This document shows, piece by piece, positions 1 to 64,000 of a DNA stretch of 64,000 nt. Where the stretch lies: assembly GCF_006716645.1 (NCBI RefSeq), contig NZ_VFPL01000002.1:124001-188000 (forward strand). The letters are read 5' to 3'. The translations under genes and the position numbers were made by a program. Numbering within the stretch: the stretch's first letter is position 1; each line of letters begins with the position of its first letter. The notes under the pieces were generated by a model. That model made no database searches and was not told the DNA's origin. It worked only from the letters and a program-made list of their open reading frames with translations. Source of the stretch: Arcticibacter tournemirensis. GTDB lineage: Bacteria; Bacteroidota; Bacteroidia; Sphingobacteriales; Sphingobacteriaceae.

Positions 1-81
1 GTCCGCAAGCGCTTTACCAAGCTCCGTTGCCACGACACCGCTCCCACCGAAAGTGGGATAACATACTATTCCGATCTTCAT
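1..81 (-). CDS. bshA: N-acetyl-alpha-D-glucosaminyl L-malate synthase BshA, N-terminus only
   Basis: Only the first 27 codons lie in the window, and the gene runs off its left edge. They read [20 protein letters not shown] and onward, the characteristic start of BshA, the GT4 glycosyltransferase that joins UDP-GlcNAc to L-malate in the first step of bacillithiol synthesis. The glycine-rich FGGSGV segment is the nucleotide-sugar-binding loop of the N-terminal Rossmann domain. Just upstream on the minus strand is TATTTTG, a near-match to the phylum -7 box, four bases before the ATG. Identification rests on the N-terminus alone but that stretch is distinctive. Confidence 0.8.
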
Positions 82-147
82 TGCACAAAATAAAAAGAAA
101 AAGATGAACAGATTGTTTGCTCTCCGTAAATTCTTCTAACAGGCACG

Positions 148-1995
148 CTATCTGTTACTGCTGACACGCGTATTTTGAATGGCTTCATATATAATATCCT
201 GAATTCGAGGCCTTATCCTCAGACTGCTTAATTTGTTTGCAGGCTGATCGTTTAAACGATTAGACAGAAATATATATATCAGGTTATATCTCGGATCTAC
301 CCACACACACGTCCCCGTAAAACCGGTATGCCCATATGTTTCAGGTGATGCGAGCTCGGAGGGGTACCTGTTGGTACGGTCGGGATCCCATCGGTCAAAA
401 CCGAGCCCTCTTCTGCTTGTATTGGATTGCCGGGACGTGAACATACTAATGGTTGATGATTGAAAATACTGCTGTCCTCCATAGGTACCGCCATTAAGCA
501 TCATCTGAAACAGGATAGCCAGGTCGTTAGCAGAGGAAAAAACACCGGCATGGCCTGCTACCCCTCCCGCTAAAGCGGCCCCCTGATCATGTACATAACC
601 CTGCAACAACGTTTTCCTGAAATAAGTATCGTTTTCGGTGGGAACTATGCGGCTTGTATCAAAACGCATCCTCGGGTTAAAGCCCGCTGTCTGCATTCCA
701 AGAGGCTTATAAAACTGCTGAAACACATATTCATTCAGTTTTTCTGATGTCTGCCCCTCCACTATTTCCTTCATGAAGTACATACTGAGGTCGCTGTACT
801 CATACTTACCCCTTTGCCGCAGGCCTGTACTGAGCATCCTCGGCAGCATAATGTCTTCGTAAAATCCCTTACGTATATAATAGTTGTCAGCTACCTTAAC
901 AGGAAACAACGCAGATGAATCCCTGCTAAAGTCATCCGGTTTAATACTATTATGAAAAGGAATGTAAGGAACAAGACCTGCTTCGTGGAGCATGAGCTCA
1001 CGCACAGTAAGATTATTCTTATTAGTACCCCTTGCAAGGGGAATATAAGCCCCAATATTAGTATCAAGTCGCAGCTTCTGCTGTTCATACAACCGCATAG
1101 CCGCCATGGTCGTTGCTGCAATTTTGGTTACAGAAGCCAAATCGAATATATCCGTGAGCTTAGTGGTAAAGGGACCTCCATAAGTATGGTGTCCGTAAGC
1201 TTTATCAAATATTACTTTCCCATCCTTTACCACCGTTACTACAGCGCCCGGAGTCGCGTGTTTGTTGATTGCTTCCTTTACAACATCATCAATGCGGGTT
1301 AATGCCGTACTGTTGATCCCAGCGTCCTCAGGAACCGAATACTTAAGGCGCGTAGCCACGGTGCTGAAACCGTCACCCCTTTTATGTTTTTGGGAAACAT
1401 CAACCGCCAGCTTCGCTGAAGCAGCTGTGCCGCCGAAAATAAGCTGAGCGGTAAAACTTGAAGCAACGGGAGAACTTTGTGCCGACCAGATAATAGGGCA
1501 CTCAATACTATCAAGCACAGCTAAGTGCGTTGGATTTCCAAACAATACCAGGATCACCTGTTTGCTCTTTTCCAGATCCCTTATAAACGTCCTGCTTTTG
1601 ATATCGTTCAGTACGGCGCCCGGAGTCTGAATAATTACTGTATTAAAAAGTTTAAGGTCAAAACTGAGTCTATCAAGATCTGGCGATTCACTCGAGTATC
1701 CTAACGATGAAAAACGTGAAATATCCGTATACTTATTCAGAACGCTATCGAATTCGGTGGCATAAGGATACCCCATATTCACGCTTGCAATCTTATTATC
1801 AGCTAAATTTAAAAGAGGGACGACCCCTTTACTGTTATTGAGCAGCACAGTAGATTTCTCTGCATTCTTCATTTGCTCCAGCCATTCGTAGCCCGGCTGG
1901 CTGCACGAAAAACCAAAAGAGGTAAGGGCCATAAGCATAATCAGAAAAAAAGGCAGAGCAGAGGAGAGATGAGTTTTGTTAAATTTCATATGCAC
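148..1995 (-). CDS. exported serine hydrolase (beta-lactamase/class C fold) with a GH3-C-like N-terminal region
   Basis: This 615-residue protein begins with a hydrophobic export signal ending near a GFSC cysteine, so it may be a lipoprotein. Residues about 30-210 look like the C-terminal alpha/beta domain of GH3 glycosidases. Residues about 220-600 are a serine beta-lactamase/penicillin-binding-protein fold: SVTK near residue 288 (nucleophile Ser, Lys), YSD near 398 where YSN or YAN is usual, and HTG near 555 replacing KTG. In Bacteroidota, GH3-beta-lactamase fusions of about 1000 residues are known; here the GH3 catalytic barrel is absent. A role in peptidoglycan turnover or as an esterase is likely but not shown. 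ATGs at codons 1 and 3 are both possible. An independent hairpin terminator lies 60 bases upstream. Confidence 0.8.
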   Translation of the reverse strand: MHMKFNKTHLSSALPFFLIMLMALTSFGFSCSQPGYEWLEQMKNAEKSTVLLNNSKGVVPLLNLADNKIASVNMGYPYATEFDSVLNKYTDISRFSSLGYSSESPDLDRLSFDLKLFNTVIIQTPGAVLNDIKSRTFIRDLEKSKQVILVLFGNPTHLAVLDSIECPIIWSAQSSPVASSFTAQLIFGGTAASAKLAVDVSQKHKRGDGFSTVATRLKYSVPEDAGINSTALTRIDDVVKEAINKHATPGAVVTVVKDGKVIFDKAYGHHTYGGPFTTKLTDIFDLASVTKIAATTMAAMRLYEQQKLRLDTNIGAYIPLARGTNKNNLTVRELMLHEAGLVPYIPFHNSIKPDDFSRDSSALFPVKVADNYYIRKGFYEDIMLPRMLSTGLRQRGKYEYSDLSMYFMKEIVEGQTSEKLNEYVFQQFYKPLGMQTAGFNPRMRFDTSRIVPTENDTYFRKTLLQGYVHDQGAALAGGVAGHAGVFSSANDLAILFQMMLNGGTYGGQQYFQSSTISMFTSRQSNTSRRGLGFDRWDPDRTNRYPSELASPETYGHTGFTGTCVWVDPRYNLIYIFLSNRLNDQPANKLSSLRIRPRIQDIIYEAIQNTRVSSNR

Positions 1996-2046
1996 GATAT
2001 TCCCGGTAAGAATAACGAATTTAAAAAGAACTAATTATTATAAAAT

Positions 2047-2160
2047 GAAAAAAGCCCGGATGATCCGGGCCTGGTTAGTTTGAGTGTTGTTGTTCCCATC
2101 TTTGTTACAGTACCGTTACAGGCCAGATCTTTCGGCAAAAGCCGCCTGGCTCGAATTTAT
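2047..2160 (-). ncRNA. candidate structured leader or small RNA ending in an intrinsic terminator
   Basis: Read on the minus strand, this stretch folds a GCCAG/CTGGC stem (2146-2150 with 2122-2126) enclosing a CGGC-TTTT-GCCG hairpin. An A/C-rich single-stranded stretch follows, then a GC hairpin with a U tract. GGCCTG (2119-2124) can pair instead with CAGGCC (2068-2073). That alternative breaks both the first stem and the base of the terminator, the logic of a transcription attenuator. The RNA ends about 55 bases before the serine hydrolase ATG, so it is either that gene's leader or a free-standing sRNA. I do not recognise a known riboswitch class. The 5' end is not defined; TATAGTTG on the minus strand near 2245-2255 is only a weak promoter match. 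Confidence 0.45.
2048..2070 (-). terminator. intrinsic terminator, minus strand
   Basis: A GCCCGGA/TCCGGGC hairpin (2054-2070) is followed on the minus strand by six T residues (2048-2053). It lies upstream of the serine hydrolase and cannot serve mutL, which runs the other way. It therefore ends a separate leftward transcript or works as an attenuator. Confidence 0.75.
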
Positions 2161-2466
2161 ACTATATCAGTTGGTTAAATTTGTATTAGTTGTTGATTAA
2201 GAGTTTGTAAACATGAAAGTCAGCATAAAAAACGAATTATGCAACTATATTTAAAAAAAACGGCTAAAAAGATTTCCAAATAGCTGTCTTTTAGAGACTA
2301 CCAGCTATCAGACACATCAGCAAGGATGTAGTTTACAGGAAGTTGTAATTTGATAACGACAGGAAAAAAACTTTATTGTGTAAGATAAATTTTAATACAC
2401 CCAATGTCATACTTTACCGATATCTGAGAGCCGATAGCTTTTTATTCCTATTTTTGTGCATTAACT
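2071..2466. other. intergenic region between divergent serine hydrolase and mutL
   Basis: There is no convincing protein gene in these 396 bases. The left third holds the minus-strand structured RNA. The rest is AT-rich and contains the mutL promoter at its right edge. I see nothing else. Confidence 0.6.
2449..2456 (+). promoter_or_regulatory. mutL -7 box TATTTTTG
   Basis: This is an exact TAnnTTTG match ten bases before the mutL ATG, implying a leader of only about five bases. No clear -33 TTTG lies upstream. Confidence 0.6.
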
Positions 2467-4317
2467 ATGTCTGATATTATACAGCTTTTACCTGATTCGG
2501 TTGCCAACCAGATAGCAGCTGGCGAAGTAGTCCAACGACCGGCATCGGCAGTGAAGGAACTTATAGAGAACTCGGTAGACGCCGGGGCAGGTAAAATACA
2601 ACTGATCGTCAAAGACGCAGGAAAATCTCTTATTCAAATTATTGACGATGGCTGTGGCATGAGCGTTACGGATGCCCGCATGTGTTTTGAACGCCACGCT
2701 ACATCCAAGATCCGTAAGGCCGAAGATCTGTTTGCTATCCGGACGATGGGATTCCGTGGTGAAGCTATGGCCTCTATCGCTGCCATTGCGCAGGTAGAGC
2801 TCAAAAGCCGTCGTCATGAGGATGAGCTTGGAACATTAATATGTATCGAAGGGTCTGAAGTTATTAAACAGGAACCTGTTTTATGTCCCGCAGGTACCAG
2901 TATCAGCATCAAAAACTTGTTTTACAATACGCCTGCCCGACGAAACTTCCTGAAAGCAAATCCGGTCGAGCTTCGGCATATGATCGATGAATTTCAGCGG
3001 GTAGCATTGGCACATTCTGATATTCATTTCACATTTCATCACGAGGGTAACGAGCTTTTCCACCTGCCAAAAGCCAGTTTAAAGCAGAGGATCGTGCATC
3101 TCTTAGGCAGTTCCTACAATCAGAAGCTGGTGCCACTTGAGGAAGACACGAGCATCATCAAACTAAAAGGGTTTATAGGAAAACCCGAGTTTGCAAGGAA
3201 AACACGGGGTGAACAATTCTTTTTTGTTAACAACCGCTTCGTAAAAGACCCTTACCTCAACCATGCAGTATTAACAGCTTACGACGAATTGCTTCCCGAC
3301 GACAGCTATCCATTGTATGTCCTTTTTATAGATATTGATCCTTCCAAAATCGACATCAATGTCCACCCGACTAAAACGGAGATTAAGTATCAGGATGAAA
3401 AGGCAATATATGCCATTATACGATCGGCTGTAAAACGCTCGCTCGGTCAGTACAACATCACCCCAACTCTCGACTTTAACCAGGAAACCGGCTTTAGTCA
3501 GATGATCTCCCATAAGGCGCCTGAGGATATTGTTCCACCTCAGATTAGTTTTAATCCCGACTTTAACCCTTTTCAGTCAGAACGAAAATCAGAGAGGTCG
3601 TCGTCGTATGCCAGCAGTTTCGGTGAAAGTCCCAGGGATGTGACTAAAAACTGGGGGTCTCTTTATGAAATCGTAGATACCGTAAAGCATGAACAACAAA
3701 AAATAGACCTTGGTATTACACCCGAAGAACAGGAAATAATTAATAAATCAGACCGGCAGTTTTTTCAGCTTCATACCCGGTTCATTATCTCGCCCATAAA
3801 AACCGGGTTCATGCTCATAGACCAGCAGGCAGCACATGAACGCATCCTTTACGAACGTTTCCTGCAGCAACTCGAAACACATCAGGGTGCAAGCCAGCAA
3901 AGTTTATTTCCTCAAACTGTTAATCTTAACCCGGTTGATTTCGAACTGGTCAAAGAACTTCTTCCGGATATTCAGGCTTTAGGGTTTCTGGTCAGAGAAT
4001 TTGGGAAAAACACGTTCGTAGTAGAAGGCATCCCTGCAGATATCAGCTCGAACGTTAGCGAAGTAGAAATGCTCGAACATCTGATTGAAGGATTTAAAAA
4101 CAACTTCACCCTTTTAAAATTAGATAAAAGGGATAATTTAGCACGCACTTTGGCCAGAAATGCTGCCTTGAAAACTGGAACACGTTTATCGCAGGAAGAA
4201 ATGAACAACCTGATCGATCAGCTGTTTGCCTGTGAAACACCCAATATATCACTACTTGGAAAACCGGTGATCATTAAATACTCACTTGAGGAGCTAATAC
4301 AAAAATTTGAAAAATAA
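2467..4317 (+). CDS. mutL: DNA mismatch repair protein MutL
   Basis: This is a 616-residue MutL of normal length for Bacteroidota. The N-terminal GHKL ATPase (about 1-330) shows ELIENSVDAGA, DDGCGM, the RHATSKI region, MGFRGEAMASIA and NTPARRNFLK. A low-complexity linker (about 350-400) leads to the C-terminal dimerisation domain. Near residue 451 it reads DQQAAHERILYE where the endonuclease motif of MutL is DQHA(x)2E(x)4E, so the third position is Gln instead of His. The later CPHGRP motif is replaced by a CETP...LGKP version. MutL couples MutS recognition to strand incision and excision in the cytoplasm. The start is set by a -7 box ten bases upstream. The first rhomboid gene begins 26 bases downstream, so they may share a transcript. 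Confidence 0.95.
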   Translation: MSDIIQLLPDSVANQIAAGEVVQRPASAVKELIENSVDAGAGKIQLIVKDAGKSLIQIIDDGCGMSVTDARMCFERHATSKIRKAEDLFAIRTMGFRGEAMASIAAIAQVELKSRRHEDELGTLICIEGSEVIKQEPVLCPAGTSISIKNLFYNTPARRNFLKANPVELRHMIDEFQRVALAHSDIHFTFHHEGNELFHLPKASLKQRIVHLLGSSYNQKLVPLEEDTSIIKLKGFIGKPEFARKTRGEQFFFVNNRFVKDPYLNHAVLTAYDELLPDDSYPLYVLFIDIDPSKIDINVHPTKTEIKYQDEKAIYAIIRSAVKRSLGQYNITPTLDFNQETGFSQMISHKAPEDIVPPQISFNPDFNPFQSERKSERSSSYASSFGESPRDVTKNWGSLYEIVDTVKHEQQKIDLGITPEEQEIINKSDRQFFQLHTRFIISPIKTGFMLIDQQAAHERILYERFLQQLETHQGASQQSLFPQTVNLNPVDFELVKELLPDIQALGFLVREFGKNTFVVEGIPADISSNVSEVEMLEHLIEGFKNNFTLLKLDKRDNLARTLARNAALKTGTRLSQEEMNNLIDQLFACETPNISLLGKPVIIKYSLEELIQKFEK

Positions 4318-4343
4318 CACCGCATCGGCGGAAACATACACAC

Positions 4344-5096
4344 ATGAATAATTACAGACCCTCCCCTTTTGCCAATATATCACCTGTTGTAAAGAACCTG
4401 CTTATTATTAACGGGATCTTCTTTCTTGCGACAATGCTATTTAAAAGCAATCCATCGATTCCTATTGTTCAATATCTTGCAGTTTACTACTTCGACTCAC
4501 CCTTCTTTAGGGTGTGGCAGCTGGTTACCTACATGTTTATGCATGGGGGCTTCGCCCATATTATGTTTAATATGTTTGCGTTATACAGCTTTGGGTCCGT
4601 CCTTGAATATATGATCGGCTCAAAACGATTTCTTAACTTTTACCTGATTACCGGATTGGGAGCACTGGCTTTACAGTATTTCGTTCAGGCAATTGAATTG
4701 TATAATATTACAGGAAGTATTACCAGCAATGGTAGTTTCATGATCGATACCATCACGGGAGGATTCTCTTACAACACACAGCTTCTCACAGAGAGTCAGG
4801 CTGCTACCATTGCAAACATCTATCTTACGCCAATGGTAGGTGCTTCAGGGGCGATCTTCGGTGTGCTTGCTGCTTTCGGACTGCTGTTCCCGAATGCTGA
4901 ACTTATGGTATTTTTAATTCCTGTTCCTGTTAAAGCGAAATACTTAATTCCCGTTTATATCGTAATAGAATTATTCCTTGGTGTTGCTCAGTTCTCAGGC
5001 GACTCAGTTGCCCACTTTGCTCATCTCGGAGGCGCTTTGTTTGGTTTTATTTTAATCAAAATTTGGAAGATACGTCGCCCTGGAGGATTTATATGA
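4344..5096 (+). CDS. rhomboid family intramembrane serine protease
   Basis: This 250-residue polytopic membrane protein has the rhomboid fold. HGGFAHIMFNMFALYSFG carries the conserved HxxxN of TM2. The nucleophile is in VGASGAIFGV (Ser near 167), and the catalytic His is in HFAHLGGALFG (about 227). Rhomboids cut substrate transmembrane helices within the membrane; the substrate here is unknown. A long insertion of about 45 residues between TM segments separates the second and third conserved motifs. The stop codon overlaps the ATG of the next rhomboid (ATGA), indicating translational coupling. Confidence 0.92.
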   Translation: MNNYRPSPFANISPVVKNLLIINGIFFLATMLFKSNPSIPIVQYLAVYYFDSPFFRVWQLVTYMFMHGGFAHIMFNMFALYSFGSVLEYMIGSKRFLNFYLITGLGALALQYFVQAIELYNITGSITSNGSFMIDTITGGFSYNTQLLTESQAATIANIYLTPMVGASGAIFGVLAAFGLLFPNAELMVFLIPVPVKAKYLIPVYIVIELFLGVAQFSGDSVAHFAHLGGALFGFILIKIWKIRRPGGFI

Positions 5097-5950
5097 AAAG
5101 ATCAGTAAGCAACGAATTATGGTACAAGATGGTTCAATCAGGCAGCAAGCTGAACCTCTTCATCGGCATTAACGCTATCGTATTTGTAATAATCGGACTT
5201 CTTACAGTGGTGGAATTCCTTTTTACGCGGGAGACGCCATTAGCAAACTGGATAACCCTGTATATTTCAGTCCCCCCTTATCTCCCAGCACTCCTTTACA
5301 AGTTCTGGACGCCCTTTACGTACATGTTTGCGCACCGCGAATTATTCCACTTTTTCTTTAATATGCTGTGGCTGTACTGGCTTGGCCGCATCTTTGAAGA
5401 TTTTCTGAACAGCAGGCAGTTTACTTTTACATATTTAGCAGGCGGCCTTTCAGGCGCTTTTTTGTTCATACTTTTCTATAATATTTTTCCGGCATTTAAA
5501 GACACGCTTGAGTTTTCTCCGCCACTCATAGGCGCATCTGCCAGCGTAATGGCTATTGTTGTGGCAACTGCGACTTTACTTCCTGATTATGCTCTTCGCC
5601 TGTTATTTTTCGGGGACGTCAAATTGAAATACCTCGCCATCGTTTATGTTATACTGGATATCCTCGGAGTAGCAGGAATGAACGCAGGTGGCAGTATCGC
5701 CCATCTTGGAGGAGCTCTGCTGGGCTTCGTGTTCATAAAACAACTTCAGGCAGGCCATGACTGGAGCAAGATCTTTTTACGCAAAAAAAGACTTAAGGTA
5801 ATCAGAAATAATAAGACGCCAGCCAGCACTAATGCGGTGCCCGATCAGGAAGTAATAGACAACATCCTCGATAAAATTTCGAAATCGGGCTACGAAAGCC
5901 TTACAAAAAAGGAAAAAGAACAACTTTTTAAAGCCAGTAATAAAGGATGA
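5093..5950 (+). CDS. second rhomboid family protease with C-terminal DUF6576-like tail
   Basis: This is a 285-residue rhomboid. An in-frame ATG 30 bases earlier exists, but 5093 is preferred because GGAGG lies just upstream and the ATG overlaps the previous stop as ATGA. The conserved motifs are HRELFHFFFNMLWLYWLG (TM2), IGASASVMAIV (Ser near 148) and GSIAHLGGALLG (His near 203). After the last membrane segment a cytoplasmic tail ends in VIDNILDKISKSGYESLTKK, like the DUF6576 tail common on Bacteroidota rhomboids. Two adjacent active-site-complete rhomboids suggest a hetero-pair or different substrates. The next gene again overlaps by four bases. Confidence 0.92.
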   Translation: MKRSVSNELWYKMVQSGSKLNLFIGINAIVFVIIGLLTVVEFLFTRETPLANWITLYISVPPYLPALLYKFWTPFTYMFAHRELFHFFFNMLWLYWLGRIFEDFLNSRQFTFTYLAGGLSGAFLFILFYNIFPAFKDTLEFSPPLIGASASVMAIVVATATLLPDYALRLLFFGDVKLKYLAIVYVILDILGVAGMNAGGSIAHLGGALLGFVFIKQLQAGHDWSKIFLRKKRLKVIRNNKTPASTNAVPDQEVIDNILDKISKSGYESLTKKEKEQLFKASNKG

Positions 5951-7071
5951 GGAAAAAAAGAAGGAAAAAGAAGGGTATAGGCTTTATAAGCAAGACAGCT
6001 CTGGCATTAAATGTGCTCTTTGCTCTGCTCCTGCTGCTAAGCTATCTCGCTTCTTTTGTAAATCCTTCCTCGTTCTGGCCTGCAGCATTTATTGGTCTCG
6101 CCTATCCCTTTTTACTATTAATAAATACTCTTTTTTTAATCTACTGGCTTTTCAGGAAGCCGGTGCTTATGCTCGTGCCGGCCCTCTCAATTCTTATCGG
6201 GTGGAAGTTCCTGTTCAGCACTGTCGGGTTTCGCGAATCAACGGCAATAGAAGTGCCTAAGTCATCAGAAGACATCATCCGCATTATGACCTGGAATGTA
6301 CACGGCTTCAAACCATTTAATCCGGGCAACGACAGGGCAGTTAAGGATCAGATGCTTGATATCATCAGAAAAGAGCAGCCCGACATTCTTTGTATCCAGG
6401 AGTATTATTCAAAGCGCCGGGGAGAAAACAATATAAAAAAAGCATTAATCGAAATCTTAAATTCGAAACACTATTATATCCACGAAGATTTTGGCAATCA
6501 GTGGGAAGTTCAGGGCATGGTATTTTTCTCCAAGCTACCTATAACCGATAGCGGGGCGATAGCATTTCCCAATACCATTCGTGGGAATGAAGCGATCTTT
6601 GCAGACTTTGTTTTTAACAAGAAAAAGTTCAGGGTATACAATATCCATCTTCAGTCTATACGGTTTCAGCCTGAAGACTATGAATATATCAAGAACGTAA
6701 AAGAAATAAACACCAACGTTGAATCTTCAAAACGTATAGGCGGCCGTCTTAAAAGAGCCTTTATCAAACGCAGCGAACAGGCTTTGCTGATCAGGGATCA
6801 TATTACGAAAACCTGCAAGTCTCCTTATATTATTGCCGGTGATTTTAATGATACTCCAACATCGTATGCTGTGAATACTTTATCAAAAGGAATGTACAAC
6901 AGCTTCAGAAAAAAAGGCAGCGGGTTTGGAATAACGTATAACGGCGATTTTCCAAACTTCCAGATTGATTACATCCTTGCATCGAAAGACTTTACGATCA
7001 AGAGCTATCTGGCGGTTCAGAAAAAGCTGTCCGACCATTACCCGGTCATCAGCGATCTCGAGTTCAATTGA
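5947..7071 (+). CDS. membrane-anchored endonuclease/exonuclease/phosphatase (EEP) family protein
   Basis: This is a 374-residue protein. The first 100 residues are a basic N-terminus and about three transmembrane helices. From residue 110 the EEP fold follows: MTWNVHGF, ILCIQEYY (metal-binding Glu), YNIHLQS, GDFNDTP (Asn/Asp pair), DYILASKD and SDHYPV (catalytic His). The family hydrolyses phosphodiester or phosphomonoester bonds in DNA, lipids or nucleotides. The membrane anchor would place this domain at the membrane surface, and the substrate is unknown. The ATG overlaps the rhomboid stop (ATGA), so mutL through this gene probably form one operon. Confidence 0.88.
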   Translation: MRKKRRKKKGIGFISKTALALNVLFALLLLLSYLASFVNPSSFWPAAFIGLAYPFLLLINTLFLIYWLFRKPVLMLVPALSILIGWKFLFSTVGFRESTAIEVPKSSEDIIRIMTWNVHGFKPFNPGNDRAVKDQMLDIIRKEQPDILCIQEYYSKRRGENNIKKALIEILNSKHYYIHEDFGNQWEVQGMVFFSKLPITDSGAIAFPNTIRGNEAIFADFVFNKKKFRVYNIHLQSIRFQPEDYEYIKNVKEINTNVESSKRIGGRLKRAFIKRSEQALLIRDHITKTCKSPYIIAGDFNDTPTSYAVNTLSKGMYNSFRKKGSGFGITYNGDFPNFQIDYILASKDFTIKSYLAVQKKLSDHYPVISDLEFN

Positions 7072-7114
7072 GAACTTACAAAACACGACCTGCTGAAAAC
7101 TGACAAGTAATTAT

Positions 7115-7122
7115 TAAGTTTG
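7115..7122 (+). promoter_or_regulatory. cysS -7 box TAAGTTTG, four bases from the ATG
   Basis: This exact TAnnTTTG match ends four bases before the cysS ATG, so transcription should begin at or within a base or two of the start codon, giving a leaderless mRNA. Confidence 0.6.
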
Positions 7123-7126
7123 CGAC

Positions 7127-8587
7127 ATGGATAACAACCTCGTTGTTTATAACACCTTGACAAGAAAAAAAGAGCTTTTCGAGCCCTTGAATCCGCCCTT
7201 TGTTGGAATGTATGTTTGCGGACCTACCGTTTACAGCGACGTACACTTAGGTAACTGCCGTACTTTCGTATCATTCGACCTGATCTATCGATATCTGCTA
7301 CATTCAGGATATAACGTTAGATATGTTCGCAATATTACTGATGCCGGTCACCTCGAAGGCGATAGGGACGAAGGCGACGACAAGTTTTCGAAGAAGGCTC
7401 GTCTTGAGCAACTCGAACCCATGGAGATTGTCCAAAGGTACACCATAGGTTTTCATGATGTGATGCAGCTCTTTAACACCTTGCCTCCAGGCATAGAACC
7501 AACTGCTACCGGACATATTGCCGAGCAGATCGAGATGGTTAAGGAGATCATAAAAAATGGATATGCTTATGAAAGCAATGGCACGGTTTATTTCGATGTT
7601 GAGAAATACAGTAAGGAGTATAATTATACAGCCCTCACAAACCGCAATATAGAAGAACTGCTTGCAAACACCCGCGATCTGGGTGGGCAGGGCGACAAAA
7701 AAGGCAGGCTCGATTTTGCCTTGTGGATAAAAGCCAAACCCGAGCATATTATGCGCTGGCCTTCTCCCTGGGGCTGGGGATTCCCTGGCTGGCATATCGA
7801 ATGTTCAGCGATGAGCAGTAAATACCTTGGCGAAACATTCGATATTCATGGCGGCGGAATGGATCTGGCGGCGACGCACCATACAAATGAAATTGCTCAG
7901 TCGCAAGCCTGTCACCATACACATCCCGCCCGGTACTGGCTGCATACCAATATGCTCACAGTGAACGGCACACGCATGTCAAAGTCCGCAGGAAACGGGT
8001 TCCTACCCGGAGAATTGTTCACAGGCAACCATCCTCTGCTTACCCGGGGTTATTCGCCGATGACTGTGCGTTTCTTTATGCTTCAGGCTCACTATCGCAG
8101 TACCCTGGATTTCTCGAACGAAGCGCTGGAAGCTTCCGAAAAGGGCTTCAGACGTCTGATGAATGCCATAGGCCTGCTTGATAAGCTAAAAGCTTCTGAA
8201 AAGTCGGATGTCGACATCCGGGCGCTTAAACAAAGGTGCTACGATGCGATGAACGATGATTTCAACAGTCCGGTAGCCATTGCAGAATTATTCGAAGCGG
8301 CCAGAATGATCAATAGCATCAATGACGGTAAAGCCTCTATATCTGCTGATGATCTTGAAGCGCTAAAGTCGCTGATGAACGATTTCATCTTCAACATCCT
8401 TGGATTACGGGAAGAATCTTCCCCTACAGACGATCTAGGACAGTTGGTTGAATTCATCATCAATCTCCGCCTTGAAGCTCGCGCAAACAAGGATTACGCA
8501 ACGTCTGACAGGATAAGAAACGGACTGCAGGAACTGGGTATCCAGCTGAAAGACAGTAAGGATGGCACCACCTGGAGCAGAATATAG
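7127..8587 (+). CDS. cysS: cysteinyl-tRNA synthetase
   Basis: This 486-residue class I aminoacyl-tRNA synthetase charges tRNA-Cys. The N-terminal Rossmann fold includes [19 protein letters not shown], in which HLGN is the HIGH signature (about 39-42), and [11 protein letters not shown]. The zinc-site residues lie in [10 protein letters not shown] and [19 protein letters not shown]. The KMSKS loop is RMSKSAGN (about 282-286). The C-terminal helical anticodon-binding region ends at a length typical of the family. No frameshift or missing motif was seen. Confidence 0.97.
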
Positions 8588-8735
8588 GATAAAAAACATT
8601 TTCTTTACTTTTATCGTTATTGCTGGGAATTATCCGTTAGCAGTATTATCGGCTGACCACTGATTTTATGCTGGGACAATTATTGAATATCCCGCTTTTA
8701 ATCAGTGTATATTACATACATTATAAAGAACATTA

Positions 8736-9590
8736 ATGAGATTATCTTTCAGCTTTTTATTCTTGCTTTTACTAACTGCAAATGTCTTTTCTCAGAATAC
8801 CGCTGACAAAGTGAGCCAGCTCCTGGCTGCCGAAAATTATTTTAACGCCCTGGTAAAAGAAAAAGGGTTAAAAAAAGCTTTCCTTTCCGTGTCCGACAAT
8901 AGTACCGTCGCATTCAGGCCCAATCCTGTGCCGGCCCAGAAATTTTATAAAGATCAGCCTGACAGCATTGGCTTTCTGAGCCTTGACCCGGTATATGCCA
9001 AGATCTCCAAGAGTGGCGACTGGGGCTTTACCGCCGGACCCTATATATTTAAACAAAGAGAAAGCGACACACAAGCGTTTTACGGCACCTATGTTTCCGT
9101 ATGGAAAAAGAACAGTAAAAATGTATGGAAACTGGCGATGGACGCCGGAGTATCCCATAAAAAGCCTTCAGCAGAGCTCAAGAGGCTATATATCAACCCC
9201 CGAAACGAAATTTTTCTTCATCAGCGCTCCAACACACGACTTCAGCAACGTGAAGATATTGTATTTAGCTCGGATAAGCTGCTTGCAACCATTACAAAAG
9301 CAGATAACAAGATTGCACAGAATGAGTTCCTGACTGATAACAGCTGGCTGCTATTTCCGGGCAACGAACCTGTAGTTGGTAAAAAAGCAATAATGGAGTT
9401 CTGGAAAACGAAAGGATATAAGGCCATCACAGAACCGGTAAAGGCCGACCGTTCCTATAGCGGCGAAATTGCCTACACGTACGGCAATGCAACCATTCTT
9501 GCCAAGAAATACAATTACATCCGGATATGGGAAGTCCAGCCAGGGTATAAATGGAATGTCATCATGGAAGTCTTTACTGAAGCTGAGTAA
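8736..9590 (+). CDS. exported protein with two NTF2-like (DUF4440/SnoaL-type) halves
   Basis: This 284-residue protein has a clear signal peptide (MRLSFSFLFLLLLTANVFSQ). The mature part seems to hold two related alpha+beta units. One spans about 25-140 and ends in YVSVWKKNSKNVWKLAMDAG. The other spans about 155-284 and ends in YIRIWEVQPGYKWNVIMEVF. Each closes with the aromatic strand pair seen in NTF2-like DUF4440 proteins. No catalytic residue can be named. It stands alone between cysS and a convergent moxR gene. Confidence 0.65.
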   Translation: MRLSFSFLFLLLLTANVFSQNTADKVSQLLAAENYFNALVKEKGLKKAFLSVSDNSTVAFRPNPVPAQKFYKDQPDSIGFLSLDPVYAKISKSGDWGFTAGPYIFKQRESDTQAFYGTYVSVWKKNSKNVWKLAMDAGVSHKKPSAELKRLYINPRNEIFLHQRSNTRLQQREDIVFSSDKLLATITKADNKIAQNEFLTDNSWLLFPGNEPVVGKKAIMEFWKTKGYKAITEPVKADRSYSGEIAYTYGNATILAKKYNYIRIWEVQPGYKWNVIMEVFTEAE

Positions 9591-9629
9591 GGTAAAAGCA
9601 GAAAGGTGAAAGCGAAAAGCTGAGATCTG

Positions 9630-10592
9630 TTACAAAAGTCTTTTTATCATCTGCTCAACCGATATCCCTTCTGCTTCGGCTTTATAGTTTCTCACTATAC
9701 GATGCCTGAGAATGGGTTCTGCCACAGCCTGAACATCTTCTATGTCGGGAGAGTATTTTCCCGATATCGCTGCATGACATTTAGCGCCCAGCACCAGATA
9801 TTGTGAAGCTCGCGGCCCTGCTCCCCAACTGAGATACTTGTTTACTTCTTCGGTAGCCAGTGTAGTACCCGGGCGGGTTCTGGCAGCTAAAGAGACGGCA
9901 TACTCAAGAACATGGTCGGTTACCGGCACGTTGCGTATCAGTCGTTGAAAATATTCAATCTCTTCGGCGTTCAGGATCTTTCGAAGTTCCACCTGCTTGT
10001 TGGCAGTCGTGTTTTTTACCACCCTCAGTTCTTCTTCAAAAGAAGGGTAAGATAACAACACATTAAACATGAAGCGGTCCAGCTGAGCTTCCGGAAGGGG
10101 ATAGGTTCCCTCCTGCTCAATAGGGTTTTGAGTAGCCAGTACAAAAAAAGGCCGGGGCAGCGGATAGGTTGTACCTCCAACGGTTACAATCTTTTCCTGC
10201 ATAGCTTCCAATAGAGCGGCTTGCGTCTTAGGGGGAGTGCGGTTAATCTCGTCGGCCAGAATGATATTAGAGAATACCGGCCCCTTAAGAAACTTAAATA
10301 CACGTTCTTCGCCGAGAATTTCAGAACCCAGAATGTCCGAAGGCATCAGGTCGGGAGTAAACTGCACCCTGTTGTAACTCAGATCCAGTACCCGCGCCAG
10401 TGTGTTTACCAGAAGTGTTTTTGCAAGTCCCGGCACGCCTACTAAAAGACAATGCCCATTGCTGAATATCGAGATAAGTACAGATTTAACAACATCCTCC
10501 TGCCCTATAATGACATTGCCAATCTCCTTCCTTATCTCATTGTATGAAGCACTTAATGCATCAATTCCTTCAATGTCCGAGCTGTATGTCAT
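9630..10592 (-). CDS. MoxR-family AAA+ ATPase
   Basis: This is a 320-residue MoxR/RavA-class ATPase. It has Walker A GVPGLAKT (about 52-59), Walker B ILADEINRTPPKTQ (about 115), sensor 1 in VLATQNPIEQEGTYPLPEAQ, and a C-terminal lid domain. MoxR proteins act as chaperones in assembling metal-dependent or membrane complexes, usually next to DUF58 and von Willebrand A genes. No such partner is present here. It starts 16 bases after the surA-like gene stops, on the same strand, so the two are likely co-transcribed. Confidence 0.92.
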   Translation of the reverse strand: MTYSSDIEGIDALSASYNEIRKEIGNVIIGQEDVVKSVLISIFSNGHCLLVGVPGLAKTLLVNTLARVLDLSYNRVQFTPDLMPSDILGSEILGEERVFKFLKGPVFSNIILADEINRTPPKTQAALLEAMQEKIVTVGGTTYPLPRPFFVLATQNPIEQEGTYPLPEAQLDRFMFNVLLSYPSFEEELRVVKNTTANKQVELRKILNAEEIEYFQRLIRNVPVTDHVLEYAVSLAARTRPGTTLATEEVNKYLSWGAGPRASQYLVLGAKCHAAISGKYSPDIEDVQAVAEPILRHRIVRNYKAEAEGISVEQMIKRLL

Positions 10593-10607
10593 CCGTAACT
10601 TAATCTT

Positions 10608-11957
10608 CTATTTAGATACCCACATACTCAGGTCTGAGCAGGACTGATACTCGGGATCTATTTTAATATAAGTGGATTCCCGGCGTTTTTCAAACCATTC
10701 GCTCACTGTCCGCCCAACTTTATCATCAAAAGCGATTTCCTTGATCTTGGGAAAGTCTTTATCAAGGCTTGCTTTGTGTGGCTCTGTTTTAGACTTCAGA
10801 TATACAAAACGATAGCCCTTTTTGCCATCTCTCGCTGTAAAAGGGAAAGGCTTCGAATACTTGCCTACCTTCATCGTATCAATAGCAAAAAATATTGTTG
10901 GATCTAATTTATCCGTTGGAATATATGTAGTACGCGATTGAACGTTCTCCGCGTTCATAATCATTCCACCGTTATACTTCGTATCATTGTTGTCGGAGTA
11001 GAGTGATGCGGCGGTTGAAAACGGAATTTTCTTGGCTGCTACGCTTTGATAAATACTGTCAATATGTAACCTTGCCCGTTCAAGGCTTGCTGCTGTAGGT
11101 TCTATTTTAATTAATATGTGGCGGGCTCTAACCTGTTCTCCTCTGCGCTCTAACACCTGAAGGAAATGGAAGCCAAAATCAGATTCAAACACCTGCGATA
11201 ATTCATTCGCCTTAAGTTTGAAAGCCAGGGCAGAAAATTCCTTCACCATAGCTGTCCTGTCAAAAAAGCCCAGATCGCCACCCTCGGCAGCAGAACCAGG
11301 ATCTTCAGAATATAAACGCGCCAGTGTCGCAAAATCTTCACCAGCCTTCACCCGCGCACGCAAGGCTTCAGCTTTATTCTTAAACGATTCCTTCTCAGCT
11401 TTGGTAAGCTTCGGATAAGCAACTACCTCTCCTACTTCCACCTCCGCATTATATTCCGGAAGGCTGTCTTTTGGAATTGACTCAAAATAGCGTTTAACCT
11501 CCAGCGGGGTGATACCCACATTTTCCGTAATCTTGCTGTGCATCTTGTTTGCCACCAGCTGCTCCCTTACATCCGGGCGTATTTCATCTTTGTACTGAAT
11601 AACAGAACGATTCAGAAACTGTTCAAGACGCTCCTGCCCGCCTGCTCTTTGTACAAAAACACGCATTCTGCGGTCTACTTCATTTGTCACTTCATCGTCT
11701 GTCACCGTCACAGAGTCAATTACAGCCTGCTGAGTTAAAAGCTTCTGCGTAAGCATCTGCTGTAATACCTGGCATTTCACTTCCGGGTTCTGAGGATTTC
11801 CCTGTAAAATATAGTTCGAATATTCTCTTTCAATATCAGACTGAAGAATGATATTATCTCCCACAACCGCAACAATTTTATTAATAGTGGTACTCTGAGC
11901 AAAAAGAACATTAACAGAAGCAAGTAATACAATAATTATCCCTGAGATTTTTTTCAT
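10608..11957 (-). CDS. SurA-like periplasmic peptidylprolyl isomerase
   Basis: This 449-residue protein has a signal peptide (ends about AQS), a SurA N-terminal chaperone region with the typical INKIVAVVGDNIILQSDIE start, and two parvulin domains. The first (about 175-270) contains FATLARLYSEDPGSAAEGGDLGFF and the second (about 275-390) starts RARHILIKIEPT. SurA assists folding and delivery of outer membrane proteins in the periplasm. The second parvulin is more diverged and may be catalytically weak. It is the first gene of a probable operon with moxR. Confidence 0.92.
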   Translation of the reverse strand: MKKISGIIIVLLASVNVLFAQSTTINKIVAVVGDNIILQSDIEREYSNYILQGNPQNPEVKCQVLQQMLTQKLLTQQAVIDSVTVTDDEVTNEVDRRMRVFVQRAGGQERLEQFLNRSVIQYKDEIRPDVREQLVANKMHSKITENVGITPLEVKRYFESIPKDSLPEYNAEVEVGEVVAYPKLTKAEKESFKNKAEALRARVKAGEDFATLARLYSEDPGSAAEGGDLGFFDRTAMVKEFSALAFKLKANELSQVFESDFGFHFLQVLERRGEQVRARHILIKIEPTAASLERARLHIDSIYQSVAAKKIPFSTAASLYSDNNDTKYNGGMIMNAENVQSRTTYIPTDKLDPTIFFAIDTMKVGKYSKPFPFTARDGKKGYRFVYLKSKTEPHKASLDKDFPKIKEIAFDDKVGRTVSEWFEKRRESTYIKIDPEYQSCSDLSMWVSK

Positions 11958-12184
11958 TATGTTTTTAGTACGTTATAGCATGACAGGCGGTATTATTGCC
12001 TGTATATACACGGTATTTATTTCTGTATTATTTATTTACAATTTAAACTTCGCGAAAATACTGATATAATCTCTTATTTCACCATAAGAAATAACCCCAT
12101 TTTCCCGGCCTAAAGGTAATTTTAAATTCTCATCACCTTAATAAGGTAACACCGATTTAACTATTTTTAACAGAAACAGATTAT

Positions 12185-12192
12185 TATTTTTG
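12185..12192 (+). promoter_or_regulatory. -7 box TATTTTTG, four bases from the ATG
   Basis: This is an exact TAnnTTTG match four bases before the ATG of the HolD-like gene at 12197, predicting a leaderless transcript. Confidence 0.6.
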
Positions 12193-12196
12193 CTGC

Positions 12197-12712
12197 ATGA
12201 CAGAACTGAAAACATCTCACCCTCTCGCTCTTCACTTCCTGATGACTGAAGACATTTTCAGTGTGGATGAATTACAGGATGCTGCCCCTGTCGTTACCGC
12301 GCCTTCCACCGAAAAAGAGGAGGAGCCCATGCCTGTGTTTGATTACCAAGGCGAAAACAACCGGTACATGCTGCTATTGCACGATAACTCTAATCAGAAA
12401 CTTATGCCTTCGGGCGAGCTGGACACGCTCACCACCATTCTGCTCGCTAAGAAAATGGAGATCAAAGATGTTGCGATCGTAAATATTGCACAGTACCCTT
12501 CCGTTACATGGCGTCAGCTAAAAGAATACTTTGCATGCAATAGCCTGGTTTTACTCGGAGTTACTCCCGATCGGTTACAACTGAATGAAATACCCCAAAA
12601 CGCCGTTACATCATTTGAAGGAATGAACGTACTGTTTACCGATAGCTTTGCAGAAATGCTCAACAACAATAACAGGAAGAGGGCTTTCTGGAACGAAATG
12701 AAAAAGTTATAA
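12197..12712 (+). CDS. small cytosolic protein, possibly HolD (polymerase III psi)-like
   Basis: This 171-residue protein has no signal or membrane segment. Residues about 35-55 are an acidic, low-complexity linker. The rest looks like one alpha/beta domain ending LNNNNRKRAFWNEMKKL. The C-terminal half resembles, by eye, the layout of the polymerase III psi subunit HolD: a hydrophobic core strand, a WxxLxxY segment, then L..L..N...R..(F/L)W..M at the end. This is my inference from remembered E. coli HolD and is weak; a lineage-specific hypothetical is the alternative. It is followed 68 bases later by the RdgB-type gene. Confidence 0.6.
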   Translation: MTELKTSHPLALHFLMTEDIFSVDELQDAAPVVTAPSTEKEEEPMPVFDYQGENNRYMLLLHDNSNQKLMPSGELDTLTTILLAKKMEIKDVAIVNIAQYPSVTWRQLKEYFACNSLVLLGVTPDRLQLNEIPQNAVTSFEGMNVLFTDSFAEMLNNNNRKRAFWNEMKKL

Positions 12713-12780
12713 CCCGGTGGTGCATTCCTCATCACCCTCACCTTTCTGAACACCTTTTAACACGCTAACAACGGACAGTA

Positions 12781-13356
12781 ATGAGAACACTGATATTTGC
12801 GACAAACAACAAGCATAAACTTGAAGAAGTTCAGGCATTAACAGGCAACAGATTTAAGCTTAAAACACTGGAAGAAATCGGATGCTTTGACGACATTCCC
12901 GAAACCGGACATACTTTCCGGGAAAATGCGTCTCAAAAAAGCCATTATCTCGCTGCTAATTTTAAAGTGGATTGTTTTGCTGATGATTCAGGACTTGAGG
13001 TCGACGCACTGAACGGGGACCCTGGGGTTTACTCCGCCCGGTATTCGGGAACAAGAGATTCTGAAAAGAATCTTCAGTTGGTACTCGAAAAGATGAAAGG
13101 CAAAGAAGACAGAAAAGCCCGGTTCCGTTGCGTAATTTCGTTAATAATAAACGGGAAAGAATACTTTTTCGAGGGTACTGTTGAAGGTACAATTGCCCAT
13201 GAAAAGTCAGGCATTGATGGTTTTGGCTACGACCCTATCTTCACACCCGAGGGATATTCAAAAACCTTTGCTGAGATGGATCCGGACGAAAAAAATGCTA
13301 TAAGTCACCGGGGGCAGGCAGTAAACGCACTGATCAGTTTTCTAAACAAGATATAA
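12781..13356 (+). CDS. rdgB: XTP/dITP diphosphatase (RdgB/HAM1 family)
   Basis: This 191-residue HAM1-family enzyme hydrolyses non-canonical purine NTPs (ITP, dITP, XTP) to the monophosphate, cleansing the nucleotide pool. Conserved segments are LIFATNNKHKLEE at the N-terminus, ETGHTFRENA, CFADDSGLEVDALNGDPGVYSARYS, GFGYDPIF and AISHRGQA near the C-terminus. Length and motifs are complete. It converges with the OstA-like gene, with only 14 bases between the stop codons. Confidence 0.95.
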   Translation: MRTLIFATNNKHKLEEVQALTGNRFKLKTLEEIGCFDDIPETGHTFRENASQKSHYLAANFKVDCFADDSGLEVDALNGDPGVYSARYSGTRDSEKNLQLVLEKMKGKEDRKARFRCVISLIINGKEYFFEGTVEGTIAHEKSGIDGFGYDPIFTPEGYSKTFAEMDPDEKNAISHRGQAVNALISFLNKI

Positions 13357-13370
13357 TGCCATGTATCTGC

Positions 13371-15515
13371 CTATTTCCTGACTACCGAGTCCTGTTTCCT
13401 GTTCGTACTATCCGATCCTTCAATTTTATTTAACGGGAGGGCAGCGGGTGCTTTTACTTCCGGCTTTGTCACTTTAACTTCACCCTTCTTTCCTGCCGGA
13501 TTATTTGTCTTCGCGGGCACATTTGTTACTTTCTTCTTCGGCACGCCCGTCGATTTTGATGAAGCTTTTTTTCGCCGTAATGCCGGTATGATCTCCTCTT
13601 TAGACTTTGGCCGGTCCTTGGGTTTCCATATAAAACCATCCAGTATTTCGATATCCTTCGGCATCTTCTCTATCGGATAAAACTTCCCTTCAGGCTTCCG
13701 GACAAACATTACCTGTTTCAGTTTATTATCTCCAAAGGTAAGCCTCATGCGACTGCTCAACGACCTGTTCATTCCTGTATAGGCGCTGTCCTCTATCGAA
13801 TAATAAACGCTCTCGGCATTCCCGTCCACGAACATGCTTTCTAATTTATTATCTTTAAAAACACCAGTAATAACCTTACCCTTTACCTGGTTGAACTTGG
13901 TAGAATCGCCCTCGGCACTAACCACAAAACCATTATGCTGCAGGAGCATATTATCCAGCTTCCTGTTCTTCATCTGCATATAAATGGTGTCGGCAGTTAG
14001 TTGAGATCCTTGCGTCCATATTATCGGATTCTTATAACAACGAATGATCGAGTCGGCATAACTATAGAATGCAGAATCTGAGCGCGACTGCAAATCCGAT
14101 TTGAAGATCTTCACATTATGGAAGGCATAGATAGCCCTTGTTTTAGCCGTATCTGCGGGGCTGATTACTTTTTTATCAACCGAGTCCTTATGCAAGCTTG
14201 TTTTTTTAGATGTATCTGCTTTTGATTGCTGAATATTTACCTTCTTAGCGATAGTGTCGGGCGCATGCAATGCAGAATCCGTGTGAACCGAAAGAGAATC
14301 AGGTTTCACAGGGAGCTTCGCTTTCATAGTTAGCGTGTCCGTCCTGGTGGAGTCACTCTCCGGGATCGAAGGTTGCTTCTCCTTTTTCCTGAACAACCCT
14401 CTTCGCTTCTGCGGCTTTGTATCCCTTGTCGCGGGAGGATTTACTTTTGCTGCAGGCGGAGGTGTATCGCTTTGTTTCGGAACAACGATCCCCTCGCCTT
14501 CCACAACCGGATCCACCGCTATTTCGGCATCCGACTTCAACTCTTCCTTTGTTGCAGGTACAAATTCCTTCATTGGAATCAGCTTCGTAATAAGAGTATC
14601 CGCGGCCATCCATATTGAATCTACTTTTGCAGAATCCTGTTCTGTTTCAATAATTACATACGCATTCTTTGTTACCAGAGCGCTTTCATCCTTTTTCCGG
14701 TATATGCCCTGATCGCCTTTTAACGTGACCTTTTGCACCGTATCGAGGAATGTTATATTATTGATTGCCTTACCGAAACCTGCTTTTCCATCATAATATA
14801 AACTATCGCCCTTTAATGATTTACTACCCTCTGTGTAAAGATTCTTCTTCCCAAACCAGGCCTGATCGGTAAGCGTATTGTAACTGCCATTTTCTGTATA
14901 CAGCTTCGACTGTTTATTCTGACCCTTGCCCTGGATATTCGTCGGTCCGAAAAACCAGGCGATCTTCGAAGTACTGTTATACTTCAATGTGTCCGTCTTA
15001 ATCAGAGCATCGGGAGTGTTGACTACCACATCGTACCTGAAATAAGCATCTCTCGAACTGGCAAAATAGTAACCGTTCTTGCTGGTCAATACGTTCTGCC
15101 CATTGTCAATCTTTCCTCCTCCGATGTACGTCCCGATGCGGGTACCCATATTATACGTAAGATGATTCGTTGTTAGAACAGCATCATTATCAACCATCCT
15201 CACGTTATTGGTTAAAATCGCAACCCGCGAGTTACCATCGTAATTTAAAACGTCGGAATATATCACCGTCCCGTCGGGCTGGGTAATAACAACGTGGCCG
15301 AAGGCATCAAAGGCATTACCTGCCTGATTATAATCAGCGCTGTCGGCCGCTAATGTAGAACCCTCATGAGCAAATACAGGCCTTATAAAACGGGCTGTAT
15401 TCGTTCCAACGCCTTTCAGCTTTTCCGAACTGGTAAGTTGTATCTGACTTCGCCTCTGGGCAGCAACCTGTAAAGCAGTTAGTAATAAGAATAAAAGAAA
15501 AACGATTTTTCTCAC
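13371..15515 (-). CDS. OstA-like (LptA/LptD N-terminal domain) exported protein
   Basis: This is a protein of about 714 residues with a signal peptide (MRKIVFLLFLLLTALQVAAQ) and repeated OstA-type beta-strand units. Two blocks are visible, about 30-330 and 470-640, with recurring phrases such as NGQNVLTSKNGYY and LTADTIYMQMKN. A Lys/Pro/Ser/Thr-rich low-complexity linker (about 340-470) separates them, and the C-terminus is very basic. OstA domains carry lipopolysaccharide across the periplasm. An upstream ATG at 15551 is possible, but a TACTTTTG box lies between it and the GTG at 15515, so the GTG is favoured. Confidence 0.85.
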   Translation of the reverse strand: MRKIVFLLFLLLTALQVAAQRRSQIQLTSSEKLKGVGTNTARFIRPVFAHEGSTLAADSADYNQAGNAFDAFGHVVITQPDGTVIYSDVLNYDGNSRVAILTNNVRMVDNDAVLTTNHLTYNMGTRIGTYIGGGKIDNGQNVLTSKNGYYFASSRDAYFRYDVVVNTPDALIKTDTLKYNSTSKIAWFFGPTNIQGKGQNKQSKLYTENGSYNTLTDQAWFGKKNLYTEGSKSLKGDSLYYDGKAGFGKAINNITFLDTVQKVTLKGDQGIYRKKDESALVTKNAYVIIETEQDSAKVDSIWMAADTLITKLIPMKEFVPATKEELKSDAEIAVDPVVEGEGIVVPKQSDTPPPAAKVNPPATRDTKPQKRRGLFRKKEKQPSIPESDSTRTDTLTMKAKLPVKPDSLSVHTDSALHAPDTIAKKVNIQQSKADTSKKTSLHKDSVDKKVISPADTAKTRAIYAFHNVKIFKSDLQSRSDSAFYSYADSIIRCYKNPIIWTQGSQLTADTIYMQMKNRKLDNMLLQHNGFVVSAEGDSTKFNQVKGKVITGVFKDNKLESMFVDGNAESVYYSIEDSAYTGMNRSLSSRMRLTFGDNKLKQVMFVRKPEGKFYPIEKMPKDIEILDGFIWKPKDRPKSKEEIIPALRRKKASSKSTGVPKKKVTNVPAKTNNPAGKKGEVKVTKPEVKAPAALPLNKIEGSDSTNRKQDSVVRK

Positions 15516-15519
15516 CGTG

Positions 15520-15527
15520 CAAAAGTA
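15520..15527 (-). promoter_or_regulatory. -7 box TACTTTTG, four bases from a GTG start
   Basis: This is an exact TAnnTTTG match on the minus strand, four bases before GTG at 15515. It decides the start of the OstA-like gene and predicts a leaderless GTG-start mRNA. Confidence 0.6.
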
Positions 15528-15628
15528 GATAAAATTCTTCGATGCGAACATGTTATCACAGGATCAGGCACTCGAATGATAATTATCATATCAAAATTTC
15601 ATATTGCCGATTTCCGGCTGTAAATATA

Positions 15629-15636
15629 TAATTTTG
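15629..15636 (+). promoter_or_regulatory. tilS -7 box TAATTTTG, four bases from the ATG
   Basis: This exact TAnnTTTG match is followed by GAAA and then the tilS ATG. TTG at 15604-15606 could be the -33 element. Confidence 0.6.
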
Positions 15637-15640
15637 GAAA

Positions 15641-17032
15641 ATGTTACCCATTGCCCGCTTCCTGGAGTTCACCCAAAGAAATAAGCTTTTCCTGAAACCG
15701 GAAAAAGTGCTTCTGGCAGTAAGCGGAGGCCGTGACTCTGTGTTAATGGCACATTTGTTTAACGAAGCTAAACTAAACTTTGGTATAGCACACTGCAATT
15801 TTGGTTTGCGCGGAAAAGAGTCTGACGACGATGAAACTTTCGTTAGAGAGCTCGCATCAGCGTTTAATGTACCCTTCATCACTGTTCGTTTTGCAACGGC
15901 TGCCTTCGCAGAGGAAAATCGCATTTCCATTCAGATGGCAGCACGCGAGCTTCGCTATAACTGGTTCGAAGAAATGCGCATACAATATGGGTATCAGTAT
16001 ATCGCAGTTGCACACCACCAAAGTGATGCCACAGAAACAATACTTCTTAATCTCGTTCGCGGAACGGGTATTTCAGGACTGCATGGCATCCGGCCAAAGC
16101 GTATAAATATTATCCGCCCATTGTTGTTCCTCTCTTCCGAGGAAATAAAGGAGCATGTAAGTTCCAATAATATTCAATTCAGGGAAGACAGTTCAAACTC
16201 TTCAGTGAAGTATGCCCGCAATAAAATCAGGCTGAATGTAATTCCTCATCTCCGGGAGCTGAATCCCGGTCTCGACGAAACTTTTGCGTCTAACAGCCGT
16301 CGCTTTGAAGATATAGAAGAATTCCTGAATATACATGCCGGCTCTCTGAGACGTACGTTGTTCGAAGCTGGCAAGCAAGGAGAAACGTATATTCCAATTG
16401 GTAAACTTAAGGCCCTTACTCCTCTTAAACTATTGCTTTTTGAACTTTTTAAGCCATATAACTTTGAAGAACCCGTGCTTGATGACCTTGTTCAAGCCTG
16501 GGACGGGCAGTCGGGAAAGAAGTTTGAGTCGCCGACACATACGCTGCTTCTCGATCGTCAGCAACTGATCTTAAAGAGTAACGAAAGGCCGGAAACACAC
16601 GAGGTTCTGATAGAGGAGCATGAAAACGCCATTCAATGGAAACACCTTTATTTCAAAAGCAGATATGAAACGACGCATGGTTTGACTATTCCTACCCGGC
16701 ATGATATCGCTTTTTTTGACGCAGATCTGTTACAATTCCCCCTCAAGTTGCGTCTATGGAAAAAGGGGGACTTCTTTTATCCATTCGGAATGAAGGGCAA
16801 AAAGAAAGTTAGTGATCTTTTTACCAGTTTAAAGCTTTCGCTTTTCTCTAAAGAAAATGTGCCGGTGCTTGAAAACGGAAACGGAGATATTCTCTGGATC
16901 GTGGGGTTCCGTACAGACGACCGGTATAAAATTACCCCTCCTACAAATAGAGTTTTTATTTTAGAAAATCTTAATACACATGAGCAGCAAGGCCACGTTT
17001 ACCGAGAAACAATACCTCGGAAGAGACTATAA
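15641..17032 (+). CDS. tilS: tRNA(Ile)-lysidine synthetase TilS
   Basis: This 463-residue N-type ATP pyrophosphatase converts C34 of tRNA-Ile(CAU) to lysidine so that it reads AUA. The PP-loop is VSGGRDSV near residue 30, and FGIAHCNFGLRGKESDDDE and VAHHQSDATETILLNLVRGTG are conserved TilS segments. The C-terminal domain (about 370-440) includes LWKKGDFFYPFGMKGKKKVSD, which contacts the tRNA. The divergent OstA-like gene shares the short upstream region. The next gene starts inside the last 53 bases. Confidence 0.95.
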   Translation: MLPIARFLEFTQRNKLFLKPEKVLLAVSGGRDSVLMAHLFNEAKLNFGIAHCNFGLRGKESDDDETFVRELASAFNVPFITVRFATAAFAEENRISIQMAARELRYNWFEEMRIQYGYQYIAVAHHQSDATETILLNLVRGTGISGLHGIRPKRINIIRPLLFLSSEEIKEHVSSNNIQFREDSSNSSVKYARNKIRLNVIPHLRELNPGLDETFASNSRRFEDIEEFLNIHAGSLRRTLFEAGKQGETYIPIGKLKALTPLKLLLFELFKPYNFEEPVLDDLVQAWDGQSGKKFESPTHTLLLDRQQLILKSNERPETHEVLIEEHENAIQWKHLYFKSRYETTHGLTIPTRHDIAFFDADLLQFPLKLRLWKKGDFFYPFGMKGKKKVSDLFTSLKLSLFSKENVPVLENGNGDILWIVGFRTDDRYKITPPTNRVFILENLNTHEQQGHVYRETIPRKRL

Positions 17033-17462
17033 CAGAATAAGTATCAGGCTTGTGATGATCTTATTCTGCTTCACCGCTTATTATATAAACTATGAGCGTG
17101 AACGAAACGGCGATCTGTTTCTCGTTGTGGGCTGCTCAATCCTGATCGTTTCTGTGATTATGCTTTTTATGGTTCACTACCGTACTACCGTTAAAAATCA
17201 GAGTGTGATCCTCGATGGACTGTGGACTACCAGGCTTGTCAAGATTGACTTAAATAGCATTGTTAAAGTAGAGAGAACTAAATATAGCTCTTACATTATC
17301 AACAATCCTGTTTACAACCTTCATACAAAAGGGAAGATCCGCTTTTACGCAGGAGGCAAAGAAGCCATCAGCCTAACCGACAGAGACGGTCTGGAATATA
17401 TTATTGGCACACAATGTCCCGCCGAGCTGGAACAAGCGATCAGAAAGGAAATGGGCGCTTAA
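16980..17462 (+). CDS. small membrane protein with PH-like cytosolic domain
   Basis: This 160-residue protein has two transmembrane helices at about 22-40 and 46-66, followed by a beta-rich domain (VILDGLWTTRLVKIDLNSIVKVERTKY...IRFYAGGKEAISLTDRDGLEYIIGTQ) of the bacterial PH-like type. It overlaps tilS by 53 bases, and the predicted start lacks a clear ribosome site, as is usual here. It is probably co-transcribed with tilS. Function is unknown. Confidence 0.7.
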   Translation: MSSKATFTEKQYLGRDYNRISIRLVMILFCFTAYYINYERERNGDLFLVVGCSILIVSVIMLFMVHYRTTVKNQSVILDGLWTTRLVKIDLNSIVKVERTKYSSYIINNPVYNLHTKGKIRFYAGGKEAISLTDRDGLEYIIGTQCPAELEQAIRKEMGA

Positions 17463-17467
17463 GCGCC
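17454..17467. terminator. palindrome between convergent genes
   Basis: GGCGCTT/AAGCGCC is a perfect 14-base palindrome over the stop of the membrane protein gene and next to the stop of the oxygenase gene. It is followed on the plus strand by a T-rich stretch and may end both transcripts. The stem is short, so confidence is modest. Confidence 0.4.
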
Positions 17468-17468
17468 G

Positions 17469-18431
17469 TTACATTTTTAGTCCTATCTGTCGTAAGCGTT
17501 CATCGAGGTATTCCCCTGCGGTCATATCGGAATATGCCTTAGGATGGTTTTCATCTACACAAATATCCAGACAGGTAAGATCCATACTTACTTTAGGATG
17601 AAGAAAAAATGGCACCGAATACCGCGAAGTCCTCATTAATTCAACGGGAGGATTTACTACGCGATGAGTAGTGGACTTCAATTTATTATTGGTTAAACGC
17701 TGCAGCATATCTCCTACATTCACTACAATATCCTGCGCCTGCGCCTTTACCGGGTACCAGTCGCCCTGTCGCGTTAGCACCTCCAAACCATCCGCACTGG
17801 CTCCAATCAGCAGTGTAATCAGGTTAATATCCTCGTGCGCCCCGGCGCGTACTGCATCAGGTGGCAGGGAGGCAGGATCTTCTATGGGGAAATAATGAAT
17901 TGCCCTCAGAATAGAGTTACCGTTATGTACTTTATCCTCAAAATAATCCTCCTCCAGGCCAAGAAATACCGATATTGATTTCAACAGGTGCCTTCCTGCA
18001 TTCTCAAGCTGCTGATAAACTTCGAGCGTTACTTCATTAAACCGGGGAAGCTCCTCAACCACAATATTGTCAGGATATAGCTCTTTTATGAGATCACCAT
18101 CCAGAACTGTTTGCCCCCTTTGCCAAAACTCCTTCAAATCGGCAACTTTTGAATCTTTTGCTTTCTCCCGGCCCTTCGAAGTGTAACCACGCTGTCCGGC
18201 GAGCTCAGGTTTTTCATACTTCCGTTTTAAGTCATCAGGCAATGCGAAGAACTTCTTAACCTCTGAATATAGTTCATCCATTAAAGCCTGCGATAAGCCA
18301 TGATTGGCGATAGTCACAAAGCCTGTTTCGGTGAAAGCCTTGCCTATGTCCGCCGAAAACCGCTGCTTCTGCTCTGGGGTACCGTTTACATAATCATTCA
18401 GATCTAAACGGGGAATATTAATTTCACTCAT
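17469..18431 (-). CDS. isopenicillin N synthase family 2-oxoglutarate/Fe(II)-type oxygenase
   Basis: This is a 320-residue double-stranded beta-helix oxygenase. The N-terminal DIOX_N region contains GFVTIANHGLS. The iron facial triad is His and Asp in GAHEDINLITLL and the later His in STTHRVVNPP, and the cosubstrate-binding Arg/Ser pair is in TSRYSVPFFLHP. The family performs oxidations, ring closures or desaturations. No biosynthetic cluster surrounds this gene, so the substrate is unknown. On the minus strand TATCTTTA, one mismatch from the -7 consensus, lies about 20 bases before the ATG. Confidence 0.9.
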   Translation of the reverse strand: MSEINIPRLDLNDYVNGTPEQKQRFSADIGKAFTETGFVTIANHGLSQALMDELYSEVKKFFALPDDLKRKYEKPELAGQRGYTSKGREKAKDSKVADLKEFWQRGQTVLDGDLIKELYPDNIVVEELPRFNEVTLEVYQQLENAGRHLLKSISVFLGLEEDYFEDKVHNGNSILRAIHYFPIEDPASLPPDAVRAGAHEDINLITLLIGASADGLEVLTRQGDWYPVKAQAQDIVVNVGDMLQRLTNNKLKSTTHRVVNPPVELMRTSRYSVPFFLHPKVSMDLTCLDICVDENHPKAYSDMTAGEYLDERLRQIGLKM

Positions 18432-18566
18432 AAATGTATTTTAACCTAAAGATACGCGAAGAAAGACCAAGTTGAAAGCAGAAAGGGTAAAAGTGGAAAG
18501 GAAGCTAATAACTGACGCCACCGCAGTCAAAAGCTAAAAAAATTTCGGCAAGAGGCCTGAATTCAT

Positions 18567-18574
18567 TACTTTTG
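18567..18574 (+). promoter_or_regulatory. -7 box TACTTTTG upstream of sulfite/nitrite reductase
   Basis: This is an exact TAnnTTTG match, 24 bases before the ATG at 18599. It gives a leader of about 18 bases. Confidence 0.55.
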
Positions 18575-18598
18575 ATAAAACTATTAACTCTATAGAGA

Positions 18599-20698
18599 AT
18601 GCAAGGTTTCAGAACTGAGCTGGAAAACCCGCTCGTACAGAAGGATATTATAGAACTTGAGAGAAAGATCAGACTTTTCAGAGAAGGTAAAATACATGAA
18701 GAAAAGTTCCGTAGTCTGAGACTTGCACGTGGTGTTTACGGACAAAGGCAACCTGGCGTACAGATGGTCAGGATAAAACTTCCTTATGGCAGACTAACTA
18801 TACAACAGCTGTACAGAATTGCTGATGTATCCGATGAATTTGCTACAGGAAACCTTCATATTACCACACGTCAGGATATTCAGATTCACTTTGTAAGCCT
18901 TGAAAGGACTCCAGAATTGTGGGCGGAGCTTGAAAAAGACTCTGTAACAATCAGGGAAGCCTGTGGAAATACCGTCAGGAACGTAACAGGCTCGCCAATG
19001 GCTGGTGTAGATCCTAATGAGCCATTTGATGTTACGCCTTACGCTCATGCTTTTTTCGAATATTTTTTAAGGAACCCGATTTGCCAGGACATGGGCCGCA
19101 AATTTAAAATTGCATTCTCTTCTTCCGAATCGGATACCGCCTATGCATTTATGCATGATCTTGGTTTCGTGCCAAAAGTAAAATACGAAAACGGAGAGGA
19201 AATACGCGGGTTTAAAGTTATGCTGGGTGGAGGTTTAGGCTCCCAGCCGCATATTGCTGAAGAAGTAACAGATTTCATGCATGAGGATCTTCTCATTCCG
19301 TTTGCCGAATCCGTAATCCGTGTATTCGACCGCTATGGCGAGCGTGCAAAGAGAAATAAAGCGCGCTTGAAATATCTGATACAGGACATAGGAAAAGAAG
19401 CTTTCCTCGAACTTGCCGAGAAAGAAAGACTTGCTCTTAAAAACAAAGTATATAAAATTAACCGGCCGTCAGATGAGCTTACGCTGCCTGTCACTGTGTT
19501 TCCTGCCCCGGAAATTAAAGACCCATTGAAATTTGAGCAATGGCTTCGCACCAACATCTTCCCTCAGAAGCAGGAAGGGTATGTTTCTGTAGGAATTAAA
19601 GTTCAGAACGGTGATATTAAGACTCCGGTAGCACGCAAGTTTGCAGAGATCGTCCATGAAGCTGCTGCCGATGATATACGACTTACAAATACGCAGGGTA
19701 TTCTGCTTCGCTTTGTTAAAGAAGAAAACCTCCCTTACTTATTTGAAAAACTGAACGCACTTGGCCTGGCTACTCCCGGCTTCGAAAGCCTTGCTGATAT
19801 CACTTCCTGCCCGGGTACAGATACCTGTAACCTCGGAATTTCTAATAGCACCGGGATTACCAGAGAATTAGAAAGAGTGATCGCCGAAGAATATCCCGAA
19901 ATGATTTACAACAGGGACATTACTATCAAGATCAGCGGATGTATAAATGCCTGCGGACAGCATGCTATGTCGGCCATTGGATTCCATGGATCGAGCATGA
20001 AAATAGGAAAGCTTGTCGCTCCTGCCCTGCAGGTGCTTCTGGGTGGTGGACCAACTGGCGACGGACATGGCGTAGCATCCGAGAAAATCATAAAGGTACC
20101 TAGCAAACGGGGTCCCCAGGTGCTGCGAGCTCTTTTAGAGGATTATTTAAGCAACGCCACAGAAGGAGAGCTGTTTAATCAGTATTATAACAGGCAGGGG
20201 AAAATCTACTTTTACGACCTTTTACATCCTCTTGCCAGTGCAGAAAATGTTACGCCCGAGGATTTTATCGACTGGGAACACACTGAGCCTTACAAGCCAG
20301 CAATCGGCATTGGCGAATGTGCGAGTGTAATGATTGATCTTGTAGCCACCCTTCTTTATGAAGCAGAAGAAAGGATTCAATGGAGCGCAGAGGCTTTTGA
20401 AACGGGCGAGTATGCAGATTCTATCTATCATGCATATACCGGATTTATTAACTCTGCCAAGGCCTTACTGGTTTCTGAAGGAATAAAGACCAATACTCAG
20501 GCTGGAATTGTAAGAGATTTTGACCTGCATTTTATAGATACAGGAAAATTCGCACTCACCTCTGGTTTTCATGACCTGGTATACCAGCTGAATCAGCAGG
20601 AACCAACACGGGAATTCGCGGAATACTATTTGCAGCAGTCACAGTTATTCAATCAGCAGCTTACTGAATACAGGGCGATGCAACTGTCGGAAGGCTAA
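18599..20698 (+). CDS. siroheme sulfite/nitrite reductase with C-terminal HEPN-like domain
   Basis: This is a 699-residue protein. Residues 1-550 are the duplicated ferredoxin-like plus siroheme/4Fe-4S fold of sulfite and nitrite reductases. They include TTRQDIQIHFV, TVRNVTGSP, TSCPGTDTCNLGISNS (about 402-417) and SGCINACGQH (about 445), which supply four cluster cysteines. Residues about 565-690 form a helical domain (EAEERIQWSAEAFETGEYADSIYHAYTGFINSAKALL) resembling HEPN, an uncommon tail. Sulfite-to-sulfide reduction is favoured over nitrite because siroheme synthase and an Rrf2 regulator follow and no nitrate genes are seen. The siroheme synthase ATG is 68 bases downstream. Confidence 0.9.
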   Translation: MQGFRTELENPLVQKDIIELERKIRLFREGKIHEEKFRSLRLARGVYGQRQPGVQMVRIKLPYGRLTIQQLYRIADVSDEFATGNLHITTRQDIQIHFVSLERTPELWAELEKDSVTIREACGNTVRNVTGSPMAGVDPNEPFDVTPYAHAFFEYFLRNPICQDMGRKFKIAFSSSESDTAYAFMHDLGFVPKVKYENGEEIRGFKVMLGGGLGSQPHIAEEVTDFMHEDLLIPFAESVIRVFDRYGERAKRNKARLKYLIQDIGKEAFLELAEKERLALKNKVYKINRPSDELTLPVTVFPAPEIKDPLKFEQWLRTNIFPQKQEGYVSVGIKVQNGDIKTPVARKFAEIVHEAAADDIRLTNTQGILLRFVKEENLPYLFEKLNALGLATPGFESLADITSCPGTDTCNLGISNSTGITRELERVIAEEYPEMIYNRDITIKISGCINACGQHAMSAIGFHGSSMKIGKLVAPALQVLLGGGPTGDGHGVASEKIIKVPSKRGPQVLRALLEDYLSNATEGELFNQYYNRQGKIYFYDLLHPLASAENVTPEDFIDWEHTEPYKPAIGIGECASVMIDLVATLLYEAEERIQWSAEAFETGEYADSIYHAYTGFINSAKALLVSEGIKTNTQAGIVRDFDLHFIDTGKFALTSGFHDLVYQLNQQEPTREFAEYYLQQSQLFNQQLTEYRAMQLSEG

Positions 20699-20766
20699 TC
20701 CGATTGTTTAGTCTGGTCATTATTGCGATATTCGTATTGAGATAAAAGCGATTGGAGGAAATCAGA

Positions 20767-21552
20767 ATGAGCAAAATGGAGCAACCGGAAAAACCTTCGG
20801 CGCAGGCCGAAGGCAAAACAAATTCGCTGGCCCCGGAGCAAATGACGGCACCTGCAGCGAAACAACCGGAATCGCGTAGCTTCAACCCCTTGTTTCCGGT
20901 TTTCCTGAAGCTTGAGAATTTAGATCTTCTGCTCGTTGGAGGAGGATACGTTGCGCTAGAGAAACTGTCGGCTCTGCTGGCAAACAGTCCACAGGCCAGG
21001 ATCAGACTCGTGGCAACAGAAATAAGCAGAGATGTTAAGGATATCGTTATAAAACACGGCATCCCTTATGAGGAGAGGGCTTTCCGGCCTGGAGACCTGG
21101 AGGGGATCGACCTGGTCATTATAGCGATCAACGACAAGGCTGCGAGTACAGCGATCCATGCCTGCTGTAAAGAAAAGAGGATTTTAACGAACGTGGCCGA
21201 CAAGCCCCAATATTGCGACTTTTACCTGAGCTCTATTGTACAAAAGGGGAACCTCAAAATTGCTATCTCTACAAACGGCAAATCCCCCACCATTGCCAAA
21301 AGAGTGAAGGAAGTGCTGAACGATACGTTTCCGGATGAAATAGAGAATGTATTGGATAATATGGAAAAGATCCGCAATACCCTTAAAGGCGATTTTTCAG
21401 ACAAAGTACGACAGCTTAATCATATCACCCGCGTTCTGGCTCCCGAAAAAAAACGTTATAGGAAACCTTTACTTTCGATACTGCTATATGCCGGAGCTGC
21501 TGTCTTCTTTATGTTTGCCGGTTATTTCATTCTTTCTTACATACTAAAATAG
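20767..21552 (+). CDS. precorrin-2 dehydrogenase/sirohydrochlorin ferrochelatase, membrane-tethered
   Basis: This is about 261 residues. The ATG at 20767 is chosen over a TTG at 20752 because GGAGGA lies seven bases before it. After a charged, poorly conserved N-terminus, the CysG-N/Met8 fold begins at NPLFPVFLKLENLDLLLVGGGYVA (NAD-binding GGG). It continues through LVIIAINDKAAS and the catalytic-Asp region NVADKPQYCDFYL, then ISTNGKSPTIAKRVKE. A transmembrane helix near the C-terminus (LLYAGAAVFFMFAGYFIL) is an added anchor. It would supply siroheme to the reductase encoded just upstream, almost certainly in the same operon. Confidence 0.9.
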   Translation: MSKMEQPEKPSAQAEGKTNSLAPEQMTAPAAKQPESRSFNPLFPVFLKLENLDLLLVGGGYVALEKLSALLANSPQARIRLVATEISRDVKDIVIKHGIPYEERAFRPGDLEGIDLVIIAINDKAASTAIHACCKEKRILTNVADKPQYCDFYLSSIVQKGNLKIAISTNGKSPTIAKRVKEVLNDTFPDEIENVLDNMEKIRNTLKGDFSDKVRQLNHITRVLAPEKKRYRKPLLSILLYAGAAVFFMFAGYFILSYILK

Positions 21553-21599
21553 ATTATAAATTGCCGGGATGCTTTATGATTGCATCTTACAGAAAACAC

Positions 21600-21607
21600 T
21601 ATATTTG
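21600..21607 (+). promoter_or_regulatory. -7 box TATATTTG upstream of the Rrf2 gene
   Basis: This exact TAnnTTTG match lies 19 bases before the TTG start at 21627, so the regulator may have its own promoter apart from the siroheme genes. Confidence 0.5.
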
Positions 21608-21626
21608 TTCAATTATTTAATTTGCT

Positions 21627-22094
21627 TTGCTCACAAAAAAAACAAAATATGCTGTAAAAGCACTGATGGCTCTGGCACGAAATAAAGAGAATAAGCCGAT
21701 GCTTATTTCAGAGATCGCCGCCAGGGAGCAGTTGCCTAAAAAGTTCCTGGAGGCAATCCTGCTGGAACTGAAACGAAACGGCTTTCTGGGTAGTAAGAAA
21801 GGCGCCGGCGGCGGGTATTACCTGATGAAAAAAGCAGAAGAGATTAAACTTGCTGCTATTATACGGGTGATAGACGGTCCCATTGCCTTACTTCCCTGTG
21901 TAAGCCTTAACTTCTATGAACGCTGCGAAGAGTGCACCAGCGAGCTTTACTGCGGTATAAGAGACGTCATGAAAGATGTCCGCGATGCGACCCTGAAAAT
22001 CCTTACCGAAACAAGTCTTGCAGACATGATCGCACGGGAAGACTCCATAAAGGAAAAGTTATCAGAAGGAGAAACCCAGCAGTTTTTGAATTAA
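21627..22094 (+). CDS. Rrf2 family transcriptional regulator
   Basis: This 155-residue winged-helix regulator starts at TTG; MLTKKTKYAVKALMALAR is the normal family N-terminus, which supports that start. The helix-turn-helix (about 25-50) is followed by the GAGGGYYL wing. Cysteines in LPCVSLNFYERCEECTSELYC (about 90-110) are placed like the Fe-S ligands of IscR/NsrR-type Rrf2 proteins. Sitting after sulfite reductase and siroheme synthase, it plausibly controls sulfur assimilation by sensing cluster status or a cysteine precursor, as CymR-type Rrf2 proteins do. That is inference from position. Confidence 0.88.
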   Translation: MLTKKTKYAVKALMALARNKENKPMLISEIAAREQLPKKFLEAILLELKRNGFLGSKKGAGGGYYLMKKAEEIKLAAIIRVIDGPIALLPCVSLNFYERCEECTSELYCGIRDVMKDVRDATLKILTETSLADMIAREDSIKEKLSEGETQQFLN

Positions 22095-22304
22095 CGGGTA
22101 TTCCTGCAATCACCTCGTATAGAGATAACCGGTATGGCAGGAGCCAAAGCTAACCTTCCTTATACGATTTTTCCGCCTGCTTTATCATTTCTGATTTCAC
22201 AAACGAAACATTCTCTTTCAATTTATTGTTAATCATATAACCCTAATTGAAACCATAGTATTTTCTATAGAAAGACAAAGGTTGGGTGATGAGGGTTAAG
22301 CAAG

Positions 22305-22337
22305 CGGTCGGGTATCTTCTGATACCTGGCCGTTTTT
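22305..22337 (+). terminator. intrinsic terminator after the Rrf2 gene
   Basis: A 12-base-pair stem (22305-22316 with 22321-22332, two G-T pairs) with a TTCT loop is followed by five T residues. It lies 210 bases past the Rrf2 stop, so the transcript has a long 3' tail or a short sRNA ends here. The tail bases 22095-22304 show no gene. Confidence 0.8.
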
Positions 22338-22353
22338 ATAAAGCGAAAGAGTA

Positions 22354-23976
22354 CTACCTTTTTCCACCGAAAAGTCGCCTCAGCGTCAGCAGGAGAATAA
22401 AGATACCACAGGCAATAGTGCCGGCCCAGGCGATATAGTCGCCATGTTTAACATAGAACGTAATATCGTCGTTTAGGTTTATATCTTCTTTCAAGGCAGT
22501 TGCTTCCCACCACTTACTCTTTTTGGTGATATCACCACGTTGGTTTATAAAGCAGGAGATTCCTGTGTTTGCCGATCGCGCTACCCATCTGCGCGTTTCT
22601 ATCGCTCTCAGTTTTGCATAATCCATATGCTGATCTTTTCCCGAGGTATTCCCCCACCAGCCGTCGTTTGTCACAATAGCGATAAATTGCGCCCCCTGTA
22701 CTACATATTTAGCAACATATTCTCCCCAGATAGATTCATAGCAAATAACGGGAGCGACTCCCATCCCGCTCTGGGTATAAAAAACAGAAGGCTTATCCTG
22801 CTTGCCAAAGCCTCCTGACGAACCGCCGAAAGCAGCAAAAACAGGTTTAAGAAATGAAAGCGCCGTGGCAAAAGGCATTTGTTCTACTCCTGGTACCAGT
22901 TTCGACTTATGATAGAACTGGACCTTTGACGAGTTCTCAATATTCACTGCTGTATTAAATATATCAGAATACTTCCCCATGCGTTCTTCAAACCTCGCCG
23001 TAGGAGTCTTAGCCATATCGTACAATAGGTAGCTTTCAATACCCGTCAGCACGTTCCCGTTCTTATACTTACTCAAAAAGTTCTGTACAGTGAGAAAGTT
23101 AACATTTCCTCTTATTTCATCTTCCTCAATAGGTTGGGGTATAGAAGTTTCCGGCCAGATAAAATATTCCGTATTGGGCTGACCGAGTGAGTCGGAGAGT
23201 CGAATAAGCTGCTGCACCTGCACATCAGCAGGAATAGCCCCCCATTTCATATACGGGTCAACGTTGGGCTGTACCACTACGATATTAGCCGGATTAGTCT
23301 TCTCCTGATATTTAGTATAAATAACCAGCGAAATGGTAATTGGAAGAATAACCCAGGCGGCGAGTACCAGGCTGAGCCTTTTCTTCATCGCATATCCGGT
23401 AGCAGTATTCTCCTTTTGAGAGGCTAGTTCAAAAGCCAGTATATTGGCAATAAGCACCCATAACGTTCCTCCGTAAACACCGGTGTATTCATACCATTGG
23501 ATCAAACTATGTGCTTCAGCAAAGCCATTGCCCAGCGTCATCCAGGGAAAAGCAAGATCCCAGCTTTGATGCAGGTATTCATACCCGATCCAGAAACTGA
23601 TCAAACCTGCATAGCTAACCACCTTGGAGAAGCTCCTTCGCAAACGATAATATAACCAGAATGCGAGGGTCATCAACACAGCGGCAAGGCCAAAGGGGAT
23701 CAGTGAGATCAGTGCCGCAACCCAGGCTGGATTAACCGCATCCAGCGAGTTGAACACCCAGTAGATACAGGAAGTATTCCAAACAAAGAAAGTTGCGCCT
23801 GCCAGCCAGAAGATCTTCTTCCCTTTCTTCTTAGAATCCGACCGGATAATATCTTCTGCCGCAGTTAACAAGGGCACAAAAGCGATCAGTAGCAATGGCG
23901 CCGTAAAACGCATCGGAGGCCAGGCCAACCACAATAGAAAGGCGCTGACAAAACCAAGGAGATAATTTCTTTTCAC
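22354..23976 (-). CDS. lnt: apolipoprotein N-acyltransferase
   Basis: This 540-residue inner-membrane enzyme adds the third acyl chain to lipoprotein N-termini. Six or so transmembrane helices (1-225) precede a periplasmic nitrilase-fold domain. The catalytic triad regions are WPETSIP (Glu), KSKLVPGVEQMPF (Lys) and APVICYESIWGE (Cys). A final transmembrane helix precedes a basic tail. It starts one base after the stop of the SHOCT-domain gene, so both are probably translated from the same mRNA. Confidence 0.95.
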   Translation of the reverse strand: MKRNYLLGFVSAFLLWLAWPPMRFTAPLLLIAFVPLLTAAEDIIRSDSKKKGKKIFWLAGATFFVWNTSCIYWVFNSLDAVNPAWVAALISLIPFGLAAVLMTLAFWLYYRLRRSFSKVVSYAGLISFWIGYEYLHQSWDLAFPWMTLGNGFAEAHSLIQWYEYTGVYGGTLWVLIANILAFELASQKENTATGYAMKKRLSLVLAAWVILPITISLVIYTKYQEKTNPANIVVVQPNVDPYMKWGAIPADVQVQQLIRLSDSLGQPNTEYFIWPETSIPQPIEEDEIRGNVNFLTVQNFLSKYKNGNVLTGIESYLLYDMAKTPTARFEERMGKYSDIFNTAVNIENSSKVQFYHKSKLVPGVEQMPFATALSFLKPVFAAFGGSSGGFGKQDKPSVFYTQSGMGVAPVICYESIWGEYVAKYVVQGAQFIAIVTNDGWWGNTSGKDQHMDYAKLRAIETRRWVARSANTGISCFINQRGDITKKSKWWEATALKEDINLNDDITFYVKHGDYIAWAGTIACGIFILLLTLRRLFGGKR

Positions 23977-23977
23977 G

Positions 23978-24640
23978 TTATAACTGAGATAAGATATCTG
24001 CTTTTTTTGCCTCGTACTCGTCCGACGAAATCAATTGCTTCTCGAACAAAGTCTTTAGTTTTTTCAACTTTAGTGTCACCTCATCTTCCGGGTCATTTAA
24101 TGAAGCGGATACCGGAGGTAGCGGTTCAGACACTATTGGAGGGGCAGAAATCGCAGGTGGCACCGGCACAGAATCAGGAACGATCTGGCTCTTTGGCGGT
24201 TCGGATGCTGCCTGTTTTATTTCCTTCTCCTGCTGCTCCTGATGCAGTTGTTCTTTTACCTTCTCAAGCTGTCTGTTCGAAAACTGATATAGTTTCCGCG
24301 CCTGCACTTTAGGAATATAGTCGACCGTAAAGTTCTCGCCCTTCATGGGCACCACCGTAAATTTGGCTCCAAAGAATTCTTCCTTAAAAGACACCTCCTT
24401 CACATCCCTCCACGAGAAGATCTCAAAGTTGGTAGTCAGGCCCAGATTGCCCGGGATACAGAAAACAATACGTTTGTCTGTCACTATTACAGAGTCGGGA
24501 ATAAGATTCATGGCTGGCTTTTTCTGAACGGCCAGGTATAACATCTGTTCGCCGGGAGTGAGCATGTCATTCAATTTCCCTAAAACCTTCTCTGCTGTTT
24601 TGGGATCCTGCTCATCAGTTAAATATTGTTCAAAGCTCAT
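23978..24640 (-). CDS. PH-like plus SHOCT domain protein
   Basis: This is a 220-residue soluble protein. Residues 1-125 form a bacterial PH-like domain (DSVIVTDKRIVFCIPG...NFEIFSWRDVKEVSF). A Pro/Ser/Val-rich linker (about 140-180) follows. The end (LKKLKTLFEKQLISSDEYEAKKADILSQL, about 190-220) is a SHOCT motif, a short oligomerisation helix pair. It lies immediately upstream of lnt. Function is not known; a membrane-surface role is only a guess from the PH-like fold. Confidence 0.82.
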   Translation of the reverse strand: MSFEQYLTDEQDPKTAEKVLGKLNDMLTPGEQMLYLAVQKKPAMNLIPDSVIVTDKRIVFCIPGNLGLTTNFEIFSWRDVKEVSFKEEFFGAKFTVVPMKGENFTVDYIPKVQARKLYQFSNRQLEKVKEQLHQEQQEKEIKQAASEPPKSQIVPDSVPVPPAISAPPIVSEPLPPVSASLNDPEDEVTLKLKKLKTLFEKQLISSDEYEAKKADILSQL

Positions 24641-24658
24641 TTCGTTTTTATATAAGTT

Positions 24659-25336
24659 TTAAGTTCTGCCTTTTCCGCCAACGCAAATTACAAATTCTCC
24701 CTTTAATGTATGGGTCTCGAAATAGTTTTTAATTTCAGGAAGAGTACCCCGAACGGTTTCCTCAAACACCTTGGTAAGCTCCCGCGACACAGATGCCTGT
24801 CGCTCCTCGCCCAGAACAGCTGCCAGCTCTTCGAGCGACTTCAGAAGGCGGTGGGGTGATTCGTAAAAGATCATTGTCCGGTCTTCCTCCGCCAGCTCCT
24901 TCAAACGCGTTTGCCGTCCTTTCTTGACCGGCAGAAACCCCTCGAAAGTAAACCTGTCGGTCGGAAGTCCCGAATTAACCAACGCGGGTACAAAAGCTGT
25001 GGGGCCGGGCAGGCATTCAACCTGAATTTCATTTTTCAGCGCCTCCCTCACCAGAAAAAAACCAGGATCAGATACCGCAGGCGTCCCGGCATCAGAGATG
25101 AGGGCCACCATTTTCCCCTCCTTAAGGAAGCGTACAATCTCGCTGCTCGCCTTGTGCTCGTTATGCTGATGATGCGCGAATACTTTCTTTTCTATCCCGA
25201 AATGTTTAAGTAGCGGTGCACTTGTACGGGTATCTTCCGCCAGGATCACATCAGCTTCCTTCAATATCCTTACTGCTCTGAAGGTCATATCTTCGAGATT
25301 GCCTATGGGAGTGGGAACCAGGTATAGTTTACTCAT
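24659..25336 (-). CDS. rsmI: 16S rRNA (cytidine-1402 2'-O)-methyltransferase
   Basis: This 225-residue tetrapyrrole-methylase-fold enzyme 2'-O-methylates C1402 in the ribosomal P site. Family motifs include LYLVPTPIGNLEDMTFRA, ILAEDTRTSAPLL, LISDAGTPAVSDPGFFLVRE, CLPGPTAFVPALVNSG and a FYESPHRL segment. It is slightly shorter than the roughly 280-residue E. coli protein because it lacks the C-terminal extension, as is common in Bacteroidota. It is separated by 18 bases from the downstream SHOCT gene, so rsmI, the SHOCT gene and lnt form one leftward operon. Confidence 0.95.
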   Translation of the reverse strand: MSKLYLVPTPIGNLEDMTFRAVRILKEADVILAEDTRTSAPLLKHFGIEKKVFAHHQHNEHKASSEIVRFLKEGKMVALISDAGTPAVSDPGFFLVREALKNEIQVECLPGPTAFVPALVNSGLPTDRFTFEGFLPVKKGRQTRLKELAEEDRTMIFYESPHRLLKSLEELAAVLGEERQASVSRELTKVFEETVRGTLPEIKNYFETHTLKGEFVICVGGKGRT

Positions 25337-25441
25337 TTCTTCATTGGTTGCAAGTTGCGGGTTGTGAGTTGCAGGATTAGCAAAAGCATTCTTTAATCAT
25401 TTTACTTTCAACTTTCAACTCTTAACTTAAAACTCATCTGT

Positions 25442-25449
25442 TATCTTTG
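25442..25449 (+). promoter_or_regulatory. serS -7 box TATCTTTG
   Basis: This is an exact TAnnTTTG match, 16 bases before the serS ATG. The bases before it (25345-25436) are a degenerate pyrimidine-rich repeat on this strand. Confidence 0.6.
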
Positions 25450-25465
25450 TCCAAAAATTACAACA

Positions 25466-26737
25466 ATGCTGCAAGTTAGTTATATCCGCGAAAACAGGGA
25501 AAATGTTTTGGAACGATTGTCTGTTAAAAATTTTAAACAGCCTGAGCTGGTAGATGAGATCATCGCTTTAGATGAAGAACGCCGCCAGACACAGTCGCAG
25601 CTTGACTCCACTTCAGCAGATGCAAATTCCATTGCGCGGCAGATCGGCGATCTGATGCGGCAGGGTCAGAAAGAGCAAGCCGAAGCCCTTAAAGCTCAAA
25701 GCCCGCTCCTGAAAGAGAAAATAAAGGTTCTGGGCGAAAAGCTGACCTCTCTTGAAGAAGAGATGCAAAACAAGATTGTGCTGCTGCCTAACCTTCCGCA
25801 CAGGTCGGTCCCTCTGGGATCAACACCGGAAGAAAATGAAGTAGCCTTCGAATATGGAGAAAAACCATCCTTGCCAACCAACGCCCTGCCTCATTGGGAG
25901 CTTGCGATTAAATATGATATTATCGATTTTGAACTGGGGAATAAGATCACAGGTGCGGGCTTTCCCGTTTATAAAGGCAAAGGAGCAAAGCTGCAAAGAG
26001 CGCTGATTAACTTTTTCCTCGACAATGCTGAGGAAGCAGGATACCGAGAAATGCAGCCACCTATTGTAGTAAACGAGGCTTCAGGATTCGGTACCGGCCA
26101 GTTACCGGATAAAGAGGGACAGATGTATCACGTAGGTATTGACAATCTTTATCTCATCCCGACTGCCGAAGTGCCTATTACTAACCTTTACCGCGACGTC
26201 ATCTTAAGAGAAGAAGATCTGCCGGTAAAAAATTGTGCCTACACCCCTTGCTTCCGTCGCGAAGCTGGTTCATATGGTGCACATGTGCGGGGATTAAACC
26301 GGCTGCATCAGTTTGATAAAGTGGAAATAGTTCAGGTTGCGCATCCCGATAAGTCATACGGGATTCTCGAAGATATGAGTGCCCACGTTCAGTCGCTGCT
26401 AAAAAAGCTTGAACTTCCTTACCGGGTATTACGTCTTTGCGGGGGAGACATGAGCTTTACATCCGCTCTTACTTACGACATGGAAGTATGGTGCGCTGCA
26501 CAGGCCCGCTGGCTTGAAGTTTCGTCTGTATCTAACTTCGAGACCTTCCAGAGCAACAGGCTGAAATTACGTTTCAGGGGAAAAGAGGGCAAACCTCAGT
26601 TAGCTCACACCCTCAATGGAAGTGCGCTTGCATTGCCAAGGATCGTAGCCTCCTTACTGGAAAACAATCAGACAGAGAAGGGAATCCGTATTCCGGAAGC
26701 CCTCATTCCATATACTAAGTTTGAATGGATTGATTAA
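25466..26737 (+). CDS. serS: seryl-tRNA synthetase
   Basis: This is a 423-residue class II synthetase. The N-terminal antiparallel coiled-coil arm (about 30-100) reaches the long variable arm of tRNA-Ser. The catalytic domain shows IPTAEVPITNLYRD, motif 2 (CFRREAGSYGAHVRGLNRLH) and motif 3 (NGSALALPRIVASLLENNQ). Length and motifs are normal. It converges with the sugar dehydrogenase gene across a strong inverted repeat. Confidence 0.97.
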   Translation: MLQVSYIRENRENVLERLSVKNFKQPELVDEIIALDEERRQTQSQLDSTSADANSIARQIGDLMRQGQKEQAEALKAQSPLLKEKIKVLGEKLTSLEEEMQNKIVLLPNLPHRSVPLGSTPEENEVAFEYGEKPSLPTNALPHWELAIKYDIIDFELGNKITGAGFPVYKGKGAKLQRALINFFLDNAEEAGYREMQPPIVVNEASGFGTGQLPDKEGQMYHVGIDNLYLIPTAEVPITNLYRDVILREEDLPVKNCAYTPCFRREAGSYGAHVRGLNRLHQFDKVEIVQVAHPDKSYGILEDMSAHVQSLLKKLELPYRVLRLCGGDMSFTSALTYDMEVWCAAQARWLEVSSVSNFETFQSNRLKLRFRGKEGKPQLAHTLNGSALALPRIVASLLENNQTEKGIRIPEALIPYTKFEWID

Positions 26738-26746
26738 TACAGTATA

Positions 26747-26781
26747 CCGCAGTAATGATAGATCGCTATCATTTACTGCGG
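26747..26781. terminator. shared hairpin between convergent serS and sugar dehydrogenase genes
   Basis: CCGCAGTAATGATAG (26747-26761) and CTATCATTTACTGCGG (26766-26781) form a nearly perfect 15-base-pair stem with a four-base loop and one bulge. It overlaps the last codons of the minus-strand gene. There is no U tract on either side, so it may act as a bidirectional 3'-end stabiliser as much as a terminator. Confidence 0.55.
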
Positions 26782-28007
26782 ATCTGTAGAAGTTTTCCGT
26801 TTCCCCCGTCGGTTATTGCATATAAGGATCCATCCGGCCCCTGGAGGACATCGCGGATGCGGTTTTTCATATCTTCCAGCAGACGTTCCTCTCCTACCAC
26901 TTTATTATCCTTAATTACCAACCTTACAATATGCATACCGCTTAAAGCTCCAATGAACAGATTGTTTTTCCATTCGGGAAACATGTTTCCGCTATAAAAC
27001 ACTGCCCCGCTGGGCGAAACTACGGGATCCCAGTAATAAACAGGTTGTTCCATCCCCTCTTTCTGAGTAATGGCCTTGCCGATGCGTTCCCCGCTATACT
27101 CTAGCCCGTAAGTGATCTCAGGCCATCCGTAATCTTTGCCTGCCTGAATACGATTGACTTCATCTCCTCCACGCGGACCAAATTCTATTTCCCACAGGTC
27201 GCCTGTCTCAGGATGAGTAGCCAGACCCTGAACATTACGGTGTCCGTATGAATAGATTTCAGGTAATGCACCATCCTTGTTCATGAAAGGGTTTCCTGCC
27301 ACAGGCTTCCCGTCTTTAGTAAGGTGCAGCACCTTTCCCAGCGCCGAATTGAGCTGTTGAGCCTGAGGACGGGATACGATATCAGAACGTTCGCCGGTGC
27401 TCATAAACAAATTACCCTGTTTATCCCATTCAAGCCGCGACCCATAGTGCAGCGAACTGTTAAAAGCAGGTTTCGCCTGATAGATCACTGCCGCGCCTTC
27501 AATACGCTGTTCATCCGCCGAAAGCTTCCCCTTGCCAAGAGCCGTCAGCGTTCCCGGCGGTACATTTTGCGAAAAGCTCCAGTATACAAGACGATTCTGC
27601 GAGAAGTCCGGATCAATGGCGACGTCAAGCAATCCACCCTGTCCGCTGTCATTCACAGGAGGAAGTCCGGTGATTGGAGCACTAAGCTGCCCCGATGTGC
27701 TTACAATGCGCATGGTACCACCTTTCTCGGTGATCAGGATCCGTCCATCAGGCAGGTTCACCATTCCCCATGGATTTCTAAGTCCCTCTGCCACGACCTT
27801 CACGTCCAGGCCGGCTTTGGTACGAACGCCTGCAATACGTGTCTGTCCCTCAAAAGCAGGTTTGTAGGTAGTATTGGGCTTTTTAGTCTCGACAGGACTC
27901 AATGTGCTATCCTGATGCTCATCGGGAGTCGAAGCGTGGTCTGGACTGTTTGACTGGCAAGCAACAAAAATCACAGTTGCTACCGATAAAAGAGCTATTG
28001 TTCTCAT
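26769..28007 (-). CDS. PQQ-dependent soluble aldose/sorbosone dehydrogenase-type lipoprotein
   Basis: This is a 412-residue protein with a lipoprotein signal (VATVIFVACQSN; Cys near residue 17). A Ser/Thr/Pro spacer leads into a six-bladed propeller of the GSDH/YliI family: GLRNPWGMVNLPDGRILITEK, SYGHRNVQGLATHPETGDLWE, EFGPRGGDEVNRI, DYGWPEITYG and SGNMFPEWKNNLFIGAL. The family oxidises aldoses using PQQ and calcium in the periplasm. The organism would need PQQ from its own genes or the medium; none is seen here. Confidence 0.9.
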   Translation of the reverse strand: MRTIALLSVATVIFVACQSNSPDHASTPDEHQDSTLSPVETKKPNTTYKPAFEGQTRIAGVRTKAGLDVKVVAEGLRNPWGMVNLPDGRILITEKGGTMRIVSTSGQLSAPITGLPPVNDSGQGGLLDVAIDPDFSQNRLVYWSFSQNVPPGTLTALGKGKLSADEQRIEGAAVIYQAKPAFNSSLHYGSRLEWDKQGNLFMSTGERSDIVSRPQAQQLNSALGKVLHLTKDGKPVAGNPFMNKDGALPEIYSYGHRNVQGLATHPETGDLWEIEFGPRGGDEVNRIQAGKDYGWPEITYGLEYSGERIGKAITQKEGMEQPVYYWDPVVSPSGAVFYSGNMFPEWKNNLFIGALSGMHIVRLVIKDNKVVGEERLLEDMKNRIRDVLQGPDGSLYAITDGGNGKLLQIRSK

Positions 28008-28390
28008 GGCGTTGATCGGGCTATTTTTGATATAATAAAATTAAGGCCATTATAGTTTTACTGTTTGGTAGTTTTGTGAGCTCGGTGACGGAGGCCGCCG
28101 TACATGCTCCCGGCTGGCTTCGGCGCAGGTATGGGATTTCTTCTACAGTTCTTCTAAAAAAACCAATACCCAGACCGAAGCCAAGTCATAGCCAGCCAGA
28201 AGGTGAGTAGTTGCCACTACGAACATGGTCAGGAAAAGGTCCCCAATTTTTCAACAATATTGCCAGTGTATAGCTTTTTTAGGAATCGACACACACCTGA
28301 TAAGATACATCAGCTCATAACACCAAGTCCTTTTTATTTGCAATTTTTAAAGCAATAGCTAACTTTACCAGCGCTAAGCAACACAAAATT
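28008..28390. other. intergenic region left of tRNA-Pro with a large imperfect hairpin
   Basis: There is no protein gene. Bases 28112-28197 form a long stem-loop (GGCTTCGG with CCGAAGCC, then GGCT with AGCC across a seven-base bulge). The right end holds the tRNA promoter: TTTG at 28337-28340 and TAACTTTA at 28360-28367, 19 bases apart as in -33/-7 promoters of this phylum. Confidence 0.5.
28337..28367 (+). promoter_or_regulatory. tRNA-Pro promoter (TTTG-N19-TAACTTTA)
   Basis: A TTTG -33 box and a TAnnTTTG-like -7 box (last base A) are separated by 19 bases, and the tRNA begins 24 bases downstream. Confidence 0.55.
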
Positions 28391-28464
28391 CGGGGTGTAG
28401 CGCAGCCCGGTAGCGCGCGTCGTTCGGGACGACGAGGCCGCAGGTTCGAATCCTGCCACCCCGA
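28391..28464 (+). tRNA. tRNA-Pro (anticodon CGG)
   Basis: This is a full 74-base cloverleaf: acceptor CGGGGTG pairs with CACCCCG, the D arm is GCGC/GCGC, and the anticodon stem CGTCG/CGACG carries the loop TTCGGGA, giving anticodon CGG. The T arm is GCAGG-TTCGAAT-CCTGC, and A is the discriminator. CCA is not encoded. It decodes CCG proline codons. The 3' end serves as the left attachment site of the element that follows. Confidence 0.95.
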
Positions 28465-28465
28465 C
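28450..28465 (+). repeat. attL-like direct repeat in the tRNA-Pro 3' end
   Basis: ATCCTGCCACCCCGAC here matches ATCCTGCCATCCCGAC at 40390-40405 in 15 of 16 positions and the same orientation. A tyrosine integrase gene lies just downstream, the standard arrangement for tRNA-targeted integration. Confidence 0.7.
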
Positions 28466-28490
28466 ATCAAGGACCCTCAAAGGGGTTCAA

Positions 28491-28525
28491 AACCCTCTAA
28501 ATTGTATGATTTAGAGGGTTTTTTT
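28491..28525 (+). terminator. intrinsic terminator after tRNA-Pro
   Basis: AACCCTCTAAAT (28491-28502) pairs perfectly with ATTTAGAGGGTT (28509-28520) around a six-base loop, followed by a T tract. It lies inside the element, 26 bases past the tRNA, so the element supplies its own tRNA terminator. Confidence 0.85.
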
Positions 28526-28743
28526 GCGATAATTGAAAAATTATACCCCAAACAAACCCAAACAATTATCAACTTCTCAATGCCCTATTTCGCACCCTGT
28601 TTTTAATCTGTACAATTGTTCGATGCGTTTTGCCGGCGATCGGTTTGGTCGCCCTTAAAGGTTTTAAAAATTTAATCTGCCCGGTAAGACTTTGAATGAG
28701 CTGAGGCGGGCAGTGACAAAAAGTGTGGAAAGGAACAAATCGT

Positions 28744-29985
28744 ATGAAAACAACCAATTCGTTCAGCATCCTTTTTTTTCTTAAAAAGGATAAGGGAAGT
28801 AAAGGCTTTGCGCCTTTATATGTTCGGATTACCGTTAACAAGAACTTTGTTGATATCTCCCTGAAGCGGCGTATTAAGGAAACTTCATGGAACAGCAAGC
28901 TTCAGAAAGTGAACGGCTCGGAGAAGGAAGCCAAAGAAGTGCAGGAAAAGATCCGTCGGATGCGAACGGAGATCAATGCCGCGTATGACGAGCTCCGTTT
29001 CTGCAAGGAAGTGGTGAGCGCGGAAGCTATAAAGGCAAAGATGGAGGGGATGGGAGAAGAAGAGCAGATCACCCTACTGTTTCTAATGACCTATCATAAT
29101 ACCGAAATCAAAAAGCTGCTGGAGCCAGGTACCATGAAGAACTATTACAGTACCGAGCGCTATATCAAAGAGTTCCTCCTCAAACGGAAGAAGAAGACCG
29201 ACATCTATCTATCGCAGCTGGACTACAAGTTCATCATCGACTTTGAGATTTACCTGCGCCAGCGAGAGCCGGACAAAGGTAAGCGCCCTTGTACCAATAA
29301 CACCGTGATGAAGCACATGGAGAGGCTTCGCAAGATGATTAACATTGCCTTGAAGAATGACTGGCTGGCTAAAGACCCGTTTCTGCGCTTCGAAAGGCGC
29401 ATGATCCACCGCGACCGGCGTTGCCTGGAGCTGGAAGAACTGGAGGCGATCAAGGCACTGACTTTTGATATAAGAGGGCAGGAGATTGTGCGCGACACCT
29501 TTGTCTTTAGCTGTTATACCGGTCTCGCGTTCGCTGACGTCAGCCAGCTCAGTGAGGAGCACCTGGTAACCGATATAGAAGGTGAGAAATGGATTGAAAT
29601 GGTCAGGAAGAAAACAGCCAATTTTTCCGGAAGGAAGTTCTATGTACTGCTATTGCCTGAAGCGATCGAACTGATTAACAAGTATCGCAACGATCCGATG
29701 GCTTCCTATACGGGCACCGTATTTCCCTTGTTTTCCAATCAGGCCACCAACCGCTATCTGAAGACCATCAGTAAAAAGGCAGAGTTAGGCTTTGATTTAA
29801 CGTTCCATGTTGCCCGTCACACCTTTGCTACTACGGTCACCCTGGAGAACGGGGTACCTATCGAAAGTGTATCTAAAATGCTCGGCCATACGAGTATTCG
29901 AACTACGCAGATTTATTCCAAAGTGAAGAAAAAGAAGGTCAGCTCAGACATGAAAATACTAAGAGACCGGTTGAAGCAAGCATGA
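28744..29985 (+). CDS. tyrosine-type site-specific integrase (Bacteroidota family)
   Basis: This is about 413 residues. The ATG at 28744 gives the normal N-terminus (MKTTNSFSILFFLKKDKG); an earlier in-frame ATG at 28723 adds seven residues and is less likely. Arm-type and core-binding domains (about 1-210) precede the catalytic domain. As in the CTnDOT integrase group, the first Arg site reads SCYTGLAFADV. The other catalytic residues are in FHVARHTFAT (HxxR), LGHTS (His) and TQIYSKV (Tyr nucleophile). It lies 280 bases from the tRNA-Pro 3' end and should recombine that site. Confidence 0.92.
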   Translation: MKTTNSFSILFFLKKDKGSKGFAPLYVRITVNKNFVDISLKRRIKETSWNSKLQKVNGSEKEAKEVQEKIRRMRTEINAAYDELRFCKEVVSAEAIKAKMEGMGEEEQITLLFLMTYHNTEIKKLLEPGTMKNYYSTERYIKEFLLKRKKKTDIYLSQLDYKFIIDFEIYLRQREPDKGKRPCTNNTVMKHMERLRKMINIALKNDWLAKDPFLRFERRMIHRDRRCLELEELEAIKALTFDIRGQEIVRDTFVFSCYTGLAFADVSQLSEEHLVTDIEGEKWIEMVRKKTANFSGRKFYVLLLPEAIELINKYRNDPMASYTGTVFPLFSNQATNRYLKTISKKAELGFDLTFHVARHTFATTVTLENGVPIESVSKMLGHTSIRTTQIYSKVKKKKVSSDMKILRDRLKQA

Positions 29986-30000
29986 TCGCTTGTGAAGGAG

Positions 30001-30057
30001 CAAGTTTGTGTTTTTGCTATACAAAAACTGTTCGGCTCGAGGCCGAACGAAAACTTG
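30001..30057. promoter_or_regulatory. candidate oriT with nested inverted repeats
   Basis: GTTCGGC (30030-30036) and GCCGAAC (30042-30048) form a hairpin with TCGAG between. CAAGTTT (30001-30007) and AAACTTG (30051-30057) are an outer inverted repeat. The site sits between the integrase and the MobC/relaxase genes, where a transfer origin is normally found. The nick site is not identifiable by eye. Confidence 0.4.
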
Positions 30058-30108
30058 CCTTTCGCGCCCGTTGGTTGCAAAAGAAAATCATCAGATAGAA
30101 AGTACGCG

Positions 30109-30501
30109 ATGGAAGAAGCAAAGAAAAAGGGAGAAAAGGCGAGCCGTCCTAAAGGCGGCAGACCGCCCAAAAAAATCAAGCGAAGCCATATCTGTATGAT
30201 CAGGCTAACCGATCTGGAACAGTTTAGCATTGCTACTAAAGCTAAGAATGCCGGGATCACAATAAGCGACTTTTTTCGAAAGTCAGCACAGAAGGCAAGA
30301 GTTGTTTCAAGGCTGACCCCGGAAGAAGCAGGCTATATGCGAGTTCTGGCGGGTATGGCAAACAACCTTAATCAACTAACGCACCTGGCGCACAGGAGCG
30401 GCTTGTTATCCGTGCAGCGGAATTGCCGGATCTTAATAGGAGAGATAGACAACACGCTTAAAAAATTGAATAGCGATGATAGGGAAGGTGATCATAGGTA
30501 A
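30109..30501 (+). CDS. MobC-like mobilization (relaxosome) protein
   Basis: This is about 130 residues from the ATG at 30109. An upstream GTG at 29992 would force the palindromic oriT candidate to be coding and is not favoured. The N-terminus is Lys/Arg-rich (KASRPKGGRPPKKIKRSH). A ribbon-helix-helix-like DNA-binding segment and the MobC core (TISDFFRKSAQKARVVSRLTPEE...GMANNLNQLTHLAHRSG) follow. MobC proteins bind oriT and help the relaxase nick. The last 26 bases overlap the relaxase gene. Confidence 0.85.
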   Translation: MEEAKKKGEKASRPKGGRPPKKIKRSHICMIRLTDLEQFSIATKAKNAGITISDFFRKSAQKARVVSRLTPEEAGYMRVLAGMANNLNQLTHLAHRSGLLSVQRNCRILIGEIDNTLKKLNSDDREGDHR

Positions 30502-31408
30502 AAGCTTTGCGGGATGTATCGTCTATAATTTGGAAAGGGCGGAAGCGGACCTTTTAGAGGCGTACGGCGTGCGCGAAACGAGTATTAAAGACATGATCCA
30601 TGATTTTAATATGCAACGCAAGCTCAATCCCAATTTGGGCCAGGCAGTCGGCCATATCGTCCTGAGTTGGAGTGCCGAAGACAAAAGTAAGCTGAGCCCG
30701 GTAATTATGGTTGAGCGTGCGAGAGAGTATATGGAAAAGATGAAAATCAAGGATACGCAGTATGTGATCGTTCAGCACACAGACAGGGCACACCCTCATC
30801 TGCACCTTATTTATAATCGCGTCGCAAATAATGGAAGAACGATTACAGATCGCTATCAGAAAGTAAAAAACGCGAAAGTATGTAAGGAGATCACGTTGCG
30901 GTATGGCTATCACTTGTCAGAAGGTAAAGCAGCAGTAAACAGGCATCGGCTTAGGGGTGCTGACCAGGTGAAGTATGAAATGAATGACACTATTCAAGCC
31001 GCCGTTCGTCTCGCCAGGAGCTTTCAGCATCTGGAGACGATGCTCCGGCAGCAAGGGATACAGGTTCATTATAAGCACTTGGGTGGAAGCGATACCGTAC
31101 AGGGGATCAGTTTTAGTAAGGGGGCTATCAGACTGAAGGGTTCAGAGATCGACCGGAGTCTGAGCTATGGAAAGATTCGTCTGCAGATTGATAGCAATAT
31201 GCGCAGCTTGCCTAAAGAGCAGTGGTCAGTGGGTAAAGGGGAGAGGCCAGTATCCGATATAAGGTTCAATACTACGAGGGATATGTTAATTGATAATAGT
31301 CCCTCTTTGGTCCCGGAACTATTAAGGTCAGAGCAAACGCAGAATAGCGAAATCTTGCCCGCGTGGCAAAAGCGTAAACGTAAACGAAAGAAAGGATGGC
31401 GGATATGA
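30476..31408 (+). CDS. relaxase/mobilization nuclease
   Basis: This is a 310-residue relaxase of the MobP class common on Bacteroidota mobilizable elements. The N-terminus MIGKVIIGKSFAGCIVYNLE provides the likely catalytic region. The metal-binding three-His motif is HTDRAHPHLHLIYNRV (about 100-112), and YGYHLSEGK is conserved further on. It nicks oriT and attaches to the 5' end of the transferred strand. The C-terminus is very basic. It overlaps the MobC gene upstream and, by 13 bases, a coiled-coil gene downstream, so the three form a mobilization operon. Confidence 0.9.
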   Translation: MIGKVIIGKSFAGCIVYNLERAEADLLEAYGVRETSIKDMIHDFNMQRKLNPNLGQAVGHIVLSWSAEDKSKLSPVIMVERAREYMEKMKIKDTQYVIVQHTDRAHPHLHLIYNRVANNGRTITDRYQKVKNAKVCKEITLRYGYHLSEGKAAVNRHRLRGADQVKYEMNDTIQAAVRLARSFQHLETMLRQQGIQVHYKHLGGSDTVQGISFSKGAIRLKGSEIDRSLSYGKIRLQIDSNMRSLPKEQWSVGKGERPVSDIRFNTTRDMLIDNSPSLVPELLRSEQTQNSEILPAWQKRKRKRKKGWRI

Positions 31409-31917
31409 ACAATACGGAGGAAAAGTTGGAAAATATAGAAGATGTACTGCAACAGTTAGTGATATCAATAAATAGGTTTTCGCAGCAGGAAGTAAAGCGG
31501 CAGGGAGAGATGAGGATCCCGGATTATACTGAGCGACTGGATCAAATATATAAGGAATTGTCTGAGTTAAAGCAAGGGAATCCACAGACTGAACTCCATC
31601 AGCTGGTTGAACAGCTGAAAAAGCTAAAGTCAGAACCGCGTACTGTTAAGCAGCATCGCTTACTGTTGTTCCCCGAAACAAACCAGGGGCAGTATTATAA
31701 AATCGTCTTCGGCAGGCTCCTGCCGTGGGGATTGCTGTTCGTGGCGACCACTTATTGCTTTTCGCTTGGGCAAAAGGCGCTCGATGTATGGAAGATCAAA
31801 GATTACAACGACCGGGCTGACCAATATGTAAAGGCGTGGCTTTATCTCGATGAACACGCGGAGAACAAGGTGATTAAAAAGCGGATGGCTGAGGCCTGGC
31901 AAAAAGCAAACCGATAA
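31396..31917 (+). CDS. coiled-coil membrane protein of the mobilization operon
   Basis: This 173-residue protein is translationally coupled to the relaxase. Residues 5-80 are heptad-rich (EEKLENIEDVLQQLVISINR, then LDQIYKELSELKQ), and one transmembrane helix lies at about 108-126. The C-terminus is an Ala/Lys-rich helix. Position suggests an accessory mobilization protein, but I do not recognise the family. Confidence 0.65.
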   Translation: MADMNNTEEKLENIEDVLQQLVISINRFSQQEVKRQGEMRIPDYTERLDQIYKELSELKQGNPQTELHQLVEQLKKLKSEPRTVKQHRLLLFPETNQGQYYKIVFGRLLPWGLLFVATTYCFSLGQKALDVWKIKDYNDRADQYVKAWLYLDEHAENKVIKKRMAEAWQKANR

Positions 31918-31950
31918 CTGAAGAGCCTCGAGATCGGTATTAATATTTTG

Positions 31951-31984
31951 AAGTTCTCTTTTTGAGAACTTTTATTTAAATTTG
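31951..31984 (+). promoter_or_regulatory. higBA promoter with operator-like palindrome
   Basis: AAGTTCTC/GAGAACTT (31951-31958, 31964-31971) is a perfect eight-base inverted repeat. Just after it lies TAAATTTG (31977-31984), an exact -7 box seven bases before the toxin ATG. The palindrome covers the -33 region, where a HigA-type repressor would bind. It could also act as a hairpin terminator for the mobilization operon. Confidence 0.5.
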
Positions 31985-31991
31985 TATAAAG

Positions 31992-32324
31992 ATGAGGGTT
32001 CATCTGATAAAAAAGAATACGTTAGAGCGTTTTGCGCAACTTCATCCCAGGAGCAGGACTTCACTGAACGACTGGATTGAAAAGCTAAAGTTCGCCGACT
32101 GGGAAGAGCCAGGCGATATGAAATACACTTATAATACCGCTGACCTTTTAGGTAAAGGCAGCAGCAGAGTAGTTTTTGATATTGGTGGTAACAACTACAG
32201 GATGATTTGCAAATACGTATTCGGTGCAAGGCAGGCTCACCTCTTTGTATGCTGGATGGGTACGCATGCGGAATATGATAAGATTTGTAAACAGGGAGAA
32301 CAGTACACCGTTAATCTTTATTAA
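31992..32324 (+). CDS. higB: HigB-type toxin (mRNA interferase)
   Basis: This 110-residue protein matches the HigB_toxin family: NTLERFAQLHPRSRTSLNDW at the N-terminus, DWEEPGDMKYTYNTADLLG, then RVVFDIGGNNYRMICKYVF and a final FVCWMGTHAEYDKI. These RelE-superfamily enzymes cut ribosome-bound mRNA. The toxin precedes the antitoxin by two bases, the reversed order typical of higBA. Confidence 0.9.
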   Translation: MRVHLIKKNTLERFAQLHPRSRTSLNDWIEKLKFADWEEPGDMKYTYNTADLLGKGSSRVVFDIGGNNYRMICKYVFGARQAHLFVCWMGTHAEYDKICKQGEQYTVNLY

Positions 32325-32326
32325 AC

Positions 32327-32761
32327 ATGGAAGCGACAACTTTAAAATATACGGTTATAAAGGATAAGAGCCAGTACGATCAATACTGCAGGCAATTGGA
32401 GGAGCTGCTGGAGGGTGAGCAGAATGAAGCGGTACAGGATGAAATTGATCTGCTGACGTTGCTAATAGAGAAATTTGATGAGGCGCATAACACCTTTACG
32501 GAGAGCGACCCTATTGCTTTGCTGCGTTCTTTTATGGCAGACCGTGACTTAAAATCACAGCATTTGGTTGAAATTCTCGGGGTCAGTAAAGGATACGTTT
32601 CTGATATACTGAACTATAAAAAGGGGTTGTCTAAAGAAGTGATCAGAAAATTGGCTGATTACTTTAAAGTAAGACAGGAGGCGTTTAACAGGCATTACAA
32701 ATTAATCCCTTCTACCGATACTTATACTGGAAATCTTGGCGTCGCAAATACTGCTAAGTGA
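32327..32761 (+). CDS. higA: HigA-type antitoxin (XRE family)
   Basis: This is a 144-residue antitoxin partner. The N-terminal half (YTVIKDKSQYDQYCRQLEELL) is the helical region typical of long HigA proteins. The C-terminal half is an XRE helix-turn-helix (LVEILGVSKGYVSDILNYKKGLSKEVIRKLADYF, about 85-120). It neutralises the toxin and represses the operon. Confidence 0.88.
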   Translation: MEATTLKYTVIKDKSQYDQYCRQLEELLEGEQNEAVQDEIDLLTLLIEKFDEAHNTFTESDPIALLRSFMADRDLKSQHLVEILGVSKGYVSDILNYKKGLSKEVIRKLADYFKVRQEAFNRHYKLIPSTDTYTGNLGVANTAK

Positions 32762-33089
32762 ATACATGCAGCTAAACATTAACGTTAAACATTAAGCCAA
32801 ATAGAGAAGACAGCTGCAATCGCTGCGGCCGGTAATTACGTCTCACCATGCGCTCTCTCGCTTCATAGCGCAGAAACGCTCTTACTCGACATATCTGCGA
32901 AGACGTGATTAATAGATTTTAGCATATTGTCATCGAAAGGCGTAAAGATAGCCTGCGCAACGAAAGCTGTAAGAGGTTTATAAATGAGTGCAATTATGTG
33001 CCACATTTCCCGAGACCTGCATCGAAGCTCATTGATTTGGTTCATTATTAATGTAATACTATATTCATATATTTGATAAACGTTAAACT
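32762..33089. other. intergenic region between higA and the PD-(D/E)XK-like pair
   Basis: Near the left end AAACATTAA occurs twice, 13 bases apart. A 60-codon minus-strand ORF (32863-33045) starts MNQINELRCRSREMW and could be a small gene or debris. I cannot support it as coding. The right end has TATATTTG (33068-33075), an exact -7 box 14 bases before the next ATG. Confidence 0.4.
33068..33075 (+). promoter_or_regulatory. -7 box TATATTTG upstream of the two-gene unit
   Basis: This is an exact TAnnTTTG match 14 bases before the ATG at 33090. Confidence 0.5.
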
Positions 33090-33560
33090 ATGGCCGCTCG
33101 TAGAAGTCCAATTATCAACATCATTACCAGTCAGTTACCCGGACAATTAGTCGCACCCATGTTCCAGGACTTCACGCGACGTTTCGACGAAGCTAAACGA
33201 ATGATCAACCGGTATGAGTTTTACCAGCCAATCCGTCAGAATCTCGATACCGTTGAATATTTACTGGCGTTATCTGTGTTTTACAATCATGTTATTGCAA
33301 ATCTGGATGGCGCAGAAAAATTTTACGGGACCGTTACTCAAAACCGGAATATCGACGGCATTAGTATCGGCTCTTATATATTGAATCGTCGTGAAGTGCT
33401 GGAGATCAGAAGGCTAATTATCAGTTATGAGAATCTGTTATCTCATTTCAGCTTAACACCGCAAATTGCTAATTATGAACGGACGCATGAGCTTTTGAAC
33501 AGGTTGGTGAGAATAAAGAATATTGAAAATGAGCGGGACGACCAAGGAAGCAACGAGTAA
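33090..33560 (+). CDS. uncharacterised helical protein, first gene of a coupled pair
   Basis: This 156-residue, mostly alpha-helical protein has no signal or membrane segment. No known motif was recognised. Conserved-looking segments are FQDFTRRFDEAKRMINRYEFY and NLDTVEYLLALSVFYNHVIANLDGAE. It overlaps the next gene by about 32 bases, so the two proteins are probably made together and may form a complex. Its position inside a mobile element between a toxin-antitoxin pair and a defence-like unit suggests a protective role, but that is inference. Confidence 0.6.
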   Translation: MAARRSPIINIITSQLPGQLVAPMFQDFTRRFDEAKRMINRYEFYQPIRQNLDTVEYLLALSVFYNHVIANLDGAEKFYGTVTQNRNIDGISIGSYILNRREVLEIRRLIISYENLLSHFSLTPQIANYERTHELLNRLVRIKNIENERDDQGSNE

Positions 33561-34368
33561 GAAGCCAAAGTCCCCATTTAAAGATATCGAGGAACTTAAA
33601 AAAGAGGTCACCGGCTTTGTTAACCGCTATAAGGCATCAGTGATTCACAAGGCTGAACGGATGAGCGATTTTTTCGAAATGAGTTGCTTTAATCGGGTGG
33701 TACGATTTTACGAACGATGTGGCTATCAGGTAACGCCTGCAGGTCTCCAAAAAGGTTTGTATAAATATAAATGCTCTCCTGCTGGTATTCAATCGAATTT
33801 CTCTTTTTTCAAAGTCACTTTCAAAGACGGAGAGGAAACCTATGTCTTCGAAGTGCAGCATAATCTCGCCGTACAATCTGCTCATCATCCGAGTATCTAT
33901 ACTACGCCGGATATCACCATCATCCGCGAAGATTCTGTCCGGTACACCAAGGAGCATTATGAAAATAAGAGTACTTTTTCTTATGTCAGCCAAACGGATC
34001 TGGTCAGCTTTTGCGAGGCCAAGCAGTTCACACCCTTTCCGGAGCTATTATTCAACTTTATGGGCATCGTTAATGAACTGAGCCCAGCGGTATTGATGGA
34101 CAGTACCACGGCGATGACACCAACGCAGCTAGCGCCTACACTGATGGTTTCAGGCAAGGGTGGCCGACATGCCTTAGCGATTAAGCAGTCCCTGGAATCC
34201 CGATACTGTATCAATATTCTTTTTGACCTTTTTTATTATGGTAGCATCGTGTTCTCAAAAAAATACATGGACCAGTTACGGCGCGTTGGCCCACTGTCCG
34301 CCTTTAAACCGAAAAGTAGCTTGCCGGAAAAAAGAACCAAGGAGGAAGCTGAAGCCTTTTTTGATTGA
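33529..34368 (+). CDS. uncharacterised protein with PD-(D/E)XK-nuclease-like motif
   Basis: This is about 279 residues from ATG 33529; a TTG two codons earlier is possible. A Lys-rich N-terminus precedes a domain with HPSIYTTPDITIIRED and, some 30 residues on, VSFCEAKQFTPFPELLFNF. The PD...EAK arrangement with hydrophobic strands on each side fits the restriction-endonuclease-like fold (Asp, Glu, Lys catalytic). FKVTFKDGEETYVFEVQHN upstream could provide another acidic residue. The nuclease call is inference from motif spacing. It is the second gene of a coupled pair. Confidence 0.6.
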   Translation: MSGTTKEATSKKPKSPFKDIEELKKEVTGFVNRYKASVIHKAERMSDFFEMSCFNRVVRFYERCGYQVTPAGLQKGLYKYKCSPAGIQSNFSFFKVTFKDGEETYVFEVQHNLAVQSAHHPSIYTTPDITIIREDSVRYTKEHYENKSTFSYVSQTDLVSFCEAKQFTPFPELLFNFMGIVNELSPAVLMDSTTAMTPTQLAPTLMVSGKGGRHALAIKQSLESRYCINILFDLFYYGSIVFSKKYMDQLRRVGPLSAFKPKSSLPEKRTKEEAEAFFD

Positions 34369-34707
34369 GTACTGGAGAATTTTGCTGATCCATAGCCTTA
34401 ATCGCATTTTGCTTTTAAACCTTGACAATGAAGGAGCTTATGTATATTGCTAAATAGGAGCTTATCGGAGTCTTAAAAAAGTTATGCCATGATTGCTTCT
34501 CAGCGTGTAGGCGATTTAGTATTTAGATATGCCCATCATATCCAATATGAAGATGATCCTTGTAAGGAATTAAAAAACATTCGGGCCGGATAGGACCGAA
34601 CTGGATGACCTGCCAAACAATTAAAAATTATTAGCTAAGTATTTAAAGTTAGCAAATCGGTAGCTTCTTCGGTGTAATTCCAAATCGCCAATCGCCGTAC
34701 TAATGGT
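34369..34707. other. degenerate region left of the IS66 remnant
   Basis: An ATG at 34489 opens a 35-codon reading frame (starts MIASQRVGDLVFRYAHHIQY) that stops near 34593. It looks like the 5' stub of a lost gene. I see nothing else here. Confidence 0.4.
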
Positions 34708-35858
34708 ATGCATTGGCAACGAAGTAATTGAGGAAATGGAATGTAAGCCCGCCCGCTTCTTTATCAAACGGTATATCCGCTATAAATATGCCCTAAAGAA
34801 GGGTGAAGGAAAGGACCGGAGAGCTTCCTGAAAGAGTAATCGATAAAGGTATTCCGGGTTCCGGACTCCTGACATCCATTTTAACCGATATGTACATGGA
34901 CCACCCTCCCGCTATACCGCCAAAAGCAGCGCTTTGCAAGGGAAGAGATACAGATAGCCTCCTCCACTGTTGATGGTTGGACAAAGGAGGCGCTGATCCG
35001 ACTGGAACTTTTATATGAGCAGCTGGTCTTTGACGTCAGGCAGCAGGGAAACCTGCAGTGTGATGAGACCCCCATAAAAGTGTTAAAAAGCGAGAAAAAA
35101 GGTAGCTGCTATCAGGGCTGGTACTCGGTATACCATTCCCCTTTGGATGGAACCGTTCTTTTTGACTATAGTCCTACCCGCGGATCTGCCGTGCCATTAC
35201 CCATGCTGGAAAACTTCAAAGGTTACCTGCAAAGTGACGGCTATGTGGTGTACCAAATGTATGGTGCCCGCAAAGGGGTAACCATATTGCCTGCTGGGCT
35301 CATACCAGGCGCGAATTTGAACAAGCCCTGAGCAATGATCAGCCAAGGGAAACAATGGCACTTACCCTGAGCCAGAAACTATATGCCGTAGAGCGTAAGG
35401 CCAGAGAGGAGAACCTTAGCCCGGTAGCTATTAAAGATCTACGGCTGAAGGAAAGCCTTCCCCTGATCAATGAAATAGGTAGATGGATATTCCATGAAAT
35501 CAAATCGACACTGCCCAAGAGCCATATTGGAAAGGCTATGGCCTACGCAATGGGACGGTGGGATGCCCTTAGTGCCTACTTGTATGATGGTTACCTTCAA
35601 ATTGATAATAACCAGTGCGAAAATGTGCTCAGGCCGATCCCCCTGGGTCGCAAAAACTACTTGTTCGCCGGATCTCATGAGGCGGCAAAAAGAGCTGCCA
35701 TGATATATTCATTCTTCGCCATCTGCAAGAAGCACCATGTAAATCCTTACAAACGGTTGAAAAACGCCTTGGAGAATATTATGAGCATAAACCAAAAAAA
35801 ACTGAAGGATCTTTATCCGCAGAACTTCGCAAAAATATCCCTAGAGCCAAATATGTAG
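34708..35858 (+). pseudogene. IS66 family transposase, fragmented
   Basis: The pieces lie in three frames. IGNEVIEEMECKPARFF matches the region after the IS66 zinc finger. The segment with DETPIKVL and LQSDGYVVY carries catalytic Asp residues. The last piece (35355-35858) holds DNNQCENVLRPIPLGRKNYL with the catalytic Glu, plus the FAGSHEAAKRAAMIYS segment. Frameshifts and stops between these parts and a missing N-terminal third leave it inactive. No terminal inverted repeats were found. Confidence 0.85.
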
Positions 35859-35898
35859 TTCATAGGCGCATACGTTACAAAAGCATGCTGACCTCGAC

Positions 35899-36117
35899 TT
35901 GGTGAATATTGAACGTGCGATTATCCATAGTTTTGAAATAAAGTTAAGTTCAATGGCCGTTGGAAACGCCGACATTAACAGTTATAAAGGCGCCGTCGCT
36001 AAAATGTGTCGGGGCGCTGGTTTTGAGTTCTTAGATGATAACAAATTTACGCGATCTCAGTTAAGGGCCTTGGATCTCTCAAGGCAGAGAGCAATTTCTA
36101 AATTCAAATTTATTTAA
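35899..36117 (+). pseudogene. orphan C-terminal gene fragment
   Basis: A frame open from about 35866 to the stop at 36117 reads VNIERAIIHSFEIKLSSMAV and ends in a basic tail (ALDLSRQRAISKFKFI). There is no good start, and the left side abuts the IS66 remnant, so it is probably the tail of a gene cut by the insertion. Family not recognised. Confidence 0.4.
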
Positions 36118-36372
36118 GAGAGAGATAAATACAGCATACCCTGAGGAAAAGATACGCCTAAATAGAGTTATAAGCCCCGGCTATCCCCATTCCTTTTATA
36201 GCCTGCTTGAATGGCCTAAATCCCTTTAATCGCATTTTAACCAGGTGTTTTAATCTACGCTGAATTAACTTATTAAGTTGTATTTCGTACATTTACGTGT
36301 TTATATATGGGCGGCTAAAGGAGCAATCTTTGATCAATTCGACAGTATCCGCTATATTATTAAAATAAATGC

Positions 36373-38499
36373 ATGGAAAGCAAAAGAATTGTAAGACATA
36401 TAGATAGGCTATTGCTTGACCCTAACAACTATAGGTTCATCGATAGGCCAGAATATAAGGTGGTCCCGGATAACGAGTTAGCCGATACGCGAGTACAAAT
36501 GCGTACCCTAAATTTTCTACTCGGTAAAAATAACGACAATATTAGCGATTTGTTAAGCAGCTTCAAGACAAACGGATTCTTGGACATTGATCAAATACAG
36601 GTAAAGCCAGTTGGAGATAATTTTTTAGTTCTGGAAGGTAATAGACGTACTGCTACCCTAAAATATTTATACGAAGAATTTAAAAAGGGCAACGATGTTG
36701 GTAAGCTAACCGAAAGCGATTTTAAAAGTGTTAATGTTGTCAATATCGAAAACGAAGATCCAGTCCAGCACCTCGTGACAATGGGCTTGCACCATATTAG
36801 TGGCAAGAAACGGTGGAGCGCAGTAAACGAAGCACAACTTATTGACGATCTCTTACATAAATACAATAGGTCGGAAAACGATATTTGTGAATCGTTGGGT
36901 ATAAAAAAGTATACGCTGAGGCGCAGCATGCGGTCTCTGGGCTTGATTCAGCAATACAAGCAAAGCGATTACGGCGATCAGTTTCAATCTGATATGTATT
37001 CGATTTTTGAAGCTGTAGTTGGCAATTCAACTATGAAGCGGTGGATCGATTGGGACGACAGCCGATACATCGCCGTTAACAGTCGAAACATAGATCGTTT
37101 CTTCTCCTGGATTTCTGAAACTGAAGATAGTGATTGGAATGATGAAGGCCGAGAGCGCCCTATGACAAGGGAGCCAATAATAACACAATATAGGCAAGTT
37201 AAAGAGGTTGCAACATTCGTATTTGATGAAAAAGCACTTTCAAGAATGGAAGAAAGCCGAAGTATCAACGAAGGGTACATTTTTAGCGATTCGGTTGGTG
37301 AAGTCAAGTTGAGAAATTCTATTGATAATCTAAAAAGCTTTGCCCAAGTTGCTTATAATTTTAAAGATCTAATAAACGAGACGGACATTGAGGAATTAGA
37401 TAGAGTACGCACAAAAATTGCGGACCTTTTGCCGGCCAGCCGAGACATGATCAGCCTAAATGAAAGGCGTGCCCCAATCTATTTCAGTGAAATATTTGAG
37501 CATTTTACTAAAATTCATTTGGGTGTTTACAGGAGATTACGGGATATTACAATTACAAATGTAAAACGGGTTAACATTTTTGCGGGTGGAAATAATAAGG
37601 GAAAAACATCTGTCCTTGAGGCAATTTATTTATTGTCACAGCTAAATGATATTGTTTCACTTTTGGAGTTGGAAAGATTTAGAGGTAAATTTCTATCTAG
37701 TTTTCATAGCAAATGGATCGAAAAAAACTTTGTTAGCGATATAGACATAGGTGGAATATTTAATTCAATCAATACCAGTCTTCATGTTAGGAAAGAAGCT
37801 ACAGACGAAAATATTGAACGTACTGGTTATTTAAATACGTTAGTTTCCGAGGTAGAAGTTGATGGAGAAAACCTTTCAAGTTATATTCACCTCTTTTCGA
37901 ATAAGGAGCCACAGTTACACTACAGTCGCACCAATACTCTTTGTACCGCAGCGTTTACAAGTCCTTATCGCTATAATGAATCGCTCTTGCATGCAGCGCA
38001 CAAAACGGCAGTTGATAATAAGTACTTCGAAGATGTAATAGCATTCATTAACGAATATCTAGACCCAGATATTGAAAAGATTGATTTAGTCAACGATGAT
38101 GGGGAAAACAGATTTCGTGTATCATCCAAAAGACTTGATAAAGCAGCGGATTTAACAACCTACGGTGAGGGGCTCCAACGAATTTTCGAGATTGCACTGT
38201 TATTAGGTTATTGCCGTAACGGAATACTTTGTGTTGATGAACTAGATTCAGCATTACACAAAAGTCTTCTTGTGAGTTTCACAGAATTTCTTCAACGCAC
38301 CGCCGCTGAATTTAACGTCCAGGTATTTATTTCAACTCATAGCAAAGAATGTATTGACGCATTTGTGGAGAATAGCTATCCTGATGATGATTTAACTGCC
38401 TATTCTCTAACTGAAGAAGACGGTAGAATAGTTTGCCGTTTTCTTGCAGGTACAAAATTAAAACAACTGGTGGAATCAATTAATCTCGATATCAGATAA
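36373..38499 (+). CDS. ParB-like domain + HTH + ABC/AAA ATPase fusion protein
   Basis: This is a 708-residue protein. Residues about 10-130 are ParB/sulfiredoxin-like, with FKTNGFLDIDQIQVKPVGDN then FLVLEGNRRTATLKYL. A helix-turn-helix-like stretch (ICESLGIKKYTLRRSMRSLG, about 175-195) follows. Residues about 380-700 are an OLD/RecF-like ATPase: Walker A GGNNKGKTS, signature-like TYGEGLQRIFE, Walker B ILCVDELDSALH and a THSKE switch His. The stop overlaps the ATG of a TOPRIM gene by one base. ATPase plus TOPRIM pairs are seen in PARIS (AriA/AriB) and, fused, in OLD and Gabija GajA nucleases; the ParB-like and HTH part is unusual. A role in antiphage defence is inference. Confidence 0.8.
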   Translation: MESKRIVRHIDRLLLDPNNYRFIDRPEYKVVPDNELADTRVQMRTLNFLLGKNNDNISDLLSSFKTNGFLDIDQIQVKPVGDNFLVLEGNRRTATLKYLYEEFKKGNDVGKLTESDFKSVNVVNIENEDPVQHLVTMGLHHISGKKRWSAVNEAQLIDDLLHKYNRSENDICESLGIKKYTLRRSMRSLGLIQQYKQSDYGDQFQSDMYSIFEAVVGNSTMKRWIDWDDSRYIAVNSRNIDRFFSWISETEDSDWNDEGRERPMTREPIITQYRQVKEVATFVFDEKALSRMEESRSINEGYIFSDSVGEVKLRNSIDNLKSFAQVAYNFKDLINETDIEELDRVRTKIADLLPASRDMISLNERRAPIYFSEIFEHFTKIHLGVYRRLRDITITNVKRVNIFAGGNNKGKTSVLEAIYLLSQLNDIVSLLELERFRGKFLSSFHSKWIEKNFVSDIDIGGIFNSINTSLHVRKEATDENIERTGYLNTLVSEVEVDGENLSSYIHLFSNKEPQLHYSRTNTLCTAAFTSPYRYNESLLHAAHKTAVDNKYFEDVIAFINEYLDPDIEKIDLVNDDGENRFRVSSKRLDKAADLTTYGEGLQRIFEIALLLGYCRNGILCVDELDSALHKSLLVSFTEFLQRTAAEFNVQVFISTHSKECIDAFVENSYPDDDLTAYSLTEEDGRIVCRFLAGTKLKQLVESINLDIR

Positions 38500-39401
38500 T
38501 GGCAAAGCAAATTATTACAGTGCTTTGCGAGGGACCCCATGATGTTGCATTTATTTGTCGCATCCTGAAATCCATAGGATATAAAAGCAACGAAAGCATT
38601 AAGATCGGAGAATATCCAAAGCCGTTTGATGCGTTATTAACTCGGGAAGCTACAAAAACAGATGTTGAACAACTTAACTTAACTGAATTGAGGCGAAATT
38701 TATTGCCCTCAAACGTATTACTTCGAGGTGAAACTCATGTGTTTTTATATTCCCTGGGTGGTGATGGAAAAGTACAAATCAGGCAACGTATTTTAACTGA
38801 GCTTAGAAGTCTTGTTGTTGAAGATGGTGAAATAATTGCCGATCGAAATAATGATGCGGTTTTGTCATTAGTCTATTTATTTGATGCCGATCAGCTAGGT
38901 GTTGCCGGCCGGTTAGCCCAAATTAATAACGAAATAAAATCGGCGCTACCATCTGAAGTTACCACCGATCTATTTGCAAATAATGGGACTCATGCGAAAG
39001 TTTCAAAAATGAAACTAGGCGCCTTCATCTTTACTGACGATGGAAATATAACCGGAAAATTGGAAGATATTTTAGTCCCTTTAATGAAGATTGACAACGA
39101 GCCGTCATTCGATGCTGCCGCTGCTTATCTCGTACAACATCATGATGATGCGCGGCTATATCCGTTAAAGTTGACTATAGAGGGAACTGCAATTACTGAA
39201 GCTCGGAGCGTACGGCAAGGAGACAAAGAGAAATTTGATCAAAAGAAATCTTTAATTGGGACAGTTGGGCAATTACAGCGATCTGGTAAATCAAATGTGG
39301 TTTGTATTAGTGATAGTGATTACTTATCCCTTGAGAAGTTAGCAAACAACCATAAATGTGTTGAAATAGCTTCTTTTTTCGAAAGTTTTACGAATGTTTA
39401 A
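38499..39401 (+). CDS. TOPRIM-domain protein (DUF3226/DUF4435-like)
   Basis: This is a 300-residue protein. VLCEGPHDVAFICRILKSIG gives the TOPRIM acidic Glu near residue 10. VYLFDADQLGVAGRL holds the DxD pair (about 128-130), and GAFIFTDDGNITGKLEDILV is the downstream element usual in DUF3226-like proteins. VVCISDSDYLS near the C-terminus is another acidic strand. TOPRIM nucleases use these carboxylates to bind Mg2+. With the ATPase encoded immediately upstream (one-base overlap), it likely forms the effector of a two-component system. Confidence 0.8.
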   Translation: MAKQIITVLCEGPHDVAFICRILKSIGYKSNESIKIGEYPKPFDALLTREATKTDVEQLNLTELRRNLLPSNVLLRGETHVFLYSLGGDGKVQIRQRILTELRSLVVEDGEIIADRNNDAVLSLVYLFDADQLGVAGRLAQINNEIKSALPSEVTTDLFANNGTHAKVSKMKLGAFIFTDDGNITGKLEDILVPLMKIDNEPSFDAAAAYLVQHHDDARLYPLKLTIEGTAITEARSVRQGDKEKFDQKKSLIGTVGQLQRSGKSNVVCISDSDYLSLEKLANNHKCVEIASFFESFTNV

Positions 39402-39751
39402 TGCCTGATCATAAATTCCTTTGTAGGAATTACCTAACGCATGTATAAGTATTATCTGATAGATGGAATAAATTAACTTCATAGTAACGTGTAGACGGAT
39501 ATTGTTCATTTAACTTCATCAGGCGTTTTTTTGGTGCGTATATCTGTGCAACACACCAGATACGTTATAGATATTGTGAACACCACGCTGAGTTGTTCTT
39601 CTCACAGCACGAGTTACTGAAAAATAGTGATCTGAGATAAAGGCTCGAAGGCCCCCAGCACACGATCTAAATCGATTCAATACAAGACAGCAATGGAGCT
39701 ACCGCCCTACGCGGCTTCCCTGAGTTAGTATCGCCCGGTACTCATTACATA
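39402..39751. other. intergenic/degenerate region
   Basis: An AATTCC/GGAATT inverted repeat lies just past the TOPRIM stop. GCCTGAT near 39403 and ATCAGGC (39518-39524), the latter followed by a T tract, could form the ends of a terminator or short RNA. The right part is probably debris of the WYL gene. No intact gene was seen. Confidence 0.4.
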
Positions 39752-40111
39752 TTGGCGGCATCCTTTAACTACAATGGCGGTTTGGTATACTACCTAGGTT
39801 TGCAGTCATCTACAATAGCTATTTTATTTTGTATTTTACGGCAAACATCATCCGCTTTGATCTTTAGCTTCAACGCCACACCGGATTTCGACTTCATGAC
39901 TTACTTTGCTCGGCACATCGGCGCAACAGTAGAGAATGACCTGCTCAAGATTTTTCGTATAAGGGTCATTCTTAATTTTGAACTGGAGCGGGAGCTTTTA
40001 GGCTTTGGTTCCAGGATGAGAGTATTGGGACCGAGAATATTAGTCAAACAGATCAAGAAACACCTGTATGAAACGTTAGAGAGTTATAAGGTGCCAGAGA
40101 AAGAATCTTAG
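39752..40111 (+). pseudogene. WYL-domain regulator, C-terminal fragment
   Basis: The last 75 residues (DFDFMTYFARHIGATVENDLLKI and then ELLGFGSRMRVLGPRILVKQ) match the C-terminal extension of WYL-domain transcription regulators. The N-terminal HTH and the WYL motif itself are missing, and the preceding sequence is scrambled. WYL regulators often control defence islands, so this may be a decayed local regulator. Confidence 0.55.
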
Positions 40112-40363
40112 GGTATTTTGGCTGAGTAAATAATGAGTGGATGATTTTTTTCTTTAATGCTTCTTCCATCTTACTACTCCATAAGAAACCTATTGTATGG
40201 TACTTTTATTCATCTTGTCAATATGATTTTATATCTCTATTTTTGACAAGCAGCGACAGCAAATAAAAGCTAAATAGATGCGTCAATAGTTCGTTCAGAA
40301 GTTTTTCAAAAAATGCCCTAATTCACACCCTCATTCCTGAGTCAAGAAGAACGGCATTGTAAA

Positions 40364-41926
40364 TCAATAATTTAGAGCGTTGTGGATGCATCCTGCCATC
40401 CCGACTTTACAGGACAAGTCAAATTTATTTTTGGCTTGTCCTTTTTTATTTCCGCCTAAATTGCTGTCTATCATATAAATAAATTTGACAGCTTCATTTA
40501 CCCTGCCAGTTCGAAGTGAACTATTTTCAAAATGCAATTTTTCAGGGAACATCGAACTAATGACTTCCCGTTTCTTTTCTATATCTTCGGTCTCATAGAT
40601 ATAATCCAGCTTTAAAAGAATGTCAATGCCTCTATCAAGCAGGTCTTTAATGTTTTTATCATTATGGGAAAGCCCGCTTAGCTTGGCTTCCAGTTTTTCT
40701 ACCTTGCCACTATAATCAGATTTCATTTCCCTGAAATCTTCCGGCTCTATCTGCTTTGACGATAACAGGTCACGGATATAGGATAGCTTATCTTCCAGTT
40801 CCTTAATCTGCTTCAACAATTGCTTTCTATCATCCAGCAAATGGGCGGTCTGGCTGTGCCAGGCTTCCTGCAATACAATTTTATACAGCTCAGCCATTTC
40901 AGGACGAGGTATATACTTTTTCAGTTCATAAACAAATTGCTGGTTGATTGCATCAGCCCTGTGCCTGAATTTACAGCCTGCAAAGCAATGGTAATAGGAA
41001 TAGTGCTTGGTATGGCCTTTTGATGCGCTCCCGGTCAATATTTTGCCGCAGGTAGGACAAATCAGAAAGCCCCTTAATGGCAGGGTTGAGTTGGAGACTA
41101 CTTTTAGCCTGTATTGGTTCCGCTTTCTGCCATCCAGCACGTCCTGTACCTGATAAAATAAATCTTCCTGTATCAACGGCTCATGCAAGCCTTTGACAAA
41201 TCGGCTTTCATCATCCTTGTATTTTGGAATAAATATCTTCCCGCAATAAACGGGATTACGGATAGCAAACCAGAAAAGGCTCTTGGTGCCTGTAAATCCC
41301 TTCTCCCTTGCCATTTTAAAGACCTGCTCGGTATTATATACCCCTTTGGCTATTTCTTCAAATGACCAGCGTAAAATGCCTGCCTGCGGTTCATTAATGG
41401 CAATGTACTTTCTTCCGGCTTCATCGGTCTTGTTGATATAGCCGACAGGAGCTAAACCCATATAACGGCCTTCTTTTCTTGCCCGCCTCATTCCATGAAT
41501 GACATTTAATGCCCGCCTGTCATTTTCTACTTCGGGAGCAGCTAAATAGAATGCCAGCATCATCTTGTTTTCAGGAATAGATAAGTCCAATGGCTGTTCG
41601 ATTGCCTGCGGCTCTACGCCTAATTTTCGCAGGGTGTTTATCATTTGGTAAGCATCCCCGGCGTTACGGCTAAACCTGTCCCATTTAAGGAACAAGACTA
41701 CATCGGCTTTTCCTTTGTGCTTTTTAAGTTCCAACAAATATGCCTTCCATTCAGGACGTGCAAAGGTCTTTGCCGAATGGTCTTCAAACATCACCCTACG
41801 GATAGCGATGTTGTTAATGTCGCAATACTTGCGCAGCAGTTCTTCCTGACTGCGCTGCGAGTAGCCTTTATCGGCCTGTTCATCTGTACTTACCCGTATG
41901 TACAAATCAGCTACTTTCATACTCAC
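40364..41926 (-). CDS. large serine recombinase
   Basis: This is a 520-residue protein: a resolvase domain (YIRVSTDEQADKGYSQRSQEE with catalytic Ser near residue 13, and FLKWDRFSRNAGDA), a recombinase DNA-binding domain, and a zinc ribbon (LICPTCGKILTG...YYHCFAGC). A Lys/Glu-rich coiled coil (about 370-450) follows. Large serine recombinases integrate and excise phages and conjugative elements. The final 13 residues (VGMAGCIHNALNY) are encoded across and beyond the att-like repeat at 40390-40405, so this C-terminus depends on what lies next to the element. Confidence 0.92.
   Translation of the reverse strand: MSMKVADLYIRVSTDEQADKGYSQRSQEELLRKYCDINNIAIRRVMFEDHSAKTFARPEWKAYLLELKKHKGKADVVLFLKWDRFSRNAGDAYQMINTLRKLGVEPQAIEQPLDLSIPENKMMLAFYLAAPEVENDRRALNVIHGMRRARKEGRYMGLAPVGYINKTDEAGRKYIAINEPQAGILRWSFEEIAKGVYNTEQVFKMAREKGFTGTKSLFWFAIRNPVYCGKIFIPKYKDDESRFVKGLHEPLIQEDLFYQVQDVLDGRKRNQYRLKVVSNSTLPLRGFLICPTCGKILTGSASKGHTKHYSYYHCFAGCKFRHRADAINQQFVYELKKYIPRPEMAELYKIVLQEAWHSQTAHLLDDRKQLLKQIKELEDKLSYIRDLLSSKQIEPEDFREMKSDYSGKVEKLEAKLSGLSHNDKNIKDLLDRGIDILLKLDYIYETEDIEKKREVISSMFPEKLHFENSSLRTGRVNEAVKFIYMIDSNLGGNKKGQAKNKFDLSCKVGMAGCIHNALNY
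40390..40405 (+). repeat. attR-like direct repeat of the tRNA-Pro 3' end
   Basis: ATCCTGCCATCCCGAC here differs from the tRNA copy (28450-28465) only at position 10 (T for C). It lies inside the 3' end of the serine recombinase gene. Confidence 0.65.
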
Positions 41927-41969
41927 CTTAAATTAAATTCAACAATCACTTTGCCTATGGGATATAACC

Positions 41970-42113
41970 CTAATGCTTTCTCAGATATTGTGCGATCAGG
42001 ATGTTCGCCAATAAATGCAGGAACTCAAGAATAACTACAGCCTGTTCTAAAGATACCTCAATTCCTTTTTTGCGCAGCAGTTCTACCGCCTGCTCTGGTT
42101 TTAATTTTTCCAT
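41970..42113 (-). CDS. 47-residue helical protein upstream of the serine recombinase
   Basis: The ORF starts MEKLKPEQAVELLRKKGIEV and ends ILIAQYLRKH. It is predicted all-helical with a hydrophobic C-terminal half (VVILEFLHLLANILIAQYL). It lies 43 bases upstream of the recombinase start on the same strand. Similar short proteins are often found next to Bacteroidota recombinases, from memory. A recombination directionality factor or accessory role is possible but unproven. Confidence 0.55.
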   Translation of the reverse strand: MEKLKPEQAVELLRKKGIEVSLEQAVVILEFLHLLANILIAQYLRKH

Positions 42114-42226
42114 TGCACCTCTTCATTAAATCATTCACACAAAACCTTCGTGCAGAAGGACACCTTTCAAAAAGCTAAGATAGTAAATTGTTTTGATAGT
42201 TTTTGTTTTACCAAAACTTTTTTTAT

Positions 42227-42234
42227 TATCTTTG
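42227..42234 (+). promoter_or_regulatory. -7 box TATCTTTG upstream of the 235-residue gene
   Basis: This is an exact TAnnTTTG match. AGTTTT (42199-42204) and AAAACT (42213-42218) just upstream form an inverted repeat in the -33 area that could be an operator. Confidence 0.45.
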
Positions 42235-42355
42235 TCAGGAGATTGAGATAATATATAAATACAGCTATCTCATTTGATTAGATTTGGCGCAGTTTGACCA
42301 TCGACAAAACTTACATAGTGGTATAAGCAAGCGAAAAACAAGCAAACAAGGGCAA

Positions 42356-43072
42356 ATGAGCAAAGTGTATAAAGTTAGTTACAAAACCTACCTTAATGAC
42401 CGGCTAAAGCAGGTATATCTGCATGGCCAGTTAACCTATCCTTTATATGTTCAGGTGACTTTTGAGCGCAAGACCATCTTTTTCAAAAGCTACTATTTTG
42501 AGCTTTTTTCAAAGCCCAGGTATTTCCTGTCTGCTGCCGGATTGAGCCGTGGCCCCTCTATTGAGGAAATAACAGCTAAAGAAAACGAGGTCATTGATTT
42601 TATCATTAACAAACATCCGGACGATTTTTCGTTAGACCTGTTCAAACAGGAGTACGCCTTTTATAGCAGGGATCTGTGTGATATTACGGAAGAAGGCTTC
42701 ATTGACTATATGTACACCTTCTTTCAGGATAAGGGTATGCCAGCCTTTGCCGTAACCATCCGGGAAGGCAGCAGGTACCGCATTGCCTATGATGTTGTAC
42801 GGGATATGAAAAGAGCGTTTACTAAACCCCTATATGAGGAACTGGCTGAAAATTCGCTGTATTATGCACCGCCATATCTACCTCTATATGGTTTTATGCA
42901 GCAGACAAAAAAATGGCCTATGCTCAGCCTTACGGTTATGGAATGGGAGACTGGCGATACGCAAGCTGCTTTTACAGAGTGCCTGCAAAAATATTATCCA
43001 AAAAATGATGCTGGTGAAATAAGGAAACAGGTTGATAAGTGGTTAAAGCATTTCGAAAAAGATAAATATTAA
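42356..43072 (+). CDS. uncharacterised recombinase-linked protein
   Basis: This is about 238 residues from the ATG at 42356 (MSKVYKVSYKTYLNDRLKQV). An upstream alternative start at 42284 adds a basic, low-information leader and lies closer to the promoter. The N-terminal half is beta-rich (TYPLYVQVTFERKTIFFKSY) and resembles the arm-binding start of Bacteroidota integrases. No catalytic integrase residues follow. The rest is helical and acidic. It stands divergent from the serine recombinase. Function unknown. Confidence 0.6.
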   Translation: MSKVYKVSYKTYLNDRLKQVYLHGQLTYPLYVQVTFERKTIFFKSYYFELFSKPRYFLSAAGLSRGPSIEEITAKENEVIDFIINKHPDDFSLDLFKQEYAFYSRDLCDITEEGFIDYMYTFFQDKGMPAFAVTIREGSRYRIAYDVVRDMKRAFTKPLYEELAENSLYYAPPYLPLYGFMQQTKKWPMLSLTVMEWETGDTQAAFTECLQKYYPKNDAGEIRKQVDKWLKHFEKDKY

Positions 43073-43167
43073 GAACTACTCTATCGCCGGAACTGGATGG
43101 TCAATTTCAGTGGAATCCAACTATGCTTTGTTTTATTCTTGCATAGTCAAGAACAAAACAATTTAAT

Positions 43168-43174
43168 ACTAAGG
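43168..43174 (+). repeat. left target-site duplication of the IS481 copy (ACTAAGG)
   Basis: ACTAAGG here and at 44433-44439 flank the IS; the next base (T) also matches. It is the expected footprint of transposition. Confidence 0.75.
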
Positions 43175-44432
43175 TGAGATAGTCAAGACTTAATCTGACA
43201 GTTGCAATAAATTAACAACTGAAAAACAGATTTGAGTTATGACAACACAAGAGAAAATCATCAAGAACAAGTTAGGAGTACTAGAGTTAGCCCAACATTT
43301 AGGGAATGTATCAAAAGCCTGTAAAGTGATGGGCTATTCCCGGGATAGTTTCTATCGTTTCAAAGAGTTATACGAGCAGGGAGGAGAGCTGGCCCTGCAG
43401 GAAATATCCAGAAGGAAACCGGTATTGAAGAACCGGGTGGAGGAACATATAGAAAAGGCCATTGTTGAGCTAGCCATAGAGCAACCGGCCCTGGGACAAT
43501 TAAGGGTATCCAACGAATTAAAGAAAAAGGGCATCATCGTATCTCCCGGAGGCGTACGCAGTGTTTGGTTAAGGCACGATCTTCACACGTTTAAGTTGCG
43601 TTTAAAAGCACTGGAAGCAAGATCTGCACAAGAAGGGATCGTTTTAACGGAGGCACAGTTAGCTGCTCTGGAACGGGCCAAAGAGGAAAAAAAGCACAGG
43701 GAGAAATTGAGACACACCATCCTGGATATCTGGGAGCACAGGATACTTACTATGTCGGGAATATCAAAGGTGTTGGCCATATCTATCAGCAAACCTTTAT
43801 TGACACCTACTCCAAGGTTGCTTTTGCCAAGCTATATGACAGAAAGAATGCGCTGGTTGCCGCCGATATGCTCAATGACCAGGTGGTCCCTTTCTTTGAA
43901 CAACATGACTTACGTTTGCTCAGAGTGCTGACAGACCGGGGGACAGAATATTGCGGAGCCAGAGAACAGCATGAATATCAGCTGTATTTAGCTATAGAAG
44001 ACATCGATCATAGTAAAACCAAGGCCAAGAGCCCGCAGACCAACGGCATTTGTGAACGCTTCCACAGAACGATACAGGACGAGTTCTATGCTATCGCGTT
44101 CCGGAAAAAAGTTTACCGAAGCATTCAGGAGCTGCAACATGATCTGGACCGCTGGATGCATTATTATAATCAGGAGCGTACTCATTCAGGGAAATACTGC
44201 TTCGGAAAAACACCTATGCAAACATTCCAAGACAGCACTCCTCTTGCCAGACAAAAGATGTTAGAAACACTGAAGGAAGACCATTTTGTGGCTTATCCCT
44301 CCTTAAGCCACATCTGGGAGGGTAAGCCACAAAATGCGTCTGAGGGATTTGCAGAAAATAAGTTATATTCGAAGAGCACCTCTGACAATTTTTAAAAACA
44401 CCCAACTGTCAGATCAAGTAGTGGCTATTACA
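43175..44432 (+). mobile_element. IS481 family insertion sequence (about 1.26 kb)
   Basis: The left end TGAGATAGTCAAGACTTAAT and the reverse complement of the right end (TGTAATAGCCACTACTTGAT) continue into an identical CTGACAGTTG. In all, 24 of 30 terminal positions match. A 7-8 base target duplication flanks it. One transposase gene fills the element. It inserted downstream of the SMC-like ATPase gene. Confidence 0.88.
43239..44395 (+). pseudogene. IS481 transposase, reading frame shifted by one base at an A7 run
   Basis: The first frame (43239-43931) encodes the HTH region (LGNVSKACKVMGYSRDSFYR) and then loses homology after EEKK. A -1 frame resumes as GEIETHHPGYLGAQDTYYVG with the first catalytic Asp, then LTDRGTEYCG (second Asp) and SPQTNGICERFHRT (Glu). 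The joint is GGAAAAAAAGC: the phase is exactly A AAA AAG (43688-43694), a classic -1 slippery heptamer. Either one A was lost or the full 385-residue protein is made by frameshifting. IS481 members normally have one uninterrupted frame, so simple mutation is the default. Confidence 0.8.
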
Positions 44433-44439
44433 ACTAAGG
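44433..44439 (+). repeat. right target-site duplication of the IS481 copy
   Basis: ACTAAGG matches the left copy at 43168-43174. Confidence 0.75.
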
Positions 44440-44501
44440 TATCATCTTAACTTATTCTGCCGATCTTGACAATTCGCGATACATGTGTTATCAAGATTTG
44501 C

Positions 44502-46232
44502 CTAATCATGCTTCAAATGTTCCTTTAATTCAACCATTTTCGTTATTGCGCTTTTCAGTTCTTCACGGTGCAGTGGATTTTCTGAATGATGTGATGCGGC
44601 ATTCATGATTCTGTCCAAGATGTCTTTGGTCTCGGTGATAAGTAATTCTTTTCTGTTCTTCTTTTCATTAAACTCAATCAGGAAATCAAATAGTCGGATC
44701 TTGATACTGTCAAGATTTGCTTTCTCTTCCGGTGTCAAAGTGCCGTCTGTCGAATAGTCGGACTTGATTTTCTTGAGTTTGGCTAAGTCCAGGTCAAGCA
44801 AGAAACGTTGTGTGAATTTTTGGTGTCTTTGGCCTGTCAACTGGTTAAATGCCTTCTCCAATTTAGAACTTAAGGTCTCAAAATCTCCGTTCAGTTTTTT
44901 CATATCCGGGTCGAGGTACTCGGTTAATATAGCTTCAGCTTCCTTTCTTAGCTCATTTCCGCAAGCATCAAATTCATCTTCTTCAAAGTTTTTGATGGCT
45001 TTTTGAAGAGGCGTTTTGTCCTCTTTAATTTTGGGGGCTGAGCTGTCTTTTTCATCCTTGCTGAAATTGAAGTATACCCATTCCTCTTCATCGGTATTTC
45101 TGCGAATCAGGTTAAAAAATCCTTTGTCATGGGTGAGGATGAATTTCTGAAAGCCATCAAAGAATTTTAGGTCTTCCTTTTCTTCTTTGTTCAGAATAAT
45201 GCGAACTACGTCCATGCGGTTAGATAAGTCCAAACTGATAAGCATATCATCTAAAACCAAAATTTTGAATCTGGCGCTTGCTAAAGGCCTTGTTCGCAAT
45301 GCACCAATGCGAACACCAATGGCAATTCTGGTCAATTGAGCTTCATTCAGAAAAGACTGAACTCGCTCAATGGCTCTCCATTTTTCCGGGATGGTGTCGT
45401 CATAAATTTCAACACCTAGTTTAATGTGTAAATCATCAAAGCGATGTCCTTGTTTATTGTCTTCCCAAATTCTGTTGCGAATTAAGTCAAATCTAAACTT
45501 CTTATCAAAACTCAAGGACACCTTAATCACGTCTTTTCCCTCAAAGAAATGATCCTTCAAAAATTTATTAGCGTGACCGGAAATTTCATTTAGAAGATTT
45601 TGAATCTTTTCATTTAACGCATCAATTTGGTCAATGTAAAGCTGCTTTCTGTTACGTGATGCAACCGCACCCTTTGGCGTTCTTGGAACATCAAGTGTTG
45701 GGGCTTTGATAATTACATCCAGCCAGTTTTGGGTGCCTTCGGTCAAGAATGGAAAAATATCCCGCTCAAAAACTGGCCAAAGGTTTACTTCTTGTTTATG
45801 GGAAGCCCTATAAAAGTTATGCAATAGCTTATAGTTAATGAAATCACTGGCTATGTTGAGTTCCTGGATCAGTGTATTGGCATCATCATTTGTATTAATT
45901 AAATCGTGAGAAATGGTGAATGTTTCTTCATGTTTAGTCTCAGTGTCTATGGAAGTGAGTTTGATGAAGGATTCTTCATTGTCTTCCATAAACACGTTTT
46001 TCAAGGTTTGGTGCGTCGCTTTATCCGAAGCAACATATTTTCTGAAATATTTTTGTACACCGTTATCTTCCTTGATACTGCTTTGCAAAAGTGTGTACAA
46101 TGCCCAAAATAAAGAGGACTTTCCCGAACCATTATTACCGTAAACCAAAACGTGCTTTCCGTTTACAGAGAAAACCTGCTCTCGTTGAAAAGCCTTAAAG
46201 TTTTGGATTTTTATTTCCTTAATCTTCTTCAT
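44502..46232 (-). CDS. SMC/RecF-like AAA ATPase of a methyltransferase-helicase operon
   Basis: This is a 576-residue ATPase. It opens KIKEIKIQNFKAFQREQVFS with Walker A LVYGNNGSGKSS (about 29-40). A helical middle (about 190-260) follows, then RFKILVLDDMLISLDLSNR (Walker B and D-loop, about 325) and FILTHDKGF (switch His). The C-terminal half has acidic, coiled-coil-prone segments. This layout suits a DNA-end or nucleotide-sensing clamp. Its ATG overlaps the methyltransferase stop by one base. It is the last gene of a five-gene leftward operon. Confidence 0.82.
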   Translation of the reverse strand: MKKIKEIKIQNFKAFQREQVFSVNGKHVLVYGNNGSGKSSLFWALYTLLQSSIKEDNGVQKYFRKYVASDKATHQTLKNVFMEDNEESFIKLTSIDTETKHEETFTISHDLINTNDDANTLIQELNIASDFINYKLLHNFYRASHKQEVNLWPVFERDIFPFLTEGTQNWLDVIIKAPTLDVPRTPKGAVASRNRKQLYIDQIDALNEKIQNLLNEISGHANKFLKDHFFEGKDVIKVSLSFDKKFRFDLIRNRIWEDNKQGHRFDDLHIKLGVEIYDDTIPEKWRAIERVQSFLNEAQLTRIAIGVRIGALRTRPLASARFKILVLDDMLISLDLSNRMDVVRIILNKEEKEDLKFFDGFQKFILTHDKGFFNLIRRNTDEEEWVYFNFSKDEKDSSAPKIKEDKTPLQKAIKNFEEDEFDACGNELRKEAEAILTEYLDPDMKKLNGDFETLSSKLEKAFNQLTGQRHQKFTQRFLLDLDLAKLKKIKSDYSTDGTLTPEEKANLDSIKIRLFDFLIEFNEKKNRKELLITETKDILDRIMNAASHHSENPLHREELKSAITKMVELKEHLKHD

Positions 46233-49200
46233 TAGCTTTCCAATATCGGTTTTAAAATCTCCGGGCTACGCACAGCAAACAACTTGATTCTGTTGCGGAC
46301 TTCATTATCAGGATGGCCCCATGTGGCATGCAGGGCTTCTATTACTTGCTCTTTTTCCGGGTCATTTAGCTTTTCAAAATCCCGGCCCTGCATTACTTCT
46401 TGTATCTCCTGCTCCACAAACTCCAAAACATCGATGCCACGCTCTCTCATGTGTTTGGGGAAGTAGAGGTTGAAAATTACACCATTAATTGTTTGCTCAA
46501 AAGCTGTATTATTTGACCTTCTATCCGTATTAATATGATTCATTATAAAATATAAGTCCTTAAGCAGATCATCATATTCTCTAAACTTTATTGGTATGGG
46601 AAACTGTATAATTTCATAACCCATCACATGATTGTTAGTCGAGGTTTTTCTAAAAAGCCAGTCTAAAAATTTTGAATTAAGAATAACTCCTAAAGCTTCT
46701 GGTAAATAGTCCTTTTTAACTAATATTTTATTGGCGGTATGGCCAAAGAGGTAATTCTGATTAAGCTTTGTTACACAAAAATGTAGTCTGTATTTATCTG
46801 TAGTACCTGTGATTTCTTGACAAACAAGAAACTTGTGTATCCTATTGAAATTAACTTTATCATTTTTAAAGCCTTCAATAATATATTCATCTACCTCATT
46901 AATTAAATGATATCTCTGGATATTTTTACCACGAAATAGTTTTATGCCGGTATTTCTATTAGAGAAAAAATCACTTGAACTTGTTAAATTTAGGTCTCCC
47001 TGATTAATGCTTTGAATAAAGTTATTAAGCGGCTGTGTGGAGTTTTTGGCTAAAAGCATTGCATTAAAATCACCTTCATTTACTAAGGGTATGTAATAGG
47101 TATCAGGGTATAATTCAAAAAGTGAATTTTGAACTACTGATTCATATTTAATTCTCTCTAGTGTTGTAACATCGTTATTAATAGAAATTTTAAATTCATG
47201 GCTTTTAGTTGGTTTCCTGTTTGTGAAACGATAGATACACGTGCCTTGTAAAACATTCTCAAAAACCTGTCCTTCTTTTGTGGGCGCAGTTTTGGGAAAT
47301 TCTAATATTTCTTCGATGGTGGTTTTACTCAATAATAATTCTCTTGTGTGAGTTGATGACAGGTCACATAATAAACTGCTTTGAACAATCATACATGCGA
47401 TACCTGTTTCCTTAGTGCTTAGATTCTTAGAGGCTTCAACGAATACCTTATAAAAATTTTGCTTCCCTTTGTCTTTGCCTTCAGAGTAGGGAAATTGCTC
47501 CACACTAAACAATCCTTTTGATATTTGCTTATATGGTGGATTGCCAGTCACAACATCGAATCCATTTTTAATCCCAAACATCCATTCCGAATCAAAAAAT
47601 GGCGAAGATGCATTTTGGTTGTAAGGATCCCAATTTGCTAATTTTTCAGCGGTTTCTAAAGGCAAACCTTGGTTCTTTAAAACATTGGATAGTCTCTCTC
47701 TCAATTCCTTATCTTTTTCTCTCCATACAATTTTTCTTTCTTTGGATTTAAGACTGAATATTTTGTGTCGAACAATCCTAAGCTCGTTTTCAAGTTTTTT
47801 TACTTCATCCGTTTCAAATAAACCACCATCTTTTTTGATACCTATGAGAGTATTTGCAGCTACAAACTTCGTTTCAAGGTTAGGTAGTGGTCTAATATCA
47901 AAGTTGTTCGCAGGTTTGTCGCTTGGCTTTTGTTCCACAACAAGTGAAATAAAAAATCGAAGTTTGGAAATCTGTACCGCAATAGGCTGTATATCTACCC
48001 CATAAATACAGTTTTCTATTAGAAACAATTTGCGGGCGTAGTCTGGGTCGTTGATGTTTTGATCAAAGGCTTCGTTTATTTCCAGCAATCGTTCTTCACG
48101 GGCTTGTTTGTCTTCTATTTCAAATGCCGCTTCACTTTCCTTGCGGGCTTTTTCTAATTGAACTTCTTTCCAAACTTTATTATCTGGGTCGAACTTTTGC
48201 AGAATATGCACCATTTTCTGCAATACTCCCATAGGGAAAGCACCCGACCCACAAGCAGGGTCGAGAATGGTGCAAGTACTTAATGCTGTAATAATTTTTC
48301 GCTGCAATGTGGGATTGTCGGCAAAAGGCACTTTGCTATCAAATGAAGTCAAGACATGGAGTTCCTTATCTAAAGTTTCATCATCCAAGCCGCCCCAATC
48401 AGGAATAGCGTTTTTGAGGTAAGCAATCAGACTTTCATCCACCATATAGTTTACAATCTCTCGCGGGGTGTAGAATGAGCCTGTTTGTTTACGAGCGGTT
48501 GTTTTGGTTTCGGGGTTGTAGCTTGCTAAAAGGTTTTCAAATACCTTTCCCAATAGTTCTGGGTCAAGTGCCACATCTTCTTCAATCGGGGTGTTTTCGG
48601 TAATGGTAAACTTGTAAGATTTCAGGATGTTAATCAGTCCCTTTACAGCAGCTTGTTTATACTTTTTATCGCTGATACCTACTATGTCGCTCAGGTCGGT
48701 TTCTTCTTCCACGCCAAAAAAGAGGTAATCGGGCACAATGAGTTGATTGCCTTTGGTCATTTGGTCAGAGAAGCCGTCAATATAGAGGTTGTTGAATTTA
48801 TCATCCAGACATTCAAAAAGACCACCGTTTAAAAATGGAACAGTTTGGTTCAGTTTTTCTAAAAAGGCATCCGGGTTTTTAAAATACTGCTTATAACGCA
48901 TCAAGTAATCAATGCCTCGGTGTGTGCCATAACCTTCCCCCCGGAAGCCCCGCTTACGTTTGTCCAAACTGTCGCCTTCAATGGGACAATTGAGCGTAGC
49001 AAAAAATAAGTTTTGCAAAATGGCTTTATAGTAGATACTTTGTTTATTACGTTCAGAAAACATTGAACCAACCTGATGGTAAGGAGCAATTTCATTCAAA
49101 ATATCTTTTTGTAAAGCATCCAGTTCAAAAAGTTCTTCGGGAATCAGCTTTTTCTCTTTGACGAACCAAACAAAAAGTAAACGGGTAAGCATCCGTATTA

Positions 49201-49963
49201 CATTGGTTGCCCGATGTTCCTGTAGCAGGTCTTCCAGTTTGGCCTTTTTTGTATGGGCATCTGCTATAGTTGGCTCCCCCGGAAAGGTTACATGTTGAGT
49301 AGCCCAGAAATACCAATTAGAAAGTTCCTGATAGAATTTTTTGTTGAGCAGGCTTACGCTGAATACTTCCTGCCAATAGACATAGAGTTTAGCGAAAGAA
49401 TCCACTTTCTTAGTTCCAGTGATAGGAATTTGCAGTTCTGCTAAAATACGTTCATGACCCGAATGAGGTTTCTCGATATGAATATCACGCAGCAAGCTTA
49501 CTTTTCCGGCTTTTTCCCCTTCACGCCATTCCTGCTTGTATTTTAGACGCTCGGTATTAGCAAAGGCTAAATAGTTTCCATATTTGAAAATCACCACCAC
49601 AGGGGTGTAGTAAAACTCACGATTAAACGCTCTTGAAATTTCTGCCAATTGCGAACGGGTAGGGAGTAGTCCGTTGGGTCTGTTTTTAAGCGTTACCCCG
49701 AAAATTAGAATACCGTCATAGTCGGATTTTATTTTCTCTGCATCCAAAGATTTATTGCCTTCAAAGGCAGCATCGTCCACCATACCTACGAAATACACAT
49801 CATCAATGAGTTGGAAATTGTCATTGTCCCTGTAGGTGTCTTTGAGGATTTCCTTGGCTGTAGTGGGTTCGTCTGCCACATAATTCATGGGCACCTTCAA
49901 GTCTTTGAAAAGCGCTTTGAGTGCCTGAAGTAAATTAACCTGATTGAATATCTGAAGTCTCAT
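46232..49963 (-). CDS. Eco57I-type N6-adenine DNA methyltransferase (large)
   Basis: This is about 1243 residues from the ATG at 49963 ([20 protein letters not shown]). A TTG start at 49987 would overlap the helicase gene and is less likely. The N-terminal 480 residues are an accessory region. The gamma-class methyltransferase core has [15 protein letters not shown] (motif I, about 566) and [11 protein letters not shown] (motif IV, about 808). A long C-terminal region (about 900-1180) likely recognises DNA. No nuclease motif is evident, so restriction would come from partners. It starts two bases after the helicase stop. Confidence 0.88.
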
Positions 49964-49965
49964 AC

Positions 49966-52900
49966 CTATGCTGTTACTAAAAACCAAGTGATTAAATCGA
50001 AATTGTCCAGTTGGAATTTTTCATCCACTCTGACGTTTTGCCTTACTCTTGATAAGGCTTCTTTATCCCCCTTTCTCAATTTTGACAAAAGGTCTTTTGC
50101 TTCTGTGCCCATTACTTTTTTAGTACTTCCGTCTGTTTGTATTTGTTCTTCTGCGGCTTGACTATCCAACCATGCTTTAATGGCATTTACCAATTTTTGA
50201 ATAGCTTTATCATCGCCTTTATCCACAGCATCGGGTACAAATCTGTCTTTATCTTTATGATGGGTTAAGGCATCAAGTACATCTTTCTGGTTTAGCAAAA
50301 CTAATTTGCCTTGTTCATTGATGTAAATGAGGTCAAAAACTGTGTATGCATGTTGTGGTGCTTTTGCAGGTCGAGCCGGATAGCCCAGCAAAGCAATCAA
50401 ACCGTTTTCTGCACAGACAGTGGTATCGGCTTTAAAACCTGTATAAACGCCTTTAGGCATCCGCAGATATTTGGCTTTATCTTTATTGAACTCTTCCAGT
50501 AAATCTTGCCTGTATTTTTCCAACGATAAATGATCAAAGCCAAATGTTTTTTCACCATCTAAATCCTCTAAGGTGACTTGCATCTGTTCCATCATCCGAT
50601 TATTCATTCGTTGGTCTAAACTTTCATCAAAAACCATTTCCTGAAACGTCTCTGAAAATGCTTCATCTACTTCTGACCCGGTTAATTTCATAGCGGCCAT
50701 TCGATGTTCAATTCTCTTTTGAAGATTTAGATAAGAATTAATATTGTTTGAAGGCCAGAAGTTGATGCCAAATATTTTCTTGTTTGGACTTCCCAAACGG
50801 TCAATACGACCTAATCGTTGAATGATTCTTACTGGATTCCAATGGATATCGTAATTAATTACCATGTCAGCATCTTGCAGGTTTTGCCCTTCGCTCAATG
50901 CATCGGTGGCAATCAGGATATCAATCGATTGTTGAACCTTGGTATATGTCTTTGGATGGTTTTGTGCAATCCAAGTAATCCACTCATGATATGCTTCTAT
51001 TCCTTTTTGGGTTGTATGAAAGTCCCATTCTTTTTCCTTGAAAAGTTTGGTGAAAGGTGCAAAGCGCTCCAAGATAGGCTCAAAGTTTTTAGTTTCCTCT
51101 TCTGAATCGCTGGTTTGTGACCCGGTACCTGAAACCAAAGCCAACTTATCAAAACCACGACTTTTCAATTGATTAAAAAGATATTGAGCGGTATCACGAT
51201 ATACGGTGAAGATTACAACTTTTAGGTTACTGTTATTCTCACCTGAAGCTCTTTTTTTATTTATTTCAGCTATCAATGCTTGAAGTTTGTCATCTGATGA
51301 ATTTAGATTTCCAGGACGTATAGTTTCTTTCTGGATTTTATTTTCAAACTTTTGAAGATTGATAAACAGGTTTCCGAGTGCATCTAGATCTTTTTTTAAA
51401 TCCTTTTTAAAGTTCTCCAAGTTTCCTGCTGCATCAATATCCGAAAGATTGATTTTCCGCTTTTTACCTAATGTGAGTTCTTCGTAATCGTCCTGCAAGT
51501 TATCATCATAAAAAAGGTTTTCATTCTTTTCATTTAGTTTACTATTGCCTCTCCCTTCCTGATATGCTTTGATTTTATCCAAAGCATTTTGGTGATGGTC
51601 CTTAATTTTTTCGACTGTTGATTGAAATGAAAACCAAGATGATTCCAATCTCTTAACCATCAAGATATACAGCATTTTAACCAAGAAGCGGTCTCTTTGT
51701 CTTTCATCATGAAGTATGTCCTTTTCTTCTTCGTTTTCTTCTTCCAAGTAAAATGAAGGTTGATATCCCGAAAGCATTGGAGGGAAATGGTCAAATAATT
51801 CTTCGAAAGACTCAAAATTTCCTAATTGACTTGGTGTAACAAAAAGATTTACAGGTTTTGACTTAGTCGGAAAGGCTAATCCTGTTTGCTGCCCTTCAAT
51901 CATCTTTCGAGTTCTGGCAACTATTAATGAATCAGTAAGCGTAAAGAAGTTTGCTGGTAACTTTTTGATGAAATCACTAATTCTCGGTCTTGGTTCTTCC
52001 CGCCATTCGTTGAACACTTTTTGTGCTGTTCTGAAAGTATAGTCCAAATTTCTGATGCTCAAGGTTTCTTCATAGCCACCAACATCACCTTGTAACATCA
52101 GTTTGAATTGATTGCGGATGTCGTTTAGTGAATTATTTATAGGCGTGGCTGATAGTAACAATACCTTTATATCTTCATTTTCTTTAAGTATTCGTTCGAG
52201 TAAAAATTTATAACGGTTTGATTTGTCATTTCTAAGGTTGTGGCTTTCATCAATGACAATCAACTTTGGCTTGTCATTAGTAAAGTATTTGTCAGCTCTG
52301 TCAATGTATTTTTCAACCCGCTCTTCGTGCATGTCCGTATGGAATCGCAAAAAAAAGTCAAATTGATCCTTTTCAAAACGTGAATCTTGATGCTTTAAAT
52401 ATCTTCTCCAGTTATGGTCTAGCTTTTTGGGACAAAGCAATAAAACCTCACGTCCTTGAAGTTGAAAGAATTTAATCACTGCAAGAGCACTCCATGTTTT
52501 ACCCAAACCTACAGCATCAGCCAAAATAGCCCCGTTATATTTTTGGAGCATTCTAATTAAACTTAGTACACCTTTTTTCTGGAACTCATAAAGAGTGTTA
52601 TAAACTATAGAGTTTTCCAAGCGACCAATTTGTCTGTTAAAATCAGGGTCGTTTTCAGTTTCTAGTAGTTGATTGCCGAATAATTCAAAGAGCACCTTGT
52701 AGTAAAGTTCTCTCGGTGTGTATGTGATGAAAATCTTTTCTATTTCATTTATAAGGTATTGTTTGAAATCAATCTTTGATTTGGTCCCGTCAGGAGCGAC
52801 CAAAGTCTTTTCCTTATGTGCTTGTGGTCTTATCCACAGCGCTTCAAACCATTCTACAAGTTCTTTATATTGATTGCTATTGCCTGTCTCAGCAATATTC

Positions 52901-53352
52901 AATTCAATATTGTTCGTATGCTTTAGTCCGATTCCAGCTTCTGTAAGGTTTGAACTTCCAGAAATAAAATATTTCGCTCGATCATCTTTGTTCAGAGGAT
53001 TAAACAAATAACTTTTTGCATGACAAAAATTCGGCTCTAAAGTTTTTGCTACGACTTTGTCTTGTTTTAAAAAAGCAACTGCTTCTTTTGATATGCTGCT
53101 TAGTTTGAGAGATGCTTCAATGCTAATGTTTTCATTTAATAAGTCTAGAGGTCGGTTGTCTATTGAATCAACATTTACTATATCTCCAAGTACAAGCCTA
53201 AAGTCTGAAATTTTATCGTTAACAGTTTTTGAAAGCCAAGCAAGCGCACCGATAGTAAAATAACCGGTTACAATGTCTAATTTACCCTGTTCCGTATAAG
53301 AGGCAATCCACTCATGGACTTTTAAATTTTCATTTTCGTTATCTAATATCAT
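49966..53352 (-). CDS. PLD-nuclease/SNF2-type helicase fusion
   Basis: This is a 1128-residue protein. Residues 1-180 are a phospholipase-D-like domain with [10 protein letters not shown] and [13 protein letters not shown] (an HxK half-site, suggesting a dimeric nuclease). From about 250 a SNF2 ATPase follows: [15 protein letters not shown], Walker [17 protein letters not shown] box [11 protein letters not shown] and [24 protein letters not shown] and [14 protein letters not shown] complete the C-terminal RecA lobe. Such proteins pump or remodel DNA and can cut it. With the methyltransferase downstream it forms an RM-like core, similar in parts to DISARM or type ISP systems but not matching their gene sets. 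Confidence 0.88.
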
Positions 53353-53393
53353 TATACTAACTGATTATTAATTACTGCAGTACTTGATCGTGT

Positions 53394-54203
53394 TTAATCA
53401 TTAAAATTTATTTTCCTTACATGTCTTAATACGTCGCGTTCTACTTTATCAAATTCAGGTAAGTCTTTTATCTGTTCGCTCATAGAACTTTTCCAACGGC
53501 CTTTATATTGGGGTAGGCGTTCTGTTAACTTCTTATGAAAATCTGTAGGATTTAATCCCTTGCTTGCGCATTTTTTTCTAAACTCGTCTAAATAAAAATC
53601 AGCTTCCATTCCATGCTCTACCAATAAATACCATATATCGTAGAAATCCCTTGCTGCCATACGCTGCATTACAGAGCGTAGCTTTTCAATCAATACTTCT
53701 TCGAGTGGATAACATAGTAGGTTGTATTCATCTAAATCAGTATAATCAATAAAAGCAGGATTTAAGACAGGTTCAAATTCAAGTTTTTCGCTTCTGGAAA
53801 TATCCACTTTTACCCGTTTATTATTGCCTTGTCCACCCAATGGCCCTACATAACTGATATAGAAGTTTATCCCGCCGTCTTCATGCTCGTTATTGTCGAT
53901 TATTTCAAGGGGAATATTTGCTTCGTCCCGGATATATTCAAATGCTTCTTTAAACCATGCAAATATTTGTGCATTGGTGATCTCGTTGGTTAACAAAGTA
54001 AAATCAAGATCTTCTGAAAACCTATAGTCTGCGAAATAGATTTTCTTTAATACAGTGCCACCTTTGAATACCATGATGTTTGAAAGCTGGTCATGTTGAG
54101 ACACACCTTTTAATATCCAGGAGAGGATATAGTCTTTCTCTATCTGTTGGTCACGAACCCCGACTTCTCTTGCTTTTTGCTGTATTTCTCCGGGTTTAAT
54201 CAT
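53394..54203 (-). CDS. AbiEii/AbiGii family nucleotidyltransferase toxin
   Basis: This is a 269-residue DNA-polymerase-beta-like nucleotidyltransferase. The active site reads VFKGGTVLKKIYF then FSEDLDFTLL (GG...SxDxD). EKLRSVMQRMAARDFYDIWY is the conserved later motif with Lys/Asp. AbiEii-type toxins stop growth, in known cases by modifying tRNA. Its ATG overlaps the antitoxin stop as ATGA. The helicase gene begins 41 bases after its stop, so toxin and RM-like genes are probably one transcript. Confidence 0.92.
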   Translation of the reverse strand: MIKPGEIQQKAREVGVRDQQIEKDYILSWILKGVSQHDQLSNIMVFKGGTVLKKIYFADYRFSEDLDFTLLTNEITNAQIFAWFKEAFEYIRDEANIPLEIIDNNEHEDGGINFYISYVGPLGGQGNNKRVKVDISRSEKLEFEPVLNPAFIDYTDLDEYNLLCYPLEEVLIEKLRSVMQRMAARDFYDIWYLLVEHGMEADFYLDEFRKKCASKGLNPTDFHKKLTERLPQYKGRWKSSMSEQIKDLPEFDKVERDVLRHVRKINFND

Positions 54204-55021
54204 GTATAAATAGCTGATTTAATGGTTTCTGTTTCCAGATTTTGTTGGATACCCCATCTGCTTATCATTTTTCCTGACTTAGGTAGTTCAGTATCTAATA
54301 AAACATAAGAGGCCGTCTTCTCCTTTAATAATTTTTCTATAATCGGGTTATCAATTTCTAACAGCTCCAGGAGAAAACCAAGCCGCTTGATAACTGCCTG
54401 TGACTTAAACCTTTTTGCATATTCCAGTAGCTTATCAAATTTAATTTGATTTGCAGAAATGCCAATCGCCCTTGCAATCTCAACGATGCCTCCTGCATAA
54501 TCAGGCTTAAAAAGACAGTCGATAACTGTTTTTTCAAGATCTGAACATTGTACTTTATGAAAGTTGTCAATCCAAATCTTTTTCATACCAAAGAAATGGT
54601 CCGGATTATGGTATATAAACTGAAAGGGAACGTTTTTAATCTTAATTACTGAAGGCCTAAGCTGTTTGGAAACCACGATTTGCTCTTTCAGGGATGGCTG
54701 TGTAATCAAATTATGAATTTGCAACGCAGAATAGTAGCCAATATAATATTGGGCATCTTTTACGATGAATTCCGGTATTAGGTGCCAGTCAGGCATAAAT
54801 GTTTCAGCATCCTGTTCGTAGGGTATAATATAATAAACGCCCTCTTTTAGGCGCATTAAAAGCCCCCTCTTGGTCATATCGCTTAATAATTCCTTTACTG
54901 CACTTTCGCCTGATTCGGGTAAAGCCTTGAAAGCCTCTGCATAACCAAAGCAAAACCTGTCCTGTTCATTAAAGTATGACAGGAGTTCATTTGACTGTGT
55001 AGAGATGTACTTATTTCTCAT
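54200..55021 (-). CDS. AbiEi-type antitoxin
   Basis: This is a 273-residue protein with an N-terminal winged-helix antitoxin domain (GESAVKELLSDMTKRGLLMRLKEGVYYIIPY, about 35-65) and the AbiEi C-terminal region (QIHNLITQPSLKEQIVVSKQ, then DLEKTVIDCLFKPDYAGGI). It should repress its own promoter and neutralise the AbiEii toxin. Two palindromic operator copies lie directly upstream. Confidence 0.9.
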   Translation of the reverse strand: MRNKYISTQSNELLSYFNEQDRFCFGYAEAFKALPESGESAVKELLSDMTKRGLLMRLKEGVYYIIPYEQDAETFMPDWHLIPEFIVKDAQYYIGYYSALQIHNLITQPSLKEQIVVSKQLRPSVIKIKNVPFQFIYHNPDHFFGMKKIWIDNFHKVQCSDLEKTVIDCLFKPDYAGGIVEIARAIGISANQIKFDKLLEYAKRFKSQAVIKRLGFLLELLEIDNPIIEKLLKEKTASYVLLDTELPKSGKMISRWGIQQNLETETIKSAIYT

Positions 55022-55030
55022 AGTTGCATG

Positions 55031-55047
55031 GTCAGGTTAAACCTGAC
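55031..55047. promoter_or_regulatory. AbiEi operator, proximal copy (GTCAGGTTAAACCTGAC)
   Basis: This perfect inverted repeat (GTCAGGTT/AACCTGAC around one base) lies ten bases upstream of the antitoxin ATG. Characterised AbiEi proteins bind two such repeats. Confidence 0.75.
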
Positions 55048-55118
55048 TACAATGATATGAAAAATAATCTATCCTGATAGACAAATAAGCATTTTTTTTT
55101 TGCAATCATAGTTAAATG

Positions 55119-55135
55119 GTCAGGATAAACCTGAC
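55119..55135. promoter_or_regulatory. AbiEi operator, distal copy (GTCAGGATAAACCTGAC)
   Basis: This is the same sequence with one changed base, 88 bases further upstream. TATCCTGATAG at about 55069-55079 may be a degenerate half-site between them. Confidence 0.72.
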
Positions 55136-55542
55136 TAATCAACTACGGAATATAATTTTGGTATCATTGCATTCAATGCTCTGCGGGCGACGAGGTGCCC
55201 GCCAGGTATTTACGAACAATTTCAATTGCAATATATGCTGACATGGCAAAGTTTACTCCTGTTTCTTATTTGTTATGTCGGACGTGATATAGGGTGCCCC
55301 CTAAGAGCTTAGGAATTATTTTCTTTACTGATTTAAAGGCTTGTCTGGTTTGAAAGCTCATAACTGTGACCAGATCTGCTTGCTTTTAAACTTGACCTAT
55401 ATTTTATTAATTAACTTGCCACGTATTTTTTGAATACTTGTGTAACTTACGTGATCTTAATATGAGTCTTAGGGAGGATATTTTTTTCAGGCAGGGCAGA
55501 TCTGCTATAATTTAAAACCCAAGTTACTTATACTTTTGAACG
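55136..55542. other. intergenic region at the probable right side of the defence island
   Basis: There is no supported gene. GCGGGCG...TGCCCGC (about 55182-55202) is a short GC hairpin. A boundary of the second mobile element may lie here but no copy of the att repeat was seen. The right end holds the XRE promoter. Confidence 0.4.
55531..55538 (+). promoter_or_regulatory. -7 box TACTTTTG, four bases from the XRE start
   Basis: This is an exact TAnnTTTG match, then AACG, then ATG: another predicted leaderless gene. Confidence 0.6.
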
Positions 55543-55767
55543 ATGCCTTATCAAAAAGAAGACATAATTAAAAAAATCGGAAGCAACATTAGAAGCTGTA
55601 GAAAAGACAAACAGATTTCTATAGAAAAGCTAGCCTTAGAAGCAGGACTGGATTATTCCCAGATTTGCCGGATCGAACGCGGAATAATTAACACCAGCGT
55701 ATATCAGTTATATCTCATTTCCAAAACCCTGGATGTACCAATCATAACTTTTTTCACAGAAATATAG
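55543..55767 (+). CDS. small XRE-family DNA-binding protein
   Basis: This 74-residue protein is essentially one HTH_3 domain: IRSCRKDKQISIEKLALEAGLDYSQICRIERG with the recognition helix at about 40-50. It is probably a lone repressor that can dimerise. No partner toxin is adjacent. The lipoprotein gene starts 30 bases downstream and may be regulated with it. Confidence 0.85.
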   Translation: MPYQKEDIIKKIGSNIRSCRKDKQISIEKLALEAGLDYSQICRIERGIINTSVYQLYLISKTLDVPIITFFTEI

Positions 55768-55797
55768 CCAATACGCATATTATAAATTTATACATAA

Positions 55798-56088
55798 ATG
55801 AAAAGACCCCTAAGATTTATTTCCTTGCCTTTACTGGTTATTATGGTTACTGCTTCCTGTAGCAAGGATGAGGCAGAAAAAAAAGAATTTTGTGTAGAGT
55901 GCACAATGAAAGAAACTTCTTTAATTAATGGAATAGAGCCGACAGTAACTACGATGACTGTAGAAAACTGCGGATGGAATCAGACAACGCTGGATGCGTA
56001 TCTTAAAAGCGGCAATACAACTGTCACTTCCAATAATGGGGGTACTACAATTACTATTAAGTTAGAAACTACTTGTCAAAAGAAATAA
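55798..56088 (+). CDS. small lipoprotein
   Basis: This is a 96-residue protein with a signal peptide ending in a lipobox (VTASC; Cys near 21), then a short acidic region. Four further cysteines (EFCVECTMKE, ENCGWN, TTCQKK) could form disulfides in the periplasm. Family not recognised. Confidence 0.7.
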   Translation: MKRPLRFISLPLLVIMVTASCSKDEAEKKEFCVECTMKETSLINGIEPTVTTMTVENCGWNQTTLDAYLKSGNTTVTSNNGGTTITIKLETTCQKK

Positions 56089-56265
56089 AGATATTATTAG
56101 GCAACTAAGCAATACAGCCAGTAGTATTATCTTAGGAAAACTACCCGTATTGTTATCTTATTGACGTATGCCCTTACGAACATACAACAACCTACCTTGA
56201 ATAACTGTGTATGCTGTTTTGGAAAACTATTTGATATATATGGGTCGTTTTTCCTATTAAGATAC

Positions 56266-56892
56266 TTAATCAATACCGACTAAAAGAGCATCAATGGAAG
56301 AGATTGTTATCCCGTTGAAGCAGTCGTCCTGACACCCGTCTTTTGCATAGCCGCAGGAAGAAATAAGGCCATTATTATTCGTCTCAAAAGTAACCTTCGC
56401 GTTTTCTCTTTTCTTGAGCCAATCATTTTTGGCTTTGTCGTAAACTTCGTCCAATGTCATTAAAGAGGATGCAGGCGTCTCCATATTTTTGCCTAGATCA
56501 CCCTCTTCTTCGCTCCATTCCAGTACATCTTCCAGCTCCCTTCCGGATCTCTCTGCAAACTGGGCAGCGGTCACTTTCATTGCAGCCAGTATTTTCTCCC
56601 GGCTTTCCGCATCCCAGCCCCCCGCTGGCCGAAGGATATCATTGAAAGCGTTATACCGGAAGTCCCTGCGCGTCACTACTCCTCGTATCACAGTCAATGT
56701 TGTCTGCCAGGAGTAACCAGTCCAGCTTCCGCCAGTAACAACATACCTATATGAATTACTACTCGACTCTCTGAAATTTTTCCAGGCTTTAAAACTTCCC
56801 TCAAAACTATTCTCATGTTCAATGTCGCTCTTTTTGCATGCTGTGAAAGACAGAAGCGTAATAAGAAAAAGGAGGTACAGGTTTGGTCGCAT
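56266..56892 (-). CDS. lipoprotein of unknown function
   Basis: This is a 208-residue protein with signal and lipobox LLSFTACKKSD (Cys near 19). The N-terminal part (FKAWKNFRESSSNSYRYVVT...LTVIRGVVTRRDF) has the beta-strand pattern seen in DUF6174-like proteins, a tentative match. Three or four C-terminal cysteines (SSCGYAKDGCQDDCFNG) may form disulfides or bind metal. No clear partner. Confidence 0.65.
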   Translation of the reverse strand: MRPNLYLLFLITLLSFTACKKSDIEHENSFEGSFKAWKNFRESSSNSYRYVVTGGSWTGYSWQTTLTVIRGVVTRRDFRYNAFNDILRPAGGWDAESREKILAAMKVTAAQFAERSGRELEDVLEWSEEEGDLGKNMETPASSLMTLDEVYDKAKNDWLKKRENAKVTFETNNNGLISSCGYAKDGCQDDCFNGITISSIDALLVGID

Positions 56893-56998
56893 AATCGTGT
56901 TTTCTTTAAGATTGTCAGTTTGTTAGTTCCATAATAACGCATGAAAAAGCACTTGCGCTACAGGTCACAACAAATTTCTAAGCGATAATCCTCAAATC

Positions 56999-59900
56999 CT
57001 ATTTTAACGTAACATCCACGTAGACTGAATGACGACCATAAGTTTCATAAAATGGTTTAAAAACCACGTCATTAATGGTGAACTCCAGTTGCTGGGGATT
57101 GCCCTTTATTGACCTACTTATATCGTCGGCATCCAGGCTTACTTTACGCCATTCCTTTCTTGCTTCGGGCTCCTGGACGGCCAGCAGTATCGGTCCATAA
57201 AACAAGCTGGCTATGTTCTGCTGGTCCATAACCGGATCCAGATGGAACTGAAAGGGCATTTTCAATTCTATAATATCACCATCTTTCCACGAACGGGCTA
57301 TTTTCAGGTAACTGCCCGGCAGAGCATGGAGCTGTTGTTCTTTACCGTTAATCTTTACAAAAAACCCGTTGGTTGCCCAGCCAGGCACACGCACATGTAT
57401 ATCGAACTTTCCGCTACCCTTGATAGTCAAACGGGTTTTATCTTCTTCCGGAAAATTTGTTGTCTGCTCAACTGTCACCTTTCGCTCCGTCCATTTTAAC
57501 GTCGAGGGTATATAAAGATTCACATAAAGCGCCTGATTATCCTTACTTTTAAAATAAATGGCACTTTGCAGCTTGGTACTACTTTCTATTGCGGTACCAT
57601 TGCAACACGTAAAGCCTGTCATATCAGCATTACCGAATTGTTTAACAGATCCCGGCCTGAGGGGCACGTGATAGGTATTGGCGGGACTATCTTTAGCTAC
57701 AGAAGCCAGAATATGATTATAGAGGCCTCGCTCATAGTAGTCCATTAACTCTGCACGCTGATCAAAGAGAAACAGGTCGCCGGTCAATTTTAGCATATTA
57801 TATGTAGCACAGGTTTCGTTCTGCCCTCCTTCAGAGAAGCCATTTTCATACAGCGTTGCCGGCTGAGCAATAAAACATTCAGCATTGGCGGGATTACGTG
57901 CTCCTGCTACTCCTCCAATGCTGTACATATAATCGTTGACCGCTTTGTACCAAAAATTATCGGCTACCTTGTAATATTCGGGATTCTGCGATACACGGTA
58001 CATTTCGATACTCCCTACTATCTGGGGAATATGCTGATTGGCGTGCAAGCCACGGAAAGTATCTACATTTTTGGCCAGTCCGTGCGAATGAGCCTCGTCG
58101 CCGAAGAACACTTTGATATTATCGAATAACTGAGCTGTCTTGAGATAATTGGGATTAGCAGTGATCCGGTACAGATGAGCCATCGACTCATTCATGCCGC
58201 CGAACTCCCCTGCAATGTACGTATTCCACATCTTTATCAGTGTCTCAGTCGGCAGCTTACTTAGCCGTACATATACCCAGTCACTCATACCAGTAGCTAT
58301 CGCAAGCGCTTTTTTGTTACCGCTCACTTCATAAACGTCTATCAGGCCAGCTAAAATCTTATGTAATGTATAATAGGGTGCCCAAATCTGGCTCTTCTGA
58401 CTTCCATACTTCGCCCCTTTTTCCAGCATGATGAACTGGTCCGGAGGGTAAGCGCTGATAAACCCCTTTCCCCAGTTCCAGTAATCAGTTCGGATGCCAG
58501 TGTTACTGAGATCTGAATCATATTCTGATTTTCCGGGGCCTTGCGGCACGGCGGCAGGATCAGACACATACGGGGCACCTGCTTCTTTAGCCCTTCCTGA
58601 TAATTGTGCTAACTCGTAAAGCGAATTTACCATATACTCCATCTTTGCGGAGAAATTCGCCTGAAGTGTCTTGTCATAACCCGTACTGGCATAAGCCTGT
58701 GCTATTGCTGTAAGGTAATGTCCTGTAGCATGGCCTCTTAATTTGGTATCCTGACTATCCCATACCCCCAAAGGCTTTGCTCCTTCGGGTTGTTTCTGAC
58801 CAAAGGCATGGCGGAACATATAGAGAAAAGAGTTAGGATCTGTCTGCGCCAGTGTTTTGATAAATTTGTCACGATTCTCGATAAACTTCGTTGCATGACC
58901 ATGAGCATCAGTTTGCAGAGAAACTCTGTCCAGTGCAAAAGTCTCCAGCTTTAAACCGGGCGTGGCTGATTTACCAGGCTCCTTTACAGTTACCAGCGCC
59001 TTAGGTTGAAAAGCCGTTCCCGCAATACGCCCTGTAACAGTATATTGCCCCGGTTTCAAAACGGCGGTATTGTCGATTGCCGCAGGCCAGATCACACGTA
59101 CTTCAGGGCCTTTCTTTCCGCTTTGGTATGTACCTCGTATATAACCGGGTAATCGCGGCAAACTTCCCGCTTCGGTTTCTACCTGCACGTCAGGCACATT
59201 AACTAAATAAGTATTATAGAGCTGCGCCCGGCCCGAAGGAAATGCTGGCAGATCATCCTCACGCTTAGCAGTTGTGTTTACTGTATTTTCGTTGATGCCG
59301 CCTGGTGAATTGTTATAAATTCCGGCAATCTGTCGTCTGCTCAGCGGAACACGATACACACGAAAATCATGGATCATGGCAGCAAGTCCGGGCTCTCCCG
59401 GCAATAAGGATCTCCCGATATACAGTAGTCTTTTCTCCTCCGACCGCTCACCAAACACCGTTGTTAACTCCAGAGGGATGTTTTTAGTCTGAGCCACAGG
59501 CTTACTATCCACGTACGTAATCATATATTTTGATGGGACATCTATAACTATCGAAAGATGGACCCACTTATTCACTTCTATAGCCGGAGCCACCGCCTCA
59601 TTTTTACTATCCCCTCCTGTGGAGATTACAGCATAGAAGCCCGCCTGGGCTTTGATCCCCAGAGGTGCGGCAAAAAAATGCCTGGTAGCATCCTTTCCGA
59701 AATCAAAGAGCCGCTGGCCGGCCTGCTTTGAGCGCATGTATACCCAGCACGATATACTTAGCGATTCTATATCTGTAAATACACCACCCGGAAGTGTAAC
59801 GAAGGAAGAATTATCTCCCGGGAGCGACAAAACTTTCCCGAAGCGGCTATCATTGACAAAGTTAACTCCGGCACCATGGGCTTTCGCATGAAAATTATTA

Positions 59901-60061
59901 CGCGACCAGTCTTTCACATCTCCGTTGAACACATAACGTGCGCTCAATCCTGTTTCACCAATTCCATCTAATATCTGATCGCCATTTTGCGCCTTAGCGG
60001 TGTTAACACTCTGGATCAAAAAAGTAACAAAAAGCGTGGCATGCAATAATATTCTGTGCAT
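56999..60061 (-). CDS. GH127 beta-L-arabinofuranosidase-like enzyme with LamG and Ig-like domains
   Basis: This is about 1020 residues with a signal peptide (MHRILLHATLFVTFLIQSVN). In-frame ATGs at 60100 and 60067 also exist; 60061 is chosen because TATCTTTG (60070-60077) directly precedes it. Domains: LamG/concanavalin-like (about 35-245), a bacterial Ig-like segment (about 290-360), then a GH127 (alpha/alpha)6 barrel with C-terminal beta domains (about 380-1020). NETCATYNMLKLTGDLFL and FTCCNGTAIESSTKLQSAIY hold the Glu and Cys residues used as acid/base, nucleophile and Zn ligands in GH127. It removes L-arabinofuranose from plant glycans. Confidence 0.9.
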   Translation of the reverse strand: MHRILLHATLFVTFLIQSVNTAKAQNGDQILDGIGETGLSARYVFNGDVKDWSRNNFHAKAHGAGVNFVNDSRFGKVLSLPGDNSSFVTLPGGVFTDIESLSISCWVYMRSKQAGQRLFDFGKDATRHFFAAPLGIKAQAGFYAVISTGGDSKNEAVAPAIEVNKWVHLSIVIDVPSKYMITYVDSKPVAQTKNIPLELTTVFGERSEEKRLLYIGRSLLPGEPGLAAMIHDFRVYRVPLSRRQIAGIYNNSPGGINENTVNTTAKREDDLPAFPSGRAQLYNTYLVNVPDVQVETEAGSLPRLPGYIRGTYQSGKKGPEVRVIWPAAIDNTAVLKPGQYTVTGRIAGTAFQPKALVTVKEPGKSATPGLKLETFALDRVSLQTDAHGHATKFIENRDKFIKTLAQTDPNSFLYMFRHAFGQKQPEGAKPLGVWDSQDTKLRGHATGHYLTAIAQAYASTGYDKTLQANFSAKMEYMVNSLYELAQLSGRAKEAGAPYVSDPAAVPQGPGKSEYDSDLSNTGIRTDYWNWGKGFISAYPPDQFIMLEKGAKYGSQKSQIWAPYYTLHKILAGLIDVYEVSGNKKALAIATGMSDWVYVRLSKLPTETLIKMWNTYIAGEFGGMNESMAHLYRITANPNYLKTAQLFDNIKVFFGDEAHSHGLAKNVDTFRGLHANQHIPQIVGSIEMYRVSQNPEYYKVADNFWYKAVNDYMYSIGGVAGARNPANAECFIAQPATLYENGFSEGGQNETCATYNMLKLTGDLFLFDQRAELMDYYERGLYNHILASVAKDSPANTYHVPLRPGSVKQFGNADMTGFTCCNGTAIESSTKLQSAIYFKSKDNQALYVNLYIPSTLKWTERKVTVEQTTNFPEEDKTRLTIKGSGKFDIHVRVPGWATNGFFVKINGKEQQLHALPGSYLKIARSWKDGDIIELKMPFQFHLDPVMDQQNIASLFYGPILLAVQEPEARKEWRKVSLDADDISRSIKGNPQQLEFTINDVVFKPFYETYGRHSVYVDVTLK

Positions 60062-60069
60062 TTTCATAT

Positions 60070-60077
60070 CAAAGATA
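60070..60077 (-). promoter_or_regulatory. GH127 gene -7 box TATCTTTG
   Basis: This is an exact TAnnTTTG match on the minus strand, eight bases before the ATG at 60061 and two before an ATG at 60067. It argues for 60061 as the start. Confidence 0.55.
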
Positions 60078-60287
60078 TAAATCCGTGTAAACCAACGCAT
60101 TCGAACAGACGGTGCATTGTATGATAATTATCTAAAACTATGAATAAGCTTTGTGTTACTCTAAGTTCATTTTAGCCATTATTTATATAATATTAACAGA
60201 TTGTTATCCAGGGGACTCACTAAGAGTACATGTAAATGGCAGGAAGAATGTAACTCCTCCTTCACTACTAACCATTCAGGCAGGTTG

Positions 60288-61514
60288 TTAGAGCGCGTCG
60301 TTCCCGCCTTTTCGTTCTCTCATTACAATATCTATATACTCCGAAGGTGTAAGTCCAGTCAATTTCCTGAAAGCAGCGTAAAAGGGGGTACGGGAAGAAA
60401 AGCCGGCGTCGGCCGCCAGTCCTTCAATACTAAACTTCTTCCAGCCGGCTTCTCCGCAAATCTGAGCTTTCACATACGTTATTCGCTTTTCATTGATATA
60501 ATCGGTAAAGCGCTGCCCCGAATGCGAATTTAGGGCTTGCGATAATTGGTAAGGATTCACTCCGAGGGAATGAGCCACATCAGCGATTTTAATCCCTTTT
60601 ATCCGGAACATACCCGTTTGCGCCATAAGTTCATCGAGTTGTTCAATCATGCCGGCAGCTAAATGGCATTCTTTTGGTTTTGTTACAGCCGTCGCCACCT
60701 CGCTCCTCTGCTCCTCTTTAACGACATAGTTTTCTGTTGAGAAAGATTCCGCGCGGGCAGCGCCGTACAAAAAATCGGGAGTCGAAAAGATGTAACCTGA
60801 CAATACCATAGCGCCAGCCAAAAAAAACAGCATCGTATTCTCTACGACATCGGCTGCGATCCCCGGTGCATATTGATACCCTTCCAATAACAAGGCGCTG
60901 CTTGCGATAATATTACAGAAACACAGCATCACACTTAATATTGTAACAAATAGCGGCTTCCGGGATATACCGTTCAAGCTGAATTTGTCCTCCATCCGAA
61001 ACATTAACCTGCACTGAAAAAAAACATATACAGGCCAGACGACCATACGCAAAATATAATGTGAAGCAGCAGGCATCAACAACCCTCTGGCAACAACAAC
61101 AATAGCTGATTCATCCTGAAGGATCATCTGGGCATCATGATATTTCACCTGCAGGGGGGTAAAGATCCAATAAGGAATCAGATCTGCTAACGAAAACAAA
61201 AAAAGCAGGCCGTGACGCCAGTCACCTGGTCTGAAGTGAGTTTCTCCAAAATAAAAGCTGCGTGCATAAAAAAACAGTAAGGGTGGAACCAGGTAATAAA
61301 AGGGTGCAACCGTACGCAGGATGAAAGCATAATTGGCTAACAACCCCGTTTTTTGCAGCAAAACAAACAATACATGCCATCCCATTATGAAAAACACCGT
61401 TCCCAGTAACCGTTTCCTGAAACGTTCTTGAGAGGAATTGCACCATAATATAAAGCCGCTGACCAGCAATATAAAGTTAAGGCCACAAAGGGCCCAATCA
61501 ACAATAAAATGCAT
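60288..61514 (-). CDS. membrane-embedded AraC-family regulator
   Basis: This is about 408 residues from the ATG at 61514, chosen because a TATTTTTG box (61522-61529) sits seven bases upstream inside the longer ORF. The N-terminal half has six or seven transmembrane helices. The C-terminal 110 residues are an AraC HTH pair: IADVAHSLGVNPYQLSQALN and FSIEGLAADAGFSSRTPFYA, then AFRKLTGLTPSEY. This type senses an extracellular or membrane signal and is common beside polysaccharide loci. It lies just upstream of the GH127 gene on the same strand, with about 230 bases between them. Confidence 0.9.
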   Translation of the reverse strand: MHFIVDWALCGLNFILLVSGFILWCNSSQERFRKRLLGTVFFIMGWHVLFVLLQKTGLLANYAFILRTVAPFYYLVPPLLFFYARSFYFGETHFRPGDWRHGLLFLFSLADLIPYWIFTPLQVKYHDAQMILQDESAIVVVARGLLMPAASHYILRMVVWPVYVFFQCRLMFRMEDKFSLNGISRKPLFVTILSVMLCFCNIIASSALLLEGYQYAPGIAADVVENTMLFFLAGAMVLSGYIFSTPDFLYGAARAESFSTENYVVKEEQRSEVATAVTKPKECHLAAGMIEQLDELMAQTGMFRIKGIKIADVAHSLGVNPYQLSQALNSHSGQRFTDYINEKRITYVKAQICGEAGWKKFSIEGLAADAGFSSRTPFYAAFRKLTGLTPSEYIDIVMRERKGGNDAL

Positions 61515-61521
61515 GTTGGTA

Positions 61522-61529
61522 CAAAAATA
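61522..61529 (-). promoter_or_regulatory. AraC gene -7 box TATTTTTG
   Basis: This is an exact TAnnTTTG match on the minus strand, seven bases before the ATG at 61514. Confidence 0.55.
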
Positions 61530-61545
61530 ACAACCGAAGGCCAAA

Positions 61546-61761
61546 TTAACGACGGCGTGCGTAAAAACGTCTAAAACAACGTGGACACCAGAACCGCCTT
61601 GTCAGAAACGGAAAAAATGTCTTCACGAACGCGCTACGGCGAATACGGTAATCGGTAAGATTTCCGCATCGTGGGCACAAAGCAGTAACAGGTTGTTTAG
61701 TAGAATCAGGTAAGGATCCGTTCTCCCCTTTAAACGGATCTGAATTGAGAGCATTGGTCAT
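61546..61761 (-). CDS. small zinc-ribbon protein
   Basis: This 71-residue basic protein has two CxxC pairs (ALCPRCGNL and FWCPRCFRRFYARRR, about 29-66) that should bind one zinc. The N-terminus is polar. It ends near the AraC promoter on the same strand. Function unknown; it could bind nucleic acid. Confidence 0.65.
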   Translation of the reverse strand: MTNALNSDPFKGENGSLPDSTKQPVTALCPRCGNLTDYRIRRSAFVKTFFPFLTRRFWCPRCFRRFYARRR

Positions 61762-62177
61762 ACTAATGAGAAATAGAACCTTTATAAATATGTTGCAACA
61801 AATATATCAAGGACTGTCCTTTTTTTGCGTCACAAACATGTTCTATGTTACAAAAACGAACATTTTGAGGGCTGTTTTAAAAGAACATAGCGGAATGAAC
61901 ATCCACAACGGCGACTATGAGACCCCGGGCAGTTTCGTATGAAGACCGGTTTGACTATCGTGCGAAACCGCAGAGGCACGCCTTTATATAAGTAAATGAA
62001 CTCAACGCTGCCTTTTCAAACCATTGATGAGAAGCGAATTGACGCAGAATTTGTACCTTTAAATACAATATATGCTGCAAGGAGGATACCTTCAGCATAT
62101 AAATAGTAGCGAGTTCCAGAAAAACATTGTAGTTGAATAAACTTACCTTTTAGATAAAATTCCAAACCAATACTGAG
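61762..62177. other. intergenic region between divergent zinc-ribbon and DUF3863 genes
   Basis: There is no supported gene. ACATGTTC (about 61837) and GAACATTTTG (about 61858) are candidate half-sites of a regulator. A weak TACCTTTT box lies near 62145, upstream of the DUF3863 gene. Confidence 0.4.
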
Positions 62178-63593
62178 ATGAATCATACCTGTTTAAAACA
62201 AATTGTATATAAGGACCTCGTACTGCCTCTGTTCATTTTATTCATATCCGTTGCATCATTTAGTGCCAGAGCCGGCGATGTCCCCCTTACATTAAAAGGC
62301 AACAGGTTTGTAACGTTCTGTATAATGATAAGGACCACTCCGTGGGAAGTCTCGAGGGATGTGAAGCTTCATCCCCGCGATGAAGCCAGCTGGCATACGC
62401 TTGATGGAGTACGATCATTAAGAGAGGCCTTCGCCAAAAACAACCCGGATGGAAGGCTTACCTGGGGCTTCACCTTAAATGCACTGGAAGATCAACGACA
62501 GAACTATCGTGAAATACGCGAATATGTCGTCGAATGTCAGAAGAAGTATCACGACGAAATCTCATATTTCCCCGGCTATTTTCCAGCTATGTATCTTCCC
62601 CGTGAAAGGATAAACCGCGAGATGTCCGAGGCAATACAGATTATTTCGAAGTTAGCAGGGAATGGTTATCGTCCTCAGTCAATCATCGGTGGCTTCTTGT
62701 CGGCCGATAACTTAAAATACCTTGCCGAAAAAGAAAATATCCATACCGCTCATGCCGTCATCTGGAGTCAGCACAATATAGACGGAGGGGGAGCAGATGG
62801 TTCTCCATCCTATCCTTTTTATCCATCTTCAGAGCATTTTTGCAAACCGGCCCAAGGGAAAAAAGACTTTATCGACTGCGTAAACCTTGACGGCTGGACA
62901 ATGGACTTCCTTTGTGCCCGGCGCAGCGGATCTATCGGTCATGGGATTGAAGGGTATAACAGTCGCCGGGGCGTTGGTCCAATCGAAACGTATATAGGCT
63001 GGGGGCTTGATTTAGGTCATCGCGAGGTGATGCATACACAGTCTATTCACTTTGACAAGGGATTTGAACTGAACAACTTTGGATGGGTAACCAACATCTG
63101 GGAGGCTCAACTGGTACATGAGGTTGGAAAAAAATTCATCTGCAAGGCTCTTGAAATGTGGGTTACGGATACAAAGAAACGTTGGCCTGATACCCATTTC
63201 GTAACCTTCGGGGAATTCGGCGAGATCTGGAGAAAGGAAAACAAATCAAATGACGACTGGAATTATAAATTTGAAGAACGCGGGTCAGGGCTGGGCGATT
63301 CATATAATAATCTTGAAATAAAATGGTTTATGAACAAATCGTTCCGGTTAGCCTTGTTACGCGACTGGCACAATAACACGGCAGCGCATGTAATCGATTT
63401 TACCAGGTATGATCTGAAAGCTCAGGAGCCGGCTGACCCTACACCGCAAAAACCGGCGAAGGACTGGAGCCTTATGAACAGGATAAATCAAAAGGGACTG
63501 CGGGAACAGGATAAGCCTAAGCTTCTGAAGGAACTTGAAGAAACTGATCAGTTACTTATAAAAAAGTACTATCCTGAATTATTTACGGAATAG
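62178..63593 (+). CDS. DUF3863-like exported protein (polysaccharide deacetylase-like fold)
   Basis: This is a 471-residue protein with a signal peptide (LVLPLFILFISVASFSARAG). The sequence FVTFCIMIRTTPWEVSRDVK, DGRLTWGFTLNALEDQRQNY and ISYFPGYFPAMYLPRERINR resembles Bacteroidota DUF3863 proteins, which I recall as having a NodB/polysaccharide-deacetylase-like barrel. LDGWTMDFLCARRSGSIGHG and HFVTFGEFGEIW are other conserved blocks. Activity is unknown. It lies between GH127 and GH92 genes, pointing to glycan degradation. Confidence 0.7.
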   Translation: MNHTCLKQIVYKDLVLPLFILFISVASFSARAGDVPLTLKGNRFVTFCIMIRTTPWEVSRDVKLHPRDEASWHTLDGVRSLREAFAKNNPDGRLTWGFTLNALEDQRQNYREIREYVVECQKKYHDEISYFPGYFPAMYLPRERINREMSEAIQIISKLAGNGYRPQSIIGGFLSADNLKYLAEKENIHTAHAVIWSQHNIDGGGADGSPSYPFYPSSEHFCKPAQGKKDFIDCVNLDGWTMDFLCARRSGSIGHGIEGYNSRRGVGPIETYIGWGLDLGHREVMHTQSIHFDKGFELNNFGWVTNIWEAQLVHEVGKKFICKALEMWVTDTKKRWPDTHFVTFGEFGEIWRKENKSNDDWNYKFEERGSGLGDSYNNLEIKWFMNKSFRLALLRDWHNNTAAHVIDFTRYDLKAQEPADPTPQKPAKDWSLMNRINQKGLREQDKPKLLKELEETDQLLIKKYYPELFTE

Positions 63594-63663
63594 GATGTTC
63601 GCACGAGGCGTTCCTGAACCTTAAAACAGCCCTGAATAAATTATTTTATATGCAGCTTTATAT

Positions 63664-63686
63664 AAACTTGCATATTAAACAAGTTT
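63664..63686. promoter_or_regulatory. operator-like palindrome upstream of the GH92 gene
   Basis: AAACTTG-N9-CAAGTTT is a perfect seven-base inverted repeat, 35 bases before the GH92 ATG. The spacing is that of a dimeric repressor or activator site. Confidence 0.4.
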
Positions 63687-63720
63687 GCACTAGGTTAGTA
63701 AAACCTTTTAGCAACCATTT

Positions 63721-64000
63721 ATGGATATGACAAGCATTAACAAAATGACCAAAAAAAGTGCATTCACTTTCTTATTTATATTGTCTTTCGCCAGCCTGCT
63801 GGCCAAAGCTCAAAATGTGAAACCTGGCAAAGAGCCGGTGGATTACGTAAATCCATACATTGGCAATATCAGTCATTTGCTTGTCCCCACGTATCCAACT
63901 ATACACCTTCCAAACAGCCTGCTGCGTGTTTATCCCGAAAGAGCAGACTTTACAGGAAACCAGGTCAGTGGCCTACCCGTCATTGTAACCAGTCACCGGG
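63721..64000 (+). CDS. GH92-like glycoside hydrolase, N-terminus only
   Basis: The gene runs off the right edge. The 93 visible codons give a signal peptide (FLFILSFASLLAKAQ), then VDYVNPYIGNISHLLVPTYP and LPNSLLRVYPERADF, the conserved start of GH92 exo-mannosidase-family proteins. The signature glycines after PYIG are altered here (NISH where GT is usual), so it may be a diverged subfamily. ATGs at 63721 and 63727 are both possible. Confidence 0.75.
   Translation, partial: MDMTSINKMTKKSAFTFLFILSFASLLAKAQNVKPGKEPVDYVNPYIGNISHLLVPTYPTIHLPNSLLRVYPERADFTGNQVSGLPVIVTSHR

Follow-up and report, generated by a model that had tools for sequence, protein, structure and literature searches.

A candidate small RNA gene beside mutL in Sphingobacteriaceae, with conserved complementarity to the tails of a multicopy RNA family

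The window, a 64,000-nucleotide stretch of the Arcticibacter tournemirensis genome, contains mutL (2467-4317, plus strand) and a gene for a serine hydrolase of the PF00144 family (148-1995, minus strand); the element considered here lies between the two. The original prediction described it as a minus-strand structured RNA with a terminator, and the arms and terminator that it named were all found in place: CTGGC/GCCAG (2122-2126/2146-2150), GGCCTG/CAGGCC (2119-2124/2068-2073), and GCCCGGATCATCCGGGC (2054-2070), the last followed by a T run. Both folding and a terminator search support this description. The 114-nt interval folds at -33.2 kcal/mol (z = -2.16; 8 of 200 shuffles were equally good), and the whole fold beats chance only modestly; the search of positions 1900-2500 returned one terminator-like site, compared with a shuffle mean of 0.4. 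The prediction had also seen no known RNA class, and indeed no Rfam family matched the window RNA at the cut-off, a permissive search giving sub-cut-off matches only, while its relative in genome G030 had no Rfam match up to E 2. 6S RNA (RF00013) was rejected as a candidate, as it was not found in the genome of the window by a search that matches 5 of 14 control genomes.

Relatives were sought by sequence and by position. Within the genus, BLAST of the element recovered G001, G003 and G004 but not G002 or G005. Against 201 genomes, ten of which matched at E 0.01 or better, it added G051 from outside the genus; G038, G094, G097, G144, G164 and a second match in G004 were dropped as short partial matches. 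MutL is present in 99 of 101 genomes, and a scan upstream of mutL (70 loci: 30 + 40, two unparsed; one substitution permitted in the motif TCAAACTAACC) found this motif in ten of them, namely G000 (the genome of the window) to G005, G051, G030, G006 and G029. An eleventh copy, in G017, is separated from mutL by about 2.5 kb, with an inserted gene for an FAD-dependent oxidoreductase in between.

Alignment of the seven close relatives revealed a second conserved segment upstream of the predicted interval. Identity in 15-nt steps is 0.89, 0.85, 0.70 and 0.65 in the 5' part, drops to 0.49, 0.52 and 0.54 in the region of the predicted stems, and rises again to 0.70, 0.82 and 0.85 in the 3' part, followed by 0.69 at the 3' arm of the terminator, a value depressed by G001, which is incomplete (145 nt, lacking that arm) in the alignment as well as in the pairing-probability run. 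The interval 2047-2160 is thus real but too short, as conserved sequence and a promoter-like pair occupy approximately 2168-2245. The elements of the locus are as follows:

2242-2245, minus strand: -33 promoter-like element, GTTG here and TTTG in the other eight strict matches
2214-2221, minus strand: -7 promoter-like element GACTTTCA, from the alignment and the strict pattern
about 2208, minus strand: putative RNA start, placed from the position of the -7 element
2168-2212, minus strand: conserved, G-poor 5' segment ACAAACTCTTAATCAACAACTAATAC...TTTAACC, identity 0.70-0.89 in seven sequences
2108-2152, minus strand: variable hairpin region, holding the first predicted stem together with the 5' arm of the alternative pairing, identity 0.49-0.54
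2095-2100, minus strand: pairing block 1, GAUGGG, complement of the tail loop CCCAU and its closing C (see below)
2072-2084, minus strand: pairing block 2, CUCAAACUAACCA, complement of UGGUUAGUUUGAG of the tail family (see below)
2047-2072, minus strand: intrinsic terminator of the window RNA, from the fold and the terminator search

The promoter-like pair, TTTG or GTTG followed after 20 nt by [TG]A[CT][CT]TT[CG]A, has a strict match in 9 of the 11 window-type RNAs when spacings of 19-21 are permitted; the 20-nt spacing is likewise seen in the seven-sequence alignment, and in G005 and G051 it is the -7 site that departs from the pattern. A terminator is present in all 11, its stems changed in the ten sequences and in G017. 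The distance from the conserved 5' segment to the 3' core stays within 116-131 nt, and that to mutL varies from 116 to 444 nt. Judged by these boundaries, which are drawn from sequence, the locus would be a transcription unit of about 160 nt (approximately 2047-2208, minus strand), directed away from mutL and provided with its own promoter-like site and terminator; the gene would then be that of an independent small RNA, and the interval first described would make up its 3' two-thirds.

The stems on which a switch was proposed to depend fare less well. Nowhere is the RNA less conserved than around the first stem (0.49-0.54 vs 0.65-0.89 elsewhere), and only two of the seven sequences have the alternative pairing at the corresponding place: the window itself (G000) and G004, where it includes one G-U pair; G003 has a six-base match at another place, and the remaining four have runs of 3-5 at most. 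For both reasons, a switch built on these stems is unsupported.

The conserved letters of the RNA lead elsewhere in the genome. The pattern GATGG N5-17 TCAAACTAACC matches the window locus and six others in the same genome (reversed-pattern control, 0), and the other six, on the opposite strand, are all 3' tails of other RNAs with intrinsic terminators. Such a tail consists of GGUUUAUAAUUGGUUAGUUUGAG and a terminator with the loop CCCAU, or, in full form, UUUAGGUUUAUAAUUGGUUAGUUUGAGCUC[CU][UC]GCCCAUC[AG]GGAGCUU, followed by a T run. By eye, five of the six stand behind tRNA-like sequences or remnants and one (L092) behind a short 5' hairpin. When searched alone, one tRNA-like body scored 34.9 bits against RF00005 (cut-off 29); loci L092-L095 gave no Rfam match at the cut-off and no tRNA call by ARAGORN, and L171, L121, L092 and L095 gave no Rfam match up to E 0.01.

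Across Sphingobacteriaceae, the tail occurs in multiple copies and frequently follows a tRNA-like body. In 201 genomes of the family, the reverse-complement pattern has 76 matches in 20 genomes (control, 9 matches), which linker and context divide into 58 tails in 14 genomes (55 read in context and three by the matched string only), one tail with another terminator, 11 window-type RNAs and six unrelated sites. Allowing up to three mismatches, the tail core occurs in 267 of 400 genomes at up to 24 places each (control, 0-3 per genome), single matches at this level being possibly due to chance. Hairpins of at least 5 pairs are present in 62 of 68 distinct tails from the loci retrieved, and the loop of 59 of these 62 is CCCAU (54) or GCCCATC (5), with stems that vary with compensation. 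Several of the RNAs concerned (L093 2864-3040, L094, L095 on contig C1 of the window genome, L171, L168, L176 and others) are tRNA-like and have a variable arm of increased size, with some 37 nt inserted in the RF00005 alignment of one copy; the multicopy tRNA-like RNAs carry the invariant tail GGUUUAUAAUUGGUUAG in several genera of Sphingobacteriaceae and, in the window genome, an upstream promoter-like TTTG...TATCTTTG.

GAUGGG and CUCAAACUAACCA, the most conserved letters of the window RNA, are the exact reverse complement of the tail motif. GATGG and TCAAACTAACC recur in all eleven window-type RNAs, 6 to 13 nt apart; several of these were recruited by the TCAAACTAACC motif and G017 by the full pattern, so that invariance there is partly by construction, and GATGG is present in G030, G006 and G029 though it was not used to recruit them. 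Exact-pattern tails occur in 14 of the 201 genomes, 11 of which have the window-type RNA and three no detected partner; in the same sample there is no genome with the window-type RNA and without tails. In each of the 11, the longest Watson-Crick run between the RNA and the tails of its own genome is 12-18 nt, a length reached by 0-3 of 500 shuffles. A search for a compensated partner in 18 genomes with TTTAA-type tails gave 21 matches in 11 genomes, all with tail-type linkers and none a window-type RNA.

Three further candidates were rejected. For a leader peptide starting at the ATG of block 1 (ATGGGAACAACA...), the distance from ATG to CTCAAA is 15, 12, 13 and 11 nt among relatives of the same genus, hence the frame is not kept. 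No mRNA emerged as a direct target of the tail in the window genome: the 20-mer complement, searched with at most three mismatches, has seven places there, all of them tails, namely the six already known and C1:3878762, where the tail has a different terminator. This copy (C1:3878748-3878781; L155 1460-1520) has the terminator stem AUCUCCAUC/GAUGGAGAU and lacks the CCCAU loop. Finally, a possible further binding site within the 5' block (CAAACU, UUAACCAA) is split and AT-rich, and we do not claim it.

Bases flanking the core tend to follow the tails of the same cluster. G002 and G005 have AAGCUC, matching GAGCUU in two of five tails each, the remaining tails having GAGCUC; G051 has AGAGCUC for GAGCUCU (5 of 5 read); G017, UUUUC for GAAAA (2 of 2); and G029, AAUC for GAUU (1 of 2). 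In a permutation test over six clusters, with the true assignment counted and related genera treated as exchangeable, the observed sum was reached by 2, 1, 2, 1 and 1 of 720 permutations for five measures and by 21 of 720 for the sixth. The signal comes mainly from G002/G005, G051, G029 and G017; it is weak in G000/G001/G003/G004, which add one base to the core on that side, and in G006/G030, which add 0-1 and whose pairing energies to their own tails are no better than to tails of other genera. Taken whole, the window RNA pairs with its own tails only moderately better than shuffled RNAs do (RNAduplex; 15 of 500 shuffles as good). The core is predicted to be free at 0.56-0.97 in 10 of the 11 genomes and at 0.39 in G004, GAUGG to be mostly paired within the RNA in 10 of the 11 (unpaired probability 0.42 or less), and the tail core to be unpaired at 0.30-0.58 in four members from the window genome.

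The best reading of the locus, to which we assign a probability of about 0.58, is that of an independent small RNA that would pair in trans with the multicopy tail family, most likely as an antisense or sponge RNA; a free small RNA had been the second choice of the original prediction, and it is the better one. GAUGGG would pair with the CCCAU loop of the tail terminator, and CUCAAACUAACCA with the strand just 5' of that terminator, the free linker between the two blocks bridging the terminator stem. The anatomy of the gene, its conservation, its complementarity to the tails and the covariation of the flanks are read directly from sequence. We infer that the window RNA is transcribed and that such duplexes form in the cell, by which it probably captures or controls the tail RNAs instead of serving as a switch for the adjacent enzyme gene; the outcome would most likely be sequestration or destabilization of the tail-family RNAs. 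More tentatively, and at somewhat less than even odds, the RNA may be an antisense regulator dedicated to a lineage-wide family of multicopy tRNA-like RNAs in Sphingobacteriaceae, co-evolving with this family and controlling it by pairing with both loop and tail.

An unlikely alternative is that the RNA is a cis-acting leader of the downstream operon, where tail RNAs would bind 5' of the terminator and alter read-through into the hydrolase genes. An ORF of 120 codons or more, in the same direction as the RNA, begins 37-189 nt past the core in 10 of the 11 genomes, and the pairing site is directly beside the terminator stem or a few nucleotides from it. A -7-like site past the terminator is seen only in G000, G051 and G030, which leaves the majority of downstream genes without a recognised promoter of their own; G030, moreover, has no co-directional ORF of 120 codons starting within about 420 nt. 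Against such a leader, the following gene differs between genera. It is the serine hydrolase, to which the element had been tied, in 7 of the 11 genomes (G000-G005 and G051); in G006 and G029 it is of amidohydrolase type, judged from the translated start, and in G017, the one genome where PF07969 was tested, an amidohydrolase-type gene of that family is followed by a PF00144 hydrolase. With G030, this makes three downstream contexts in 11 genomes, which suggests that the RNA is tied to the vicinity of mutL and not to the hydrolase. Furthermore, the predicted pairing in the window genome and its closest relatives ends beside the terminator stem and does not open it.

We consider it quite unlikely that the complementarity is a by-product, reflecting either an inverted copy of the tail or a DNA- or protein-binding motif present in opposite orientation at both kinds of locus. 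The motif, which is exact, could be read as DNA, and in several species the linker has no clear relation to the tail stem; yet the flanks of the partners covary, the two blocks persist across five genera despite drift in the linker, and the tail keeps its loop while its stems change with compensation, which points to selection at the RNA level.

Regulation in the reverse direction, with tails as decoys that titrate the window RNA off other targets, appears improbable. Each of the 11 genomes has several tail copies and one copy of the window RNA, and tRNA trailers are known as sponges: 3'ETS-leuZ, a tRNA trailer of E. coli, is a sponge RNA against RyhB and RybB. However, the tails are more widespread than the window RNA, so their conservation has another cause. 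The likeness of 3'ETS-leuZ to the antisense pairing preferred here is that one RNA neutralises another and that tRNA-type transcripts are involved; the difference is that the tRNA-like trailers would here be the captured side and that the pairing includes a terminator loop.

The original idea of a self-contained riboswitch or attenuator, in which the arms do overlap as described, is very improbable, given exclusive pairing in two of seven sequences, the low conservation of that region, the absence of a riboswitch match in Rfam and the variable downstream gene.

In anatomy, the nearest published analogue is the FopS (GibS) family of Bacteroides thetaiotaomicron (PMC11697453). These multicopy small RNAs have canonical promoters, an intrinsic terminator and a seed that is conserved and single-stranded; it is the tail family that they resemble, rather than the window RNA. 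The seed consensus printed there differs from GGUUUAUAAUUGGUUAGUUUGA and lies at the 5' end of FopS, a tRNA-like body is not mentioned in the passages available, and the word "sponge" does not occur in the main text (PMC11697453). With this difference in seed and no Rfam match for either the window RNA or the tail loci, neither is assigned to the FopS family. The searched open-access literature contained no description of the window RNA, of the tail or of the pair that they would form, and the novelty would lie in control by a base-pairing small RNA whose partner tail matches no Rfam entry here. The genus Bacteroides is described as having no homologues of the classical RNA chaperones (PMC11697453).

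RNA regulation in Bacteroidota is little explored. Through a conserved antisense partner, a large RNA family that has no name and up to 24 tail-like places per genome becomes accessible to study, and deletion of a single gene in a cultured member of the group would put the function of this family to the test.

Two minor observations concern individual genomes. The window-type RNAs of G017 (L148 4440-4600) and G029 (L069) share a different 5' domain, CGGGGCAAAGUAGUG ... ACGGGGAU ... CCCCGAAAAAA, which appears structured by eye. Contig C14 of G051 (260122-261652; L121) carries five tandem tail-bearing units spaced 367-404 nt apart, and the three inspected each stand behind a tRNA-like 3' end.
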